Of a DNA stretch of 64,000 nucleotides, positions 1 to 64,000 are shown piece after piece (position 1 is the first letter of the stretch; each line of letters opens with the position of its first letter). Below the pieces are notes generated by a model, which was not told the origin of the DNA, searched no databases, and was given only the letters and a program-made list of their open reading frames with translations. The translations under genes were made by a program, and so were the position numbers. The DNA is from Ailanthus altissimus (taxonomy: Eukaryota; Streptophyta; Magnoliopsida; Sapindales; Simaroubaceae): positions 19,734,001 to 19,798,000 of the forward strand of contig OX327712.1 in NCBI GenBank assembly GCA_946807835.1. Reading direction: 5' to 3'.

Positions 1-1225
1 TTACGAGTGAAAATTTTGAACCACTAATTTTTTAGTGATTTTTATTTTTAAATGCCATTTTAGTTCTAGATCATGAATATATACTAATTTAGTTTTCACT
101 TTTTTATTATATATATTATATTAGTCTTTGTGGGAATATTTTTAATAATTTTTTATTACTATTTTGTCTTTAAATAATTATTATTTTCATCTCTACAAAA
201 ACGTATATATTAAAAAAGCGAGAATCAAATATGCATGGAGTTGGCAGCACTTACACTATAATACAGTTACGATCTAAGGTGACACCACTGAATCAAGACC
301 CATTCAATCGCTGCAAAACGATTAAGCAACGCCAGTATTATTTACTACATCAGCAAAACAAAATTAAAACGAAAAAAATATGCAAGCAAAAATATTTGTT
401 ACAAGAGCCAATCTCAAGTCTGACTTACATAGAGCTCTACTTCTGTTTCAGATGTAATGATTAGAATAGAATACAAACGACTGTTTTGTTTGTTTTCTTC
501 AGTTCTCTTTGATCTCTAATTTACATGCAAAGATGATGAAAGCAACTAAACAACAAAAAATGTGCCTCGAAGAAAACCCAGTTGGGTAGATGAGTTTATC
601 ATATAAAAATCTCTAAGTATGAAACTTGTCATAAGAAAAATAGGTTTCCACGAAAACTTATTGCTTACATGACTTCCTAGGCAATATCAAACATCATAGA
701 ACATATATCATGTTATTCCACTAAATGATAGATTTCACAAAGTACCAATCAGTTTAGAGCATAGTCAACAGAGACACTGATTATGCTTAAGACTTCTAAC
801 TAAATTTCAATGTAGGAAAATATAGAGCAAGGATGAAATAGAAGCATCCAGATGATGTACAGATATTTCCAAGCACAATGGCATTCCTAAGCTTAAATAA
901 AATTCTTCATTTGGAAAAAAATATAAGAATTGCTCATGTTTAGTGACTCATGCCATTTTATAGATTAATGTTTGAATATGTCATATCAAAACATTTGTTG
1001 TTCCACACAAAACAATACCAACCTAATACGTAATAAATCTACAATGCTTAGATTGGTAACTGCCACAAACAAAGACAAAATACACATTAAACTATAGATT
1101 AAATGCTAAAATTGGTTCATTTTACATACCTCTTAGGTCTAGATCTCACATCTAGAAGATTCATTTTCCCTTTATACATATCCAACAATTGAGAAACTCT
1201 CTCTTGAAATTTGATTACATACCCT
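1..1225. other. Intergenic, no gene seen
   Basis: AT-rich sequence without a convincing reading frame, splice pattern or repeat structure. Short open frames here have no recognisable protein similarity. Confidence 0.5.
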
Positions 1226-1227
1226 TC

Positions 1228-1313
1228 CATAAATTTTCTCTCCCTAAGTGGTTACTGTTAGGATCAGAGTTCCATAAATTTCCTCTCCCTAAGTGGTTAC
1301 TGTTAAGATCAGA
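1228..1313. repeat. Tandem duplication of about 40 bp at the edge of a copia element
   Basis: Two near-identical units run from 1228 and from 1271. Each contains TCCATAAATT, CTCTCCCTAAGTGGTTACTG and then TTAGGATCAGAGT or TTAAGATCAGAGT. The second half of each unit is the terminal sequence of the adjacent element's LTR (compare 4728-4745). The duplication therefore straddles the boundary between element and flank and probably arose after the 3' part of the element was lost. Confidence 0.75.
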
Positions 1314-3437
1314 GTATGCACAATAAAAAAATTAAGTTTGAATTATGCTCCAAGAGACAAAGTAAAAGGCTTAGATTTTTTTATGTTGAACCGTTCAAGT
1401 ATCCGTTTAACATACTTTTCTTGTGACAACCATAATAATCGAGATCTTCTATCTCGGATAATCTTCTTTCTTAAAATTTGCTTGGCTGGTCCCAAGTCTT
1501 TCATATCAAAGATTTTTTATAGTTCTTTCTTCTGCTGCTCAATCATTTGTACATCTAGGCCAACTATTATCATATCATCAACATATAATAATAGGATGAC
1601 AAATTTCTTACTAAAAAATTATTTGATGTAAACACAAGAATTTACTGCAATTCTTTTATACTCATGATCTATCATGAATAAGTCAAACTTCATGTACTAT
1701 TATCGTGGTGTATGTTTTAATCCATACAGGCTCTTCTTCAATTTACATATTAGATGCTCATTTTCTTTGACTTTGAAACCTTTAGGTTAATTCATATAGA
1801 TTTCTTCTTCTAAATCACCGTGAAGAAATACACTCTTTACACCCATCTATTCAATCTTAAGATCTAGACTGGCTGTTAATCTAAAGATTACTCTGATTGA
1901 AGATATCTTTACCACCGGAGAGAATATTTTGTCGAAATCAATTCCTTTCTTTTATCTAAAGCCTTTTATGACTAATCAAGCTTTATATTTTCCCAAATTT
2001 TCGCAACCATCATCCTTCAATCCAAACACCCATTTATCCCTCAAGGCCTTTCTACCTTTCGAAAGTTCTACCAACTCATAAGTGTTATTCTTTTTAAGAG
2101 AATACATTTCATTCTTCATGGATTCAATCCATTTTTCTTTGTCTTTATGAGTTAATACTTTTTGAAAAGTATTTGGCTCCCCCTTTTCTATAAGTAGAAC
2201 ATAGTTTGATGATGTATATCTTGTGGATAGTTTTTGCTCTCTAGTCGATCTTCTGACAAGTTGTTCGTCATTCTCCGGTTGTTGACCCTACACCCATGAT
2301 TGTCAACCTTTTATACAGGTACTTCAACATCATCATCATTATATAGGATTTGTATCTAATCAACTACTTCTAACTCTTCTTCTTCTGTCATTGTTTGTTG
2401 ATGAGAACTTAGTTCAATTGTAACTTTTTTCAATTTTTACTCCTTACTGAAATCTTTAAATGTTTGATCCTCGTGAAAGACAACATCTCTGTTTCTCAAC
2501 ATTTTGCTTCTTTTTTATATCCCAAAATCTATACTCGAACTCTTCATCTCCATAGCCGATAAAAATACATGAAGTAGTCTTGTCATTAAGCTTTGATCTT
2601 TGTTCCTTTGGTATGTGTACAAACGCCTTACAACCGAATACCTTTAGATGAGAGTAAGAAATAACTTTCTCGGTCCATACTCTTTTTGAAATATCTAACT
2701 CCAAATCAACTTATGGAGATCTGTTGAGTAGGTGGCAAGCGCTCTGTAAAGCTGCACCCCAGAAAGGCTTTGGTAGTTTGGCTACTCTCAACATACTTCT
2801 AACTCTTTCTATAATGGTGTGATTCATCCTTTTAACTGCACCATTGTGTTAAGGAGTTCCAAGAACAGTCTTTTCATGCCAAATTCTACGTTTAGAATAA
2901 TAGTCTCTAAATTTATAGGAAGTGTATTCTCCTCTATTGTCTGATCGAAGACATTTCAAAGGTTTCCTTATTTCTCTTTCTACTATAGCATGAAACTTTT
3001 GAAAAATATAAAACACTTGATCTTTTATTTTTAACAAATACACCCAAACCGTTTTAGAAGCATAATCTATAAAGGTTACAAAATATTTGGCTCCTTCTAA
3101 TGATTCAACTTCTAATGGACCACATACATCGGAATATACTCTTTCTAATACATTCTTTCTTCTAACTGAGGAATTATTAAATGAAATTCTATGTTGTTTT
3201 TCAAATAAACAATAATCACAGGGGTCCGACGTAGTACCTTTCACTAAAGGAATGAAGTTCTTCTTTGCAAGAATTTGTAGTCTCTTTCACTCATATGGCC
3301 AAGCCGCTTATGCCATATATTTGGTGAGGATTCCACTGCTATATTCACGCTGCTCATGAAAGCTTTTTTCCATGTGTTTTGTATAGACTACAACAAAACT
3401 TTCCTTTTGCAACAATCATTGATCTTTTACTGAGTTT

Positions 3438-3704
3438 TCATCTGCCATTGCCGAAATAATTTTCATAGCCTTGCTCATCCAAAGCATTCATTGAGATAAG
3501 ATTAAGATGTAATTCTGAAACATGCCTTACATCTCTTAATGTCAATTTGCATCCAACAATTGTTTGAATACAAACATCTCTAATTCTAATGATTTTACAG
3601 CAAGCTGAATTTTTCATCTTCACAGAATCAAAGTCTCCTGCTTGGTAATTGGTAAATATTTTATTATTGAGGCTAATGTAAAACGAAGCTCCTGAGTCAA
3701 CCAC
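3438..3704 (-). pseudogene. copia protease remnant
   Basis: The frame opens with VDSGASFYIS, the aspartic-protease active-site motif of copia polyproteins (D-S/T-G-A), followed by GCKLTLRDVRHVSELHLNLIS, which is typical of the protease to pre-integrase segment. It sits between the gag and integrase remnants of the same minus-strand element, in the order expected. A frameshift separates it from its neighbours. Confidence 0.75.
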
Positions 3705-3836
3705 TCATTCAGTCATATTATCATTGACATGTAAGCATTTATCAGTAAGTAGAGAAACTTCCTCTTTCTTTATAGTTGTTACAGTTGTATTGTTGTCATC
3801 TTCTTTCGTCTTATAGCTACTTTGCAACTCTTTTCG

Positions 3837-4367
3837 CTATAGTATTCGACAATTCCTTTTTATGTGGTCTGATTTTTCACAATGATAGTAAGAAATTATT
3901 TGGCCTCTGGATTTGGATCTCTCTCTAGACTTGTCATTATGACTTCTTTCTCCTCGACTTTTACTTCTCCTTATGTTTTCAATAATAAGAGCTAGTGATT
4001 CTCCAACACATGCCTTATTTTGTATTTCAAATGAAATCAAGGTTGCAGAGACAACTTCAAACTCGATGGTATTTTTTCTATAGGTGAAAGTTGTGATGAG
4101 ATGATCATACGAAGCGAAAAGTGTTGCAATCAAAAGTATAGCTTTCTCTTCATCTGTAAACTTTACATTGAACTTTGATAATTGTGAGATCATGCCATTG
4201 AAGTTTCTCAAATGATGCAACATATCAGTATTCTCATACATGTGCATCCGGTACAACTCCTTCCATAAGTAAAACTTGTTAGACAGATTCTTTGACATGT
4301 ACAGCGCCTTCAACGTCTCCCAAGTTTCTTTGGCTATCTTACACTCTTTAGACTCAATATTTTGCAA
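3837..4367 (-). pseudogene. copia gag remnant
   Basis: This open frame has the plant copia gag (UBN2-type) pattern, including ETWETLKALYM and LLIATLFASYDHL, then an Arg/Ser/Lys-rich stretch and a terminal zinc-knuckle-like segment YYHCEKSDHIKRNC. The usual C-x2-C start of the knuckle is spoiled because the first Cys is Tyr. The in-frame start is uncertain and the frame is broken upstream near 4380. It is part of the defective copia element around it and is not expected to be functional. Confidence 0.75.
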
Positions 4368-4592
4368 GATAATATCTGACTGAGAGATTTAAACGAATTA
4401 TTCTAGCTACAACCCCATCCATATCATCTTATTGTTCATCAGTAACTTTATCAAACTTTTTATCTTTGCCTAATAAAGCTTTGTGAACCTTTTGTTGGAT
4501 GAAAAGATCTTTCATTCTCATTTGCCAAAAAAAAAAGTTGTTGCTACCTGTGAACTTCACAATTTCAATTTTCTGTCCTACCATCTAGAATG

Positions 4593-4682
4593 CTACAGTA
4601 ACTGCAGTTGCTACAGTGCTATATAGTAACTACAGTATTCTGCAACAGTGATATACTGTAGTTACAGTATTCTTCTACAACA
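4593..4682. repeat. Short-period repeat in the element leader
   Basis: The motif CTACAGT/ACTGTAG recurs about six times over 90 bp in both orientations (for example GCTACAGTAACTGCAG and ACTGTAGTTACAGTA). It lies between the primer binding site and gag of the copia element. Confidence 0.6.
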
Positions 4683-4727
4683 CCGCCAATTTTTCTACAA
4701 GAAATTTTAACTTGCTCTGACACAAAT

Positions 4728-5840
4728 TATTAGGATCAGAGTATGCACAGTGAAAAAATTAAGATGAGATAAAAGAGAAAAATAAATAACACCAAAAAAT
4801 TTTAACGTGGAAAACCCGTAAAGAAAAAAACTACAAGGTGACAATATACCACCTACATAAAAATCCTCCACTATATAAAATGGGTACACAATATCTCTCT
4901 CAAGTTTATGTAAAAAAACTTGAGGAATTTTCGCTCACTATTTCTCTCTGTAACTATGCTTTTTTTACAAGAATACAAATAATACATTTTTCTTTCTCAC
5001 TTCTTTCTTTTTTATTTTTTGTTCTTGGTGAGTTTTTTCTCACACTCTCATATCTCTCTTTCTTACATTGCCTCTCATACAAAAATGCAATAAGCTTTTG
5101 AAAACTTAGCTATGTATTTCTAGAAGTAAAAAACAAAGGAATGCTTAAATTTCAAGTCAAAAATGTAGGCTTCACAAATTTTTATTTTCCTTGTCAAATG
5201 TGATAGTTACACCAAAATTATTTCTTTCAAAATTTATAGGTTGCAGAATTTTTTCTTTGTCAAAAAAATGTGGCCACCAAAATTGTTGGCTACCAAATTT
5301 TGATTTTCAAAAAGTGTAGGCTTCAACAACTCTTCTTTGTCAATTGTATTGTGCTACAAAAATTGAGTTAGAAATTAGTTTCCTTCAATTACATACCACA
5401 TCAAGATTCATTGAATTCAAAAATCAAATAGAAAAGACTATAAGAACACAAATAAAGACACTGAAAATTGAGATGAGAACTGAATGTTGGAAATTGAGTG
5501 TGTGACATACGAGTATATACATAATTTTAAAAATTACAAAACGCAACGAAAACATGTTAATAAATACACTCAATTTAATAAATGTAACCACATATATCAC
5601 ATATATGTTCAAGTATAACTATTATGCAACAACTTATACATGATGAACAATTGTATTACTTAAAATAAAATGTAAAGAACACTTACCTAATGAAGGTAGT
5701 TTTACAAATTCTTCAAGTCCTCCAACAATCCAATTGAAGAGCTCACCTTGAAGTGAATTATTGAACAATTCTAGTCCATAACGATTTGATAGGATTATAG
5801 AGCTACAATAGTAACTTAGTTTTTAGAATTTACAGCAACA
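4728..5840 (-). repeat. Probable 5' LTR of the copia element (outer edge uncertain)
   Basis: The inner edge at 4728 abuts the primer binding site, and its first 35 bp match the LTR fragment at 1301-1335. No second full LTR is present, so the outer end cannot be set by alignment. A TGTTGC on the minus strand ending near 5840 is one candidate terminus. Confidence 0.4.
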
Positions 5841-5899
5841 TGTATTCAAACTCTTTGAATACAAGTTTGTTTATTAAATGAAGATGATCAATTATGTAT

Positions 5900-7834
5900 A
5901 CAACTCTTGTAATTTTATTAGAAACAATTTTCGTAGGATAATTAATTTAGCACTACTCTTTTGTTAAATTATATATCTTTTTCTTCATTTTCTTTTATTC
6001 ATTTTGATCCATTTATGAGAGAAGAAGATGAAGAGAATTTCTTTTTGCTTTCAACACTTGAAAAACACAAAAATAAAACTATCTCACTTACCTTGAATTG
6101 CTTAACCGAATCATCTCCTCGAAAAATGAATGAATCAATCAATTGTTAACTAAAGTTTTATTTTTGTTATTCAACACTTTTTTATAAATAAATAAAAAAA
6201 TAAGTGCTCCACCAATTTAATTATTGGTCTCCCACTTAGAATTAATTTATTAAGCACTAGAATAATGGTCATCTAAATAAATCATTACCTAACAAATATA
6301 ATTATTTTAATCATATTACGTAAATAATTGGCTAACATCTAGGCCCCTCATTATATTAAAATACAATGGTCATGATTAATATATATTATCATATTATCTA
6401 ATAATATAATAATAATATTTAATTTAATTATTTAAAATAATTTTGAATAATTACTTTTTACCTTACTAGTTTTTACTACCAAGGTTAAATGATAAAATGA
6501 AGGTAAAATCAAATCATGAACCAAATTGTGCCACTTGTTAACATCCTATTAATTAACAGCTCTTGTTAATTAATTCAATGATGTACTTAACAATTAAGTC
6601 TTAACAAATGCACATCTTGAGGGATCTCGAAATAATTATTCGATTTTGCTGGAATTTACTGGATCGATTTATTCAATCCAGTCCGCTACCCCAGTGAGCA
6701 ACGAGTACACTTCATATTGTGAGACTCGGTAGGTCCACACTTGATTTGTCATATGGAGTTCCTCCATACGTCCGTAAACGATGTCCCACACACACGTTAC
6801 AAATATTACAAATCAGTGTGTTAGACCATGTAAGTTAAGGTTATTACATATTTGTATAATCCCTCTGTCATATATATCCTGGAAGAGCAAAGATATAGAT
6901 CATCACCGTCAAATCTCTATTTGCTCAACCATCAACTTATCTCCAGATTTATATTTCCTTAAACAATATCCACAAATACTTTTGTGATATTGTTTATCCC
7001 TTCGAAATATATTTTTTGAGATCTATGCTTGTGGCTACAAGACTTTCTGAAATACAATCTTGGAGCATCAAGATATACAACCCACTCATATGAACTGATG
7101 GATCCCAGATCTACGCACATTTGACTCAATGAGCATCGGACCATACCCAGCGACACACAGTGGTCAGACCATGAAAGGTCTCTGACATATGTAGAACCAA
7201 AGTATGGTGGATCACTCACAAGCCCACCATGGCGTTCAGGTCAAAGGACCATAAATACTACTCAACTCGAAAGACCTTCCATTGATGATTTTATAAGATG
7301 TCTATTGGAGGTCTTTGTGAGTCTGTTCAATATTTAGTTCTCACTGAATACTTGTATGTCTATACGAGCTTCCACTAAACTCATAGTTTACTAAGACTAA
7401 CCATCTAGACCATCCAGATATAGACATACACTAATCTATATTAATGAGTTTTACCGATAGACCCGCATCAATGAAATTAGATTAGGAACATCATGTTTGA
7501 GAATATACTTGCATAATGACATTTCTTAGCACTATTTGCAATTCTTTACAGCTATGTCATTATAAATATATTCTCAGGTCATTGTCCCATTTTAGACAAA
7601 ACTCTAACTATTTAGATTTCGCTAACTCTATTAATCTGCTAACTCTTAGCACTAATCTAAACTCCTTTAGACCATATCTGAACTCCTTCAGATCATACAA
7701 TGTCTAAAACATTACAAACATCTCACCATTTATTATAAATAATATTAATAATTTTATTAGAAATGATAATTGTATAAATACTATCATTTAATATTTATAC
7801 ATAATGGGATGGCACGTAAGCACAAATCCCAACA
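5900..7834 (-). repeat. Dispersed repeat family A, copy 1 (possible long LTR)
   Basis: The block at about 6600-7450 matches 47290-48130 in the same orientation over some 800 bp (shared words include CAACGAGTACACTTCATATTG, GGATCACTCACAAGCCCAC and CATTTCACAAATCAG-like spacing). The right end, GCACGTAAGCACAAATCCC followed by AACA at 7834, matches copy 2 at 49334. On the minus strand the terminus reads TGTTGGGATTTGTGC, as expected of an LTR. I saw no polyprotein in it. The left boundary is not defined. It interrupts the integrase region of the copia element that continues at 7840. Confidence 0.65.
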
Positions 7835-7839
7835 CTGAG

Positions 7840-10513
7840 TATAAATCACTGGAACCATTTCTTAAAAATGAGTGGAATACATCACAAACTTACATACACA
7901 TACACCTCACAACAAAATGGCAGGGCAGAAAGGAAACATAAACACATAGTAGAAGTAGATTTGTCCTTGTTTGCACAAGCCAAACTACTTATAACCTATT
8001 AGTGGGATGCCTTCCACACAGTAGTGTATTTAATTAATAAATTACCATTACCCTTACTTAGGAACCTGAGTCCATATGAGCTTATCTTTCAAAGAAAATC
8101 AGACTACAACCACCTTAGAGTTTTTTGTTGTGTCTGCTACCCACATATCAAGCCTTATAATAAAAATAAACTAGAGTTTCACACTAGAAAATGCACATTT
8201 ATTGGGTACAACCCTCAATATAAGGGATATAGATGCCTTGACAAATTTGGTAAGGTCTATATGTCTAAACATGTCCTTTTTTATGAGAATGATTTTCTTT
8301 ATATGTTTAATCACACAGCATATACAAAGAAAAGTGATTGTCAGTCCATATAAAAAAAAACGTGTTTATAGCACACTATATTTAGCCTCTAATCTTGTCC
8401 CACAAGCAACTCAATATGGAATAACCACTCTTATGCCATTTCAATAAGAAGATCAAACTCTGTCTGTCACTCACAACTCAATTGACACCATAAGTCCATC
8501 CATCTAGGAACCAACCAGTACTGTAGATCCAAATAATGTTGAAAATGTAACTCAATACCAAACACAAAACTAGTACCATTCAACCAATATACACCTAATG
8601 GTAACAAGATCAAAGTAGGGATCTTCAAGCCAAAGATTTACCTCTCAATAATACACAACCCCAACATTATCACTACTCTAAGAAACACATGTAAAGCCCT
8701 CTCTGATATAAGATGGAAGGCAGCTATGGAAGAGGAATTATTTTAATCAAAAATAAAACCTAAATTTTGGTACCCCCTAAACCTAACTTAAAGGTCATTG
8801 AATCAAATGGATTTATAAGGTGAAGTACAAGCTAGATGGGTCAATAGCCAGATTCAAAGCCAGGTTAGTGGCCAAAGGCTATTATCAAATGGATAGAATT
8901 GATTACATTAAGACATTTAGTCTAGTGGTGAAGAATGCAATAGTGAGGATTGTGGCAAGTTTAACTGTCTACTATAGATGGAATATTAAGTAAGTAGACA
9001 TTAACAATGTGTTTCTAAATGGAGAATTAATGGAAGAGGTCTATATCAAACAACTTGAGGTGTTTATTGATAAAAATAGAGCACATCATGTACGTAAACT
9101 CAAGAAAGCATTGTATGGTTTGAAGCAAGCCCCCAAAGGCCTGGTATGAGAAATTAAGGACTGTATTATTGAATTGGGGATTCAAAAAAAACACTTTATT
9201 GTTCATTCTGAGAGAAGAAAAAAGTCTAACCATCCTACTAGTGTATGTTGATAACATACTCATCACTGGTAGTGATAAACACAAAGGGGCTCTAATAATG
9301 AAGAATCTCAATGATAGTTTTTCTTTGAATGTCTTAGGATCACTTAATTATTTCTTAAGAATAGAAGTAGAAAGAAATGAAGAGGGAATGCACTTAAGCC
9401 AAACCAAATATATCTTAGACCTACTGGAAAGAACATGAATGACCAATTGCAAAGGCTCAGCAACTCCAATGAGTACCAGCACTAAATACACTCCAATGGA
9501 AAGTAAGAATTTTGAAGACAACGCTCTTTACGAGAGTGTAATATGAGCATTACAGTTTATCACCATAACAAGATCTAAAATTGCCTTCAGTATGAATAAC
9601 TTAGTCAATTTCTTGAGAGTCCAAAATAAGAACATTGGCTGGTTGGGACATAAAAGGATTCTAAGACTTTTCTACTAGGAAAAACTAGAACTGACAACAT
9701 TCTCAAATGCTGATTGGGCAATATATAACAATAACATGAAGTTTGTAAATGGCTACGACATATTCTTGTTGGGAAATCTGATTTCTTATAACTGTAAGAA
9801 ATAAAAGGTAGTGGCCAAGTCCAGTGCAGAGTCAAAATATAAAGCATTGGCTCACACTTATGCAAAAATGACTTGATTATGCTCACTGCTCTTAGAACTG
9901 GGAATATATCTCTCATCCACACTAAGGATCTGGTGTGACAATATAAGTGATGTGCACTTCATTAAGGATAAGGTTGCAAATTGTGAGATAAAAATCAAAT
10001 ACATATCATCTAAAAATCAAATGACAGACATTATGACCAAGCCAATGTTGAAGGAAAGATTTAACACCTTAAGAACAATCTTAACGTCACATCAAATACT
10101 TGAACTTGAGAGGGGGAGTTAACAAACAAGTGTGAGCTGGCATTGCACCTGTACAAGTCAGCATACAGCATATACATTGGCCAACCAAAAAACAAAAATG
10201 GCAGTTTCAAAAAATGACAAAAAGCAGAGGTGCAGAATCAGTCCTGGTGCAGCACACCTGATACAGCATCGTTGGATGAGAATCCAATTACTATGCAATC
10301 ATTATCTTTATTTTTTAATTCATTTTTATTTTAATTATTACATCAGCCTTAAGGCCTACACATTTTGTCAATATATAAACTTGTACGGAGAATGTAATTG
10401 CGAAGCTAATCAATGAAACAGTAGCCTTTTTGCTTCCCCAACCTCTTACAAAATTCATTGATTCAATTTGATCTCAACAACAAAAATCAACTGCTTTAAA
10501 CCCTTAAGCTCAA
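7840..10513 (+). mobile_element. Degenerate Ty1/copia retrotransposon, 3' half with LTR
   Basis: Plus-strand polyprotein fragments occur in copia order. The integrase C-terminal part is at 8024-8353 (YLINKLPLPLLRNLSPYELI, RVFCCVCYPH, KCTFIGYNPQYKGYRCLD). Reverse transcriptase runs from about 8700 to 9440, with FKARLVAKGY, NVFLNGELMEEVYI, ALYGLKQAPKA and LLVYVDNILITG. In the last of these the catalytic YVDD is YVDN. An RNase H remnant lies at about 9700-10060 (AESKYKALAH). Stops and frameshifts are scattered through it. The polypurine tract GAGAGGGGG at 10108-10116 precedes the 3' LTR. Gag and protease are absent upstream, where family A begins. Confidence 0.88.
10117..10513 (+). repeat. 3' LTR of the copia element
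   Basis: It begins right after the polypurine tract with AGTTAACAAACAAG (the expected TG is mutated to AG) and ends with a CTCAACA at about 10513. A TATA-like AATATATAAA lies near 10370. There is no partner LTR in the window. Confidence 0.6.
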
Positions 10514-10937
10514 CATTGTGCCTCACTCCTTCTGAGTCCTCTGACATTCATCAAGCATCGGCCCTGCCTTGTTATTTTTACCCTATTACATGACATGACA
10601 GCAAGTTGTTGCTTCTAATGTTTTATGAATTCTCTGTTCTTGTAATGTGCCGAATTTTTTTAGCCTAACTAGTTATTCTGATGTTCAAGCAACAATCTCT
10701 TAAATAAATTGTCTTGCTAACATAGATGTGGATGGTCTTAAATAAGTGGGCTGGTCTCACTTGGAAATGCATAAATTTTGTGTTTGCTTTTAACAATTGC
10801 ATTTTTTGACAAATCCCGATAATTCTTTGTAGTTCCATGTTGTCTTTTTCCCTTTTAAAGTCCAGATGCCCTCTCTAATGTTACTTCTTCATTTTCCTGA
10901 AGTTTCTTCTTCTTTCTTCCCAAGACCAATCAGGTAA

Positions 10938-11627
10938 ATGTCCTCCCATGGCTACTACTTGAACAAAAACAATTCAGACTACTCGTTCATGGCTTTCATG
11001 GCTATTTATAGTCCTCCACCTGCATCGCATGCAGACCTTGATAGATTTGTGAAATGTTCTTATTACTATAAATCACCTTGGTTTACCTCGCACGGATGTA
11101 ATCACTCACTCTCAGCCATGGCCAAAGCCACCGCCACTTCCTCTCGTCGCCCTCTCTTAACATTTGATGTTGAAGACCTTGGCACTTCCTCCTACTACCC
11201 ATTGGAGCCAAGGTCGGGCTCCAGGTCTCTTCTTCCTCCTCTACTGAAACCCGCCTGTGGCAGAGACATTTGGGTAGCCACTTTCACCAGCAGATGCCCC
11301 AGCGTGTATGCCGCCACCTTCCTCAGTCCTTCCGATGCTCTTATTACCCGATCCATCAACAACTATAACATCCTCACTGTGTCGAGTTTGTCTACGGAAA
11401 AAGAATCCGCCATTGAACTACTCACCACTTGGCTCTCTATGCCGTTTATGGTGCCTTGTACCGTGTCAAATTTCAAGCCATGGGATGTAGGGTTTTCGTG
11501 TTTTCTTGATAAATCGTTGAATGAAATGGTTAAGATAGGGAACAATGATGAAGCGGCAATAATGCTGTCGGGAAGAAAAACGTTTGATCATCCGTTATTA
11601 AAAGAATTCAAAATGGCTCTCTTCTGA
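10938..11627 (+). CDS. Unrecognised intronless ORF, 229 aa (169 aa from inner ATG)
   Basis: I do not recognise this protein. The frame is open for 229 codons with balanced, non-repetitive composition. The first 60 residues are Tyr/Ser-rich and look less protein-like. An inner ATG at 11118 in a good plant context (gccATGGc) would give 169 residues starting MAKATATSSRRPLL, with a compact globular-looking body (DIWVATFTSRCPSVYA, ELLTTWLSMPFMVP, KPWDVGFSCFL). There is no obvious membrane segment or catalytic motif. GC content is clearly above the flanks, which supports coding. It is transcribed towards ZDS, tail to tail, about 400 bp apart. It sits just after a copia LTR, which could affect its promoter. 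Confidence 0.55.
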   Translation: MSSHGYYLNKNNSDYSFMAFMAIYSPPPASHADLDRFVKCSYYYKSPWFTSHGCNHSLSAMAKATATSSRRPLLTFDVEDLGTSSYYPLEPRSGSRSLLPPLLKPACGRDIWVATFTSRCPSVYAATFLSPSDALITRSINNYNILTVSSLSTEKESAIELLTTWLSMPFMVPCTVSNFKPWDVGFSCFLDKSLNEMVKIGNNDEAAIMLSGRKTFDHPLLKEFKMALF

Positions 11628-12024
11628 ATAATGTGTGCTATGTCCTGTTTATTAGGAAGAGGTGTCATGTATGGATCAAATAAATTTTTTTCTTTTTCAA
11701 CAACGAATGAATTCCTGCAATATTATTGGATCCTTTGTTTTTGTAATTGAGTCTCAACTTGTTATTCGTTGGTAGCTCACGGGCTATTTGTGGGATCTCC
11801 GTCAATGAAGCAAGAAATTGGCGCGAAAGGTGTCTTTTAATTTAGGAACTATTGTTGAATATATCTGGAACTAACTTTTCCCATTTTATATAATTCTATT
11901 TGGTTCATATAAATGTCATTTCAATTACATTGATGTGAACAAGTTTTACTCCAGCTGCAACAGCCACCTAGCCTCGGTCATTTCCAATGGTTTGCATGAC
12001 GTTCTGTAAACGAATTTTGGCGTA

Positions 12025-15000
12025 TCAGACAAGACTTAGTTCATCAGTTGCAGTTGTCGCTTTGATTTCTTCTTGAGATTCAATGGAAGCAAGCTTCTTC
12101 CTCAATGCCACTAATTCTTCCCCTGCATTGCATATGTAGGCTGAGGCTTGTCTTCCAGACAAGGTTGCTCCCTCCATACTATCTATGTAATCCTGTGAAG
12201 GTAAACTCCATTTAGGACATATCATTTCCCTTTTGCTTGAGTATATTAAAACCCAGGAATATATTTGGAATGAATAAATATTTACAGTTACCTGTTTTGT
12301 ATATGAGCCAGCAAGGAAGAAGTTCTTCACCGGTGTCTTTTGATCAGGTCTAAATGGATCTTTACCAGGTGCCTCACGATACAATGATTGCCCAATTTTG
12401 ACAACAGATGACCAGATAACTTCTAAACCTTGAGATGATGGAAATAAAGCTAGAACCTGATAAAAATAGGAACCATGACTAAATGAACACCGATGTAGAA
12501 TCTATAAAGTGCATGAATTTTGTCAGACTCAAGTCACCAAACAATGTCAGATGAAGTACCAAGTCTATAAGATAAGAAATGCAAAAAAGAATCGGCAAAT
12601 AACTATTATAAGAAATGAAGGTGTCCACTGGAAGCTACCAACCTGCTTTGCTACCCTTTTTATGATCTCATCATTCGTTAAGGGCATGTAAGGATCGCCA
12701 GGTGTCAGAACACATCTGGAAGATGATATAGTAAGTATGACAGAATACAAAACACGAGCATGATGCAAAATAAAATCTTGGAAACAGGATGTCATACTGT
12801 ATTCCATGCGCTCCATATAAATGCGCTAAATAATGAAATAATTATGATGAAAGTAAGAAGTTTTGCTTACTGGAGTAATGAACCTTGCCCCTCCCTGTAG
12901 TAGTCTTCTGGAGAAGTGAGTGCTAGGTCTGCAAAGCAAGAGAAATCTGCATCTGGAGTATACAAAAGGTTATTTAACCCCACAGCTTGCCTCAATTGCC
13001 TGGCAGTTAAAAAACAATGATTCATAAAGAAATGGGTGAGCTTTAATTTATTAGCATTTCAAAGTGAAAGCACATTTTCTACCGTCCTTAAAGAGAATAT
13101 TGTGTTATGAATGCCTATAACCTCACTAAAGATTTAAGAGTATTACCTTGACCGTTCTAGGTCCTGCAACTCAGTAACCCAACCATTGTATCTAAGTTGC
13201 ACTGTGATGACGGGTACTCCAACTAGCTCGTAGATATTACCAAAAAATTTCATTTCTATCCATGATGATGGCAGTAATCTCTTAATACCAGGGACATCGC
13301 ATGCTGCCACAAAAAGGAAAGTTGAACAACAAAAAATCATTCACCTGCATTCTGGTGACGAAGGAGATAAGATCAAAATGATTAAGGAAGAATTAACCAC
13401 AAACCTGCAACATATGCATCCGCTCTCACAATTTTTTTCTCAGTGGCCTGAAATAGAATGAAAACGTTTAAGACAATAAGCCATGAAAAATTAACTCAAA
13501 CTCGGTAGACACCTTTTCTATAAGACAAGCAGCTGAGCTATAAAAGTCTGGCTGCTTCATAAGATCAACCTGAGGGAGTACCAATAGGTGCATAAATCAT
13601 AACTTAGCATCACGATCTAATTCCAGCCATATGAGAAGCAATTTACCTTAGACATGGCAAGTCCTCTGACATATGTTTGTCCATCAGCAGATTTATCATA
13701 GAGTATCTCTCTGCATCCCCACCTAAGATGGAATCTGTTCTAGCAAAAAGATATCTCAAAGTAAGAAAAATCAGTTTATCATAGGAGAAAATGAAAAAGA
13801 TTAGCACACCACGAGAATGGTGTCAACCTACAGTTACATAATACCTGCCCCCTTTATCTGTGATATATTTTTTAATGGGCCTGCTCAAGTAAACATCTGG
13901 AGAACCCTTGAGCATGCGCAATAGGGAAGCCTCAGTCTTAGTGGCAAACAATGAGAATATAGTGAGCATACAGCGAGCACTGATGTTATCACAGTCAATA
14001 AACCCAAGGGCATAAGCAACAGGATCCCACATTCTCTGTATACTCATTCGTGTGCCACCTTTGGACAAAAACCAATCAGAGAAGCTTATCTGTAAGGAAA
14101 AATCAAATTTAAGGCAAAGGAACAATTTATGGGAACAGGGAAAAAAGAACAAAAAGAATGATGTTATTCTTACACTATCCAAATTTCGTATGTCTTTCAT
14201 GGCTCCATCTGGATCAACAAGCGCCTTAACAACAGGACTTAGAGCAAGAGCAAGAGCATTTCTTGCTTTATCATAAGTCTGCACTTGAACAATATATGAA
14301 GAAAAATACGTCAAAAGAGAAACCCAAGGAGCAAGAAACTTCAACATGCAAAAAGGAAACCTTGTTCATCTTGCTGCTGAGCAAGAGCAAGACTGCGAAA
14401 GATAATATATACAAAACCGAAATAAAACACATACTCGTTCGTATGCACTACCTTAAGCTGATTTGTAGACAAAAAAGCACGAATCCCATGTATTGGAGCT
14501 CCAACCGGAAACCGAAAATCAAGTTCTGCAGTTCAAAATCAAAATCATGAACCAAATTAGAGTTAAACAAATTTCAGAGAAGGTGATAGAATCCACTAAG
14601 CATAACTATCTATGATTTTATTTGATCAAGAAATTACCATACCACCAATTTCCCCGCCTTTATTCACAAATGTATGAGTATGATCCTTCACAAGTAAATT
14701 TTTATCTGCACCGACCTGAAGAGATCCCAAAAAGAAAATTATCAGATTATCTAATTATCACACTACACTATGGTCTTATCCAAATCGCCATCCACAGTTA
14801 CCACAATCATTCAAATACACTACATTATAATCAGTGAACATTGCTACAGATGGCATGGTCAAGAGGAATGATAATTCTTCTTTTCATGGCTTATGCACTT
14901 TCCCAGTAAGAAAACTAGCTTGTAAAGATAGAAGACTTTTTATCATTCAAATTCACTATATCCACAAGCATAGCTCAACCTTTTTCATCAAACGAAACAG

Positions 15001-16187
15001 ATTATTGTAGCATCCAAAGAAAACATGCAAGCCCATTTCGATATGGTTTCCATGTCTATCAACAAAAGAACCCACTTTACCACCAATGAAAGGCCTTGAC
15101 TCGTATATATCCACCTGGAAAAGAAACAAAAATTCATCCAACAACTCCACTATCAAGGAAATCAGTAAAACACACACTAATTCCAAATGAAATAAACATT
15201 GTGAATATAAATAATGCCTGCTCTAAAGAAAAGGGTAAGTTCTGCAAAATGTTTCTGAACTGAAAAAAGCCAAAAAGAAGAAGTTTAAAACCCCTGTTCA
15301 GAATCGTGAGTTGAGGCAAGAGAAGGAATAAATAATGTGAGAAATTTTAGGAAACAGATAATTAGGAGGAAAATTAAAATGGCCACAAGAGTTGAAACTA
15401 AGATGAGCAAAACCTCATGGCCTTGATCCAATAATTCCACTGCTGTTGACATGCCTGCAAGCCCAGCTCCAATAATAGCCACTTTCAGCTTTGGTCCTCT
15501 GTAATATTCAGGTTCCGGTGGAAACAAACCCTTGGGAGCTGCCAAGTATATCATCCAATTAAGCCCAGCAATGCCCAAAATATATATGTTTTAAAGTACT
15601 AAATTTCTATCATGATATCTGAACATGAAATTCTCAAAAAAGAAACACAAAGCACACTTGCATATGAATTTTGCCAAACTAACTGATCAAAATTTCATTG
15701 CTTTGACTATTCCAGATGTTGTAGTAATACAATATATTTGAGCTGTCCTCCATTGCACTCAAGAACGTTCCAAAGCCAGAACTTTTACGTTGTCTTGAAC
15801 TACAACTTAAAATCAAATAAACAGCTCTCCCTCAAATTCAATCAAACTATACCAAATACACTGCAAATTCTCCACCAATCCCCTCAGTAATTCATAATTC
15901 ACAAACTATACAACCCAAAAAGAAACTCTTAGCTTATAATAAACACATAAAAATCCCACCAGCTAACATAAAACAAAATACCCAAAAACCATAAAAGCCA
16001 AAAGATGAAAACTTGATAAGAAACACAATTAAATAAAACAAAAGGACAGAAATTTACCATTGACACTCATATCAGAAACATTTGTGTCCAAAGAAGCCCG
16101 TACACAGAATCTTGGACCCTTCACCTGAACCCCAGACCATCTAACACCAGCAACAGAAGTTGCGGGAAAAAGAACTGAAGAACCCAT
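12025..16187 (-). CDS. ZDS: Zeta-carotene desaturase, 569 aa, 14 exons
   Basis: ZDS is a plastid FAD flavoprotein that converts zeta-carotene via neurosporene to lycopene, after phytoene desaturase. Exons are 16187-16058, 15538-15414, 15114-14980, 14715-14643, 14525-14452, 14278-14174, 14089-13845, 13734-13647, 13447-13405, 13303-13147, 12999-12871, 12715-12643, 12456-12292 and 12192-12025. All junctions are GT-AG and the 1710 nt stay in phase. Exon 1 encodes a Ser/Val/Arg-rich transit peptide. Residues about 55-85 hold the Rossmann motif [14 protein letters not shown]. Other family signatures are [32 protein letters not shown] and the C-terminal [10 protein letters not shown] then [17 protein letters not shown]. 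Length equals the family norm. The start was chosen because it gives the transit peptide and there is no better upstream ATG. Residue 284 is Arg in [10 protein letters not shown], where homologues I recall have Gly. An unused open 57-bp segment lies in intron 8. Confidence 0.96.
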
Positions 16188-16400
16188 AATCAAAAGCAAT
16201 CAAGTAGTTACAGTTTAGAAAAATCCTGAGCTGAAATCAAGAAACTCAATTCAGCTCAGCTGTCTTCTATTTAGTAGCAGTATCTTTGAATCTAACAAAT
16301 ACTTAACAAAATTGGCATACTAAATTCAGAAAAAAGAAAAATTAAAGAAAGGCAAGCAAGAGGGTATCTTGAGTTTTAAGAGTTCAAGAAGATGCTAAGC
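16188..16400 (-). promoter_or_regulatory. ZDS 5' leader and proximal promoter region
   Basis: This lies upstream of the ZDS start. The transcription start cannot be placed; no clear TATA box with good spacing stands out. Confidence 0.3.
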
Positions 16401-17695
16401 AAGAGAGTTCTGTCAGGGGACTGTTGTGTTTTAGAGGTTGGCATAGTGCTTTTTTTACTGCATTTTTTTTATGACAGAACAGGAAGTGTTTGTTGTACAC
16501 AAAATGTTGGTGACTTTGCCACTAACGATAATGGCCTAATGCGCTTGCTGAACCCAGACCACCTAATTTTTAAAGAGAGAGGGGGAGAGGAAAATCAAAA
16601 TTGTTGTTTAATTATGATTAAATTTGTTATTATCGAGAAATTTTGAGAATTAAGATTCATTTAAGGATAATGACATTTATGTCCCTGGTACTTTATAATT
16701 TTCTTAAACAGAAACACACTTTATCCATTTATATCAAATTAGTATATTACCCTTTTCACTTTGAAACAAGTGCTTAATCTTATAGGTGTCCCGGCAAATT
16801 AAGGAAACTAGTTTTGATTGATCATATGCAAAGTTGGCTCACTAGCGTTCATTATCCGAAGAAATTGCCTCGCTAACTATCCACTCTTATTCGTGCTAAT
16901 AAAATAATTCCTTTTTATTAGATTTCTAAACTTAATTTAAGTATATTAAAATTTTTTTTTTTTGGGAAACTTTTAAATTCAATTAAAATTTATTTTGGTT
17001 ATTCAATGAATAATGTTATACTTCACAAATAGTATTTTAATTTTTTTACTTCAAATTAATATATTAAATAATTATAAAATAATAAAATAGCACAATTTTT
17101 AAAATTACCCAATATATAATATTATCACTCAATAATTATTTAACACACTATTTAAAATAAAAAATTTAATATTCTAATTTTTTAGTAGTTAGATACTTAT
17201 TTGATTTAAATAAAAAAAATTATATCCGTATTTGAGATTACATCAAATTTAGAGAGTTTAGATGTTACTCTCATTTATTTATATACCCTTATCCTTGCAC
17301 AAGGTAGAGAAAGCACCACGATGACGATTGACGGGTGTTCATATTCTTTTGGGCCGACCGTGGGTCTTTTGTGCTAAATTCAAAGGCCTCAATTAAGCCC
17401 AACTACAAAGTTCTAGAAAACTTAATCAAAGAATCATGGTGCTCAACAAAAATACCGAAATTAGAGATTAGAACTCGCCGTTCTTGGCTGGTGGTTTAGT
17501 TTGCAATGGCGGCTATTTACGGTGGCAACAAGGCAAAGAAAGCCTTTACAATCAACATGTCACCGTTCTTGGTTGGTGATTAGTGAAGTGAGCTTGGGAT
17601 TTTAGTGAATAAACTATCTTCATCATTCAATGTGTTTTGTTGAAGTGGGTTGTGTATTTGCGATAATGACTATCAAATGGTCGTTTTACTATATA
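16401..17695. other. Intergenic, upstream of ZDS
   Basis: AT-rich with poly-A/T runs. It contains one MITE-like unit (about 17010-17265, listed separately). No gene was seen. Confidence 0.5.
17010..17265. mobile_element. MITE-like AT-rich element, copy 1
   Basis: It starts with AATAATGTTATACTTCAC and ends with GATGTTACTCTCATT. Its interior has AAATTAATATATTAAATAATTA and the roughly inverted AATAATTATTTAACACACT. Its word order matches 34390-34585 and 39088-39305. Confidence 0.5.
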
Positions 17696-20411
17696 TGTCA
17701 CGCCCCAGACCCAAAAGATCTGACACACGACATCACTTACATTCATTCAATAATACTTAAACATTCATTTTAATTTCTTTCAGAATTATAGCAATTGAAT
17801 TATGACTGGGACAATTAGTAAACTGGAGATACGCAGAGTTTTCTCAGAGATTAACACTCTACTACGTCACCAGTAGCAACTTTATTACCGGAAGCCCAGA
17901 ATATATTCATTGTAAATTCTTACTTAAAATCAATCCATTACTACACTTGGTGAAACTTAAACTAAGTCCAACCACACACAATAAAATAATACATAGGTAT
18001 TTATTCACTAGGGACAAATTAAATATCTTATCCCACATGTCCCAAAATGAAACACTTAGCAACCTAACAACTTAGGGAACCCAAGGAACAGCAGAAGCCT
18101 TGCCAAATCCGCTAAGCACACATGTACCTTATTTACCTGAAATCACCATAAACTATAATGAGTATAAAACTCAGTAAGCATACTAGTTTTTCATATATCA
18201 AATACAAATACATATATGTACACAATGCATATGTATGATATGCTGTGATCAATCAAAATCATAATCTTATCAAATCACATATCATGTAAGCGCTTACACA
18301 TTCTTTCAAAACACATAATAGGAATACCATCACTCAACTACTACTTAGTAGGACTTACATATCACATATCACATAATGAGCCAAATGTCACTCGTAGGTG
18401 ACATACCGTATGAGAGGAATAGTACAAGTGAGGTCTTTAAATCACACATATATAACGCTTATGCCCGAAGGTAAAAGCCAAACCCTCACCCTGATCATCG
18501 GTGAGTCCTCTCACATGTACCAATACGCCACCACACGAATGTGATGACTCACACTTCCTTTAGGTACCAATAGGATCCTCCCTACGTACGGAACACATAA
18601 CATATACCAATCCCAAAGGAAAGGCCACACATAAAGGCTCCACAAATCACATAAAATGCCTACTAAGTTAACAGTGAGTTCAAGTACCCTTAAATCACAA
18701 AATATTTCTCATGGACATATTACACTTCAAAAGCTTTCTTTGTTAAACGCATCTTATTTTGGAAAGCTCACTTTCAAAAACACATGTATGTCTATGCTCA
18801 ATGTCAATGCTCACATTCATAAACATATATTCACATTTCATATCAAAATATGCTTTGACATATCATAAACATATTCTTAACCCCATTTACAAAATCATAC
18901 AAAACAATTATTATGTTTATTGTGATTCCAGTAGTAAGTCTAGTATACTTACCTCTTAGCACTTACAGCTACAAGGCTTAAATCTCCTTAACCTATCAAT
19001 GGAGATCAATCTTTTCATAAGCCTCACAATTCATACAAATACTTAAATAGCTTACAAAATTATACACAATGCATTTAACACATCAAATTGGTCTAAATAC
19101 TTGATTTCTCAAAACTTGTCATTCTGACCACTTACACTTAACAAAATTTTCTAATACATCAAATGATGTCCAATTACTCCAAAATCAGAATGTATTAATC
19201 TTGACTCATATATTCTTCCTATATATGAATATTATATCAAAATTCCTACACAATCCATTTCATACACATCATCGAATCCAAACTACCAACCTGACAGGAT
19301 CAAGATACTTACTGAACAATATTCAATCTCCTAATTTTATAAAATCATATACTAACTCAAAAATTGTAAAACTATCACAGAAATACTTTTGACACATATA
19401 CCAATTCATGATAAATAATTTACTTCAAAATAACTGCCAAAAGTATTTTAAAACTATTTTATTGTCTAACTTTAAAAACCTGTTAATCAAATACTGCAAT
19501 GAGCTAATATACTTTAGAAAATCATAACACTTCAACCACATTGATCTAAATTCCCAATTCTGAGTATATCATATTAGATATATAAACTTATCATATTCTA
19601 TAAATTCGTAATTTTTAAAGATCATTCAATAGGTCAAAAATTATTTTTCACTGTACTATACTGTTTACACAGGAAATTTACAGAATTTCAGGGTCATTTT
19701 GGTAAATTCACTATAAATTCAATTTCCAGAATTTTTAATCGATTCAAAGTCTCAGATGATCCTTAACATGTCTAATTTCATATACTCAAAATTCAAAACC
19801 AGAATCGAATCACAACAATTTATAAAATTCCTAGATCAAGAGGTTATCCAGCAGAAATTCCACAATTCATCATGATTTATCAAACTATCTTATAGATCAT
19901 CATCAATTCTCATATGATCTTACGAAATACACAACAAATCCTCAATTATACATATTTTCAGAAATCAAAACTTAAAGGAATTAACTTAATTAATACCAAT
20001 AAATTGAGAAATACGTATGATATACCTCTTGAAATTCAAAATTCCAATTTCTTCTTCTTTTTCTTCTCCTTCTTCTCTTTCTCTCCCCTCTTTTCTCTCT
20101 TCTCTCTCTCTAAAAGAGGTAGCTTGACCAAAATGAGAGAATTAGGGTTTTAAAAGTGTATTTTTATACTAAGTGGCTAATTTTTTATATTTACGAATTT
20201 ACCCCCAAAACTTTCAAAGTATTACAATTTGGTCCCTAAAATAAATCTAAAGTCTTGCAATTAAACCCAATGCTAATAGTATCACCTTAACCTATACAAA
20301 CACTACTAATAACAATATATAAATCAAGTATCACCAACATACAAATAAAATACGTATATTTATACATATATAAATATTTATTCTTACCAGTTGTAGATAC
20401 TGGTTACTACA
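17696..20411 (-). mobile_element. Solo LTR of a Ty3/gypsy-type element, 2716 bp, TSD ATATA
   Basis: The left terminus is TGTCACGCCCCAGACC and the right terminus is GATACTGGTTACTACA. Read on the minus strand this is TGTAGTAACCAG ... GGGGCGTGACA, a classic plant gypsy LTR end pair. The 5 bp on each side are identical (ATATA at 17691-17695 and 20412-20416), so it inserted as a unit and was reduced by LTR-LTR recombination. There is no internal coding sequence, primer site or second LTR. Short open frames inside are not coding. Confidence 0.85.
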
Positions 20412-20639
20412 ATATAAGTAATGATAATCTTGTAGTTATAATTATATAATGTTGTTCCTAATTAATTGGTGACATTAACATACTTTTAATGTGAGATTTG
20501 TTGAAATTCTGCCTCTAAACATTGCCAACATTCAGTCAAATTTGTCCACAAGAAGTTGATATTATGTCTAATTGTTGTCAAATTCTTACCTAAATAATTG
20601 TATTCAGTTTATAATACAATTAAAATAGGTAGAAATAAC

Positions 20640-20641
20640 AC

Positions 20642-20673
<32 letters not shown>
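20640..20673. repeat. (ATT)n microsatellite
   Basis: About eleven uninterrupted ATT units. Confidence 0.95.
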
Positions 20674-20676
<3 letters not shown>

Positions 20677-20689
20677 ACACTAACTCATA

Positions 20690-21400
20690 CTTTACTTTGG
20701 CAAAATCTATGTTTCATTGTTAATTACAATTCTCACGATAAGAGATTTCATCTTATAGATTATAGATTATGTAATGAAAATTAAGGTTGAGTGTTTGTTA
20801 TTGATTTAAAATATTAGTTTGTTACGTAATGTTATCTATCTGTTTATATATATTTAAATTTTACTTAATTTTTATTCGATGTAAAATATGACATTCTCTC
20901 TCATCTAATCACATAACACTCAAATCACGATCTAGCCCAAATTTAAAAATCAATCTAGTCTATATTATCCATCCCTACAATGATATTGAGATCCATTACC
21001 CACGTGACAATCTCTATCTTAATGCCCATCCTCACGATTTTTAAGAAGCTCACATTTCAAGTGACAACTTCATTAAAGTGATTTTAAGGTCTCACATGCA
21101 AATAAGAATTTTAATTTACTCTAATATCACTTGTCATGAACCAAGCGCTTATCATTAACCTAAAAAATTAATATGTTAGGTAATGTCGCGTACCTATCTA
21201 TATATACTTAAAATACATACAATTTTTTTTAATATAAAATATAACATTAGGTAATTCAATTATTAGCTTTTCATAACATTATATATTATAATATATAAAC
21301 AATAATTTATAATTTACATGGCAAAATCTATAATCCATTATTAATTATAATTTCCACAAAATTCACACAAGTTTGAAACCAAACACTTATTTATTGGGCA
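20690..21400. repeat. Diverged direct duplications in intergenic DNA
   Basis: GGCAAAATCTAT then CATTGTTAATTACAATT at about 20699 recurs diverged at about 21319, and GTAATGTTATCTATCTGTTTATA at about 20824 recurs as GTAATGTCGCGTACCTATCTATA at about 21181. This suggests two overlapping copies of an old non-coding repeat. Confidence 0.4.
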
Positions 21401-22156
21401 ACCCTAAATAACTTTTTCTCTTAACATGAATTATATTAAAAATGTGTCACAATCGTCTTAGCTTTTATTGACACCAAAGAGAGGTGGTTTAGCCTTTTTT
21501 CAATTGCCTATTCTCCTATATCTGGCCTTTAGTTTTTTAATCGTCTTTTGTTCATGTTTGTTTCTATTTTTTTTTTATTATTTTAGCTTTATCTAGTGTA
21601 TGTGTCTCTGGTTGACAAGTACCCTGTATAGGTTTAGAGAACCCTTCAGTCGTCACCGAGCTCCTTCACCCCTGTCGAGATTTTTCGTTCGTCGCCAGTG
21701 TTTTTTTCAGTTCTTTCTTTTGTTACATCCAGATTGATCGAAAACACGACTGTTACCTATGCGAGTTGTGTTGTAGCCTTCCTTTACCCTCTTAGTGATA
21801 TATTGTCCCCTGCTCCTATCTAGTCCAACTGCCCACCGTGATATGTACGAGTCTCAAGCCATTTTTTGTTTTGACCTATCGTCGAACTAACCACCATTGG
21901 GTATCCAACCCCTGCATCCAAGCAAACACCACTCATTGCAATCCTCGCTCTCACATGTTTTGGTGCGAAATAAATATCGGCAGCTTTTAAACTACTTCAT
22001 TGCTATTGCATAAAGCAACCTCATTATTTTAGTTCATATTATTTTATTGTTCTATTGTGGTTGTACTATTGGTGGATGTTAAGAGTTTGATAGGGTTATT
22101 AATTTGTAATAAATGAAAGTTGTACATATAATATGGTGGTTGTGTTTATCCTTCAT

Positions 22157-22252
22157 ATTTTGTCATTCCTGTATAAGAGTATTTTGTCTCTCATATGAGA
22201 GTGTTATGTCCTTCTTATATGAAAGTAGTTTGTCCCCTCCTTATGAGGGAAG
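22157..22252. repeat. Four tandem hairpin units of 22-26 bp
   Basis: Units begin at 22157, 22181, 22203 and 22227. Each has the form (A/G)TTTTGTC followed by an imperfect palindrome such as TCTCATATGAGAG. The palindrome halves vary together in units 2 and 4 (CTCATATGAG; CCTCCTTATGAGG). Confidence 0.55.
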
Positions 22253-22299
22253 AACTCTATATCTTTAATAGAATAAATAGTTTATCCTTTAATATAAGG

Positions 22300-23900
22300 A
22301 TGATCACTCGCTCTGAAGTTATTATATTTTTATTTTAAGAGGTTCGAGCGTCCATTAATAAATTTAAATAGTATTATTTTGATAATTCTCTATTTTTATA
22401 GTAGTAGATTTTATAATATATTTAATTTAATTAATGATATTAAATTTTAAAAAAAATTATGATTCGCACAATAAAAAATTCTGCTCTTATTAAGCTTAAA
22501 ACTAATTTTAGTGAACATGAGCCTGTATTTATAAATAGGAGAAATGATATCTAGATAAAGACGTTGAGCTGTAAAAGATATAACATGAGCACTTAAATAA
22601 GTGACAAGAGTTTACAATACATAACTCCATTAAAGTAAATATCTTATGTTCGAATCTCCTCTTTTATACTTAAGAAAAAGAAGAAGAAAAAAAGTGGAAA
22701 CCGCGAGCCCATATTAAAGAGGGGTATTACAGAAATTCTGTTCAATTTGAAGGGATGCTAAAAACTTGTTCAATTTCACTTGTTTTTATAATCTCAAATA
22801 GGCCCAATGATATACCAGTAGGGCCCATTATGAGAATTGATTACGGACTCTTCGAAGGCCCCGAGCCCCTAGCTTGGTCCATTTTGAGTTCAAGTTTTCA
22901 TACCCAACCAACAACTTTATTTATGAAGACTCAGTAAATTCTTTCTAATTTCTAATGCTAAAACCAATTCTCATTTCTCAAAACATTCCATTGAAATTTA
23001 CTAAATACAATTAATCAAGTTATATAACTATCTCCCTCTCTAACTACTTCACAGAATTTTATAACACAATGTCAATTTGGCCATTGTTGTTTAGCGAAAC
23101 CTAAATTTTGATCAAAGACACTTCATATTTTATTTTATTATCATTGTGAAATGATTTAAAATAATATAATTATTATAATTTTTCCATGAAGCACATAAAG
23201 GGTAATATTAAAAAAATATATTATTTATTTAATTAATAATAGACACCACCATTTTAAAAAGTTAAAAATACATATATTTAATGACTAAAATGAATGCTCA
23301 TGATTTAAGTAATAGTAAACCCAAGGCAAAATTAAAATAGACTCTCTTTTTTGTCTCATATTAATAGATTAAAAATTTATATGAAAACAATTCTAACTTT
23401 TTTTATTAATTAACTCTGGTTATTACCGTTTAATTAACTCAAGTAATTAACACTAATTTTTATTTTAAGAAATTTAAACTAATTTAGTTAAGACTTCCCT
23501 AACTAAGAAATTCATTTTGGTTTCCAAAACCAAGTGCCTCTCCCTCTCATGTTTGGATTGCTTAAGCTAGAATTGAAGTTTTGACTAACATCACTATCAA
23601 TTAGTGAAGCCTAATAATTGTTTGAAAGACACATTAAGAACATATTGTAAGCTCTGCTATCGATTTCAGATCAAATTATATCAACATCAGAAAATTTCTT
23701 CAGCCATCACAACTTTGAAAAGAGAAGAACTGCAAACCCAACTGCCAAAAAAATAGACATAGCAACTTACTCCTACACATTTTGGCCATACAAATTACAG
23801 CTTCTAGGATACATAAATGTGCTCCAACCATTTTAGCTAGAATGAGAAATTTTAAAGCATCTAAGATAATGATATATGTACATATAGAACAGTAAGATTA
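22300..23900. other. Intergenic, no gene seen
   Basis: AT-rich, with no splice-consistent coding sequence found on either strand. Confidence 0.5.
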
Positions 23901-23956
23901 TTCATCTCCCAAATGACTTCCATTCTTGAAGCTGTGGCTTTATTGGAAGCTTGTCT

Positions 23957-24479
23957 TTAATGTTGTGTGATGAGCTTGGAGGATGGTGTCTGAGACTCAA
24001 CCAGTATGGACCAAAGGACATGAACATCTTCGCATTGGCAAGATTTTACATCTTCGTACAAAATGTAAATCCCTCTATCTGAAAATCATTGAGAAAGAAG
24101 ATTAAGAATTGGCTGCAAAAAGAGAAAAATAAAATGGAGAAGAAATTTTGTAATGATCAATGCATTTATTTGGATCCATGTGGCGCGTGTTTAATGCTAA
24201 TAGGCAAGAAACTCTAAGGTGCATGGCAGAAAATGCATTGGTAACAAAATCAGAACTTGAGTATGCATAAGCTGCAAATATGACAATGCAATATGTTATC
24301 TATAATGCATGAACAAACATCATTACCAAAAGAAAAGTGACAATTAAGCTGCAAACAATTAATTAAAAAGACAAAGTGAAGAGATTATTATGGACTGTGT
24401 AAGTACTCTTTCTGCGAGCTGAATGCAGGCGGAACCACAGCTTCTGCAGTGGAGAGACGAGGGATTGCAGCCACCCCAT
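23957..24479 (-). CDS. Small conserved-looking plant protein, 64 aa, two exons
   Basis: Exon 1 is 24479-24407 and encodes MGWLQSLVSPLQKLWFRLHS then ARRK. Exon 2 is 24078-23957 and encodes NRGIYILYEDVKSCQCEDVH, then VLWSILVESQTPSSKLITQH and a stop. The phase-1 intron has a GTACTT donor and a TTTTCAG acceptor. I believe this matches an uncharacterised family of short plant proteins with a WF-R-HSA amphipathic N-terminus and the C-x-C-EDVHVLWSILVES core, but that is from memory. The N-terminal 20 residues form a basic, Trp/Leu-rich helix that could associate with a membrane. Two cysteines in CQC might bind metal or be lipidated (speculative). There is no signal peptide. It is too short to stand out as a plain ORF. 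Function is unknown. Confidence 0.75.
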
Positions 24480-24499
24480 TTGAAATATTAGAGAAGAGA

Positions 24500-25650
24500 G
24501 TGATTCATGGTAGGTGAAAGAATGTAGGAATATAGAGGGCAAGAAAAATAGAGAAAGAGAGAGAAATGGTGTTGCTTAGACAATGGTGAATTGTAGATTA
24601 CTATTTCTAGAACCCATTTTAATTCCTTTGCCGGCTAAAGATTGTATAAACTTTTTTTTTTTCTGGTGAAATGTTCTTTTCTGCCCTATTTCAGTTGTAG
24701 GAGGAGGGAACCCTACTTAGATAGTAACAAGACTTCATGTACTGTTTTATAAATCTCTTCTTTCTCTCATTTTTTCCCTTGTGAAGCAAGCCACAGTTTT
24801 TCAGAACATTGTATCATTTTACAGTCAGTATTATCATTATATCATTTTTTGACCATAAATGATTAAACATTGTTGCTTTTACCTTTGTGGTCCAGCATCT
24901 CTAGTTCTGGGTAGAATGGCTCTAAAAGTTGTCAAAAGAATGGAATTTAGTTTCGTCGGTGTGGAATGTGAAGTTCAAACCTGACTATGTGGCCAAAAGT
25001 TTCAGACATGTAAAAGGAAACAAGAAAGTTGATTAATAAGGGTGAGCAGCAACCTTGTTGCAGATCTGATGCAAACAAGATATGGAATTACATTAAGGTA
25101 AAAAGAAAATTGGCATAGCATTCCTGGTCATTTCCCTGCTAATATAAAACATTCTACTCCAACAAAAAAGTTTTTTATCCACTATTTGATTTCAGCCAGG
25201 CAGGCATTCAAAATTTACTAAATGAAAACTTTTTTATTGGTTTTTAATACCAGCAGCAGCAGTTAACCTGTCAGATTTGCAATGTGAAGGATGTAACAAG
25301 ACATTTTTCTGGTAACTGCAACTCAAGTTAGATTGCTGGATAACATAGATAATCAACAGGCATATATTAGAGCATCTTCACAATTTTAGAAATAATCGTT
25401 GCAATGTCATTCCTTAGAAAATTGGGTCAGGAACTTATTATAAGGAATATCCAGGAAGCTTAGGATTTGGTAATGACTGTACAATGGTAAATTGAATTAT
25501 ATAATAATGATATAATGTGAACTATTCACAGCATGTTTCAGGAAAAGCTTCTTGATCAGTTCCAAGATGCCAAATTCTGAACAACTACACTAATAATTTG
25601 AAGCACAGCTTCTGAATAAAAGGCTAATAAAGAAAACATCTTGAAACAGG
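24500..25650. other. Intergenic or UTR between two minus-strand genes
   Basis: No additional coding sequence was recognised. It probably holds the promoter and leader of the 64-aa gene (with a CT-rich tract around 24500-24560 on the minus strand) and the 3' flank of the syntaxin-like gene. Confidence 0.4.
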
Positions 25651-25670
25651 TCTGCAAGTTGAGAATGCCA

Positions 25671-28107
25671 TTATATAACTGCACAGAGGATAACCAAGAT
25701 AAACAGAAATGCAGCTACCCCAAGAATTGTGCCGATGGTCCAGCAAACTTTCTGTAGCAGACTCATTGAAATAAAAGAATTGCAGTGTTTGATCTGCTTA
25801 TCCACACAAATAGAGGAAAAGAGATGAAAGTTTACAAGGATATTGAAGAAGATGACCGCACAAGTGATAAAACAGTCCACTTATATTTATACAGCATACC
25901 TGCATGTCGTTTTGGGTTGCATCATCTGACTGCAAGAAGTGGAAATGTCATTTAGATGGTCAAATGTCTAGTAAAGTAATGAGCACCAGTTCGAGTTCTA
26001 TATCTTTAGCAGCTTTGGAAACTTACAAGAAGAGGATTGAGCAGCTCTGGTTCATCTTTGGCAGACGATACCATAATTTGATCTGCATCAGATTGGAAAT
26101 CTTATTGAAACCATAATCAACATACAGCTTATTTAGCATTTAATGAAGCTTTTTAGAGTGCTAGCATTTGTGATTTTGTGTATCCATATATATGGGTGTT
26201 TTCTGTTAAGAGTCAACCAACAAGGAAGACAAAGATTTGCTTCTAAATATGAAATTTCCACATCAGCATGTGTTAATTAGGTAACCATGGTTTCTCTTCA
26301 AAATTTGAAGAAAAAAAAAATAGGTAACCATGGCAGAAAATTTGAAGCCTAATTTGTATAATATCTGTTAGATTAGGTTGAGGCCCCCAGCCAGATATTA
26401 TAAACCTGCCAAATAATTTTGATGTGTCTTTATCATGTACATGATGATCAAACTCTATCCAATTTATTGATTTCTAACAAATTTGATTGAAATTTTACTC
26501 TTTCATAGGACATACTCTTGTAATCAAGTTTCTAGCATATGCAATAAAGCTTAAGTTCTCTAGCAAACAAATCAACAGGCAACATGTATATATATTAAGG
26601 GAATGACTGCTGGATCTATGCTCCTCTACATCTCTAGGTTCTTTCAGAAAAGGTCACAAAAACAACATGCTTCATTCTCTGGGAAAGTCTGACTGTCAAT
26701 TTTTTGTTGTACCATGGTCGTAGCTGTTTGCTTTTCTTCCGGTTTCTCTGGTCGCTCCATCAGGTAAGTTTCGTGGCCTGTATAGAAGTAGAGATGCAAA
26801 TGCTAAGTTTATAGCAATTGAAAATATTATTCATCAAATATAAAATTGAGAAAGTACATTATAGTTTTTTAAAAGAAAGACACCTTTGTGGTTGAGTAAT
26901 AGTGATAACCCCAAAGAGAAAACCCAATGAAAGATGTAGGATGTGCTTTACTAAAGAACAAGTCAGAGATTCAAGACTAGATACAGCTTGTGTTAAACCA
27001 CATTATCATATTGTCAACATTTGTATGATTGCATCCAATAAAGCAATCTGTCAGTTAAATTTTTGTAAGCTTTACGCAAATTACTATCATACAAGTTGCA
27101 TTGGATGAAACAAAATTTGCTCAATTTAATAGCCTAAAAGAAGAAAATATAATCCACAGCTCATTAGTTGGATTAGCTAGCAAGCTTAAAAGACAAATAA
27201 GATGAAAAAAAACACAACAATTTCCAAACCTGTTTGGAGTTGGGGATGAGATTGCATAGAGACTGACAGCCAGTGGTTTTGCTCTCAGCTTAATATCCCA
27301 TAGCATTTTCCATCGAGATTCCATGTCTTCGTTCGTTCTATAAATGCACTGCAGCACCAGATTAGTAAGCAATACCAGTGCTAATACAACGCAGAACTAA
27401 AGGTTATCTTCTCTGTTTTAGTCCAAACATGACATATTCAGATATAAACAATCAGACATGGAAATATCAAGCAACTAATTAAGCAGACAAATCATTTTTT
27501 CTCTAAATGGTGACTCCATGATTGGAAAGTTACTAATGTTAAAAAGCATAAAACCAACTTTTCATTCTTTTAAACTCTCGTACCAATCCAGTTATACCCG
27601 CAGTGCACTTGGTCCATAAACAGAAAAACTTTATTTGAAGATTTGGGTGCATAAAGGATCAACATTTTTTTGGCATAATCACCAGAATAGCGCATAAACT
27701 AAAACAAAATGAAAACAATAATCGCTTTCTTTGTTGGGAATCAATGATCATTGGAAGTACAATTTCTAGACAACAAAACACCCATCAAATTTCAACTCAA
27801 CCCAAGTAAAAATATTGATAAAATAATAATCAATCAAAACTGAACCAAAATGAAAGAAATGAGGAAAATACAGGATGGGTTTTGAAGGTGGGTTATGGAG
27901 AAGTGATTCAAGGCGATCAAGCTTCACTCCAACCTCCAAAAGCTTGGATCCAGCAATGTCATCACCAAGCCTTTGTTGCTGCTGCTGTTTTAGTTTCTTG
28001 TTTTTGATTCTGGTTTCTATTTCATCCACCAACTTCGCTGCCTCTTGAGCTTCTCTTATCCATGCATCTATTACAAGATATTGCTTAGCCCTTTGTCCTT
28101 CTTTTTC
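25671..28107 (-). CDS. Tail-anchored syntaxin-like (SNARE N-domain) protein, six exons, start codon not found
   Basis: Exons are 28107(?)-27872, 27337-27230, 26777-26713, 26082-26027, 25929-25900 and 25793-25671, all GT-AG and in phase. The N-terminal part (AWIREAQEAAKLVDEIETRI, SKLLEVGVKLDRLESLLHNP, then ESRWKMLWDIKLRAKPLA) resembles the three-helix N-domain of plant Qc/SYP5-type t-SNAREs. The C-terminus is a single hydrophobic anchor (TIGTILGVAAFLFILVILCA) ending two residues later, as in tail-anchored membrane-traffic proteins. A SNARE heptad motif between them is not visible; that part is short and acidic (SSAKDEPELLNPLLSDDATQ). It may act as a SNARE regulator or partner (inference). Exon 1 is open to a TGA at 28108-28110 with no ATG, so an upstream exon, a non-AUG start or decay must be considered. 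Confidence 0.65.
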
Positions 28108-28139
28108 TCAAACAGCAAATAACATTCACTTGCTGTCTT

Positions 28140-29750
28140 GTAAGATTGACAAGTACAGGAAACAAAACTTAAATGCACAAAGCAAAACCATGAATATTTG
28201 ATTATGCACTTAATAAACTAACCTCAAAAAAAATTAATATTATTTTCATAAATATTGTGTTTCTTAAACCAATAATTTTGTCATTTAAAACTGGTTTAGT
28301 GGGTTATATAAATTATTATATAATAAATTTTTATGCATGTATAAATTATTTTAATATATTATAAATTATATAAAAATTATAAATTTATTAAATAATAATA
28401 TATAATAATATTATTCGTCATATAATAAATTATATAATTTATTACATCATATATATAAATTCATAACAGAGTTTCTATCATTCATGTCATGAAAATCATT
28501 TGTCTTTAGCTTCACGTGGGATTGAGTCATTTTCACGTGAAATGAATAGTAAGAATATTATTGAGTAAGATGAGTTTAATTTTAGAAATAGATAAGGTGA
28601 TGATAATGATATTTGTCTAGTAATTTGATAAGGAAGTATGATTTGATTGATTAGAGTTCATTTTGTGATGATCGCTATCTTTTTTTTTTTTAATTATTGA
28701 CTCTGTAAACAAAATTAATTAAAATAATTATAGGCTAAAAGTTGTTAGACGCGTCACTAAAGTCCTATTTAAAATTGATCTCAATAAATTTCACTGGCTA
28801 ATTTAAACAAAATTTCGACTAAATTGTTAGTATCTAAAAAAAAGAATAAAGAAAACAATTTTGTACTCTGATTTAATCATTGTTATTAGTGATTTGTGAA
28901 GGTATATATTTGAATGAATTAAATTTTTATTAAGCAATTGGACATAAAAGAAAATAAAATTTATATATTTTATCAATGTTAATTAGATTAATCTAAATAC
29001 TAATCTCATATTCCGTTTTTGATCGATATATACAAATAAAATCGTTCAATTTTTTATTTATCAAATCAATAAAATTCCAAATAATCATTTAAATTCATCA
29101 AAATTAGAGTTAATAATTTAAAATAAATGTCAAAAAAAGCATACAAAAAAGGACTAAGAAGAAGAAGTTGGGTTTTTGAGACCTCACTAAAGCCCTAAAA
29201 GAAAGCCCAACTTAAATCCACAAAATATAAATCAAACTTGTCATGTAGATCAACTTGGGTCCTAATTACCAATTTATGCATTTTAACAAAAAATTTATTT
29301 ATTTTTAAAAGAAAAATATTTGTAGAGGTGTGATTATTATTATTAAACTATACTGATAACTACATAACTAATATATATTTTTTATAACTACTACTAATGT
29401 TACATCATGAATTATTAGTTAAATAATTAAAAAATAACTGAAACAAAACTTTATTTTCACACTAGCGCATATATCTCTAGAGATAAACTTTGTGTAGGAA
29501 GTATAGACCGACATTAATGCATACATGATCGAAGACAAGCTTTAAATAAAAATGTATAGAGCATGCACGGAGACAAACTTCACATAAAGAATATAGATCC
29601 CTATAAAAAAATAAGTGAGCTCCTTATATAAAAGATGAATAATTACATTACTTTAATATCAGGTAAAATTTAAACCCTCAACCTCAAATCAAAAAGTACA
29701 CTTAAATACAGATGCTTGCCAAGCACTCTACGACACACAAATAGATATAT
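28140..29750. other. Intergenic, very AT-rich
   Basis: Long runs of TATAAT-type sequence (28240-28460) and no coding sequence. Apart from the G-box cluster, nothing specific was seen. Confidence 0.5.
28513..28539. promoter_or_regulatory. Paired G-boxes flanking a GCN4-like motif
   Basis: CACGTG at 28513-28518, TGAGTCA at 28523-28529 and CACGTG at 28534-28539 form a near-symmetric bZIP/bHLH cluster about 400 bp upstream of the syntaxin-like gene's first visible exon. G-boxes and TGAGTCA are known bZIP sites. Use here is inference. Confidence 0.4.
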
Positions 29751-29929
29751 TATTAATGCTTATTGCTAACATGTATTCTCTTTGAACACAAGCTTGTTTT
29801 GTATTAAAAATTAATGATTTAACAATTTTGTATAAGTAATAATTGAGATAAATATCAAGAGGAGAGTCATTATTAAATAAAGTACGCATTAAGTATACAA
29901 AAGATGACAAAGCGGAAAGCTAAAAGAAT

Positions 29930-30725
29930 GGGGTAATGTTCATGCGGTGACACTGTTTACAGCGAGCACTGTTACAAGCGGCGGGGGTATTGTTCACTCA
30001 TGGGTACTGTTCAGGCGGTTACTATTTACGTGGAAACTTTAGGATACTTTCTATTTTGGATCAATTGACTTCTTTAAGTGGAATTAAAACTCTTACAAAT
30101 AAGAACCCTTATTCCAACTAGGTTTAGAGTTTTTAAGGGTATTTTATTCTTTATATAAACCCTTCTAAACACAAGAGAAATACAAGCATCTAAAGTTTCA
30201 AAATATAACCATAAAAGAGAATATATGAGTTAGGTAGCCACTAAGTGCGTGGTGCACTAAGGTGTAACCTTTAGAGAGTGTTTTCTTTTGGTTCATAAGT
30301 GAACAAAAGAAACGGCATAGATCATTTTGGCTCTTGAGTGAACAAAAGAAACATTATAAATCTTTTTTGCTTAAATGCTCGGGCTATTCTTGTATTCATT
30401 GTAAAAAATCTCTTATAAAGAGATACTAAGAGGTTTTGGAAAGTCATGGTGATCAAGAGTAGATACTTAGAGGTCTCTATGAGATATATTAAGGAGTCTT
30501 GTGAGATCATTTAAGAATATACTTAGTAGTTTATATCAATAATAAGAAGCTGTATCATAGATCCTTTGTGGATGTAGGTAATTTTTTGACAAATCACATA
30601 TATTTTGTTTATTATTGATTAATTTATTTTTTTTTATCTTTATTGGTGTGTTAATCTTATATATTCTTACTTATAGTATGAGTTATGATTTTTCGATACA
30701 CATAAAATAAAAAAAGTATCAGATT
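29930..30725 (+). mobile_element. Probable copia-type LTR with degenerate primer binding site
   Basis: The stretch has the anatomy of a plant copia LTR: an ACTGTT-rich upstream part (29938-30030), a TATA box in TTCTTTATATAAACCC (about 30151), a transcribed part ending in a GGATGTAGGTAATTTTTTGAC signature (about 30573), and GTATCAGATTATAA at about 30715, a decayed initiator-Met primer site. No coding region follows. Both ends are approximate. Confidence 0.45.
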
Positions 30726-30729
30726 ATAA

Positions 30730-31640
30730 TTTAATTGATGTCATAAAAATATTAAATTGAATAACATGATTTGATACCCACAATAATTTATAATAATTTA
30801 TTTAATTATTTATTTTAATGGGTTGTCTGCAAAATTTTGATATTTAGATTATACTGAAAATACTATTGTAATTTGTATTATTTTTATATTTACAAACATA
30901 AAATTTACGTATTTCTTTAAAGGAAAATGAAACCCTGACTTGACTTTTTGTTTTGGATTTACTGCTACTGACTTTTTACCTTTGATTGTTTCCCCTCAAA
31001 AAATGTCAAAAGCTATAAATATCCATCATATGTAGCAGATCACACACATCATAGCAGCTTTCGGATGAAATGGGAACAAAAAGAATCATTGAAATGATAG
31101 ATGCTAAAAAAAAAGGTGGTATTTCAATTTTCACCTTGGCAATAAAAGTTTCACCTTTTGCTTTTCATATATTATTTATAGGTCACGACTCATGCTTAGA
31201 TTAGATATCAATACATTGTCTCTAATTTTAGAAATTACGCATAATGTTCTAATTCTAATTTTTATCCAACTTAATTAATTTTTATAGTAATAATATTAAG
31301 AGTATTATTATATTTCTCAAATTTTAAATAACATTCTAAATTTTACATTATAAATTGAGATATCAAATAATTTTTAAGCAATAAAATTGTTCAAATTCTA
31401 AAATTATCCTTTAAAACTTTTACATAAGGGACAATAAAATTATCTGCAAATTCATTAAAAATTGCATATATTATAAAGAATTTGATAAGCTTTGAAGCGA
31501 GTTTTATATAAAAAATTAAAATTTACAGTGAATTTGAGACAGGTATAGGTTCAATAAAAAATTTACGAATACCTGTAACAAGTATTCACGAATATTATAT
31601 TTTTTTATAATATTTTTTAGAGAAAAAAAAATGCAATATA
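30730..31640. other. Intergenic, AT-rich
   Basis: No gene. A MITE-like fragment with AGAGTATTATTATATTTCTC occurs at about 31298-31420. Confidence 0.45.
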
Positions 31641-31654
31641 CTATGTATTGCATA

Positions 31655-32010
31655 CCTAGCGCATTTAGCATGCGTGCTAGGAACGCACGTTGAGTGCTTG
31701 GAACGCACGTTGAGTGCTTAGCATGAACTCCTAGCACTTGTGTGTAAGCAGTGGGCACACAACATTGCGTGCTTAACATGCATTTTTAACACACATGTTA
31801 AGTGTTAGACAAGTAACGTTGCACGTTTAGCATATGTTCTTAGCGCACATGCGCACAATATTTTGCGCTTTCAATGTTCGCTCTTAACATGTGTGCTAAG
31901 TATTACACGCAACATTTTATGCTTAGCGCATACTGCCAGCATACATGCTAAACACACTAAACATACAATATTGTGTACTTTTAACATTCATTTCTAGCAC
32001 GCGTACTTAA
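31655..32010. repeat. Decayed tandem repeat, period about 40-55 bp, with a 20-bp perfect duplication
   Basis: GAACGCACGTTGAGTGCTT(G/A) is perfectly duplicated at 31681-31700 and 31701-31720. From about 31755 a longer unit recurs at least four times, each with ACAA(C/T)ATT-GCG followed by CTTA-CAT and a TAACA/TAGCACACATG segment. Units have diverged by substitution and small indels. CpG and TpG are common here, unlike the flanking AT-rich DNA. Confidence 0.65.
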
Positions 32011-32019
32011 AGTTATGTA

Positions 32020-34380
32020 CTCATTATCAAATTTATTTAAAATTCATAAATAACCTGTTATGGGTTGGTTACAAGTACATATTCGTTAGACCGAATTTAG
32101 TATTGAAACTCTAAAGTTACAATAAATTTGATAAGGATTTAGTATTTTATTTTTGAAGTAGATGCGATTATAAATTTAAGAATATTCATTTCAAATCCGA
32201 TTCATTATCATCTCTAATTTCATCTTCTAATAAATTTTTAATATATAATTTAAAATAAAAAAATTTGTGACGCCATTCTTATAAAAAAAAAGAGAGAGAA
32301 TAACATTATTCTAATACTAAACATGAAGGAAAACGATATGTCTCAAAATTTTGCTTTTGAGCAACATTCATAAAACTACTTTTAGATAGTGTCAATGCCA
32401 TCATTCTCTCGTGTAATTTATATTTTGATAAACAATCTCAAATAAAATGCAAATTTAATTTTAATATTTAAAAAAAAATAAAATAATTGAAATAAATAAT
32501 GTGCAATGCAAGTGTTTTGTGATTTGTCCATAGTATATTATTAACCATAAGGTTTTTTTTTCTTAATTAACTTTATTTTACACATTGGTTTTGTTTGATG
32601 ATTGCCCATGTCGGTTCAATTATGGCACGTTGCATGTTGTATAAGCTAAGTAATGCCACTCTATTTTATTAGCAACATACCAACACATGGTTTACAAAAA
32701 TATATTTATACAATAAAGTGAAAAAAAGAAAATGATTTGTAATTAAGATGGATATGGATTGGAGACCATGGTGATGATTTTTTTGGTCCATGCCTAACCC
32801 ATGATTGATTTGATGGTACATATAGACCCACGTGCCCCAGTGACAATCCTATATTATTCAATTTTCTACCTCATATTTATGATTTTTTTTTATTAAGAGA
32901 AATACTTGAACTTGAAAGTTTCATTAGAGTGAAAATAAATATATTATTATTATTTTTTAATTTAATTTACCAAATAATTTGGGAGGTTTGTTTTTGTTAA
33001 AAAAAAAGAATTTTCACCATTAAGTAGTTATTGATTTTTATTATATATATATTTGGTTTTTTAAATTTAAATGTATGAATTATGTAAATTCTTCAAAATT
33101 TTGCAAACAAAAAACATTAATATCGGAATTTTTTTAATAAAAAATACATATATTTTGAAGAGACAAACAGCTTGGTATTTTAGAATTTTAATTAATATTT
33201 ATGAATAGGTGGGCTGCAAAGGCCCAGGAAGTTGAAGGAAAAAACAAAAGTGAGCCCAATATGGAATGGTATTGTCAACCGACCAATGACAAGTACACGT
33301 GACTACCACCATGTCTTTATTCTTCCCTTTTTAAAGAATTATATTTTACCTCACATGCTACCATGGCGCGTACAACTCACACACAGTGAACGAATTTAAA
33401 CCCTACTTTAAAGGAAAAAAATAAAATAAAAACACAATATATTTTTTAGATAATTCTATTCAGATTTATCTTTAATAAATATATATTAATATTTTATTTA
33501 ATAATTTATTTAACATACAACTAAAAAATTATGTGAACTTATTTTGATTCGATAAATTTATGCATTAATTTAAATCAGTTTTTTTTACCTTTGTTTGATA
33601 TTTATTTAGATTATTTTATATTTTTAAATAATATTAAAATCAAATTCTCATTTTATGTAAGATTGCTTATAAAAAAATAGAAAATGAAATTTGTAATATT
33701 AACATTTAATCAATTTTAGGGCATGAAGATGATCATATTTATGTTGTGAGTTGCAAGCGCCAAGGCAGTGCGAGTCTACTTAATATATAAAATGGAATAA
33801 ATAGAGCAAAAAAATCTTTGGCTAATATTTGTCTAAGCACCAGTTAGAATACATGAAGAGAGATTTGGAAATTAGAGAAAAGAGAGATATGATTAGGATG
33901 GCAGTCACTCTGTCTTTGTTGGTAACCGTATATTCCAGTCCCCACTTCCACCCTCACAACATTATTATAATTATAATTATAATTATAATATATATATATA
34001 TATATATACACACAAATTTGAGGTGGCCGACGGAATACTATTTAATATTATTTATCATTATTTTGATAGTGTCGTATAATGTTAAAAGTGCTTCATTCTC
34101 CATCGAATAGTGATCGACGTCGCTCATTCGATCAACTCTCTCTCTGTATACGTAATAATATAAATATTATATAAAAAAAATCTAAACTCTTAATATTTTA
34201 AAAAATAAAACAAATCTCAATAATTTTAAAATTTTTTATAAACATTCTTATTAAATAATAATTTTTATTTATTTTAATTAAAAAATTAATATCTAAATCT
34301 CTAAAATTTTAAAAAATGAACATACAGATTTCTTTCTATCATTAGTTTATGTAGAATTTTATTAATAATAATAAAATTAT
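32020..34380. other. Intergenic, no gene seen
   Basis: AT-rich. The open frame around 33829-34110 runs through a simple repeat and is not taken as coding. Confidence 0.5.
33963..34009. repeat. (ATT/ATA)n and (TA)n compound microsatellite
   Basis: TTATAA units followed by about ten TA dinucleotides. Confidence 0.9.
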
Positions 34381-34389
34381 TTATAATTA

Positions 34390-34585
34390 AGAGTAATGTT
34401 GTATTTTTTTAATAATATTTTAAAATTTTATTTTAAATTGATGTGTTAAATAATTATTGAGTAATAAAATAATATAATTTTTAAAATTATTCTTTATACC
34501 ATTTTTTTACCAATTAATTACTTATATATTATGTAAGATAAAAAAAAATTTGAGATATCATCAAAAAAATTATAGTGTTACTCTT
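34390..34585. mobile_element. MITE, terminal inverted repeats AGAGTAAYRYTRTA
   Basis: The left end AGAGTAATGTTGTA is the inverted complement of the right end TATAGTGTTACTCT with two mismatches. The element is about 196 bp and AT-rich. Flanks read AATTA on the left and TTAATT on the right, so the target site is probably TTAA-like. Related copies are at about 17010 and 39088. Confidence 0.65.
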
Positions 34586-34960
34586 TTAATTAAACACATT
34601 ATTAGTTTATTTCTAAAAATCTTTTCGATTTATGATTACCAAAATGTAGCATTATTCTAAAAAAAAAGAGTTTAAAGTTATTTAAAACTGGCTTTGAAAA
34701 TAATAATTAAAAAAAATTAATAGAGACGACGTCGTGCAAGCCTTTACATGTTTGAGTGGTCCCATTCAAAGAATCCTGAAAAAAAAGAAACATATTTTTT
34801 TTTGGGCCACTCTGCAATTCTCTTCCTTTTTAAATACATGCAAATGCAATGAAATGAAATGAACCCATAAATTTTGGATTAATTAAATTTAAATTTCATC
34901 CAAATTTTAATTACAAACACTCTCTATTTAATATCATCATTCTCTTATTCTCCATTCCAC
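34586..34960. other. Intergenic, upstream flank of the DUF868 gene
   Basis: AT-rich, no coding sequence. It probably includes part of the promoter of the downstream gene. Confidence 0.35.
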
Positions 34961-35604
34961 TGAGAGCCAAGGGGTGGGAAGTTTCAATCTTTTTTGTAAC
35001 TCTTCATTTTCAAGCTTCTTCTCCAGTTATGTAATCAAATCAGCTCTGGGGGGGCTCTTCATTTTCATGTGGGCATGTCAGCTAAAGCAAAGTCAAGAGA
35101 AAGAGAAAGAGATAATTGACAAAGAAAGATGCTTTTTTTCCTTTCCTTTTCCCTTTCTCAGTGTTGAGTAATCTTCAGATTCCAGCCTTTACAGCAATAC
35201 CCCCTTCCCAAATATTATCCTTCATTTTCCCTTAGCTGCTATTTTTGTTTTAGCTGTCACAATCCTTGAGGTATATCTCAATGTTTAGGTTTTTTAAAAT
35301 TTTTTTTTTAATGATTTTATTTATATATATATTTTTTGTGTTGACAGCGAAACAAGCAGTCTACTTTTTTGTCTGCTTCTGTCTCAATGAGTTTTCATTA
35401 TTCCTTTATTTTTACTACATATATTCTCCAGTTTTGTCTTCGGTTTATTATACGTGTCTTTCATGCTTTTCTTTAAACTTTTGTCATGATGGGGTTGTGT
35501 AGAAATGTACAGGAGATTTCATATTCGGATCAAATCAAGCCTTGCTAAGCTGATTTTCAAGCATTTCTCAGATGGGTTTTTCATTTTTCCTTAGATTTGT
35601 AAAG

Positions 35605-35696
35605 GTAACCGCTGTTTCTCTTCTTTACTTTCTTGTCTTCTTACGGTTTTTTTCTTAATTTTTTTTTCTGATTTTGTCTTAATTTTGGCAATTTAG
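35605..35696 (+). other. Probable 5'UTR intron of the DUF868 gene
   Basis: AAAG|GTAACC opens and GCAATTTAG|GGTC closes a 92-bp T-rich segment 70 bp before the coding start. Leader exon sequence would extend upstream to around 35200. Confidence 0.5.
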
Positions 35697-35768
35697 GGTC
35701 AAAATACCGCTTGTTAAAAGATTGCAGAAAGAGTTTATAGAAGTGAATTGAAATTCTTAAGAGTAAAA

Positions 35769-36668
35769 ATGAGAGATTTTCCATCTTGTTTTGGGGAAAA
35801 TGGGGTACAAGTAGCTGATTCTTCATCATCAAATACAGTTAAAAATGCACAGAATTTGGTTACTTCTGTTTATCAATCTCGTATTCGAGGCCGGTCTTGC
35901 TTGATTACTGTAACATGGAGCAAGAATTTGATGGGTCAAGGTCTAAGTGTGGGGATTGACGACTCTGCAAACCAATGTCTTTGTAAGGTTGATATAAAAC
36001 CCTGGTTGTTCTCCAAAAGAAAAGGTTCGAAGAGTTCAGAAGCATATTCTTGTTTAATTGACATATATTGGGACCTTTCTTCGGCAAAATTTGGATCCGG
36101 TCCTGAACCACTGGAGGGATTTTATGTTGGTGTTGTTGTTGATAGGCAAATGATTTTGCTTCTTGGGGATATGAGGAAAGAAGCTTTCAAGAAGACTAAT
36201 GCCAACCCTGTTCCCTCTAGTGCTGTTTTCGTAGCTAAAAGAGAGCATCTCTTTGGCAAGAAGGTGTTTAATACCAAGGCTCAGTTTTGTGATAATGGAC
36301 AAATTCATGCTCTTGCAATTGAATGCGACACGCATGGTGTCAATGACCCATGCCTCATGGTTCGAGTAGATGGAAAAACTGTGATGCAGGTGAAGAGGCT
36401 CCGATGGAAGTTCAGGGGAAACCATACTATTTTGGTTGATGGGCTGCCAGTGGAAGTTTTCTGGGATGTTCACAACTGGCTGTTTGGTACATCAGTTGGG
36501 AATGCTGTTTTCATGTTCAAGACATGCCTTTCAGCCGAGAAGTTATGGGCTAGTGGACCCCTTCCGGATCCAAACACATTGCCATGGTCTTTCTCTCAGA
36601 GATTCCTAGATTCCAAGTCACAAAGTCTTGGTTTTTCACTGATTTTGTATTCTTGGAAGAATGAATAG
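35769..36668 (+). CDS. DUF868 family protein, 299 aa
   Basis: A single uninterrupted coding exon matches the plant-specific DUF868 family (PF05910), whose function is unknown. Recognisable blocks are SLYQ-like VTSVYQSRIRGRSCLITVTW near the start, CKVDIKPWLFSKRKGSKS, IDIYWDLSSAKFGSGPEPLE, GFYVGVVVDRQMILLLGDM, DPCLMVRVDGKTVMQVKRLR-WKFRGNHTI, VEVFWDVHNWLF and the C-terminal FSLILYSWKNE. The start chosen is MRDFPSCFGE. A possible ATG seven codons upstream adds an unconserved peptide. Length fits the family. There is no signal peptide or membrane segment, and coding composition is clean. A 5'UTR intron is likely. Confidence 0.9.
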   Translation: MRDFPSCFGENGVQVADSSSSNTVKNAQNLVTSVYQSRIRGRSCLITVTWSKNLMGQGLSVGIDDSANQCLCKVDIKPWLFSKRKGSKSSEAYSCLIDIYWDLSSAKFGSGPEPLEGFYVGVVVDRQMILLLGDMRKEAFKKTNANPVPSSAVFVAKREHLFGKKVFNTKAQFCDNGQIHALAIECDTHGVNDPCLMVRVDGKTVMQVKRLRWKFRGNHTILVDGLPVEVFWDVHNWLFGTSVGNAVFMFKTCLSAEKLWASGPLPDPNTLPWSFSQRFLDSKSQSLGFSLILYSWKNE

Positions 36669-39085
36669 AGTTGTCTAGGAAAATTTCTTTGAATGCTAAC
36701 AAAAAGTTTTAGTGAGTGGTATTTTTTCAAACTATGTTATTTATTCACAATTAAATTGATTAAAACGGGTCTATTTGTATTTTTTTCTCGTTAGCAACCA
36801 GAGCAACTGATTGGATTTGAGATAATTTAGTTGTATTAGTCAGCTGTATATCCTGAATACTTTGGTTGTTAATATCATTATGTGTCTTTTACATTGAATT
36901 CCATATATACAAAGTGAATAGCTATGCCAAACATTTTCCAGTTACAGTTTGAGTTTTGTTTAACAAATAATCTGTCGTTGACTTATTGAGTTGAAACATA
37001 CTTTTATTCTCAATGAATCACTTGGTATGTTTTAGCCGTAAATATGCTCTTCTTTTCTAAAATTGATCAGCTGATGCCATCATAGTCTCTTACCCTTTCA
37101 TTTACAATTGGTTGTGTTTAATTTCCTTTCATGCAGGAGCTTGAGTTATTGCAGGTGCTTAATGTTGTTGCATGGACACTTCTGAATAAACGAAATCCTA
37201 TTTTGAGCAGCTGAAATACTTCCTATGATCTGTAGACTTTGGTATGGAATTCTATCTGTAGTTTATGTTGCAACACTGTGTAGTAACTACACGGGATATG
37301 TTTACACAATGTTTTCAAAACCTGACAAAGTTCAGCATGGCTCAGTGAGCCTTGGGTCGTCTATATATGATGCACTTTGTAAAATTTTTACCCTTTAGGA
37401 TTTAGACTTTTATGGAATCAATAAATTATTTATCATGGAATACATTTATATTCTGCCATTTTCACAAACTAAGCTTCAGGAACCATGAGAACTTTCGATC
37501 AATCTTTATTTTCTTCAAAAAAATGAAGGCAGAGAAAATTCTCTCCATCTCTCCCTTCAATTTAGGAGCTCTGAGCATTTGAATGAACTATTCTTTATAC
37601 TAATCTTTTATATACATTTGTTTCCAAACAAATGGATGGTTTGATAAGATTATTGCAATTTTTGAGTCATGTATAACCCAAGATTTGTCTTACTCAAAAT
37701 TTTTTGCTGCATCTCTGAATCACTGCTCACATTTTGGAGGACACATAAATAGTCTAGTAAATATAAGATGTAAGTAGGGTTGATTAGTTATGGACTTATA
37801 GAAGGCATCTCTAAAGGGAAGAAAATGATTTTGTCAAAATAATGATGCTTACCATAATATAGGTGTAAATAATGTTACTTGGCAAAAGAAAATGCGGTAA
37901 CTATATTTCATGTTGACTTGGGCTTGCAAAGGCCTGCAGCTTTTTTGAAGCCCTGTGCTGCACACGTCACTGTTTCATTTTCAATAGTAGGTCCATCTGT
38001 ATGCAGTTTACTCATATTTTTTGAATTTTTGCACACTGCAATGTCATTTTCAGTTTTATGCATTTTGTTTGATACCTATTTGTATGTCAGAGAATGTCTA
38101 CACTGTTAACCTCGGTGTTCTCAGTTCCTGAACCTTTATGTGGTCATCAGTTTTTCTTTATCACTCATCTAAGTAACCTACAATCACATTTGCAAATTTT
38201 CACGCCTGAACGTCATTGGTTTTGTAACAAGGATAGAAGCACTATGGACAACTTGGACTTTTTTTGTGTAGAACAAAAATATACTTCTCTGCCTTATGGT
38301 TGGTGGGATGGTGTTGAAGGACCAAGTAATCGCCACTCCAAGCTTATGCTTCTTTGCTGGTGGAGATTCGTTTCATGTTGTTTCTAGAACTCAAGCTTGG
38401 TTGTGACAGAGTAAGAAGCACTGTAATTGAACAAGGGAGTGATGATCTGTTGTTACTGACTATAGGTTCTTTATGGATGCATTACTTCAAAACATATGGA
38501 AGAAGGATGATTAACTAGGGAAATGTAGTGCCTTTGTGCTAAAGGCTTGGCATCTCCTCAGTTCCTCGTTAGACTTCTTTTTTTTTTTTTTTGGGTCTAC
38601 TTATCAGTTTACTCACTGCTGCATCATTCTATTTTATCTTTGAAAACAGAAAAAAAAGAAAATGAAAATCCTATACTAGTGTTGAGAAATTTCACTGTGT
38701 AAGAATGTAGAGGAAACTTGAATTAGAGATGAACCATTATCATAGGATTAGATGAATCTTTTTTATCATGTACAGAACTCCATTTAATTCCCATCCATTT
38801 TCTCATCTGTCTCGTTACCAGTTGGAGATCAAAGTTGATTATACTTTGTTACAGCATTATTATTGTATGCAGCCACCTTGTAGGTTGATTCTGTGAATAA
38901 ATTTATATCATCATGCATTATTGCTTGACAAATGCCTGTTTGAGGAATTATCAGATTATATTGCCACAAGTCATTTGTTATGTTATGCAAACCTGAGTTT
39001 GAGAAAATTCTTGAGCTTAAAGTTGGCACTGGCTTGGATTGGTGGAAATCTCTATCTCTCTCCATCTCTTTTATGTTATGTTATC
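36669..39085. other. Downstream flank of DUF868, no further gene
   Basis: It probably begins with the 3'UTR. Short open frames (for example around 38094) have no recognisable similarity. Non-coding on present evidence. Confidence 0.45.
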
Positions 39086-39087
39086 TA

Positions 39088-39305
39088 TTTAAGTAATGTT
39101 ACACTTTTTAAATTGTATCATAAATTTTTTTAATGATGTTTTAAGTAATTATTGAATATTAAAATAGTGTAACTATTAGATAATGAAATAATGTAAATTT
39201 TAAAATTACTCAATATACTATTTTATCATTTAATAGTTGTTTAATACATTATTTAAAATAAAAAAAATTAGAATATAATTTGAGAAGTATAGTATTATTC
39301 TATCT
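39088..39305. mobile_element. MITE, same family as the 34390 copy
   Basis: The left end AAGTAATGTTACACTTTT and the right end GAAGTATAGTATTATT are inverted repeats. The interior is a long imperfect palindrome (AAGTAATTATTGAATATTAAAATAG against TATTTTATCATTTAATAGTTGTTT). Confidence 0.6.
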
Positions 39306-39469
39306 ATTTACTTTTACATTTAGTGTTAGTGAGTATTAGGTAAATGATGAATCAGGGTTCAAGTTAAATATTAACTTGAAGCTAGTAAGAAAATCCACAA
39401 TTTGAAATTTGTTAAAACCACTTTTTTTAATAGTTTGCTCATTATAATATGAGCAACATTTACCTCATC

Positions 39470-39518
39470 AGCTCTCTCTCTCTCTCTCTCTCTCTGTATA
39501 TATATATATATATATAAA
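39470..39518. repeat. (CT)n then (TA)n microsatellite
   Basis: About twelve CT units followed by GTATATATATATATATATAT. Confidence 0.95.
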
Positions 39519-40210
39519 CCACTCAAACTCCTCCCAATAAAATATTAAGAATGGATGAGACAATCCTGTAATTAAAAGATTTACTAAACAGTGTATAAAA
39601 CAAAGTATTAATAATCTTAACTCTAATAGCATAATAATACAAGTTATTTGAAAAACCTTAAATTTAAAGTAATATATAAAATCTTCTTAATAAGTATATG
39701 TAATCATAGATAGAACTTAGCAATGCAATTTTTTAGAGCCATCCTCTTAGTTGTGTGGTTCTCAATTTTTTTTTTTAAGAAGGGTTCAAGTCGCCATTAA
39801 TTATTTCTGAGATGAACTTCTTCACAATGTCTGAATGTAAATTGGTAGAGAAACTCTCTCTCTCTCTCTTTCTCAAGGAAGAGAGATCTCTTTTGTTTAT
39901 GTAATTTTTAGAATTTGATCTCATCATTATTCTGTTGATTAATTGCACGTTTGGGGTTGTGGTGAATTTTTCAAATTTTTTTTTTTTCAGAATGCATCAT
40001 TCAAAATATATTTTATTTTATTTTTTAGTACAATATTTCAAAATCAATTCTTAGATAATTATCTTTAAAACAATTATTAAAAATATTTTAGGTGGTGAAT
40101 TATTAAAAAGTTACAAAAAATGCATGGACTGAGATATTAATATATTTGTAAATAAAAAATACTTAAGATAATAATAAGAAACTTCACCCACAAACACCAA
40201 CTCTAATTGT

Positions 40211-40238
40211 GATAAATATATATATATATATATATATA
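40211..40238. repeat. (TA)n microsatellite
   Basis: About fourteen TA units. Confidence 0.95.
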
Positions 40239-40279
40239 ACCACATTTCTTTTCTAATATAGAGATTCCCTTCGAGATTT

Positions 40280-40920
40280 GCTCAAATAACTACTTAGTAA
40301 GGTGGCCTAAATATCCTCCCTATAAAGTATTTAGAGCATGTTTGGTCTTTTTTATAAACTAAATGGATTTTTTTTAATGTCAAAATTTTTTTTAAAATTT
40401 TTTTTAGGCGTTTGGTTATAAGTTAAAATTTTTGGGATAAAAAATTATTTTAGTAAGAAAAACTCATATATATATATAATTTAATAAATTACATAGTTCA
40501 TTATATAATGAATATTATAATTATATAATATTATTTAATTAATTTATAATTTTTGCATAATTTATAATATGTTATAAAATTTTGACACGTATTTAAAAAA
40601 TCTCATATAATAAATTAAGTAGTTTACTAAATTATTTTTTTTTCTCTCTTTATATATATTTATTAAACATCATACTTTTAATAAAAATATTCTCTTCAAA
40701 AATGGCTCCTATAATTATTTAATAGTGCGGCCTAAATATTTTGGCCTATAAAGTATTTAGAGCCCGTTCGTTCTATCTTTTCTATAAGCTAAAAAAGTTT
40801 TTTTTTTTTAAATATTAAAAGTTCTATTGAATTTTTTTAAAGCATTTTATAGCAAATTAGAGTAAAATTTTTTAGATTAAAAAAATTATTTTATTAAAAA
40901 AAAAAATTTTGAACTTTTAA
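40280..40920. repeat. Direct repeat pair of a MITE-like element
   Basis: The segment from about 40284 (GGCCTAAATAT, CCTATAAAGTATTTAGAGC then TGTTTGGT) recurs from about 40715 (GGCCTAAATAT, CCTATAAAGTATTTAGAGC then CGTTCGTT). The GAGC-YGTT(T/C)GK end resembles common plant hAT-like MITE termini. Each copy is followed by AT-rich sequence with TTTTTT runs. Confidence 0.5.
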
Positions 40921-41340
40921 AATAGAGATTAATTTTTTTTTTTTACATGGAAGGGTGTTTAAATTCAAAACCTTTCCTAAATGGAAGTTGATGTACTGCT
41001 AATTTTTTATTATTGGGCTATTAACACAAATATGATTAAAACACTTTTTTTAAAGTTTTAAATTTTCTAAACCATTATTTTACTTCAAAAGTTTTAATTC
41101 AAATCTCTTATAATATACAAATAAAAATTTATCTATTAAAATAATTTTAAAAATTTTAATAATAACTAAATAATTAATATATATTTTAAAAAACTCTACT
41201 TAAAAAACCTTTACTAATATCAGCTCTATCTAATTTGTTTTTTTTTACTTATAATGTTATACCAAACAGCGCTTCTTCTATTTTATATAAATAATGAAAA
41301 GCAAACTACTCCCACGAGCGGTCTAGTAAATATCAGGCAA

Positions 41341-41360
41341 GCCCAGCCCAGCCCAGCCCA
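41341..41360. repeat. (CCCAG)n in a leader region
   Basis: Four CCCAG units within GC-rich sequence just before the proposed 5'UTR exon. Confidence 0.8.
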
Positions 41361-41364
41361 ATTC

Positions 41365-41474
41365 CTTCTCAAATTTCCCAAGCCGAACACCATCTCCAAA
41401 TTTCCTTGTTTCTCTCTCAATTTCTCTTCATTCCTTTGTCTCGATCTCTCCACACAGCCCCTTCGTCATCACCG
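41365..41474 (+). other. Probable non-coding 5'UTR exon of the PP1 inhibitor-3 gene
   Basis: A C/T-rich stretch (CTCTCTCAATTTCTCTTC, CCACACAGCCCCTTCGTC) ends at ATCACCG|GTAATTC, a good donor, and is followed by a T-rich intron-like sequence, as in plant leaders. The next plausible acceptor with a coding exon on the same strand is TTTTATAG at 50281, just before the phosphatase-inhibitor start codon. The link over 8.8 kb is inference. Confidence 0.4.
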
Positions 41475-42259
41475 GTAATTCATGTTTTCATTGATTTTAT
41501 TTATTTATTTATTTTTGTGTTAATCATTGATCGTTGTTGTTGTATTATTTATTTATTTCCGATTGGTTTAATGGCTCTTGCAAACCCTTGTTAGGATTCT
41601 CCATCACTTTCTTTGTGTTAAAAACATTAAAAGAGTTTTTCTGTTTTACTGTTTGTGGTTTTCATGATGTTCACGATGTCTGTTCTTTGGAATTTGCTTG
41701 TTTGCTTCTATCGATTACGATTACGATCTCATATTTGATTGAATATTGTTCTTAGAAGATCATTTGAAATTGGATTTAAAATGTTTGATCGAACTTGTAG
41801 CTGTTATTTGAATTATTGTTCGTACAAGACCAATTGGAGGTTCTGATGCTGCATATGAATTCGGGTTTTTATAGATAACATGAAATGTAGTCGGCATTGA
41901 AATGCCAACCAAAAATTTTGTGCATTGTGAAATTAGGGGTTTATTTTTATAATGTTATATTCAGATAGAAAGGCTGTAAATCAATTGTATTGTGTTGTGT
42001 TTGGGACTGCTCGTGCATCATCCAAATCGCATTTAAATGTGCTTTTTGTTCTATTTTGTAGAGTTTGGTTGAAATTGATTAAAATTGTTGTTTGGGATAA
42101 GATAAGTAATTTAGCGTCTTTAGCAAAGAATTATAAAGATGCTTTTTTGAAATCTGTCTCCTGAGTAAGAAAAGACTTCGTACGTAATTTCTAAAGGAGT
42201 ACATGGAAGTTGTTTCTCTAAAAAACAATGCTTAAAGGCTTCACTTGAAAGTGTCCGTT

Positions 42260-42443
42260 AAAGAATCCACCCACAGAAATTGAATTGCAAAATAAAAAGA
42301 TCAAGAGAAGAATATAAAATAGAATCAAATACATAGAACACAAAAATTTATGTGGTTTGGTAATTGTCTACGTTCACGGTGAATTAAAATTCTAACTTCA
42401 ATATTGATTAGTGATTACAAAGAATTGTTTTAGGTATTATAAG
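42260..42443. repeat. Fragment of an older retroelement, split by the gypsy insertion
   Basis: TTTATGTGGTTTGGTAATTG followed by TCTACGTTCACGG is a motif seen in many plant LTR elements. The sequence stops at TAAG (42440-42443), where the gypsy element starts, and resumes after 46033. GC-rich words GGCGCCGCGGCGC (46143) and GGCATGTGTGGGATGCGGC (about 49405) may belong to the same host element. Confidence 0.35.
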
Positions 42444-42974
42444 TGTCACGACCCGATTTCTCGAAACCGTGCGGCCTTAGACACTTGCTAGTGCTAAGCA
42501 GCCTACAAGACCCCAATTAACCAAAGAAAGAGATGAAGAAGAAGCACACCAAGTGTTTGAGAGAATGCTCTCGTATTTTATTACTAAAGAGAGATTACAA
42601 AGCTATACACTTACAAGCTAAGAGTATTTCTACAATTTGGAGGATTGGTTCTCAAATGAGAACTCCACCTATTTATAGCTAAAGCTATATACAATGGACG
42701 GTTAGGATTAACTCTAATCCAATGGTCCAAATCTAAAGTGGGGAATATGCTAAGGAATATTCCAAAGATGCCAACTACCAAAAGTATATCCAAAGGAATA
42801 TGCATTTTCTAGAAAACTCCCCCACCTACCACACACATGTGGCATCAACCCAAATCCATTGGGCCTTCTAGAAGCTCTAGCCCATTTAACCCAAAATGGA
42901 CTAAGCCCTCCCTTGGTGGTTCTGTCGCGCGCCAAATGTTCGAGTAATTGCTTGAGAATATTTGGGGCGTGACA
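42444..42974 (-). repeat. 3' LTR of the gypsy element
   Basis: 531 bp, equal in length to the 5' LTR and nearly identical. The gag-pol-like ORF runs about 130 nt into it before its stop. Confidence 0.93.
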
Positions 42975-45475
42975 TTCTCCCCCACCAAATTCACGCGACG
43001 CCCTCGTCGCGTCTTCGCTGGAACTTGCACACCCCGTTCTGCAAACTCTGGCTGTGTGCTCTCGTGTCCCAAGCGTGTTCTCCCATCCGGCAACCCTTTC
43101 CACTCGACAAAGTACTCAAGACTCGTCCTAAGTTGCTCCCCTTTGTCATGGCGTGTGGAAATCCCCAAAGGTTCCCGGTTGTGTGGCTCAAATTCTGCAT
43201 CTCCCGTACCTCCACGGTACTGCTTCCAACAGCTTGCGGAATGCACCTGATGTCGCCACTGCCGCTGTCTCGAAGGTAACTCCACCTTATGCGAGACGTT
43301 GCCAACTCTCTTGGCAATCAACCTTGGCCCCTCGTCCCTACGATCAAGGCCCTTGTGAAGTGGGCGTGCTGACTTGCATTGTGGTGGAAGTATCGTCTCC
43401 ATCACTAAGTCCCCCGCACTGTGCTTGACACGCCGCTGCTTGTCTTCGACCCACTCCTTGTGCTGAAACTGCACATCATGTGACACCTTGGACTTTTGGA
43501 TGACACCCGCATCCAACAACTCCTCGAGCTGCCCCTGCAACTCTCCCATCTCCGATGGAGGCGTCAACCCCATAGTTGGAAGCATAATCTCAAGCTCCAA
43601 CTTGCCCTCAATTACATCTCTTGAAGGCGGTTCTTCCGGTATGGCAGTAGGCTTGACCCCATTGTGCTCCCCGAGCACCTCTGCAGCAACCTTCGGTAAT
43701 TCATCCTTGCCCCCATTTGCCGCATTATCCACCCCCGTTGTTGAGGCTGAATGTAACCCTCCTTTGCGCCCAGCATCTACCCTTAGTTGCATGGCGGAAA
43801 GGACCTTGGCGTTTGGCTTGGATCGCCCACCCTTGGGCATGTCTACCGTCGGTATCATTCGAGGCCCTCCCTCCAAAATACACCTATAGTTGTGTTGAGG
43901 AAGTAACACCACATTGTACTGCCGTAAGAACTCCATACCTAGCACCACATCAAAATCATCGAGAGGTGCTACCGAGAAGTTTACCTCACCGTGCCATTTG
44001 CCAATGTGAATTTCAGCTCCACGAACCGCCCCATCTAGCGGCTTGGCTCTTGCATTCACGGACTTGAGGTATCCCTCTCCTTTCCCTACATAAAGGCCCA
44101 AGCGTTCCGCTTCCGCACGCTTAATGAAGTTGTGCGTAGCCCCCGTATCAACTAACACTTGAGTCTTGATGCAATTGACATAGGCTTCAATGTACATGAG
44201 CGCCGTCCCCGTTGGCGCATCTGCACGCCGCTTGGCTTTGAGGGAATTGAACAGCTGCATGCAACCCATACGGCTCTGTTCGCCCTCATATTTTGCCTCG
44301 TACATTGCATTGAAAGCCTTCTTCTTCGGACAGTCCTTCACCCAATGATCCCCATCGCAGAGAAAACAGTTAGACTTCGGACCATTACCTCTATGGCCGT
44401 TGCGTTTCTGCTCTTTCCACTTGGGCGGTTTGCCTTTCTCCTCCTTGCTCTCCGGAGGCTGAAACTCCTTGGCTCCCCCACCCTTACTGTGATTGGGTTT
44501 AAAATTCTTGGACTTTCCCGAATCCCCCTTGCGGTAATCCATGAGCGTCTCCGCCATTGTAAGGGCGTCAGATATATTCTGCACTCCACGCCGCTTCAAC
44601 TCATTGGCTGCCCAGGATTGTAACCCATCCAGGAAATTGAACAACAAGTCCTCCTCGGCCATGTTGCGGATTTGCAGCATCAGCAAAGAGTACTCCTCTA
44701 CGTACTCCCCAATGGACTTTGTTTGTTTCAACTCCTTCAACCGCTTGCGAGCGTCATGCGCCACATTCTCCGGATAGAATTGGCGTTTTAACTCCCGTTG
44801 CAATTCATCCCATGTGTCTATGGTGCAGGAACCCTTGCGAATCTCCTCGCTTTTCCTACGCCACCACAGAATTGCATGATCGGAAAGGTATAAAGTTGCG
44901 GTACTTACCTTGTGTTCGTCCCGCACGCCCATAGCGCCGAAATACCTCTCCATTTGCCAAAAGAAGTTGTCAAGCTCCTTGGCATCCCGTCTGCCGCTAA
45001 ACTCCTTCGGTTTAGGGGCCTCAACCCTTGGTGCAGCCACCGCAGTTTGAGTAGCTACGCCGTTAGCGACCGCTCGCTTGCACAACACCACATCCTCCTT
45101 GACATCTTCAAACCCCTTTCGTAGCTCTTCTACTTGGGCTTGAACCTTGTCCATGGTGTTGTAGACCTTTTCCTGAAAAGCCTTGATCCAGTCCCGTTGC
45201 TTGTCAGCATGCTCGTCAATGGAGCTTTCGATGAGGGAGCGCAACTCGTCCCCTTGAGTATCGAGGCCTACCTCGACATTCTGGACTTGCTCCTCCAACT
45301 CCCCAAGGCGGTCCGTCGCCTTGCTCACAGCACCACCGAGCTTCATAACCATGTCCCCTAGATCATGGTTCGGATCAACGAACTTTTCTGGCGAAATACT
45401 CCCATGTCTCCTAGCTTTGGGGTCTCTACCCTTCCCTTGAGTAATCCCCGATGTTCCAGCAACTTCCTTCACCAT
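42845..45475 (-). CDS. Gag-protease-chromodomain-like fusion ORF, 876 aa
   Basis: One uninterrupted frame. The ATG at 45475 is chosen because upstream codons fall in the primer site and LTR. In order: a basic N-terminus; a coiled coil (about residues 45-135, LGELEEQVQNVEVG, MDKVQAQVEELRKGF); the retrotransposon gag domain (about 165-315, FFWQMERYFGAMG, LYLSDHAILWWRRK, YVEEYSLLMLQI); a Lys/Pro-rich linker; zinc knuckle CFLCDGDHWVKDC near 385; aspartic protease with VLVDTGATHNFI near 450 and VVLGMEFLRQYNVVLLP; then PPSEMGELQGQLEELLDAG, the usual lead-in to reverse transcriptase. The polymerase is deleted and the frame continues with post-integrase sequence (QFQHKEWVEDKQRR) and a weak chromodomain-like segment (LEYFVEWKGLPDGR). 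GC content is far above the flanks. The intact frame suggests selection or youth. Confidence 0.85.
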   Translation of the reverse strand: MVKEVAGTSGITQGKGRDPKARRHGSISPEKFVDPNHDLGDMVMKLGGAVSKATDRLGELEEQVQNVEVGLDTQGDELRSLIESSIDEHADKQRDWIKAFQEKVYNTMDKVQAQVEELRKGFEDVKEDVVLCKRAVANGVATQTAVAAPRVEAPKPKEFSGRRDAKELDNFFWQMERYFGAMGVRDEHKVSTATLYLSDHAILWWRRKSEEIRKGSCTIDTWDELQRELKRQFYPENVAHDARKRLKELKQTKSIGEYVEEYSLLMLQIRNMAEEDLLFNFLDGLQSWAANELKRRGVQNISDALTMAETLMDYRKGDSGKSKNFKPNHSKGGGAKEFQPPESKEEKGKPPKWKEQKRNGHRGNGPKSNCFLCDGDHWVKDCPKKKAFNAMYEAKYEGEQSRMGCMQLFNSLKAKRRADAPTGTALMYIEAYVNCIKTQVLVDTGATHNFIKRAEAERLGLYVGKGEGYLKSVNARAKPLDGAVRGAEIHIGKWHGEVNFSVAPLDDFDVVLGMEFLRQYNVVLLPQHNYRCILEGGPRMIPTVDMPKGGRSKPNAKVLSAMQLRVDAGRKGGLHSASTTGVDNAANGGKDELPKVAAEVLGEHNGVKPTAIPEEPPSRDVIEGKLELEIMLPTMGLTPPSEMGELQGQLEELLDAGVIQKSKVSHDVQFQHKEWVEDKQRRVKHSAGDLVMETILPPQCKSARPLHKGLDRRDEGPRLIAKRVGNVSHKVELPSRQRQWRHQVHSASCWKQYRGGTGDAEFEPHNREPLGISTRHDKGEQLRTSLEYFVEWKGLPDGRTRLGHESTQPEFAERGVQVPAKTRRGRRVNLVGENVTPQIFSSNYSNIWRATEPPREGLVHFGLNGLELLEGPMDLG

Positions 45476-45502
45476 CTTCTTTGAACCCGCTCTGATACCA
45501 CT

Positions 45503-46033
45503 TGTCACGACCCGATTTCTCGAAACCGTGCGGCCTTAGACACTTGCTAGTGCTAAGCAGCCTACAAGACCCCAATTAACCAAAGAAAGAGATGAAGAAG
45601 AAGCACACCAAGTGTTTGAGAGAATGCTCTCGTATTTTATTACTAAAGAGAGATTACAAAGCTATACACTTACAAGCTAAGAGTATTTCTACAATTTGGA
45701 GGATTGGTTCTCAAATGAGAACTCCACCTATTTATAGCTAAAGCTATATACAATGGACGGTTAGGATTAACTCTAATCCAATGGTCCAAATCTAAAGTGG
45801 GGAATATGCTAAGGAATATTCCAAAGATGCCAACTACCAAAAGTATATCCAAAGGAATATGCCTTTTCTAGAAAACTCTCCCACCTACCACACACATGTG
45901 GCATCAACCCAAATCCATTGGGCCTTCTAGAAGCTCTAGCCCATTTAACCCAAAATGGACTAAGCCCTCCCTTGGTGGTTCTGTCGCGCGCCAAATGTTC
46001 GAGTAATTGCTTGAGAATATTTGGGGCGTGACA
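45503..46033 (-). repeat. 5' LTR of the gypsy element
   Basis: 531 bp bounded by TG...CA on the minus strand, next to the initiator-Met primer site and the TAAG target duplication. Confidence 0.93.
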
Positions 46034-46160
46034 TAAGGAATACACAGCAGCAAAAACGAACCAAAGGGTTGTAACACATCGTGACATAACATTGAAAAGA
46101 AAATAGGGTAATATATATATATATATATATATATAAAACTTGGCGCCGCGGCGCTTGAAA
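46034..46160. repeat. Older retroelement fragment with (TA)n
   Basis: Continuation of the sequence interrupted at 42443, with a (TA)n run at about 46111-46135 and GGCGCCGCGGCGC at 46143. Confidence 0.4.
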
Positions 46161-46164
46161 GTGT

Positions 46165-49100
46165 ACTAATTTACTGGAGATGCACGCATGTGCTATGTAT
46201 TCATTACAACAAAAAATTATGCATCTCATACACAAATTTATTATAGCGGAAACAAAAAATCTAATTCCCTAATTCAATCAACACATAATTTAAATTCCAT
46301 CACTATAATAGAAAAATTAAGGATTGAGTATCACCTTAGAGGCCTTTAGAATCGATTCAAAACTTGATCTTGCTTTGAACTGCACTCGGTGGCAATTTTA
46401 GCACTTAACATGTGGGTTTAAGTGTCTAGAATAGTAGCCCTTATTTAGCACAGTGTTTAACACTTAAACACTTGATTAACTCTTAATCGCTTAAACACTT
46501 TAAGACTTTTGTTTACTATAAAGCAATGAATAGTTTTTGTTGTAGTTGAACTATTGAACAACAAAAACTATTTTTCTATTGCTTGATAACATGGCAGGCC
46601 ATGAAGAAGAAATGAAGAAGATGAATGAATGTTTCTATTTGTTTTCAACTTTTGAAAAATAAAATACCTAAAGCTCTCACTCTCTTCCATTTTGACCGAA
46701 CCACTTTTTCACCAAATGAGCAAATTTTCTTACCATATATTAGCTTCAAATTCCCTCACTTCGAAAGACAAGAACGGTCCACCAAGCATGGCCTTCCATG
46801 TTTAGCCATTTGCTAATGTTTTATTATTATTTAATCAAATTAAACAAACAAAAAACATGTGCCCAAATTATCTTGTTTGAAGTGGCCGAATCTTGTCCAT
46901 CAAATAAACCAAGTAATGAAACACTTTTCATCCATTTTTTGCAAGTAAAAAATTTGGCCCAACCATATAAGGCAAGCCTTGCCTTAAATCATTCCAATAA
47001 GTTTATAATTCTTTAATCAAATTAAACAATTAAAACATGTGTCAATTGTTATTAAATCATTTGTTTGACTTTAAAATGCAAAATTGTATCTAATATATTA
47101 CTTATTTATTCAAAAACACTTTTATGAATAAACAAATAGTTTTACTTGACCAACAACTAAGGTTAATTTGGTAATTTTAAAGTCAAACAATGAATAGCCT
47201 ACAATGTGCCACTTGTCATCATTTCATTGTCAACCACCATTATTAATTAATTGATGTACTTAACACTTAAGTCTTGACAAGTGTACATACCAAAGGATAT
47301 TGAAGCAAATGTACTTAACACTTAATTCTGTTGGAATTTATTGGATTGAATTATTTAATCTGGTACGCTGTTCCAGTGCACAACGAGTACACTTCATATT
47401 GCAAGACTCCTTAAGTCCATGTCCGATTTGTCAAATGGAACTTTTCCATGAGTCCATGATCGATGCCCCATGCACATGTTACGGATATCACAAATCAGCG
47501 TGTTACACCATACAAGTTGAGGTCACAGCATATACATATAATCCTTCTGTCAATTATATCCTGGATAAGTAAAGATATAGATCACAAACCTCAAATCTCT
47601 ATTTGCTCATCCGCGAACTTATTTTCAAATTTGTATCTCGATAAATAATATACGCAAACACTTTTGCGATATTATTTAACCTTGTGGGAAACTTTTTTTT
47701 ATGAGTTTTATTGCTTATGGCCACAAGACTTTTTGAGATATAATCTTGGAGCATCTGGATATACAACTTACCCATGTGAGCTGACAAATCTCATATCTAC
47801 GCACGTCAGACTCTATGAGCATCGGACTATACCAAGTGACATATAGCGGTAAGACAATGAAAGGTCTTTGACATCCGTGGAACCAAAGTATGATGGATCA
47901 CTCACAAGCCCACTATGACGCTCAAGTCAAAGGACCACGAATATTAAACCTCGAGAAGACTTGCCATTGACGACTTCATGGGATATTTATTGGAGGTCTT
48001 CGTGAGTTTGTTCAATACCCAGTCCTTACTGAATACTCGTATGCCCATATGAGTTTTCATTAAATTCATGGTCTGCTAAGACCAATCATTTGAACCATCT
48101 AGATATAGATATATACTTATTGAACATTTGCTTCAATATCCATCGGGAAGCGCACTTATCAAGATTCAAGTGTTAAGCATATTAATTAGTTAACAATAGT
48201 TGTTGACCAATTTGATGATGACAAGTGACACATTGTAGGCCATTCATTGTTTGACTTTAAAATTACCAAATTAACTTTGCTTATTGGTCAAGCAAAGCCA
48301 TTTGTTTATTCATAAAAGAGCCATTTGTGTATTCATAAAAGTGTTTTTGAATAAACAAGTAATATATTAGAGATATTATTACATTTTAATGTCAAACAAA
48401 TGATTAAACAATTATAAACATGTGTCAATTGTTATTAAATCATTTGTTTGACCTTAAGATGTAATAATATATCTAATATATTACTTTTTGTTGAATAAAC
48501 ATATTGGAATGGCTTAAGGCAATGCTTGTCTTACATGGTGGGGGCCGAATTTTTGACTTGTGAAAAATGGATGAAAATTGTTTCATTATTTGGCTCATTT
48601 GATGGACAAGGTTTAGCCACTTTAAGCAAGATAATTTAGACATGTTTTTTGTTTGTTTAATTTGATTAAACAATAATAAAACATAAGCAAATGGCTAAAG
48701 CATGGAAGGCCATGCTTGGTGGGCCGTTCTTGTCTTTCGAAGTGGAGGGAATTTGAAGTTAATATATTGTAAGAACATTGGCTCATTTAGTGAAAGAGTG
48801 GTTTGGCCAAAGTGGGAGAGAGTGAGAGCTTTTAATATTTTTTTTTTCAAGAGTTAAAAACAAATAAAAACATTCCTTCATCTTCATCATGGCTGGCCAT
48901 GTTACCAAGCAATAGAAAAATGATTTTTGTTATTCAATAGTTGAACTAGAATAAAAATTATTCATTACTTTATAGTAAACAAAGGCTTAAAGTGTTTAAG
49001 TGAGTGATTAAGAGTTAATCAAGTGTTTAAGTGTTAAACACTGTGCTAGATAAGGACTGCTATTCTAGACACTTAAACCCACATTTGTTAAGTGCTAGAA

Positions 49101-49334
49101 TTGCCGCCAGGTACAGTTCATGGCAGGATCAAGTTTTGAACTGATTCCAAAAGCCTTTAAGGTGATCACTCAATCCTTAATTTTTCATTATAGTAATGAG
49201 ATTTAAATTATGTGTTGATTGAACTAGGGAATTAATATAAAATTAATTAGCGATTTAATAGAATATCTCTTGCATAAGTATTAAAGTAAAATATTCATTC
49301 AAAATGGAATAGCACGTAAGCACAAATTTCAACA
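46165..49334. mobile_element. Family A copy 2, with about 1-kb inverted arms around a conserved core
   Basis: The left arm (about 46250-47270) is the inverted complement of the right arm (about 48180-49270). Paired words include AACACATAATTTAAATTCCATCAC against GTAATGAGATTTAAATTATGTGTT-like sequence, and GTGTTTAACACTTAAACACTTGAT against ATCAAGTGTTTAAGTGTTAAACAC. The core (47290-48130) is in the same orientation as copy 1 (6600-7450). The right end GCACGTAAGCACAAATTTC then AACA at 49334 equals the right end of copy 1. No protein-coding sequence was recognised. Either a foldback-like element or two LTR copies fused head to head. Confidence 0.7.
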
Positions 49335-50281
49335 CCGTTACCTTGCTGCTGTAATCAGGTCTCAAGGCCATGGCGCAGCTGTGACTATTCATGGCGTTGT
49401 GGCCTGGCATGTGTGGGATGCGGCACCCAAGTTCTTATCAGCATGGTGTCGCAGCTTGGATTAGTTTGTGAAAGGATGACTTCTGCCAATGAGAGGATAG
49501 CTTCGACCCTTTCATTTGACAGTGAGTCCATTTACATTTTGGCTATCAGGGTTTGGATTTGATCACAACTACTTGTTGGGGGCCATGGGCCTATAAGGGA
49601 GAAACCTAGAATCTAGGAGTTCAACTTAAAAGACTAGCCTATTAGGTGGAGTGACCATCTTCTTTATAAACCAAACATCTACCATTTTTCGAGCCAATTT
49701 GGGAGAACCAACTCACTGAACAACGTTTTGTATGAAAGCACTCGTTGGTGCCTGCAGGCTTGTGGTTGTGATTATATGCAATTTCAGTAATGAGCCTGGC
49801 TTTGGGTGGCGATAAGGTGAATATCCTCACCCCAAAGCTAAAATTTGATTCTAGAGAATTCCCTTTTATATCTTTGTAACTAAGAATTTCTTGTTTTGGG
49901 CATGAACTTACTTTCATGCCTATATACTGGCGTGGGGTGTGCATTTTGCTTCATATACTTAAGTTTTAAGTTTGCATATATCTTGAGCTGTTCTATTGCT
50001 TCTAATGTGGTGCATTTTTTCTGGTTATTATTTCATAATTATTGTATTTGGTTTGTTTATAGGTGATTGTAATAATTTAACATCTTAAGATAATTACGGA
50101 GTCAAATTTAATGGGAAAATGCAATGCTTAAGCAAGCTCATGGCTGCTATGTGATTTATTGCAGTCTGCAAAACAGCTTTGGACATTCTGATGTGTTATC
50201 ATATTGATTTATTTATCCTTCTACTTCTCTAGAGATAGAAGAATTCAATATGATTAATAAAGCCTAATGTTAATTTTATAG
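49335..50281. other. Retroelement fragment and distal end of the proposed leader intron
   Basis: 49335-49560 is GC-richer and resembles retroelement leader sequence. The rest is AT-rich and unremarkable up to the acceptor TTTTATAG at 50281. Confidence 0.4.
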
Positions 50282-50302
50282 GATATATAGAGTTGACTGA
50301 CC

Positions 50303-50608
50303 ATGAGCACAACCAGTACAAGAGCTTCCTCCTCAGTGACCAACACCATAACATTGGAAGAACCAGGGAGCAGCAACCAATCTCAATCTCTGGTCTTGCG
50401 GCTGAATCCAAGGAAGAAGAAGGTGACGTGGAAAGAAGGAACTGTAGACAACGAATTCATGGGAAAGAAGAGTTCCAAGAAGTGCTGCATCTTCCACAAG
50501 CAGAAGTCCTTTGATGAAGATACCAGCGATGAAGATGAGCCTGACCATCATCATCATCATCATGACCACAATTCCAAGGATGCTTGTGGACCATCAAACA
50601 GCAATTGA
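50303..50608 (+). CDS. INH3: Protein phosphatase 1 inhibitor-3-type regulator, 101 aa
   Basis: The inhibitor-3 family (animal PPP1R11, yeast YPI1, plant INH3) binds and regulates the catalytic subunit of type 1 protein phosphatase (TOPP in plants), mainly in the nucleus. The diagnostic core is present: [20 protein letters not shown] at residues 30-49, then [24 protein letters not shown] at 40-43 is the RVxF-type docking motif, and the CC-F-H segment is the second conserved inhibitor element. The tail is acidic ([11 protein letters not shown]) and then His-rich (six His). Length fits plant members. The ATG is the first in this exon and follows an acceptor 21 bp upstream. The frame is intact in spite of the transposon nest upstream. 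Confidence 0.9.
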
Positions 50609-52779
50609 TTGATTGATTCTTCCTTATTCACTGTAAGTGTACAATAACCGTTGGATCTTGTTCTTGTGTAAATTTGGACGAGACTGATATTCTAATGCTG
50701 GTCAGATCAACTTTTTCATTCTTATATCTTTTCATATATACATTAAATTGAAGTGGGCTTAGGTCTATGTTTTGCATCTGAGAAGTTAAGAGGATGGAGT
50801 TTTGTGATAAAGCATTTGTTGCTGAGATTTTTTCCAATTAAAATTATGTGAAGAATGCAACCATTTTCTAGCTGCTTGGAAAATACAAGCAACTTGATGT
50901 TGGAGTTTAGAAACATTAGGTGGATGGAATGGAGAAGATTTCACCCCATCTACTGGTTCCAAGCAAGAAAAGCAATTGTAGTTGCAAAATTGGTTATATC
51001 TAAAGTAAAGGACGAGATGGGATTGAATTGGACTAGACTATTAATTTCGATGGTGCAGTTAAAGAATTGTGGCATACCATTTCTCTGTATTATACCATTT
51101 CCCTGTATTATGGTATTGTATTCTTGCATGCCAAGTATGATTAAGATAGAACTCTAGTCATAAGTACTATTGTGTTATTTTTTCTCTGCAACAATGTAGT
51201 CCAATAGTATAATCAACTGCTGTATTCTTCTTTCTTTGTTTTCTCTCTTGCATACTGATATATGGTAAAAAATTTTGAGCCAGCCAAACAAAGATTGCCC
51301 CCTTGATTGTTGAAGAAGCTGAAGCCTGTGCCTGTCTGTAATCTGAAAGCAACAGTTTTGTTGTACATTCTGTGCTCCCAAAATTCCTTCACATGTGCAT
51401 TTATAAGCCCGGGGAGACTCCTACGTGCCCGACAAATTCGCGTGTGGTCACTTTTCTCTCCCTCTCTGTCAATGGCTAAATTAACCGCAAATCTTTGCAC
51501 GTTCTGTTAATTCTTTCACCGACAATTAATCCGCAAACTGAGGCAGTCTCCTCCCCCCCCCCCCACCCCCCCCCCCCCCCCCCCCCCCCCCCCCTTTTTT
51601 TATTTAAAAAAAGGTAAAAAATAAAATCAATATTGTACTGAACAAGTAAAATATGATAACGCCTTTTTGAATTGATCACCTGAATTCAATAAAGTAAACA
51701 AACTTTGTATATCCGTGAGTTAAAAACAAAAATTGATGAAAATACAAACTGCATCGTATTTTCGTGATACAAAATGCATGTTTATAATATGAAAAATTGT
51801 ATTATATATGAAAATAAATTTGAATCGTTAGATTAAATTAGAAAATTAAAAACGATGATGTCTAATTATTAATTTAATAAATACAAATAGTTTTATTATT
51901 AATATCGTTAAAACTTTTACAATATTAATGGATACAAATAGTTCAACTACTGTATTGTTAAAACCTTTCTAATATTATCAAATAATCTTATGAGTAAAAT
52001 ATTAAAATTTGAGACCTCAACTTTTTAAAGAGCTGCATTTTATGATCACACTATTAATATATATATATATATTATATCAAATTAATTAAGACCATTGGTT
52101 GATGATAGCCTTGCATATTTTATTATTTATAAAAAATTTAACTTTTTTAAAAAAAAGGTAATAATTAATTTAATTTATTAAAATGGGTTGAAATCAATTA
52201 GTTTATAAGAAAATCAAAATTTGAACCGTTCCAAAATCATAAAAATTGTGGACTATTGGAACTTTTTTTTTGGGTAATATATGTAAAATGGAATGGATGA
52301 TGTATTATTAACTGTCAGCAACTAAGCATAGGCGGTGATGAGCTGGAGCACTATGATATAATAACCTTTTTGCGGCTTCCAGGTGGCATACAGCTGTATG
52401 ATACCTATATCATACGCCATCGTTTCGGGGATTCAAAACCTCACAACAAAAAATACCCTCGAGTGACCGTTTTATCAACCCTAACGGTCATTTTGCTTAA
52501 CTAAAAACAAACAACAGGACAAATAGTCAATGAGTTGACTCAAGGCCTAAACCGTCATTTCATTTCCAGCAAAGCATCTGGTCCTTTGTAATATTAAAAG
52601 AAAGGTGAGGGCTTCTTGGTAGTTTAGTTAAAAACTAAAGAAAGCCACATAAACAGAACAAGAAGAAGAACAAATGAAAGTAAGAAACAAGAACAAGGAA
52701 TCTGACTCGCTGAGTTGGTATTAGCTTTTAGCTTTTGCTTAGCTTCGCTGCATTATTTGGAACTGTAAAGAACTGATTC
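50609..52779. other. Intergenic between INH3 and NDL
   Basis: It starts with the INH3 3'UTR. The remainder is AT-rich except for the poly-C tract. Likely NDL promoter and leader are at about 52560-52779. Confidence 0.45.
51553..51594. repeat. Poly-C tract, 12 C + A + 29 C
   Basis: A 42-base almost pure C run, followed directly by seven T. Such homopolymers are rare in AT-rich plant DNA. Confidence 0.95.
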
Positions 52780-55700
52780 ATGGGCGAGTCGAGTGACTCA
52801 GTTTCCATTGATATTGACGTGGTTCCTTTAGGAGGAAAGGTGACAAACTAACCCATCAAGAAAATGCAATTGTTTTATTTTATTTTATTTTTTAAAATTT
52901 GTTTCAGTATTTATTATTAGATTTAAAGTTTATATTTATGTTTTTTTTTTTTTTTGCGCTTCAATGTTATGTGTGTGACTGCAGGAATGTGTGGTGAAGA
53001 CAAGCAGAGGTTCAGTGAGCGTGTTTGTGTGTGGTGATCAAGAGAAGCCTGCTTTAATAACATACCCAGATGTTGCTCTCAACTGTATGTTTTCTTTTTT
53101 TTCCTGTTTTCTATTTTTATTTTTTTGTTTTCATTCAATGATTCTATTTTAATGCCGTTTAAGTTTTTATAAAGGGTCTTTTTCTTTTTTCTGGGTTGTA
53201 ATTTGTTTGAAATCTGATGATTATTTTGATTGCATTGTTTTGTGTTAGAAAAAAGTAAAATGGTTAATTTTCTTTTATTTTTCATGAAACTCTTTGGTTA
53301 CATGAGCTTTTAATGCTTTGATGGGTTTTTGCATTCCAGCTTAAAATTGTGAAATGAATATAATTTTTGTTCTCTCTTTTGGCTTTGTGTGGTTGTACAG
53401 ACTCGTTTTGCTTCCAAGGCCTCTTTTTTTGTCCAGATGCTGCTTCTTTGTTGCTTCATAACTTCTGCATTTACCACATTGATGCCCCAGGGCATGAGGT
53501 CAGTATTAGAATTGGACTCCTCTTTAGATAAGTGTGGGCTAGCTGTTTAGGTTAGTGTTTAGTTTGAGGGGTATTAATAAAGTCTTTCTTCACCATTTGT
53601 TTAAGAGTTCCTGCAGTTGGAAGCTGATGAGATTTCTTCAGATATTCCACTGCTTACTGTGGATGAGCTAGCAGAGCAAGTTGCTGAGGTGCTTGACTTT
53701 TTTGGGTATGTAAATGCTTGGCCTTTTCACTTACTATTTTATTTTTGGCCATGGGAAGGAAACTGAAATAGGAAGTTTAAATTTTCATTCTATCACCAAT
53801 TTCCTGACATGGGAAAATTTAAAGACGACGTTTGTTTTGTATGAAAGCTGTATCTTTTGCTCGTTTCCCATTCTATTTTAATGCTTGATTTTGTTGCCAC
53901 TTGACTGCTAATTGCCTTCTAACTCCCAACTCCAAAATCAATCTTGTGCGTTCTGTTTAAGATTTTCTTTGATACTAGTTTTCCTAATAATTGTATGCTA
54001 TGTTTTCACCCTTGGCTTCCACTGCTTTAAGATTCTGACATATTGCTTGTGATTGGCCCATGTGTCTAAATTAGGCTGGAAAAAGTACTGTGCTTGGGAG
54101 TGACAGCTGGTGCTTACATCCTTACACTTTTTGCAGTAAGTTCCTGAAAGTTAAGGGGCCATTTTTGTCGTTCTGAACCTCAGCTTCCATGATGGATTCA
54201 TTAATTTTACCACTTGGCAGATGAAATATAAAGAGCGGGTGCTTGGGCTAATTCTCGTTTCTCCTATTTGCAAAGCACCTTCTTGGACAGAATGGCTTTA
54301 CAACAAGGTACTGATGGGCATCATTTGCTTCAACAGCATTTTTAAGCGGGAAATTTAATGTGGGGCATTAATCACATCCAATTGATATAAATTTAAATAT
54401 GTTGTCAGTGTAAAAATGGATTTAAAGATGGTAAGATTAAGAAATCAAAATTGAGATGTGCTCATGATGAGGAATCAGTATGTTCATGTGTTGAAGAAAA
54501 GTGTATCATTCACAATAGGTTGTGCCTAGATCAGGAACCCTTAATGTTCAGGAAAATGAAAATTAGCATGATGGCAATTTGAGGAATTTTAAAATTTGTC
54601 AGAACTATTCTTTCAGGTGTTAATGAACTTGTTATACTTCTATGGTATGTGTGGAGTGTTGAAGGAGTGCCTTCTTCAGCGTTACTTCAGTAAGGTACTC
54701 CAGTTTGCCTTATTTCTGGGTTGTATCTGGTCTTGGCATATGTAATAATATTAAGTTCTTCTGATAGGAATTTAGGTGTGGTGAATATGGTGCAGAACCG
54801 GACATCATTCAAGCTTGCAGAAGGGTAAGAAAATCTTTGTTACAGTCAATGTAATACTTCGATCTCCTGGCCTTTAAATGTAGGGAAGGCTTTCCCTCTG
54901 TTTATTTTTGTTGTATGTTCATATGAGACATGACGACAAATTGAACTGCTTCTCATTATGCACAATTCAGGTGCTGGATCAAGGGCAAAGTTTGAATGTC
55001 ATGCGGTTTCTTCAAGCAATTAATGAGTGAGTCTTACACCTTTCCGTGTCTGGTTTCTAAAGCTGTGTTGCTTCACTTCATGAAGGGCTCAAACCTATCA
55101 TATTCCATGTTATTCAAGTCCTCTTTCTTTCTTAACCGTTTAACGATGATGTGCATCTGCCATTTTTGAAACAAGTAGCATATTCACATCATAAGAAATA
55201 TCTAATCCGGTGCTGTTTAGGATTGTTGTAGGCTGGAGATATGGTTTTGCCTCTCCAGATCTTTTGTACAACTGTTTCAAGGGATTTTTATAAGAGTGTA
55301 TAACGGTGCATATGTTGCGACAATGCTGCTATAAATTGATTGCTGAGTTTTTATTGACAGGAGGCATGACCTTACAGAGGGCTTGAAGAATTTGCAGTGT
55401 AAAACGCTTATTTTTGTGGGTGAAAGTAGTCCATTCCGTAATGAATCTCTATATATGAACACCATAATGGGTAGTAAAAACTGCACTCTTGTTGAGGTAG
55501 AATGCTTTTCACATTTTTGAACTTCTCCTTTATTTTCTTGTATCATAGAAGTAACTTTAGTGGTGTGCTCAATCCTATAATGTCAATTTTCCAATGAATT
55601 ATATTAATGGCTTGAGTTTCAATAATTCACCGATTTTGATGCATGAAAGGATAACTCCATATGAATGGAACTTCTCACTCCACAAGAGTGTGCTGGATTT

Positions 55701-56009
55701 CAACTAAAGATACAATGTAAAGAAAAGTCTAGATGCTTGTCCTAAGAAGCTTGTTTGTGTCTTCGACAGGTTCAAGCATGTGGTTCGTTGGTAACAGAAG
55801 AGTACCCATTAGCCATGCTAATTCCAATAGAGTTCTTCCTAATGGGGTTTGGCTATTATAGACAACAACACTTTGCTTCTTCATCAAGCAACGGCTCAAG
55901 CCATGCCAGCCCCTCGAGCCACTTGTGCATAGCACCAGAACTTCTCTCTCCTGAAAGTCTTGGGATCAAGCTAAAACCCATCAAAACTCGTGCAGATATC
56001 AAACTTTGA
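52780..56009 (+). CDS. NDL: NDL (N-myc downregulated-like) protein, 353 aa, 11 exons
   Basis: NDL proteins are plant NDRG homologues with an alpha/beta-hydrolase fold but no catalytic triad. In Arabidopsis they bind the G-protein beta subunit AGB1 and modulate auxin transport. Exons are 52780-52839, 52985-53084, 53401-53498, 53617-53705, 54075-54135, 54221-54307, 54617-54694, 54768-54824, 54971-55026, 55361-55496 and 55770-56009. All are GT-AG and the 1062 nt are in phase. Family blocks seen: [71 protein letters not shown] (G-x-T/S-x-G turn with Thr, so no hydrolase Ser), [32 protein letters not shown] and [20 protein letters not shown]. The Ser-rich tail ([15 protein letters not shown]) is typical. 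Length is near the family norm. Confidence 0.94.
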
Positions 56010-56871
56010 TGCGGAGGAAAGGATCCAGCTCACAGAATCAGTTCGTTCCTTAACTCGATTTCCTCCAATGTGAGCTTGATTTCAGCTTGGCAAATCCAAG
56101 TACTATAATCATAGTGATGACAATTGTATAATGTTCAAATGGTAGCATATTTTTTTCATTGTTTTGGTGGGTTGCTTATGCTTGAGTTGGTGGATTTATT
56201 CTTTTTAAGAGAGCTATCTGAAATGCTATTTTTGAGTGTAGATAAATCTAGTAGTATGTAATATAGTTGGAAGTAGGTCTATTCTTTGGAGAGGGAGATG
56301 ATTCTTTTTCTGTATGCAATTTACAAATTGTAAACGTTACCACTTTGTAACTTTGATTTTTTTGTAGTAATTCATTAAGTGATCAGGAAATTGACACATT
56401 TATATACTTCATATGCTGAATTTTTATTTATTTAAATAAATAGGTTGCTATTTCTATTTCTGTTTTATTTTTAACATAATTGTCGTCTGTTTGTCACTTA
56501 GAATTCAATATCTCTCTTTTGTTATAAACAACAAGAGATGAACAAGAACACAGTCAATAAAACCATTTGTTTAACAAGAATCGGAAATCAATTACATCGA
56601 AGTCAATTTTATCCATTCCCTAAAAAAATCATAGTATTAAAACATGGGTATTTATAGCATCTATTTGAAGAATTATTAATTTTTTTTTACTTCGAAATAT
56701 AGAAGAATGAATTGCTTACAAACCGAACACTAACTGAAAAGCACTTATAACAATATAGAAACATAAATCTTAAAAAGAAAAAACACAAATTAAGACATTA
56801 AAAGAAAAAACCAAATTCCATGCATGGCGTCGTGGAAGAGCTTGAATATTTATTTTCATTATTAACCTTCG
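56010..56871. other. Intergenic, NDL 3' flank
   Basis: NDL 3'UTR then AT-rich sequence. No gene was seen. Confidence 0.5.
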
Positions 56872-57457
56872 TCAGCCGGGAGGAGCTTTCGGCCACGGCT
56901 CCCAATTAGGCTTGCAATATTTCTTCAACCTCTGATCTCTCCTTTCGTCTTCTTTATAGTCTCGTTTTTTCCTTTTATTTGAATGATATCCAACTCTTTC
57001 GACACCATTATGAGCGGTTTCACTAAAACCTACTTGCTTCCCCATCCGTTTTGAAGCTTCTGTTGAGCGGTAGTGCTTCAATGGGGGCTTACGCTCTGCA
57101 TCATGCCATTTTGAAGCTTCTGTTGAAGGGTGTTTCAATGGCATTGACTTATGCTTTTGAGCAGGCTTTCTCAAGGCTTCATCATCAGTTGAGTCGTACT
57201 TCACTGGCGGCGACACACGAACCTCAGGCTCAGTGAACAAGAAAGAGGAGTCTCTCGAGTACTTGAGACTTTCTATTTTATGCCTTTGGGATTCAGGGCT
57301 AAGCTTCTCTTTCTTGACTATTCTATTTTGGATGCTCTCCACTTTCTTCCACCTACGTTCGCTTCTCCGTTTAGTTGGAATATTAGAAGCTCTGAAGGTG
57401 GCTCTCTCTATATCTAGCTTGTCTTCCTTTTGAATGGTGGGATCTTGTTCTTCACCA
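56872..57457 (-). pseudogene. Unrecognised basic protein, copy 1 of tandem pair, 5' frameshift
   Basis: The frame is open from beyond 57490 down to the stop at 56872. It encodes KEDKLDIERATFRASNIPTK, KIESLKYSRDSSFLF, then Pro/Lys-rich repeats (MPLKHPSTEASK, PPLKHYRSTEASK) and a very basic end (SNKRKKRDYKEDERRDQRLK). It is paralogous to 58292-58798. The ATG that corresponds to that paralogue's start lies at 57455-57457, but between it and KEDKLD this copy has lost 7 nt, so the ATG reads only 14 codons to TAG and the long frame has no early Met. It is either a pseudogene or uses an unseen start. Function is unknown. The charge pattern suggests a nuclear or nucleic-acid-binding protein (inference). 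Confidence 0.6.
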
Positions 57458-57499
57458 TTAATTATTAGGGTTTCTGTGTTGGTCTCCGAGGAGAAGAAG

Positions 57500-58291
57500 A
57501 ACGGGATGATCAGCGATAAAAGGTTTGTATTGGTATGGCTTTTGCTTTTCTTGCTTCTAAATTTTCGCTTATTTGCTGAGTTATTTATACGATATAATGT
57601 AATAGTTTTTCCTTGTGTTAACTGGTTTTCTCGTATATTATTTTTCCCAAAGTAATTCGGTCTCTTAAAATCTTTTTCCGAGAAGTAAATAGTTTCCTTT
57701 TCCTAATCGAGAATGGAAAAACAACTAATTTTCTATCATCATTCCAATTAATATCAAGATTATTTAATTTAGATATAGATTTTTATGTGATAATTTTTTA
57801 TTTTAATTTTAGGAATTATGCACAAAATTTATAAAATTTTGATCCTAATGTATAATTTTAAATGTATTTTTTTAACTAAAAAAAAACAACAAAGAAACCC
57901 TAGCAATTTATGTACAAGTTCTTCTTACTCTTTGACCGTGTCTTGTTTCTAAAAAAACAACAAGAAACCCTAGCATATTAACAAGTTATTTAATTCCTCT
58001 TCCTTTGTTCATAACAATTCAAGAACAATGTGTATTTGTATGTGCCATTTTTGAAATAAGATACGTATTCATCACATCAATCGAAATGGCTAATATGGGC
58101 TGCTTTGTATGCCACTGTAAAACAAACAGTTTATATTCTGACATAACAAAAAAATTACAAAACCTAAATTCTCAACCAAAATCGAATCATGTTCGTGTTA
58201 TAGAAACAAAAACAAATACAGTGTTCACGTACAACTTTCTTTAACATTATTTCTGATATATCTTGACATTCTCTTCTAAAGCTTCTGTTGA
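57500..58291. other. Spacer between tandem paralogues
   Basis: AT-rich. AAAACAACA(A)AGAAACCCTAGCA occurs twice, at about 57886-57908 and 57953-57975. ACCCTA is a telo-box-like promoter element in plants. No coding sequence was recognised. Confidence 0.45.
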
Positions 58292-58798
58292 TCAGTGGTA
58301 GTGATTCAATGGCGGGCGGTACAACCGCATTGGTGAAGCTTCTGTCGATCGAGTGTATTTGAATGGCAGTGTTGAGTGGTAGTTCTTCAATGGCCTTGAT
58401 GAGTTATTCTTTGCTGGGGCAGGAGGCTGTTTTGATGAATTAGATTGTGTTGAGTGGTAGTGCTTCAAGGGCCTTGATGGTTTACGCTCTGTGGCAGCAG
58501 ATGGCTTTTTCAAAGCTTCAGTTGAGTACTTCAACGGCGGCGACTTACGCTCGACAGGCTCCTCGACGGAGAACAAGAAAGAGTAGTCTCTCGAGTACTT
58601 GATGCTTTCTATTTTCCGCCATCGTTGATCAGGTGTAAGCTTCGTCCTCTTGACTATTCTTTTTTTTATGCTGCTCTTCACTTCCTTACTTTCGCTTCTG
58701 GGTTCAGTGGGAATGTTACCATCTCCAAAGGTGGCTCTCTCTATCTCTAGCTTGTCTTCCTTGTGAAGGCGGGGCATGATGATCCTGATCTTCACCAT
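58292..58798 (-). CDS. Unrecognised basic protein with PLKxYHST repeats, 168 aa
   Basis: I do not recognise the family. The start ATG at 58798-58796 (MVKIRIIMPRLHKEDKLEIE) is the first in-frame Met. Residues about 20-85 are charged and conserved with the neighbouring copy (KLTPDQRWRKIESIKYSRDY, SFLF). The C-terminal half is a low-complexity array of SRPLKHYHST, SRPLKNYHST and PPLNHYH-type units separated by Ser/Asn/Pro-rich linkers. The predicted protein is strongly basic, without signal peptide or membrane segment. It lies 0.8 kb upstream (minus strand) of its frameshifted paralogue, so the pair arose by tandem duplication. The leader contains a three-fold tandem repeat. Confidence 0.6.
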   Translation of the reverse strand: MVKIRIIMPRLHKEDKLEIERATFGDGNIPTEPRSESKEVKSSIKKRIVKRTKLTPDQRWRKIESIKYSRDYSFLFSVEEPVERKSPPLKYSTEALKKPSAATERKPSRPLKHYHSTQSNSSKQPPAPAKNNSSRPLKNYHSTLPFKYTRSTEASPMRLYRPPLNHYH

Positions 58799-58802
58799 GA
58801 CT

Positions 58803-58975
58803 AGGGTATCTGAGGAGGAGAAGAAGAAGAAGAAGAGGATGATCAAAGACAAAAGAATATGTTAGGGTTTCTGAGGAGAATAAGAAGAAGACAGGATGAT
58901 CAAACACAAAAGAATGTGTTAGGGTTTCTGAGGAGAATAAGAAGAACAGGATGATCAAAGACAAAAGAATGTGTT
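58803..58975. repeat. Three tandem units of 55-61 bp in the gene leader
   Basis: Units begin at 58803, 58864 and 58921, each AGGGT(T/A)TCTGAGGAG, a GAAGAA-rich stretch, then GGATGATCAAA(G/C)ACAAAA and GAA(T/G)RTGTT. Units 2 and 3 are nearly identical. Unit 1 reaches into the coding start region. Confidence 0.85.
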
Positions 58976-59008
58976 TGTAAATTTGTGCTTCTCGCTGTGT
59001 TATTGATA

Positions 59009-59009
<1 letters not shown>

Positions 59010-59043
<34 letters not shown>
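59010..59043. repeat. (AT)n microsatellite
   Basis: About seventeen AT units upstream of the tandem leader repeats. Confidence 0.95.
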
Positions 59044-59045
<2 letters not shown>

Positions 59046-59679
59046 ACTAGCAAATAGCTTTTTCCTTATGCAAACTGGTTTTTGTTTTTTTTTAAAGTAA
59101 TTTTGTTTTGTAATTCTTTTCCGAGAAGTACATAGCTTCCTAATTGCATGGGAAATTCTCATCACAAAATTATATTTTATTCATCGATAAATATTTTATT
59201 ATTATCACAAAATTATATTTTATTCATTGATAAATTCTGGTGCAACAAAATTACCAAATCGAAAATGGGGTTTTTTTTATATAAAAAAAAGTTAGTTTTG
59301 GTAAGTAAAATTTATCAGAAAATTAAGATTTAAATTTTTAAATGATAAGATTTTATTTAATTGTACGAATTATGTATAAAATATATAAAAATGATAAAAT
59401 TTGATCCAATTTATAGTATAAACTATATATTGTTATTTTTGTAAAGAGAAAACAACAAAAGGTTAATCTGTAATGGGCTTGGGTCAAGTTGGGCTGTTGG
59501 GCCTTCGAGTGTTTGATGAAACCAAGAAAAAAAAAACAAAATCCTCTTTTCCCGCCTTCCCGCCTCTCAATCAAACGCTTTTGTCTTGTTTTAGAAGGGA
59601 GAAAAAATTATTTGAAGCTGCGAGTTTCAAACAACGGTATGCGGAGGAGCGATAGTAAGTAAGGGCTTAGTAGCTAGAA

Positions 59680-59733
59680 ATGGACACGCCAGATGAGCAG
59701 CAGGTCATTGGTTCTTCTCTCTCCAAATTCGAG
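59680..59733 (+). CDS. First exon of a probable TSO1-like CXC (CPP) gene
   Basis: ATG at 59680 opens MDTPDEQQVIGSSLSKFE, followed by GAG|GTTAAC, a donor in phase 0. Plant TSO1-like/tesmin CXC proteins (DNA-binding regulators of cell division and flower development) begin very similarly (MDTPE...SKFE, then DSPVFNYI), as I recall. The exon is only 18 codons, so identification rests on this start and the splice phase. Upstream is a C/T-rich leader (59550-59640). The next exon is not in the window. A degenerate copia element begins 130 bp downstream, presumably inside intron 1. If so, the intron is at least 4.2 kb. It could instead be a gene truncated by the insertion. Confidence 0.5.
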
Positions 59734-59863
59734 GTTAACCCTTCTGTCATTTTTTTGTTGGGATTTTGTGGGTAAATTTAGTTTGAAGTGAGTGAATCAA
59801 TTATGTGGGATTTAGGTTCTTGTTGGTATTTTGGTCATGATTTTGATCAGGGTCTTTTTTTTT

Positions 59864-60073
59864 TGTTAAAAATGTAAAGAGAATATATTTTATTTTGAAT
59901 TGTAAAGTTATATAATTGAGTTTTTATATAAACTGTAAACTTATTACATAATAGAAAAGTAACATATATAAAAAAATAATATTTTACAGTAATAACGTGT
60001 ATTTATGGTAGAAGAGTATAAAAGAATAATTCTGAAATGATTCCGGAATAATTCCAGAATTATTTCTTAATAT
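59864..60073 (-). repeat. 3' LTR of the copia element, about 210 bp
   Basis: On the minus strand it starts TATTAAGAAATAATTCTGG (TG mutated to TA) directly after the polypurine tract and ends TTTTTAACA. There is no partner for comparison. Confidence 0.5.
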
Positions 60074-60556
60074 CCCCCCCTTAAATTCAAGATGGCGCAG
60101 TAGAAGTAAGTTTGAGTTTGGAGACTAGAGCATGAAAACGGCGCGGAAGAAGAGATTTGATAAAAATATCAGCAGGTTGCTCCTCAGATGAGATGGAGTG
60201 GAGCATGATAGTGCCTTGAGAAACGTGTTGCCGAATAAAGTGACAATCTGTTTCAATATGTTTAGTTCGCTCATGAAACACATCATTGTGGGCAATTTGG
60301 ATAGCACTTTGATTGTTACAATAAAGATGTGTAGCTCCAGTATGAGAAATACCCATATCTTTAAGAAGCCAGCAGAGTCAGACAATTTCTTGGGTAGTAT
60401 CTGCAAGAGCACAGTATTCAGCTTCAGTACTTGAGCGAGCAACAACTGTCTGTTTCTTACTTTTTCACGAAAAAAGAGAATCACCCAAGAAAAGACAAAA
60501 TTCAGTAGTTGATCTACGATCCGTAGGATTACCGCCCAATCCGCATCAGCATAAGC

Positions 60557-61321
60557 TCATAACACAAGAGGAGAGTGAGCCAAAAAATGGAGACCGTGAA
60601 AAAGTGTACCTTTGAGATAACGTGTGGGATGTAAAAATGCATCGGTAGGAGAGCAAATATGAAGAACTGCTGCATAATGAGAGGTACGAGGAGCGGCCAT
60701 AAACTGACTCACAATATAAACAGCATGAGCAATGTTTGAGCGAGTAACTGTAAGATAGACCAAACTATCAACCAATTGACGATAAAGGGTAGCATCACTG
60801 AGAAGAGTACCATCAAAGGATCGGAGTTTGGCATTAGGCTTTAGAGGAGTGGAGGCAGTCTTACTGTCTGTCAACCCAGCTTTAGCAAGTAAATCGAATG
60901 CATATTTAGTCTGAGAAAGATAATACCCTGTAGAGTCGGATAGTACTTCAAGGCCAAGGAAATAATTAGGGTTGTCAAGATCTTTCATTTCAAAGTGTTG
61001 CTGAAGAAAGTTCTTGAGAGTGAAAATACCAAGAAGATAATCACCTGTGATAATCATATCATCAATATAGATAAGTAGGAGAACACAACCTTGTACCGTC
61101 TTGCGCACAAAAAGAGCTGAGTCATAAGGACTAGACTGAAAACCATGCTGAAGAATAGTCCCACTAAACTTTGCAAACCATGCACGATGAGCTTGTTTAA
61201 AACCATACAGAGCACGATAAAATTTACAGACTTTGCCTGAAGGATGTGGATAACCGGGAGGAGGCTTCATATACACTTCTTCAGTGAGATAACCATTGAG
61301 GAAAGCATTTTTGACATCCAT
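60557..61321 (-). pseudogene. copia reverse transcriptase, C-terminal part
   Basis: A 254-codon frame carrying MDVKNAFLNGYLTEEVYM, FYRALYGFKQAHRAWF, LLLIYIDDMIITG and DLDNPNYFLGLEV, all standard copia reverse transcriptase blocks. Near the end, HYAAVLHI is followed by about 11 extra residues (CSPTDAFLHPT) before RYLKGTLFHGLHF, which in related elements follow directly. It then stops before RNase H. A frameshift divides it from 61367-61594. Confidence 0.85.
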
Positions 61322-63429
61322 TTGAAATAATGTCCAACCACGAACTGCAGCAACAGCTAATAAACTTCAAACAGAAGTAAGTCTAGCAATTGGGGCAAAA
61401 GTTTCTTCATAATCTATGCCATATTCTTGGGTAAAGCCTTTGGCAACAAGGCGAACTTTATAAGGCTCAATAGATCCATCAGATTTGGTCTTGATCTTGT
61501 ACACCCATTTGCATCTAATAACAATTTTATTAGAATGAAAAGTAACAAAATCCCAAGTATATGAGTTCTCAAGGGCCTGCAATTCTTCTGTCATTGCTTG
61601 CTGTCAAACAGGATTAGAACTAGCATCGAAATATGATTGAGGCTCATATAAAGAAAGGGTAGTAGAGAAACAGTGATAATCATGAAGTTTAACGGGAAGT
61701 TCTCTTACCTGAGATGAACGACGAAGAAAGGGTATAGAGGAAGCCTCAGGGATGTTGAGAGCAGATCCTTCAGACGAGGTAGGAGGCTCAAAAGCAGACG
61801 TCGTTTCAGTAGATTCACCTGTATGAAACTCAGAAGAAATATCTGTAGGTAAAGTATCGGGAAAAAGATCAACAGAATTATCTGTAAAAAATTGTGACAT
61901 AGGAGGAGACACATATTTAAAATTAGATACAGAGGAAAATATCATATGCTCGAGAAAGACTATATGACGAGAAACACGAAGACGGTTAGATATAGGATCC
62001 CAACACCTATAACCTTTATATTCTATCTCGTATCCCAAGAAGCAACATAATCGAGTACGTGGCTCGAGTTTAGTATGCTTATGTTTTTGAAGTAGAACAA
62101 AACAAACACAACCAAATACTTTGAGGAGTTTGTAATTAGGTGGAGTTCCATAAAGATGCTCATAAGGTAACTTGTTCTCTATAACAGGAGAATGAATACG
62201 ATTAATGGTAAAGACAGTAGTTAAAGCAGCTTCTCCCCAAAAACGTTCAGGACAAGAGGAAGAGATAAGAAGAGCACGAGTAGTATCTAAAATGTGTTTG
62301 TGTTTACGTTCAGCTCTCCCATTTTGCTGAGATGTACTAGGACAAGACCTTTGACATATAGTACCGTGTTCCTATAAAAGATTTAAAAAAATCAGAATCT
62401 CTATACTCTATAGCATTATCAGTGCGAAAAACCTTAATAGGACATGAGAACTGAGTTTTAACCATCTAAGCAAAATCTCGATAAATTTTAGTAAATTCAG
62501 ATCGTTGTTTCATAAGGAACAACCAAGTATACCAAGAATAGTCATCAATGAATATCACAAAATATTTGGATCTTTCCATGTAGGATTTGGAGAAAGACCC
62601 CATATATCAGAATGTACAATATCAAATGGAGCATGAAAGACAGTAGTACCATTATCAAAAGGTAAGGCTAGTTGTTTAGTTAAAGAACATATAAGGTAAT
62701 CATCTTTATTATCAAAAATAATACATAAATGACCACTGGATACTAGAGATCGAATGCGATTGGTTGACGCATGACCCAAACGAGAATGCCAAAGATGTAA
62801 CGAAGGTACCGAAGAGGTAGATGCTGCAGACGAAGGATATTGAAAGGATAAATCTAAAGAGATAAGTTCATACAGATGTCCAACCTTACGGCCTGTACCA
62901 AGCGTCCGACCGGTCTTTGGATCCTGCACACAACAACCAGAAGCATTAAACAAGACATTAAGACCAAGTTTGCATAATTGACCAACAGACAAAAGATTTA
63001 AGATAAGGTTAGGAATAAAAAAGGTGTCAGATATAGAAATATTAGGGTAAGACACGTGACCAACATGGTTAACTTTCATGAGAGAACCATTAGCAGTTTG
63101 AATAGATAGTAAATAGGAATTAAAAGTTTTAGAGGAGAAAATTGTAGGATCAGAAGTCATGTGATTACAACATGAAGAGTTAAAATACTAAGAAGAATTA
63201 CCTGAAATATTGGAAGAAGCAGAAATTAAGGGTTTATCAGAATTAAAGAAGAGTAGACGGAGTAAAGATTCAAGGTTATTAAGGGAACGATTCACACTAT
63301 CCTGTACAGTAGTAACAGTAGCTCCTGTAAAAGTCGCACCTTGAGATGTTCCAGATATATGGCATGACTGAAGTAGAGTAGAACCGGCAGAAGTACTACA
63401 CTTATCCATAAATTCCAAAAAGAAAACTC

Positions 63430-63700
63430 ATTTTTTTCTAATAACAATCTAGTCCCTAAACTTGTATTAATTACAAGTAAACTCCCAAACTTTTAATAAT
63501 TACACATTAACCCCTTAAAATATAATAATTATAAAATAACCCCTAATTTCTCAAAAAATTATAAAATAACCCCTTTAAAATACTATAATTTCAAAAATAC
63601 CCTAAAACTTTTGAAAATTATAAAAAAAAGACCAAAAGAATAGGAAATTACGATCTAACCTGAAAATACTAAAAAAAATTATAAACAGGCCCTTAATAGA
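63430..63700. repeat. AT-rich leader of the copia element with short repeats
   Basis: Repeated TATAATTATAAAATAACCCCT-type words (63520-63590) lie between the gag remnant and a GC-rich segment. Confidence 0.45.
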
Positions 63701-64000
63701 ACCCAGTAAACTTCAGATGGCGCGTCCGGCTTGCTCCGACCTCTGATTGAAGTAAACTCGGCGGCGTTTGAACGGCCGGTAACTGAGGATTATTTTGGTT
63801 TGGGCGGTGTTGGTCACGCCGCCATATAACGGCCGAATTTGAAGTGAAAGTAATTGGCAGCAGTGAAGTTCCGGTGGAGCGTCCGGCGATTTTTGACCTC
63901 GGATTAGCACGTCAGTAGCGGCACTGAACGGCCGGTGATGGGGGAATTCGTTTGGTGTGGGCGGTGTCGTTCACGTCACCATAGAACGGCCGGGATTTGA
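63700..64000. repeat. GC-rich tandem repeat, period about 157 bp
   Basis: GCGTCCGGC (63722, 63879), GAACGGCCGG (63770, 63926), GGGCGGTGT (63802, 63959) and GGCCG(A/G)-ATTTGA (ending 63842, 64000) recur at 156-158 bp. Two units are visible and the array may continue beyond the window. Confidence 0.8.

What the first reader, a model, noticed from the sequence alone, without database searches (positions are those of the whole stretch)
42444..46033. Young polymerase-less gypsy element with an intact gag-protease-chromodomain-like ORF
The element has full LTRs, primer site, polypurine tract and target duplication, and one open frame that joins gag and protease to a post-integrase tail, skipping reverse transcriptase, RNase H and integrase core. 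Gag-only or gag-protease non-autonomous LTR elements are known in plants, but here a chromodomain-like tail is retained in the same frame. Two visible differences in 531 bp between LTRs indicate recent movement, so a helper element should exist in the genome.
Basis: partly seen in the sequence, partly recalled or inferred. Interest (0 to 1): 0.8.

Follow-up and report, generated by a model that had tools for sequence, protein, structure and literature searches.

The report
Gag-protease retrotransposon mobilised by helper
A short plant jumping gene that still encodes its shell protein and protease but probably relies on complete relatives in the same genome for copying and insertion; the chromodomain at its end is a broken leftover, so it is a well-documented new example of a known kind.

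Summary
In detail: 531-bp LTRs with 2 differences, PBS, PPT, a 4-bp target duplication and one 876-codon frame lacking most of RT, RNase H and the integrase core. It is not a one-off deletion: in the same 939-Mb genome 52 of 52 scored ORF matches (window included) span residues 1-873 or 1-876, 39 without a stop; 11 of 18 fetched copies with both LTRs keep the intact frame.

Likely helpers exist: full-length chromoviruses. 30 of 30 examined share LTR homology, 27 of 30 the exact PPT, and their insertion-site motif predicts this family's sites. One of the 30, L050, carries 101 nt identical to this family's U5 end in both LTRs, as strand transfer between the two RNAs would leave.

The chromodomain reading fails. 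Against helpers the tail has a 36-nt deletion, Leu for the conserved Trp and a frame slip into the LTR. Across 17 copies gag-protease is constrained (omega 0.36); the chromodomain end is not (25 N, 6 S).

So: a semi-autonomous GAG-protease element (TR-GAG kind; like wheat RLG_Sabrina_SA). New member of a known kind.

The parts
42440..42443 (.). Target site duplication, TAAG (left copy)
   Evidence: 17 of 19 family members examined have an exact 4-bp TSD
42444..42974 (-). 3' LTR (element sense)
   Evidence: 2 of 531 positions differ from the other LTR
42975..42986 (-). Polypurine tract GGTGGGGGAGAA
   Evidence: identical in 27 of 30 helper loci
42845..45475 (-). Single ORF, 876 codons plus stop, ATG to a stop inside the 3' LTR
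   Evidence: intact in 11 of 18 fetched copies with both LTRs; no stop in 39 of 52 scored genome matches, window included
44618..44899 (-). Gag capsid domain (Pfam Retrotrans_gag)
43856..44230 (-). Aspartic protease region, with DTGAT motif
   Evidence: gag-asp_proteas 2.2e-12
43463..43855 (-). Linker and start of RT, ending close to the deletion junction (junction about 43455-43475)
   Evidence: DNA alignment to helpers L029 and L042; variant-count omega 1.11, pairwise pN/pS 0.54
43136..43462 (-). Relic of the integrase C-terminal (SH3-like) domain
   Evidence: PF24626 E 0.0014, below cutoff; omega 0.64, P 0.06; pairwise pN/pS 0.46
43040..43135 (-). Chromodomain fragment: 36-nt deletion just upstream, conserved Trp replaced by Leu
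42848..43039 (-). Out-of-frame continuation: helper stop missed, frame reads through the PPT into the LTR
   Evidence: In 11 of 12 helpers examined the frame stops 19 nt before the LTR; the continuation is shared by the 17 copies compared
45489..45500 (-). Primer binding site TGGTATCAGAGC (tRNA-iMet type, by recall)
   Evidence: exact in 5 of 6 helper pieces, one base changed in the sixth
45503..46033 (-). 5' LTR (element sense)
46034..46037 (.). Target site duplication, TAAG (right copy)

Best explanation
A recently inserted member of a multicopy, semi-autonomous Ty3/gypsy chromovirus family. It encodes its own Gag and protease, which remain under purifying selection. Reverse transcriptase, RNase H and integrase come in trans from full-length chromoviruses in the same genome that share LTR ends, PBS, PPT and target-site choice. 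The likely cycle: element RNA is packaged in particles built from its own and helper Gag, primed at the PBS, copied by helper RT (sometimes switching between element and helper RNA) and inserted by helper integrase at a weakly palindromic site with a 4-bp duplication. The integrase-C/chromodomain tail is a decayed leftover of the deletion that stays open without evident function. Shown: family, selection on gag-protease, full-length relatives, shared signals, shared site motif, one chimeric LTR pair. Inferred: packaging, trans-complementation, and Gag contribution to helper particles.
For: Same interior in many copies: 18 of 20 fetched places have both LTRs and the interior (13 of the 20 had been picked because two LTR hits lay side by side), 16 of 18 with a gap-free alignment of the 2,528-bp interior; 52 of 52 scored ORF matches, window included, span 1-873 or 1-876, 39 without a stop. 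LTR pairs differ by 0-9 positions, 4 of 18 by none. Selection over 17 copies: gag+PR 99 N/119 S, omega 0.36, P 1e-13; RT bit 1.11; IN-C 0.64; chromodomain and slipped end about 1.9. Helpers: 66 scored of 25,357 candidates; LTR homology in 30 of 30 loci; PPT identical in 27 of 30; 11 of 12 examined have an intact chromodomain and stop before the PPT; 3 of 6 examined have identical LTRs, 4 of 6 an exact 4-bp TSD. The helpers' 3'-flank motif scores this family's 19 insertion sites far above background (0 of 20,000 random sets reach the mean). L050 is helper-type except for the last 101 nt of both LTRs, identical to both window LTRs; the other 29 helpers match 71-89 of 104-105 aligned columns there.
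Against: No expression, particle or transposition data. No very close helper was found: gag-PR DNA is 74-78% alike in the 16 helpers whose rows were shown; LTRs are 66-70% alike over most of their length in 16 loci and 71-82% over pieces in 14. Only the 66 best matches to a foreign RT-integrase query were scored, so the true partner may be unseen. Pairwise pN/pS in linker and IN-C is 0.54 and 0.46 and IN-C variants lean to constraint (P 0.06), so the tail may not be wholly idle; 17 codons at the chromodomain start show low omega against helpers (0.10-0.14). L050 is one case among 30; it has a stop in gag, no matching TSD and 8 LTR differences, and the genome-wide count of such LTRs did not complete.
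Confidence: 0.9

Rival explanations
1. The tail is functional: a Gag-protease-chromodomain fusion that steers particles or the pre-integration complex to chromatin.
For: The frame is open through the tail in 11 of 18 fetched copies and the window; the core EYFVEWKGLP is recognisable and 17 codons there keep low omega against helpers (0.10-0.14). 26 predicted Vitis proteins keep gag plus an intact chromodomain.
Against: 36-nt deletion, Trp to Leu and out-of-frame end, the last two seen in each of 17 copies; Pfam Chromo E 0.06 against 4e-12 for a helper; 25 N/6 S, no constraint among copies; dN to helpers about five times that between helpers in IN-C and linker.
Confidence: 0.04
2. A single deleted copy of an autonomous element, or an assembly artefact.
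For: None beyond the structure seen in one window.
Against: Dozens of copies at different places with the same interior, 17 of 19 examined with their own 4-bp TSD.
Confidence: 0.01
3. A purely parasitic family: it moves in trans, and its open gag-protease frame only reflects recent descent from an intact source.
For: Copies are young (LTR differences 0-9 of about 531).
Against: omega 0.36 with P 1e-13 for gag+PR while the chromodomain end of the same copies evolves freely; dN to helpers 0.07-0.10 in capsid against 0.43-0.46 in the linker.
Confidence: 0.05

Closest known systems
RLG_Sabrina_SA and RLG_WHAM of wheat (GAG-Pro elements called semi-autonomous; PMC9744471, passages seen)
   Same: Gypsy LTR elements with a GAG-protease ORF, no RT or integrase, multicopy, thought to be mobilised by an autonomous partner
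   Different: Other lineage and species; here a relic IN-C/chromodomain tail stays in frame and runs into the LTR; this element is 3.6 kb, Sabrina_SA 8.1-8.3 kb
TR-GAG elements (Chaparro et al. 2015, not read; known through passages of PMC6022998, PMC10025401, PMC8704663)
   Same: LTR element with only GAG, or GAG plus aspartic protease, by the Inpactor rule; a TR-GAG was seen to transpose in Arabidopsis ddm1
   Different: That mobile case is an ATCOPIA63 (Copia) element with GAG only
RLG_Quinta with helper RLG_Cereba (PMC11302176, passages seen)
   Same: Non-autonomous Gag element paired to an autonomous chromovirus by shared LTR ends and PBS
Gag-chromodomain proteins of Vitis (546/557 aa) and Carya P0005, found
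   Same: Polymerase-less gag followed by chromodomain; several end in a VGEN- or VGES-like tail, as if a PPT were read in frame
   Different: Their chromodomain looks intact; they are predicted proteins, so gene-model splicing over a pol region is not excluded

Membership tests
TR-GAG | Two LTRs, PBS, PPT, TSD | tested here: met
TR-GAG | GAG only, or GAG plus aspartic protease, as recognisable domains | tested here: met
   rule from PMC6022998
Semi-autonomous GAG-Pro element (Sabrina_SA/WHAM kind) | Intact GAG-Pro frame kept across copies | tested here: met
Semi-autonomous GAG-Pro element (Sabrina_SA/WHAM kind) | Autonomous relative with same PBS, PPT and LTR ends | tested here: met
Semi-autonomous GAG-Pro element (Sabrina_SA/WHAM kind) | Mobilised in trans by that relative | not testable with these tools
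   Only indirect: shared site motif, chimeric LTRs of L050
Chromovirus with working chromodomain | Complete chromodomain in frame | tested here: not met
   11 of 12 helpers examined have it
Galadriel clade | RT phylogeny | not tested
   Element has no RT domain; no helper RT tree was built; the label is recalled
Galadriel clade | 4-bp TSD commonest (PMC6911290) | tested here: inconclusive
   17 of 19 have 4 bp, but Galadriel element Beon1 of beet is listed with 5 bp (PMC3605345) and other clades can have 4 bp

The most novel reading that the evidence does not exclude
The integrase-C relic fused to Gag-protease is not idle: in a frame that now runs into the LTR it has become a new C-terminal Gag extension (for example binding helper integrase or element RNA) while the chromodomain part decays; and element and helper exchange LTR ends by first-strand transfer in mixed particles, making this a recombining two-partner population.
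Probability: 0.1. Interest if true: 0.6.

Novelty: new member of a known kind. Interest (0 to 1): 0.35.

Why it matters
It gives a young element/helper pair in one genome: same LTR ends, PBS, PPT and target motif, purifying selection strongest on Gag-protease, and an LTR chimera that looks like a fossil of strand transfer between the two RNAs in one particle. Such traces could make the usual guess about which autonomous family mobilises which non-autonomous one testable from sequence. It also warns that an open frame with a chromodomain-like tail need not mean a working chromodomain.

Tried and rejected
A first frame-aware protein alignment suggested the frame slip near codon 797; DNA alignment to helpers of the same genome places it near codon 813 and shows the Trp change as a substitution, so the earlier position was dropped. 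A shared RT junction with Carya P0005 and Malus P0022 was considered; their right-hand joins differ and DNA alignment moves ours to about 43455-43475, so independent deletions are likelier; those proteins may also be spliced gene models. Vitis gag-chromodomain proteins (26 aligned): amino-acid differences are similar in gag, linker and chromodomain (0.06-0.10), which decides nothing without DNA. An earlier count said 12 of 18 copies intact; the right count is 11 of 18, or 12 of 17 in the codon set that includes the window. Rfam: nothing at gathering score in the window. The genome-wide count of chimeric LTRs did not complete; no separate search for a closer helper was made.

Full report
Observation. 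The element lies at 42444-46033 and is read on the minus strand. Its LTRs are 531 bp each with 2 differences, the strict target duplication is TAAG, and PBS and PPT are in place. At 1.3e-8 (the rate quoted in PMC5818461) or 7e-9 (recalled) per site and year, 2 differences give about 0.14 or 0.27 million years. One frame of 876 codons starts at ATG 45475 and ends at 42845, inside the 3' LTR. Pfam sees gag and protease; no RT, RNase H or integrase core.

Family. The window is part of a 939-Mb genome. An LTR search scored 40 of 2,111 candidates, 97-100% identical, many in pairs about 3,059 bp apart. Of 20 fetched places (13 picked as such pairs), 18 held both LTRs and the interior and 2 (L024, L025) showed one LTR only; 16 of the 18 interiors align to the window's without a gap, while L015 and L019 have gaps. 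LTR pairs differ by 0-9 positions and 4 of 18 are identical; the full 876-codon frame is open in 11 of 18, broken in 6, and L019 was not assessed because the script did not find its PBS. An ORF search scored 52 of 9,080 candidates, the window among them: 50 span 1-876 and 2 span 1-873; 39 have no stop, 13 have one or two. These are the best-scoring copies, so the intact share is likely an upper estimate. Including the window, 17 of 19 have an exact 4-bp duplication.

What the tail is. A search with a foreign RT-integrase piece scored 66 of 25,357 candidates in the same genome, many within open frames of about 1,562-1,567 codons. In 11 of 12 loci examined the frame continues through integrase C-terminus and an intact chromodomain and stops 19 nt before the LTR; the twelfth (L036) has an earlier stop. 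Aligned as DNA to L029 and L042, the window's frame leaves the RT shortly after its start, re-enters in the integrase C-terminus, has lost 36 nt at the start of the chromodomain, has Leu where helpers have the conserved Trp, and slips frame near codon 813, so the helper stop is missed and the frame runs through the PPT into the LTR. The 17 copies compared share this end. Pfam Chromo scores 4.3e-12 for a helper tail and 0.06, over 20 of 53 profile positions, for the window tail.

Selection. Variants among 17 copies (L015 and L019 left out for indels), against a neutral expectation from the observed base-change spectrum: gag+PR 99 N, 119 S, 4 stops (9.3 expected), omega 0.36, P 1e-13; linker and RT bit 48 N, 19 S, omega 1.11; IN-C 35 N, 24 S, 1 stop, omega 0.64, P 0.06; chromodomain and slipped end 25 N, 6 S, 1 stop, omega about 1.9; IN-C to slipped end together 0.89. 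gag+PR differs from the chromodomain end (Fisher P 2e-4) and the linker (2e-4), not clearly from IN-C (0.08). A cruder pairwise count gives pN/pS 0.15-0.20 in the four gag and protease regions, 0.54 linker, 0.46 IN-C and 1.17 chromodomain; by that measure linker and IN-C are relaxed rather than free. Silent diversity is also higher in gag-PR (0.075-0.12) than in the tail (0.03-0.06), unexplained.

Against 9 helpers, dN is 0.07-0.10 in the capsid, 0.15-0.19 in protease, 0.43-0.46 in the linker and 0.25-0.28 in IN-C; two helper pairs compared with each other give 0.04-0.05, 0.09, 0.08-0.09 and 0.05 (IN-C plus chromodomain). So linker and IN-C changed about five times faster in this lineage, capsid and protease about twice. 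Against my reading, 17 codons at the chromodomain start keep omega 0.10-0.14 to helpers; the stretch is short and may record constraint from before the decay. Silent sites are near saturation, so these ratios are rough.

Helper link. All 30 helper loci examined have LTR similarity to this element. The 25 nt before the LTR are identical in 21 of 30 and the 12-nt PPT in 27 of 30. The PBS is exact in 5 of 6 helper pieces and has one changed base in the sixth, that of L050. Of six helpers with both LTRs read, three have identical LTRs and four an exact 4-bp duplication. The 3' flanks of 30 helpers share a motif near CTAGGCA. Scored with it, the 19 sites of this family average 3.8 against a background of -5.2 (the window only), and 0 of 20,000 random sets reaches that; positions beyond the duplication alone give P 2e-7. 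The reverse-complemented 5' flanks also score high (P 1e-11, partly the same bases as the duplication), so the site is weakly palindromic.

The sharpest trace is L050. Its LTRs are helper-type for most of their length, but the last 101 nt of both are identical to both window LTRs, while the other 29 helpers match 71-89 of 104-105 aligned columns there; five other copies of this family match 99-100 of 100. The switch lies at a pyrimidine-rich stretch common to both types. A strong-stop DNA made on one RNA and moved to the 3' end of the other would give this pattern in both LTRs. Against it: one case in 30; L050 has a stop in gag, 8 LTR differences and no matching TSD; and a helper subfamily that simply owns this U5 is not excluded, as the genome-wide count did not complete.

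Known kind. Wheat RLG_Sabrina_SA and RLG_WHAM are polymerase-less GAG-protease elements called semi-autonomous (PMC9744471, passages). Inpactor puts GAG, or GAG plus protease, elements under TR-GAG (PMC6022998, passages), and one TR-GAG moved in Arabidopsis ddm1 (PMC8704663, passages). RLG_Quinta is matched to its helper Cereba by shared PBS and LTR ends (PMC11302176, passages). A survey found a slight preference of plant LTR elements for palindromic targets, not significant for its 49 Galadriel elements, and 4-bp duplications commonest in Galadriel (PMC6911290, passages); a beet Galadriel element is listed with 5 bp (PMC3605345, passages). The Galadriel label is thus possible but untested. 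Searches for non-autonomous, nonautonomous or semi-autonomous with gag and chromodomain or Galadriel (25 of 50, 18 of 18, 20 of 25 and 2 of 2 papers listed) showed none whose title or abstract start is about a gag-protease-chromodomain element; most listed papers were not opened.

Verdict. New member of a known kind, with unusually full sequence evidence for the partnership.

Noticed in passing
L050 (G000:C11:18300600-18305621) with L063: Full-length chromovirus whose two LTRs carry 101 nt identical to this family's U5 end on a helper-type LTR: likely product of first-strand transfer between element and helper RNA.
   Followed up: partly
Flanks of L009-L028 and L029-L058: Shared weakly palindromic insertion motif near GTGCCTAGGCAC with 4-bp duplications for element and helpers.
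   Followed up: yes
26 proteins among P0072-P0112: Vitis species hold predicted 546/557-aa proteins with gag and an intact chromodomain but no protease, RT or integrase domain: a possible true gag-chromodomain family; DNA not checked.
   Followed up: partly
G000:C10:1665573-1671258: Two copies of this family sit head to tail at 3,058-bp spacing, as if sharing a middle LTR.
   Followed up: no
L014 (G000:C11:18799684-18804336): A copy with about 460 bp extra between the LTRs, including a second copy of the 91 bp next to an LTR.
   Followed up: no
ORF codons 1-540 against 541-832, 17 copies: Silent diversity is about twice as high in gag-protease as in the tail, and half of informative site pairs fail the four-gamete test: perhaps recombination among copies.
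   Followed up: partly
G000:C9:617538-619559: The search reports an open frame of 40,594 aa around this RT-integrase match; cause unknown, possibly masked or artefactual sequence.
   Followed up: no
35748-36668 +: Host gene of the DUF868 family (Pfam 2.9e-109).
   Followed up: no
60557-61321 -, 62555-63160 - and 3837-4367 -: Fragments of copia-type elements (RVT_2; gag_pre-integrs; Retrotran_gag_2).
   Followed up: no
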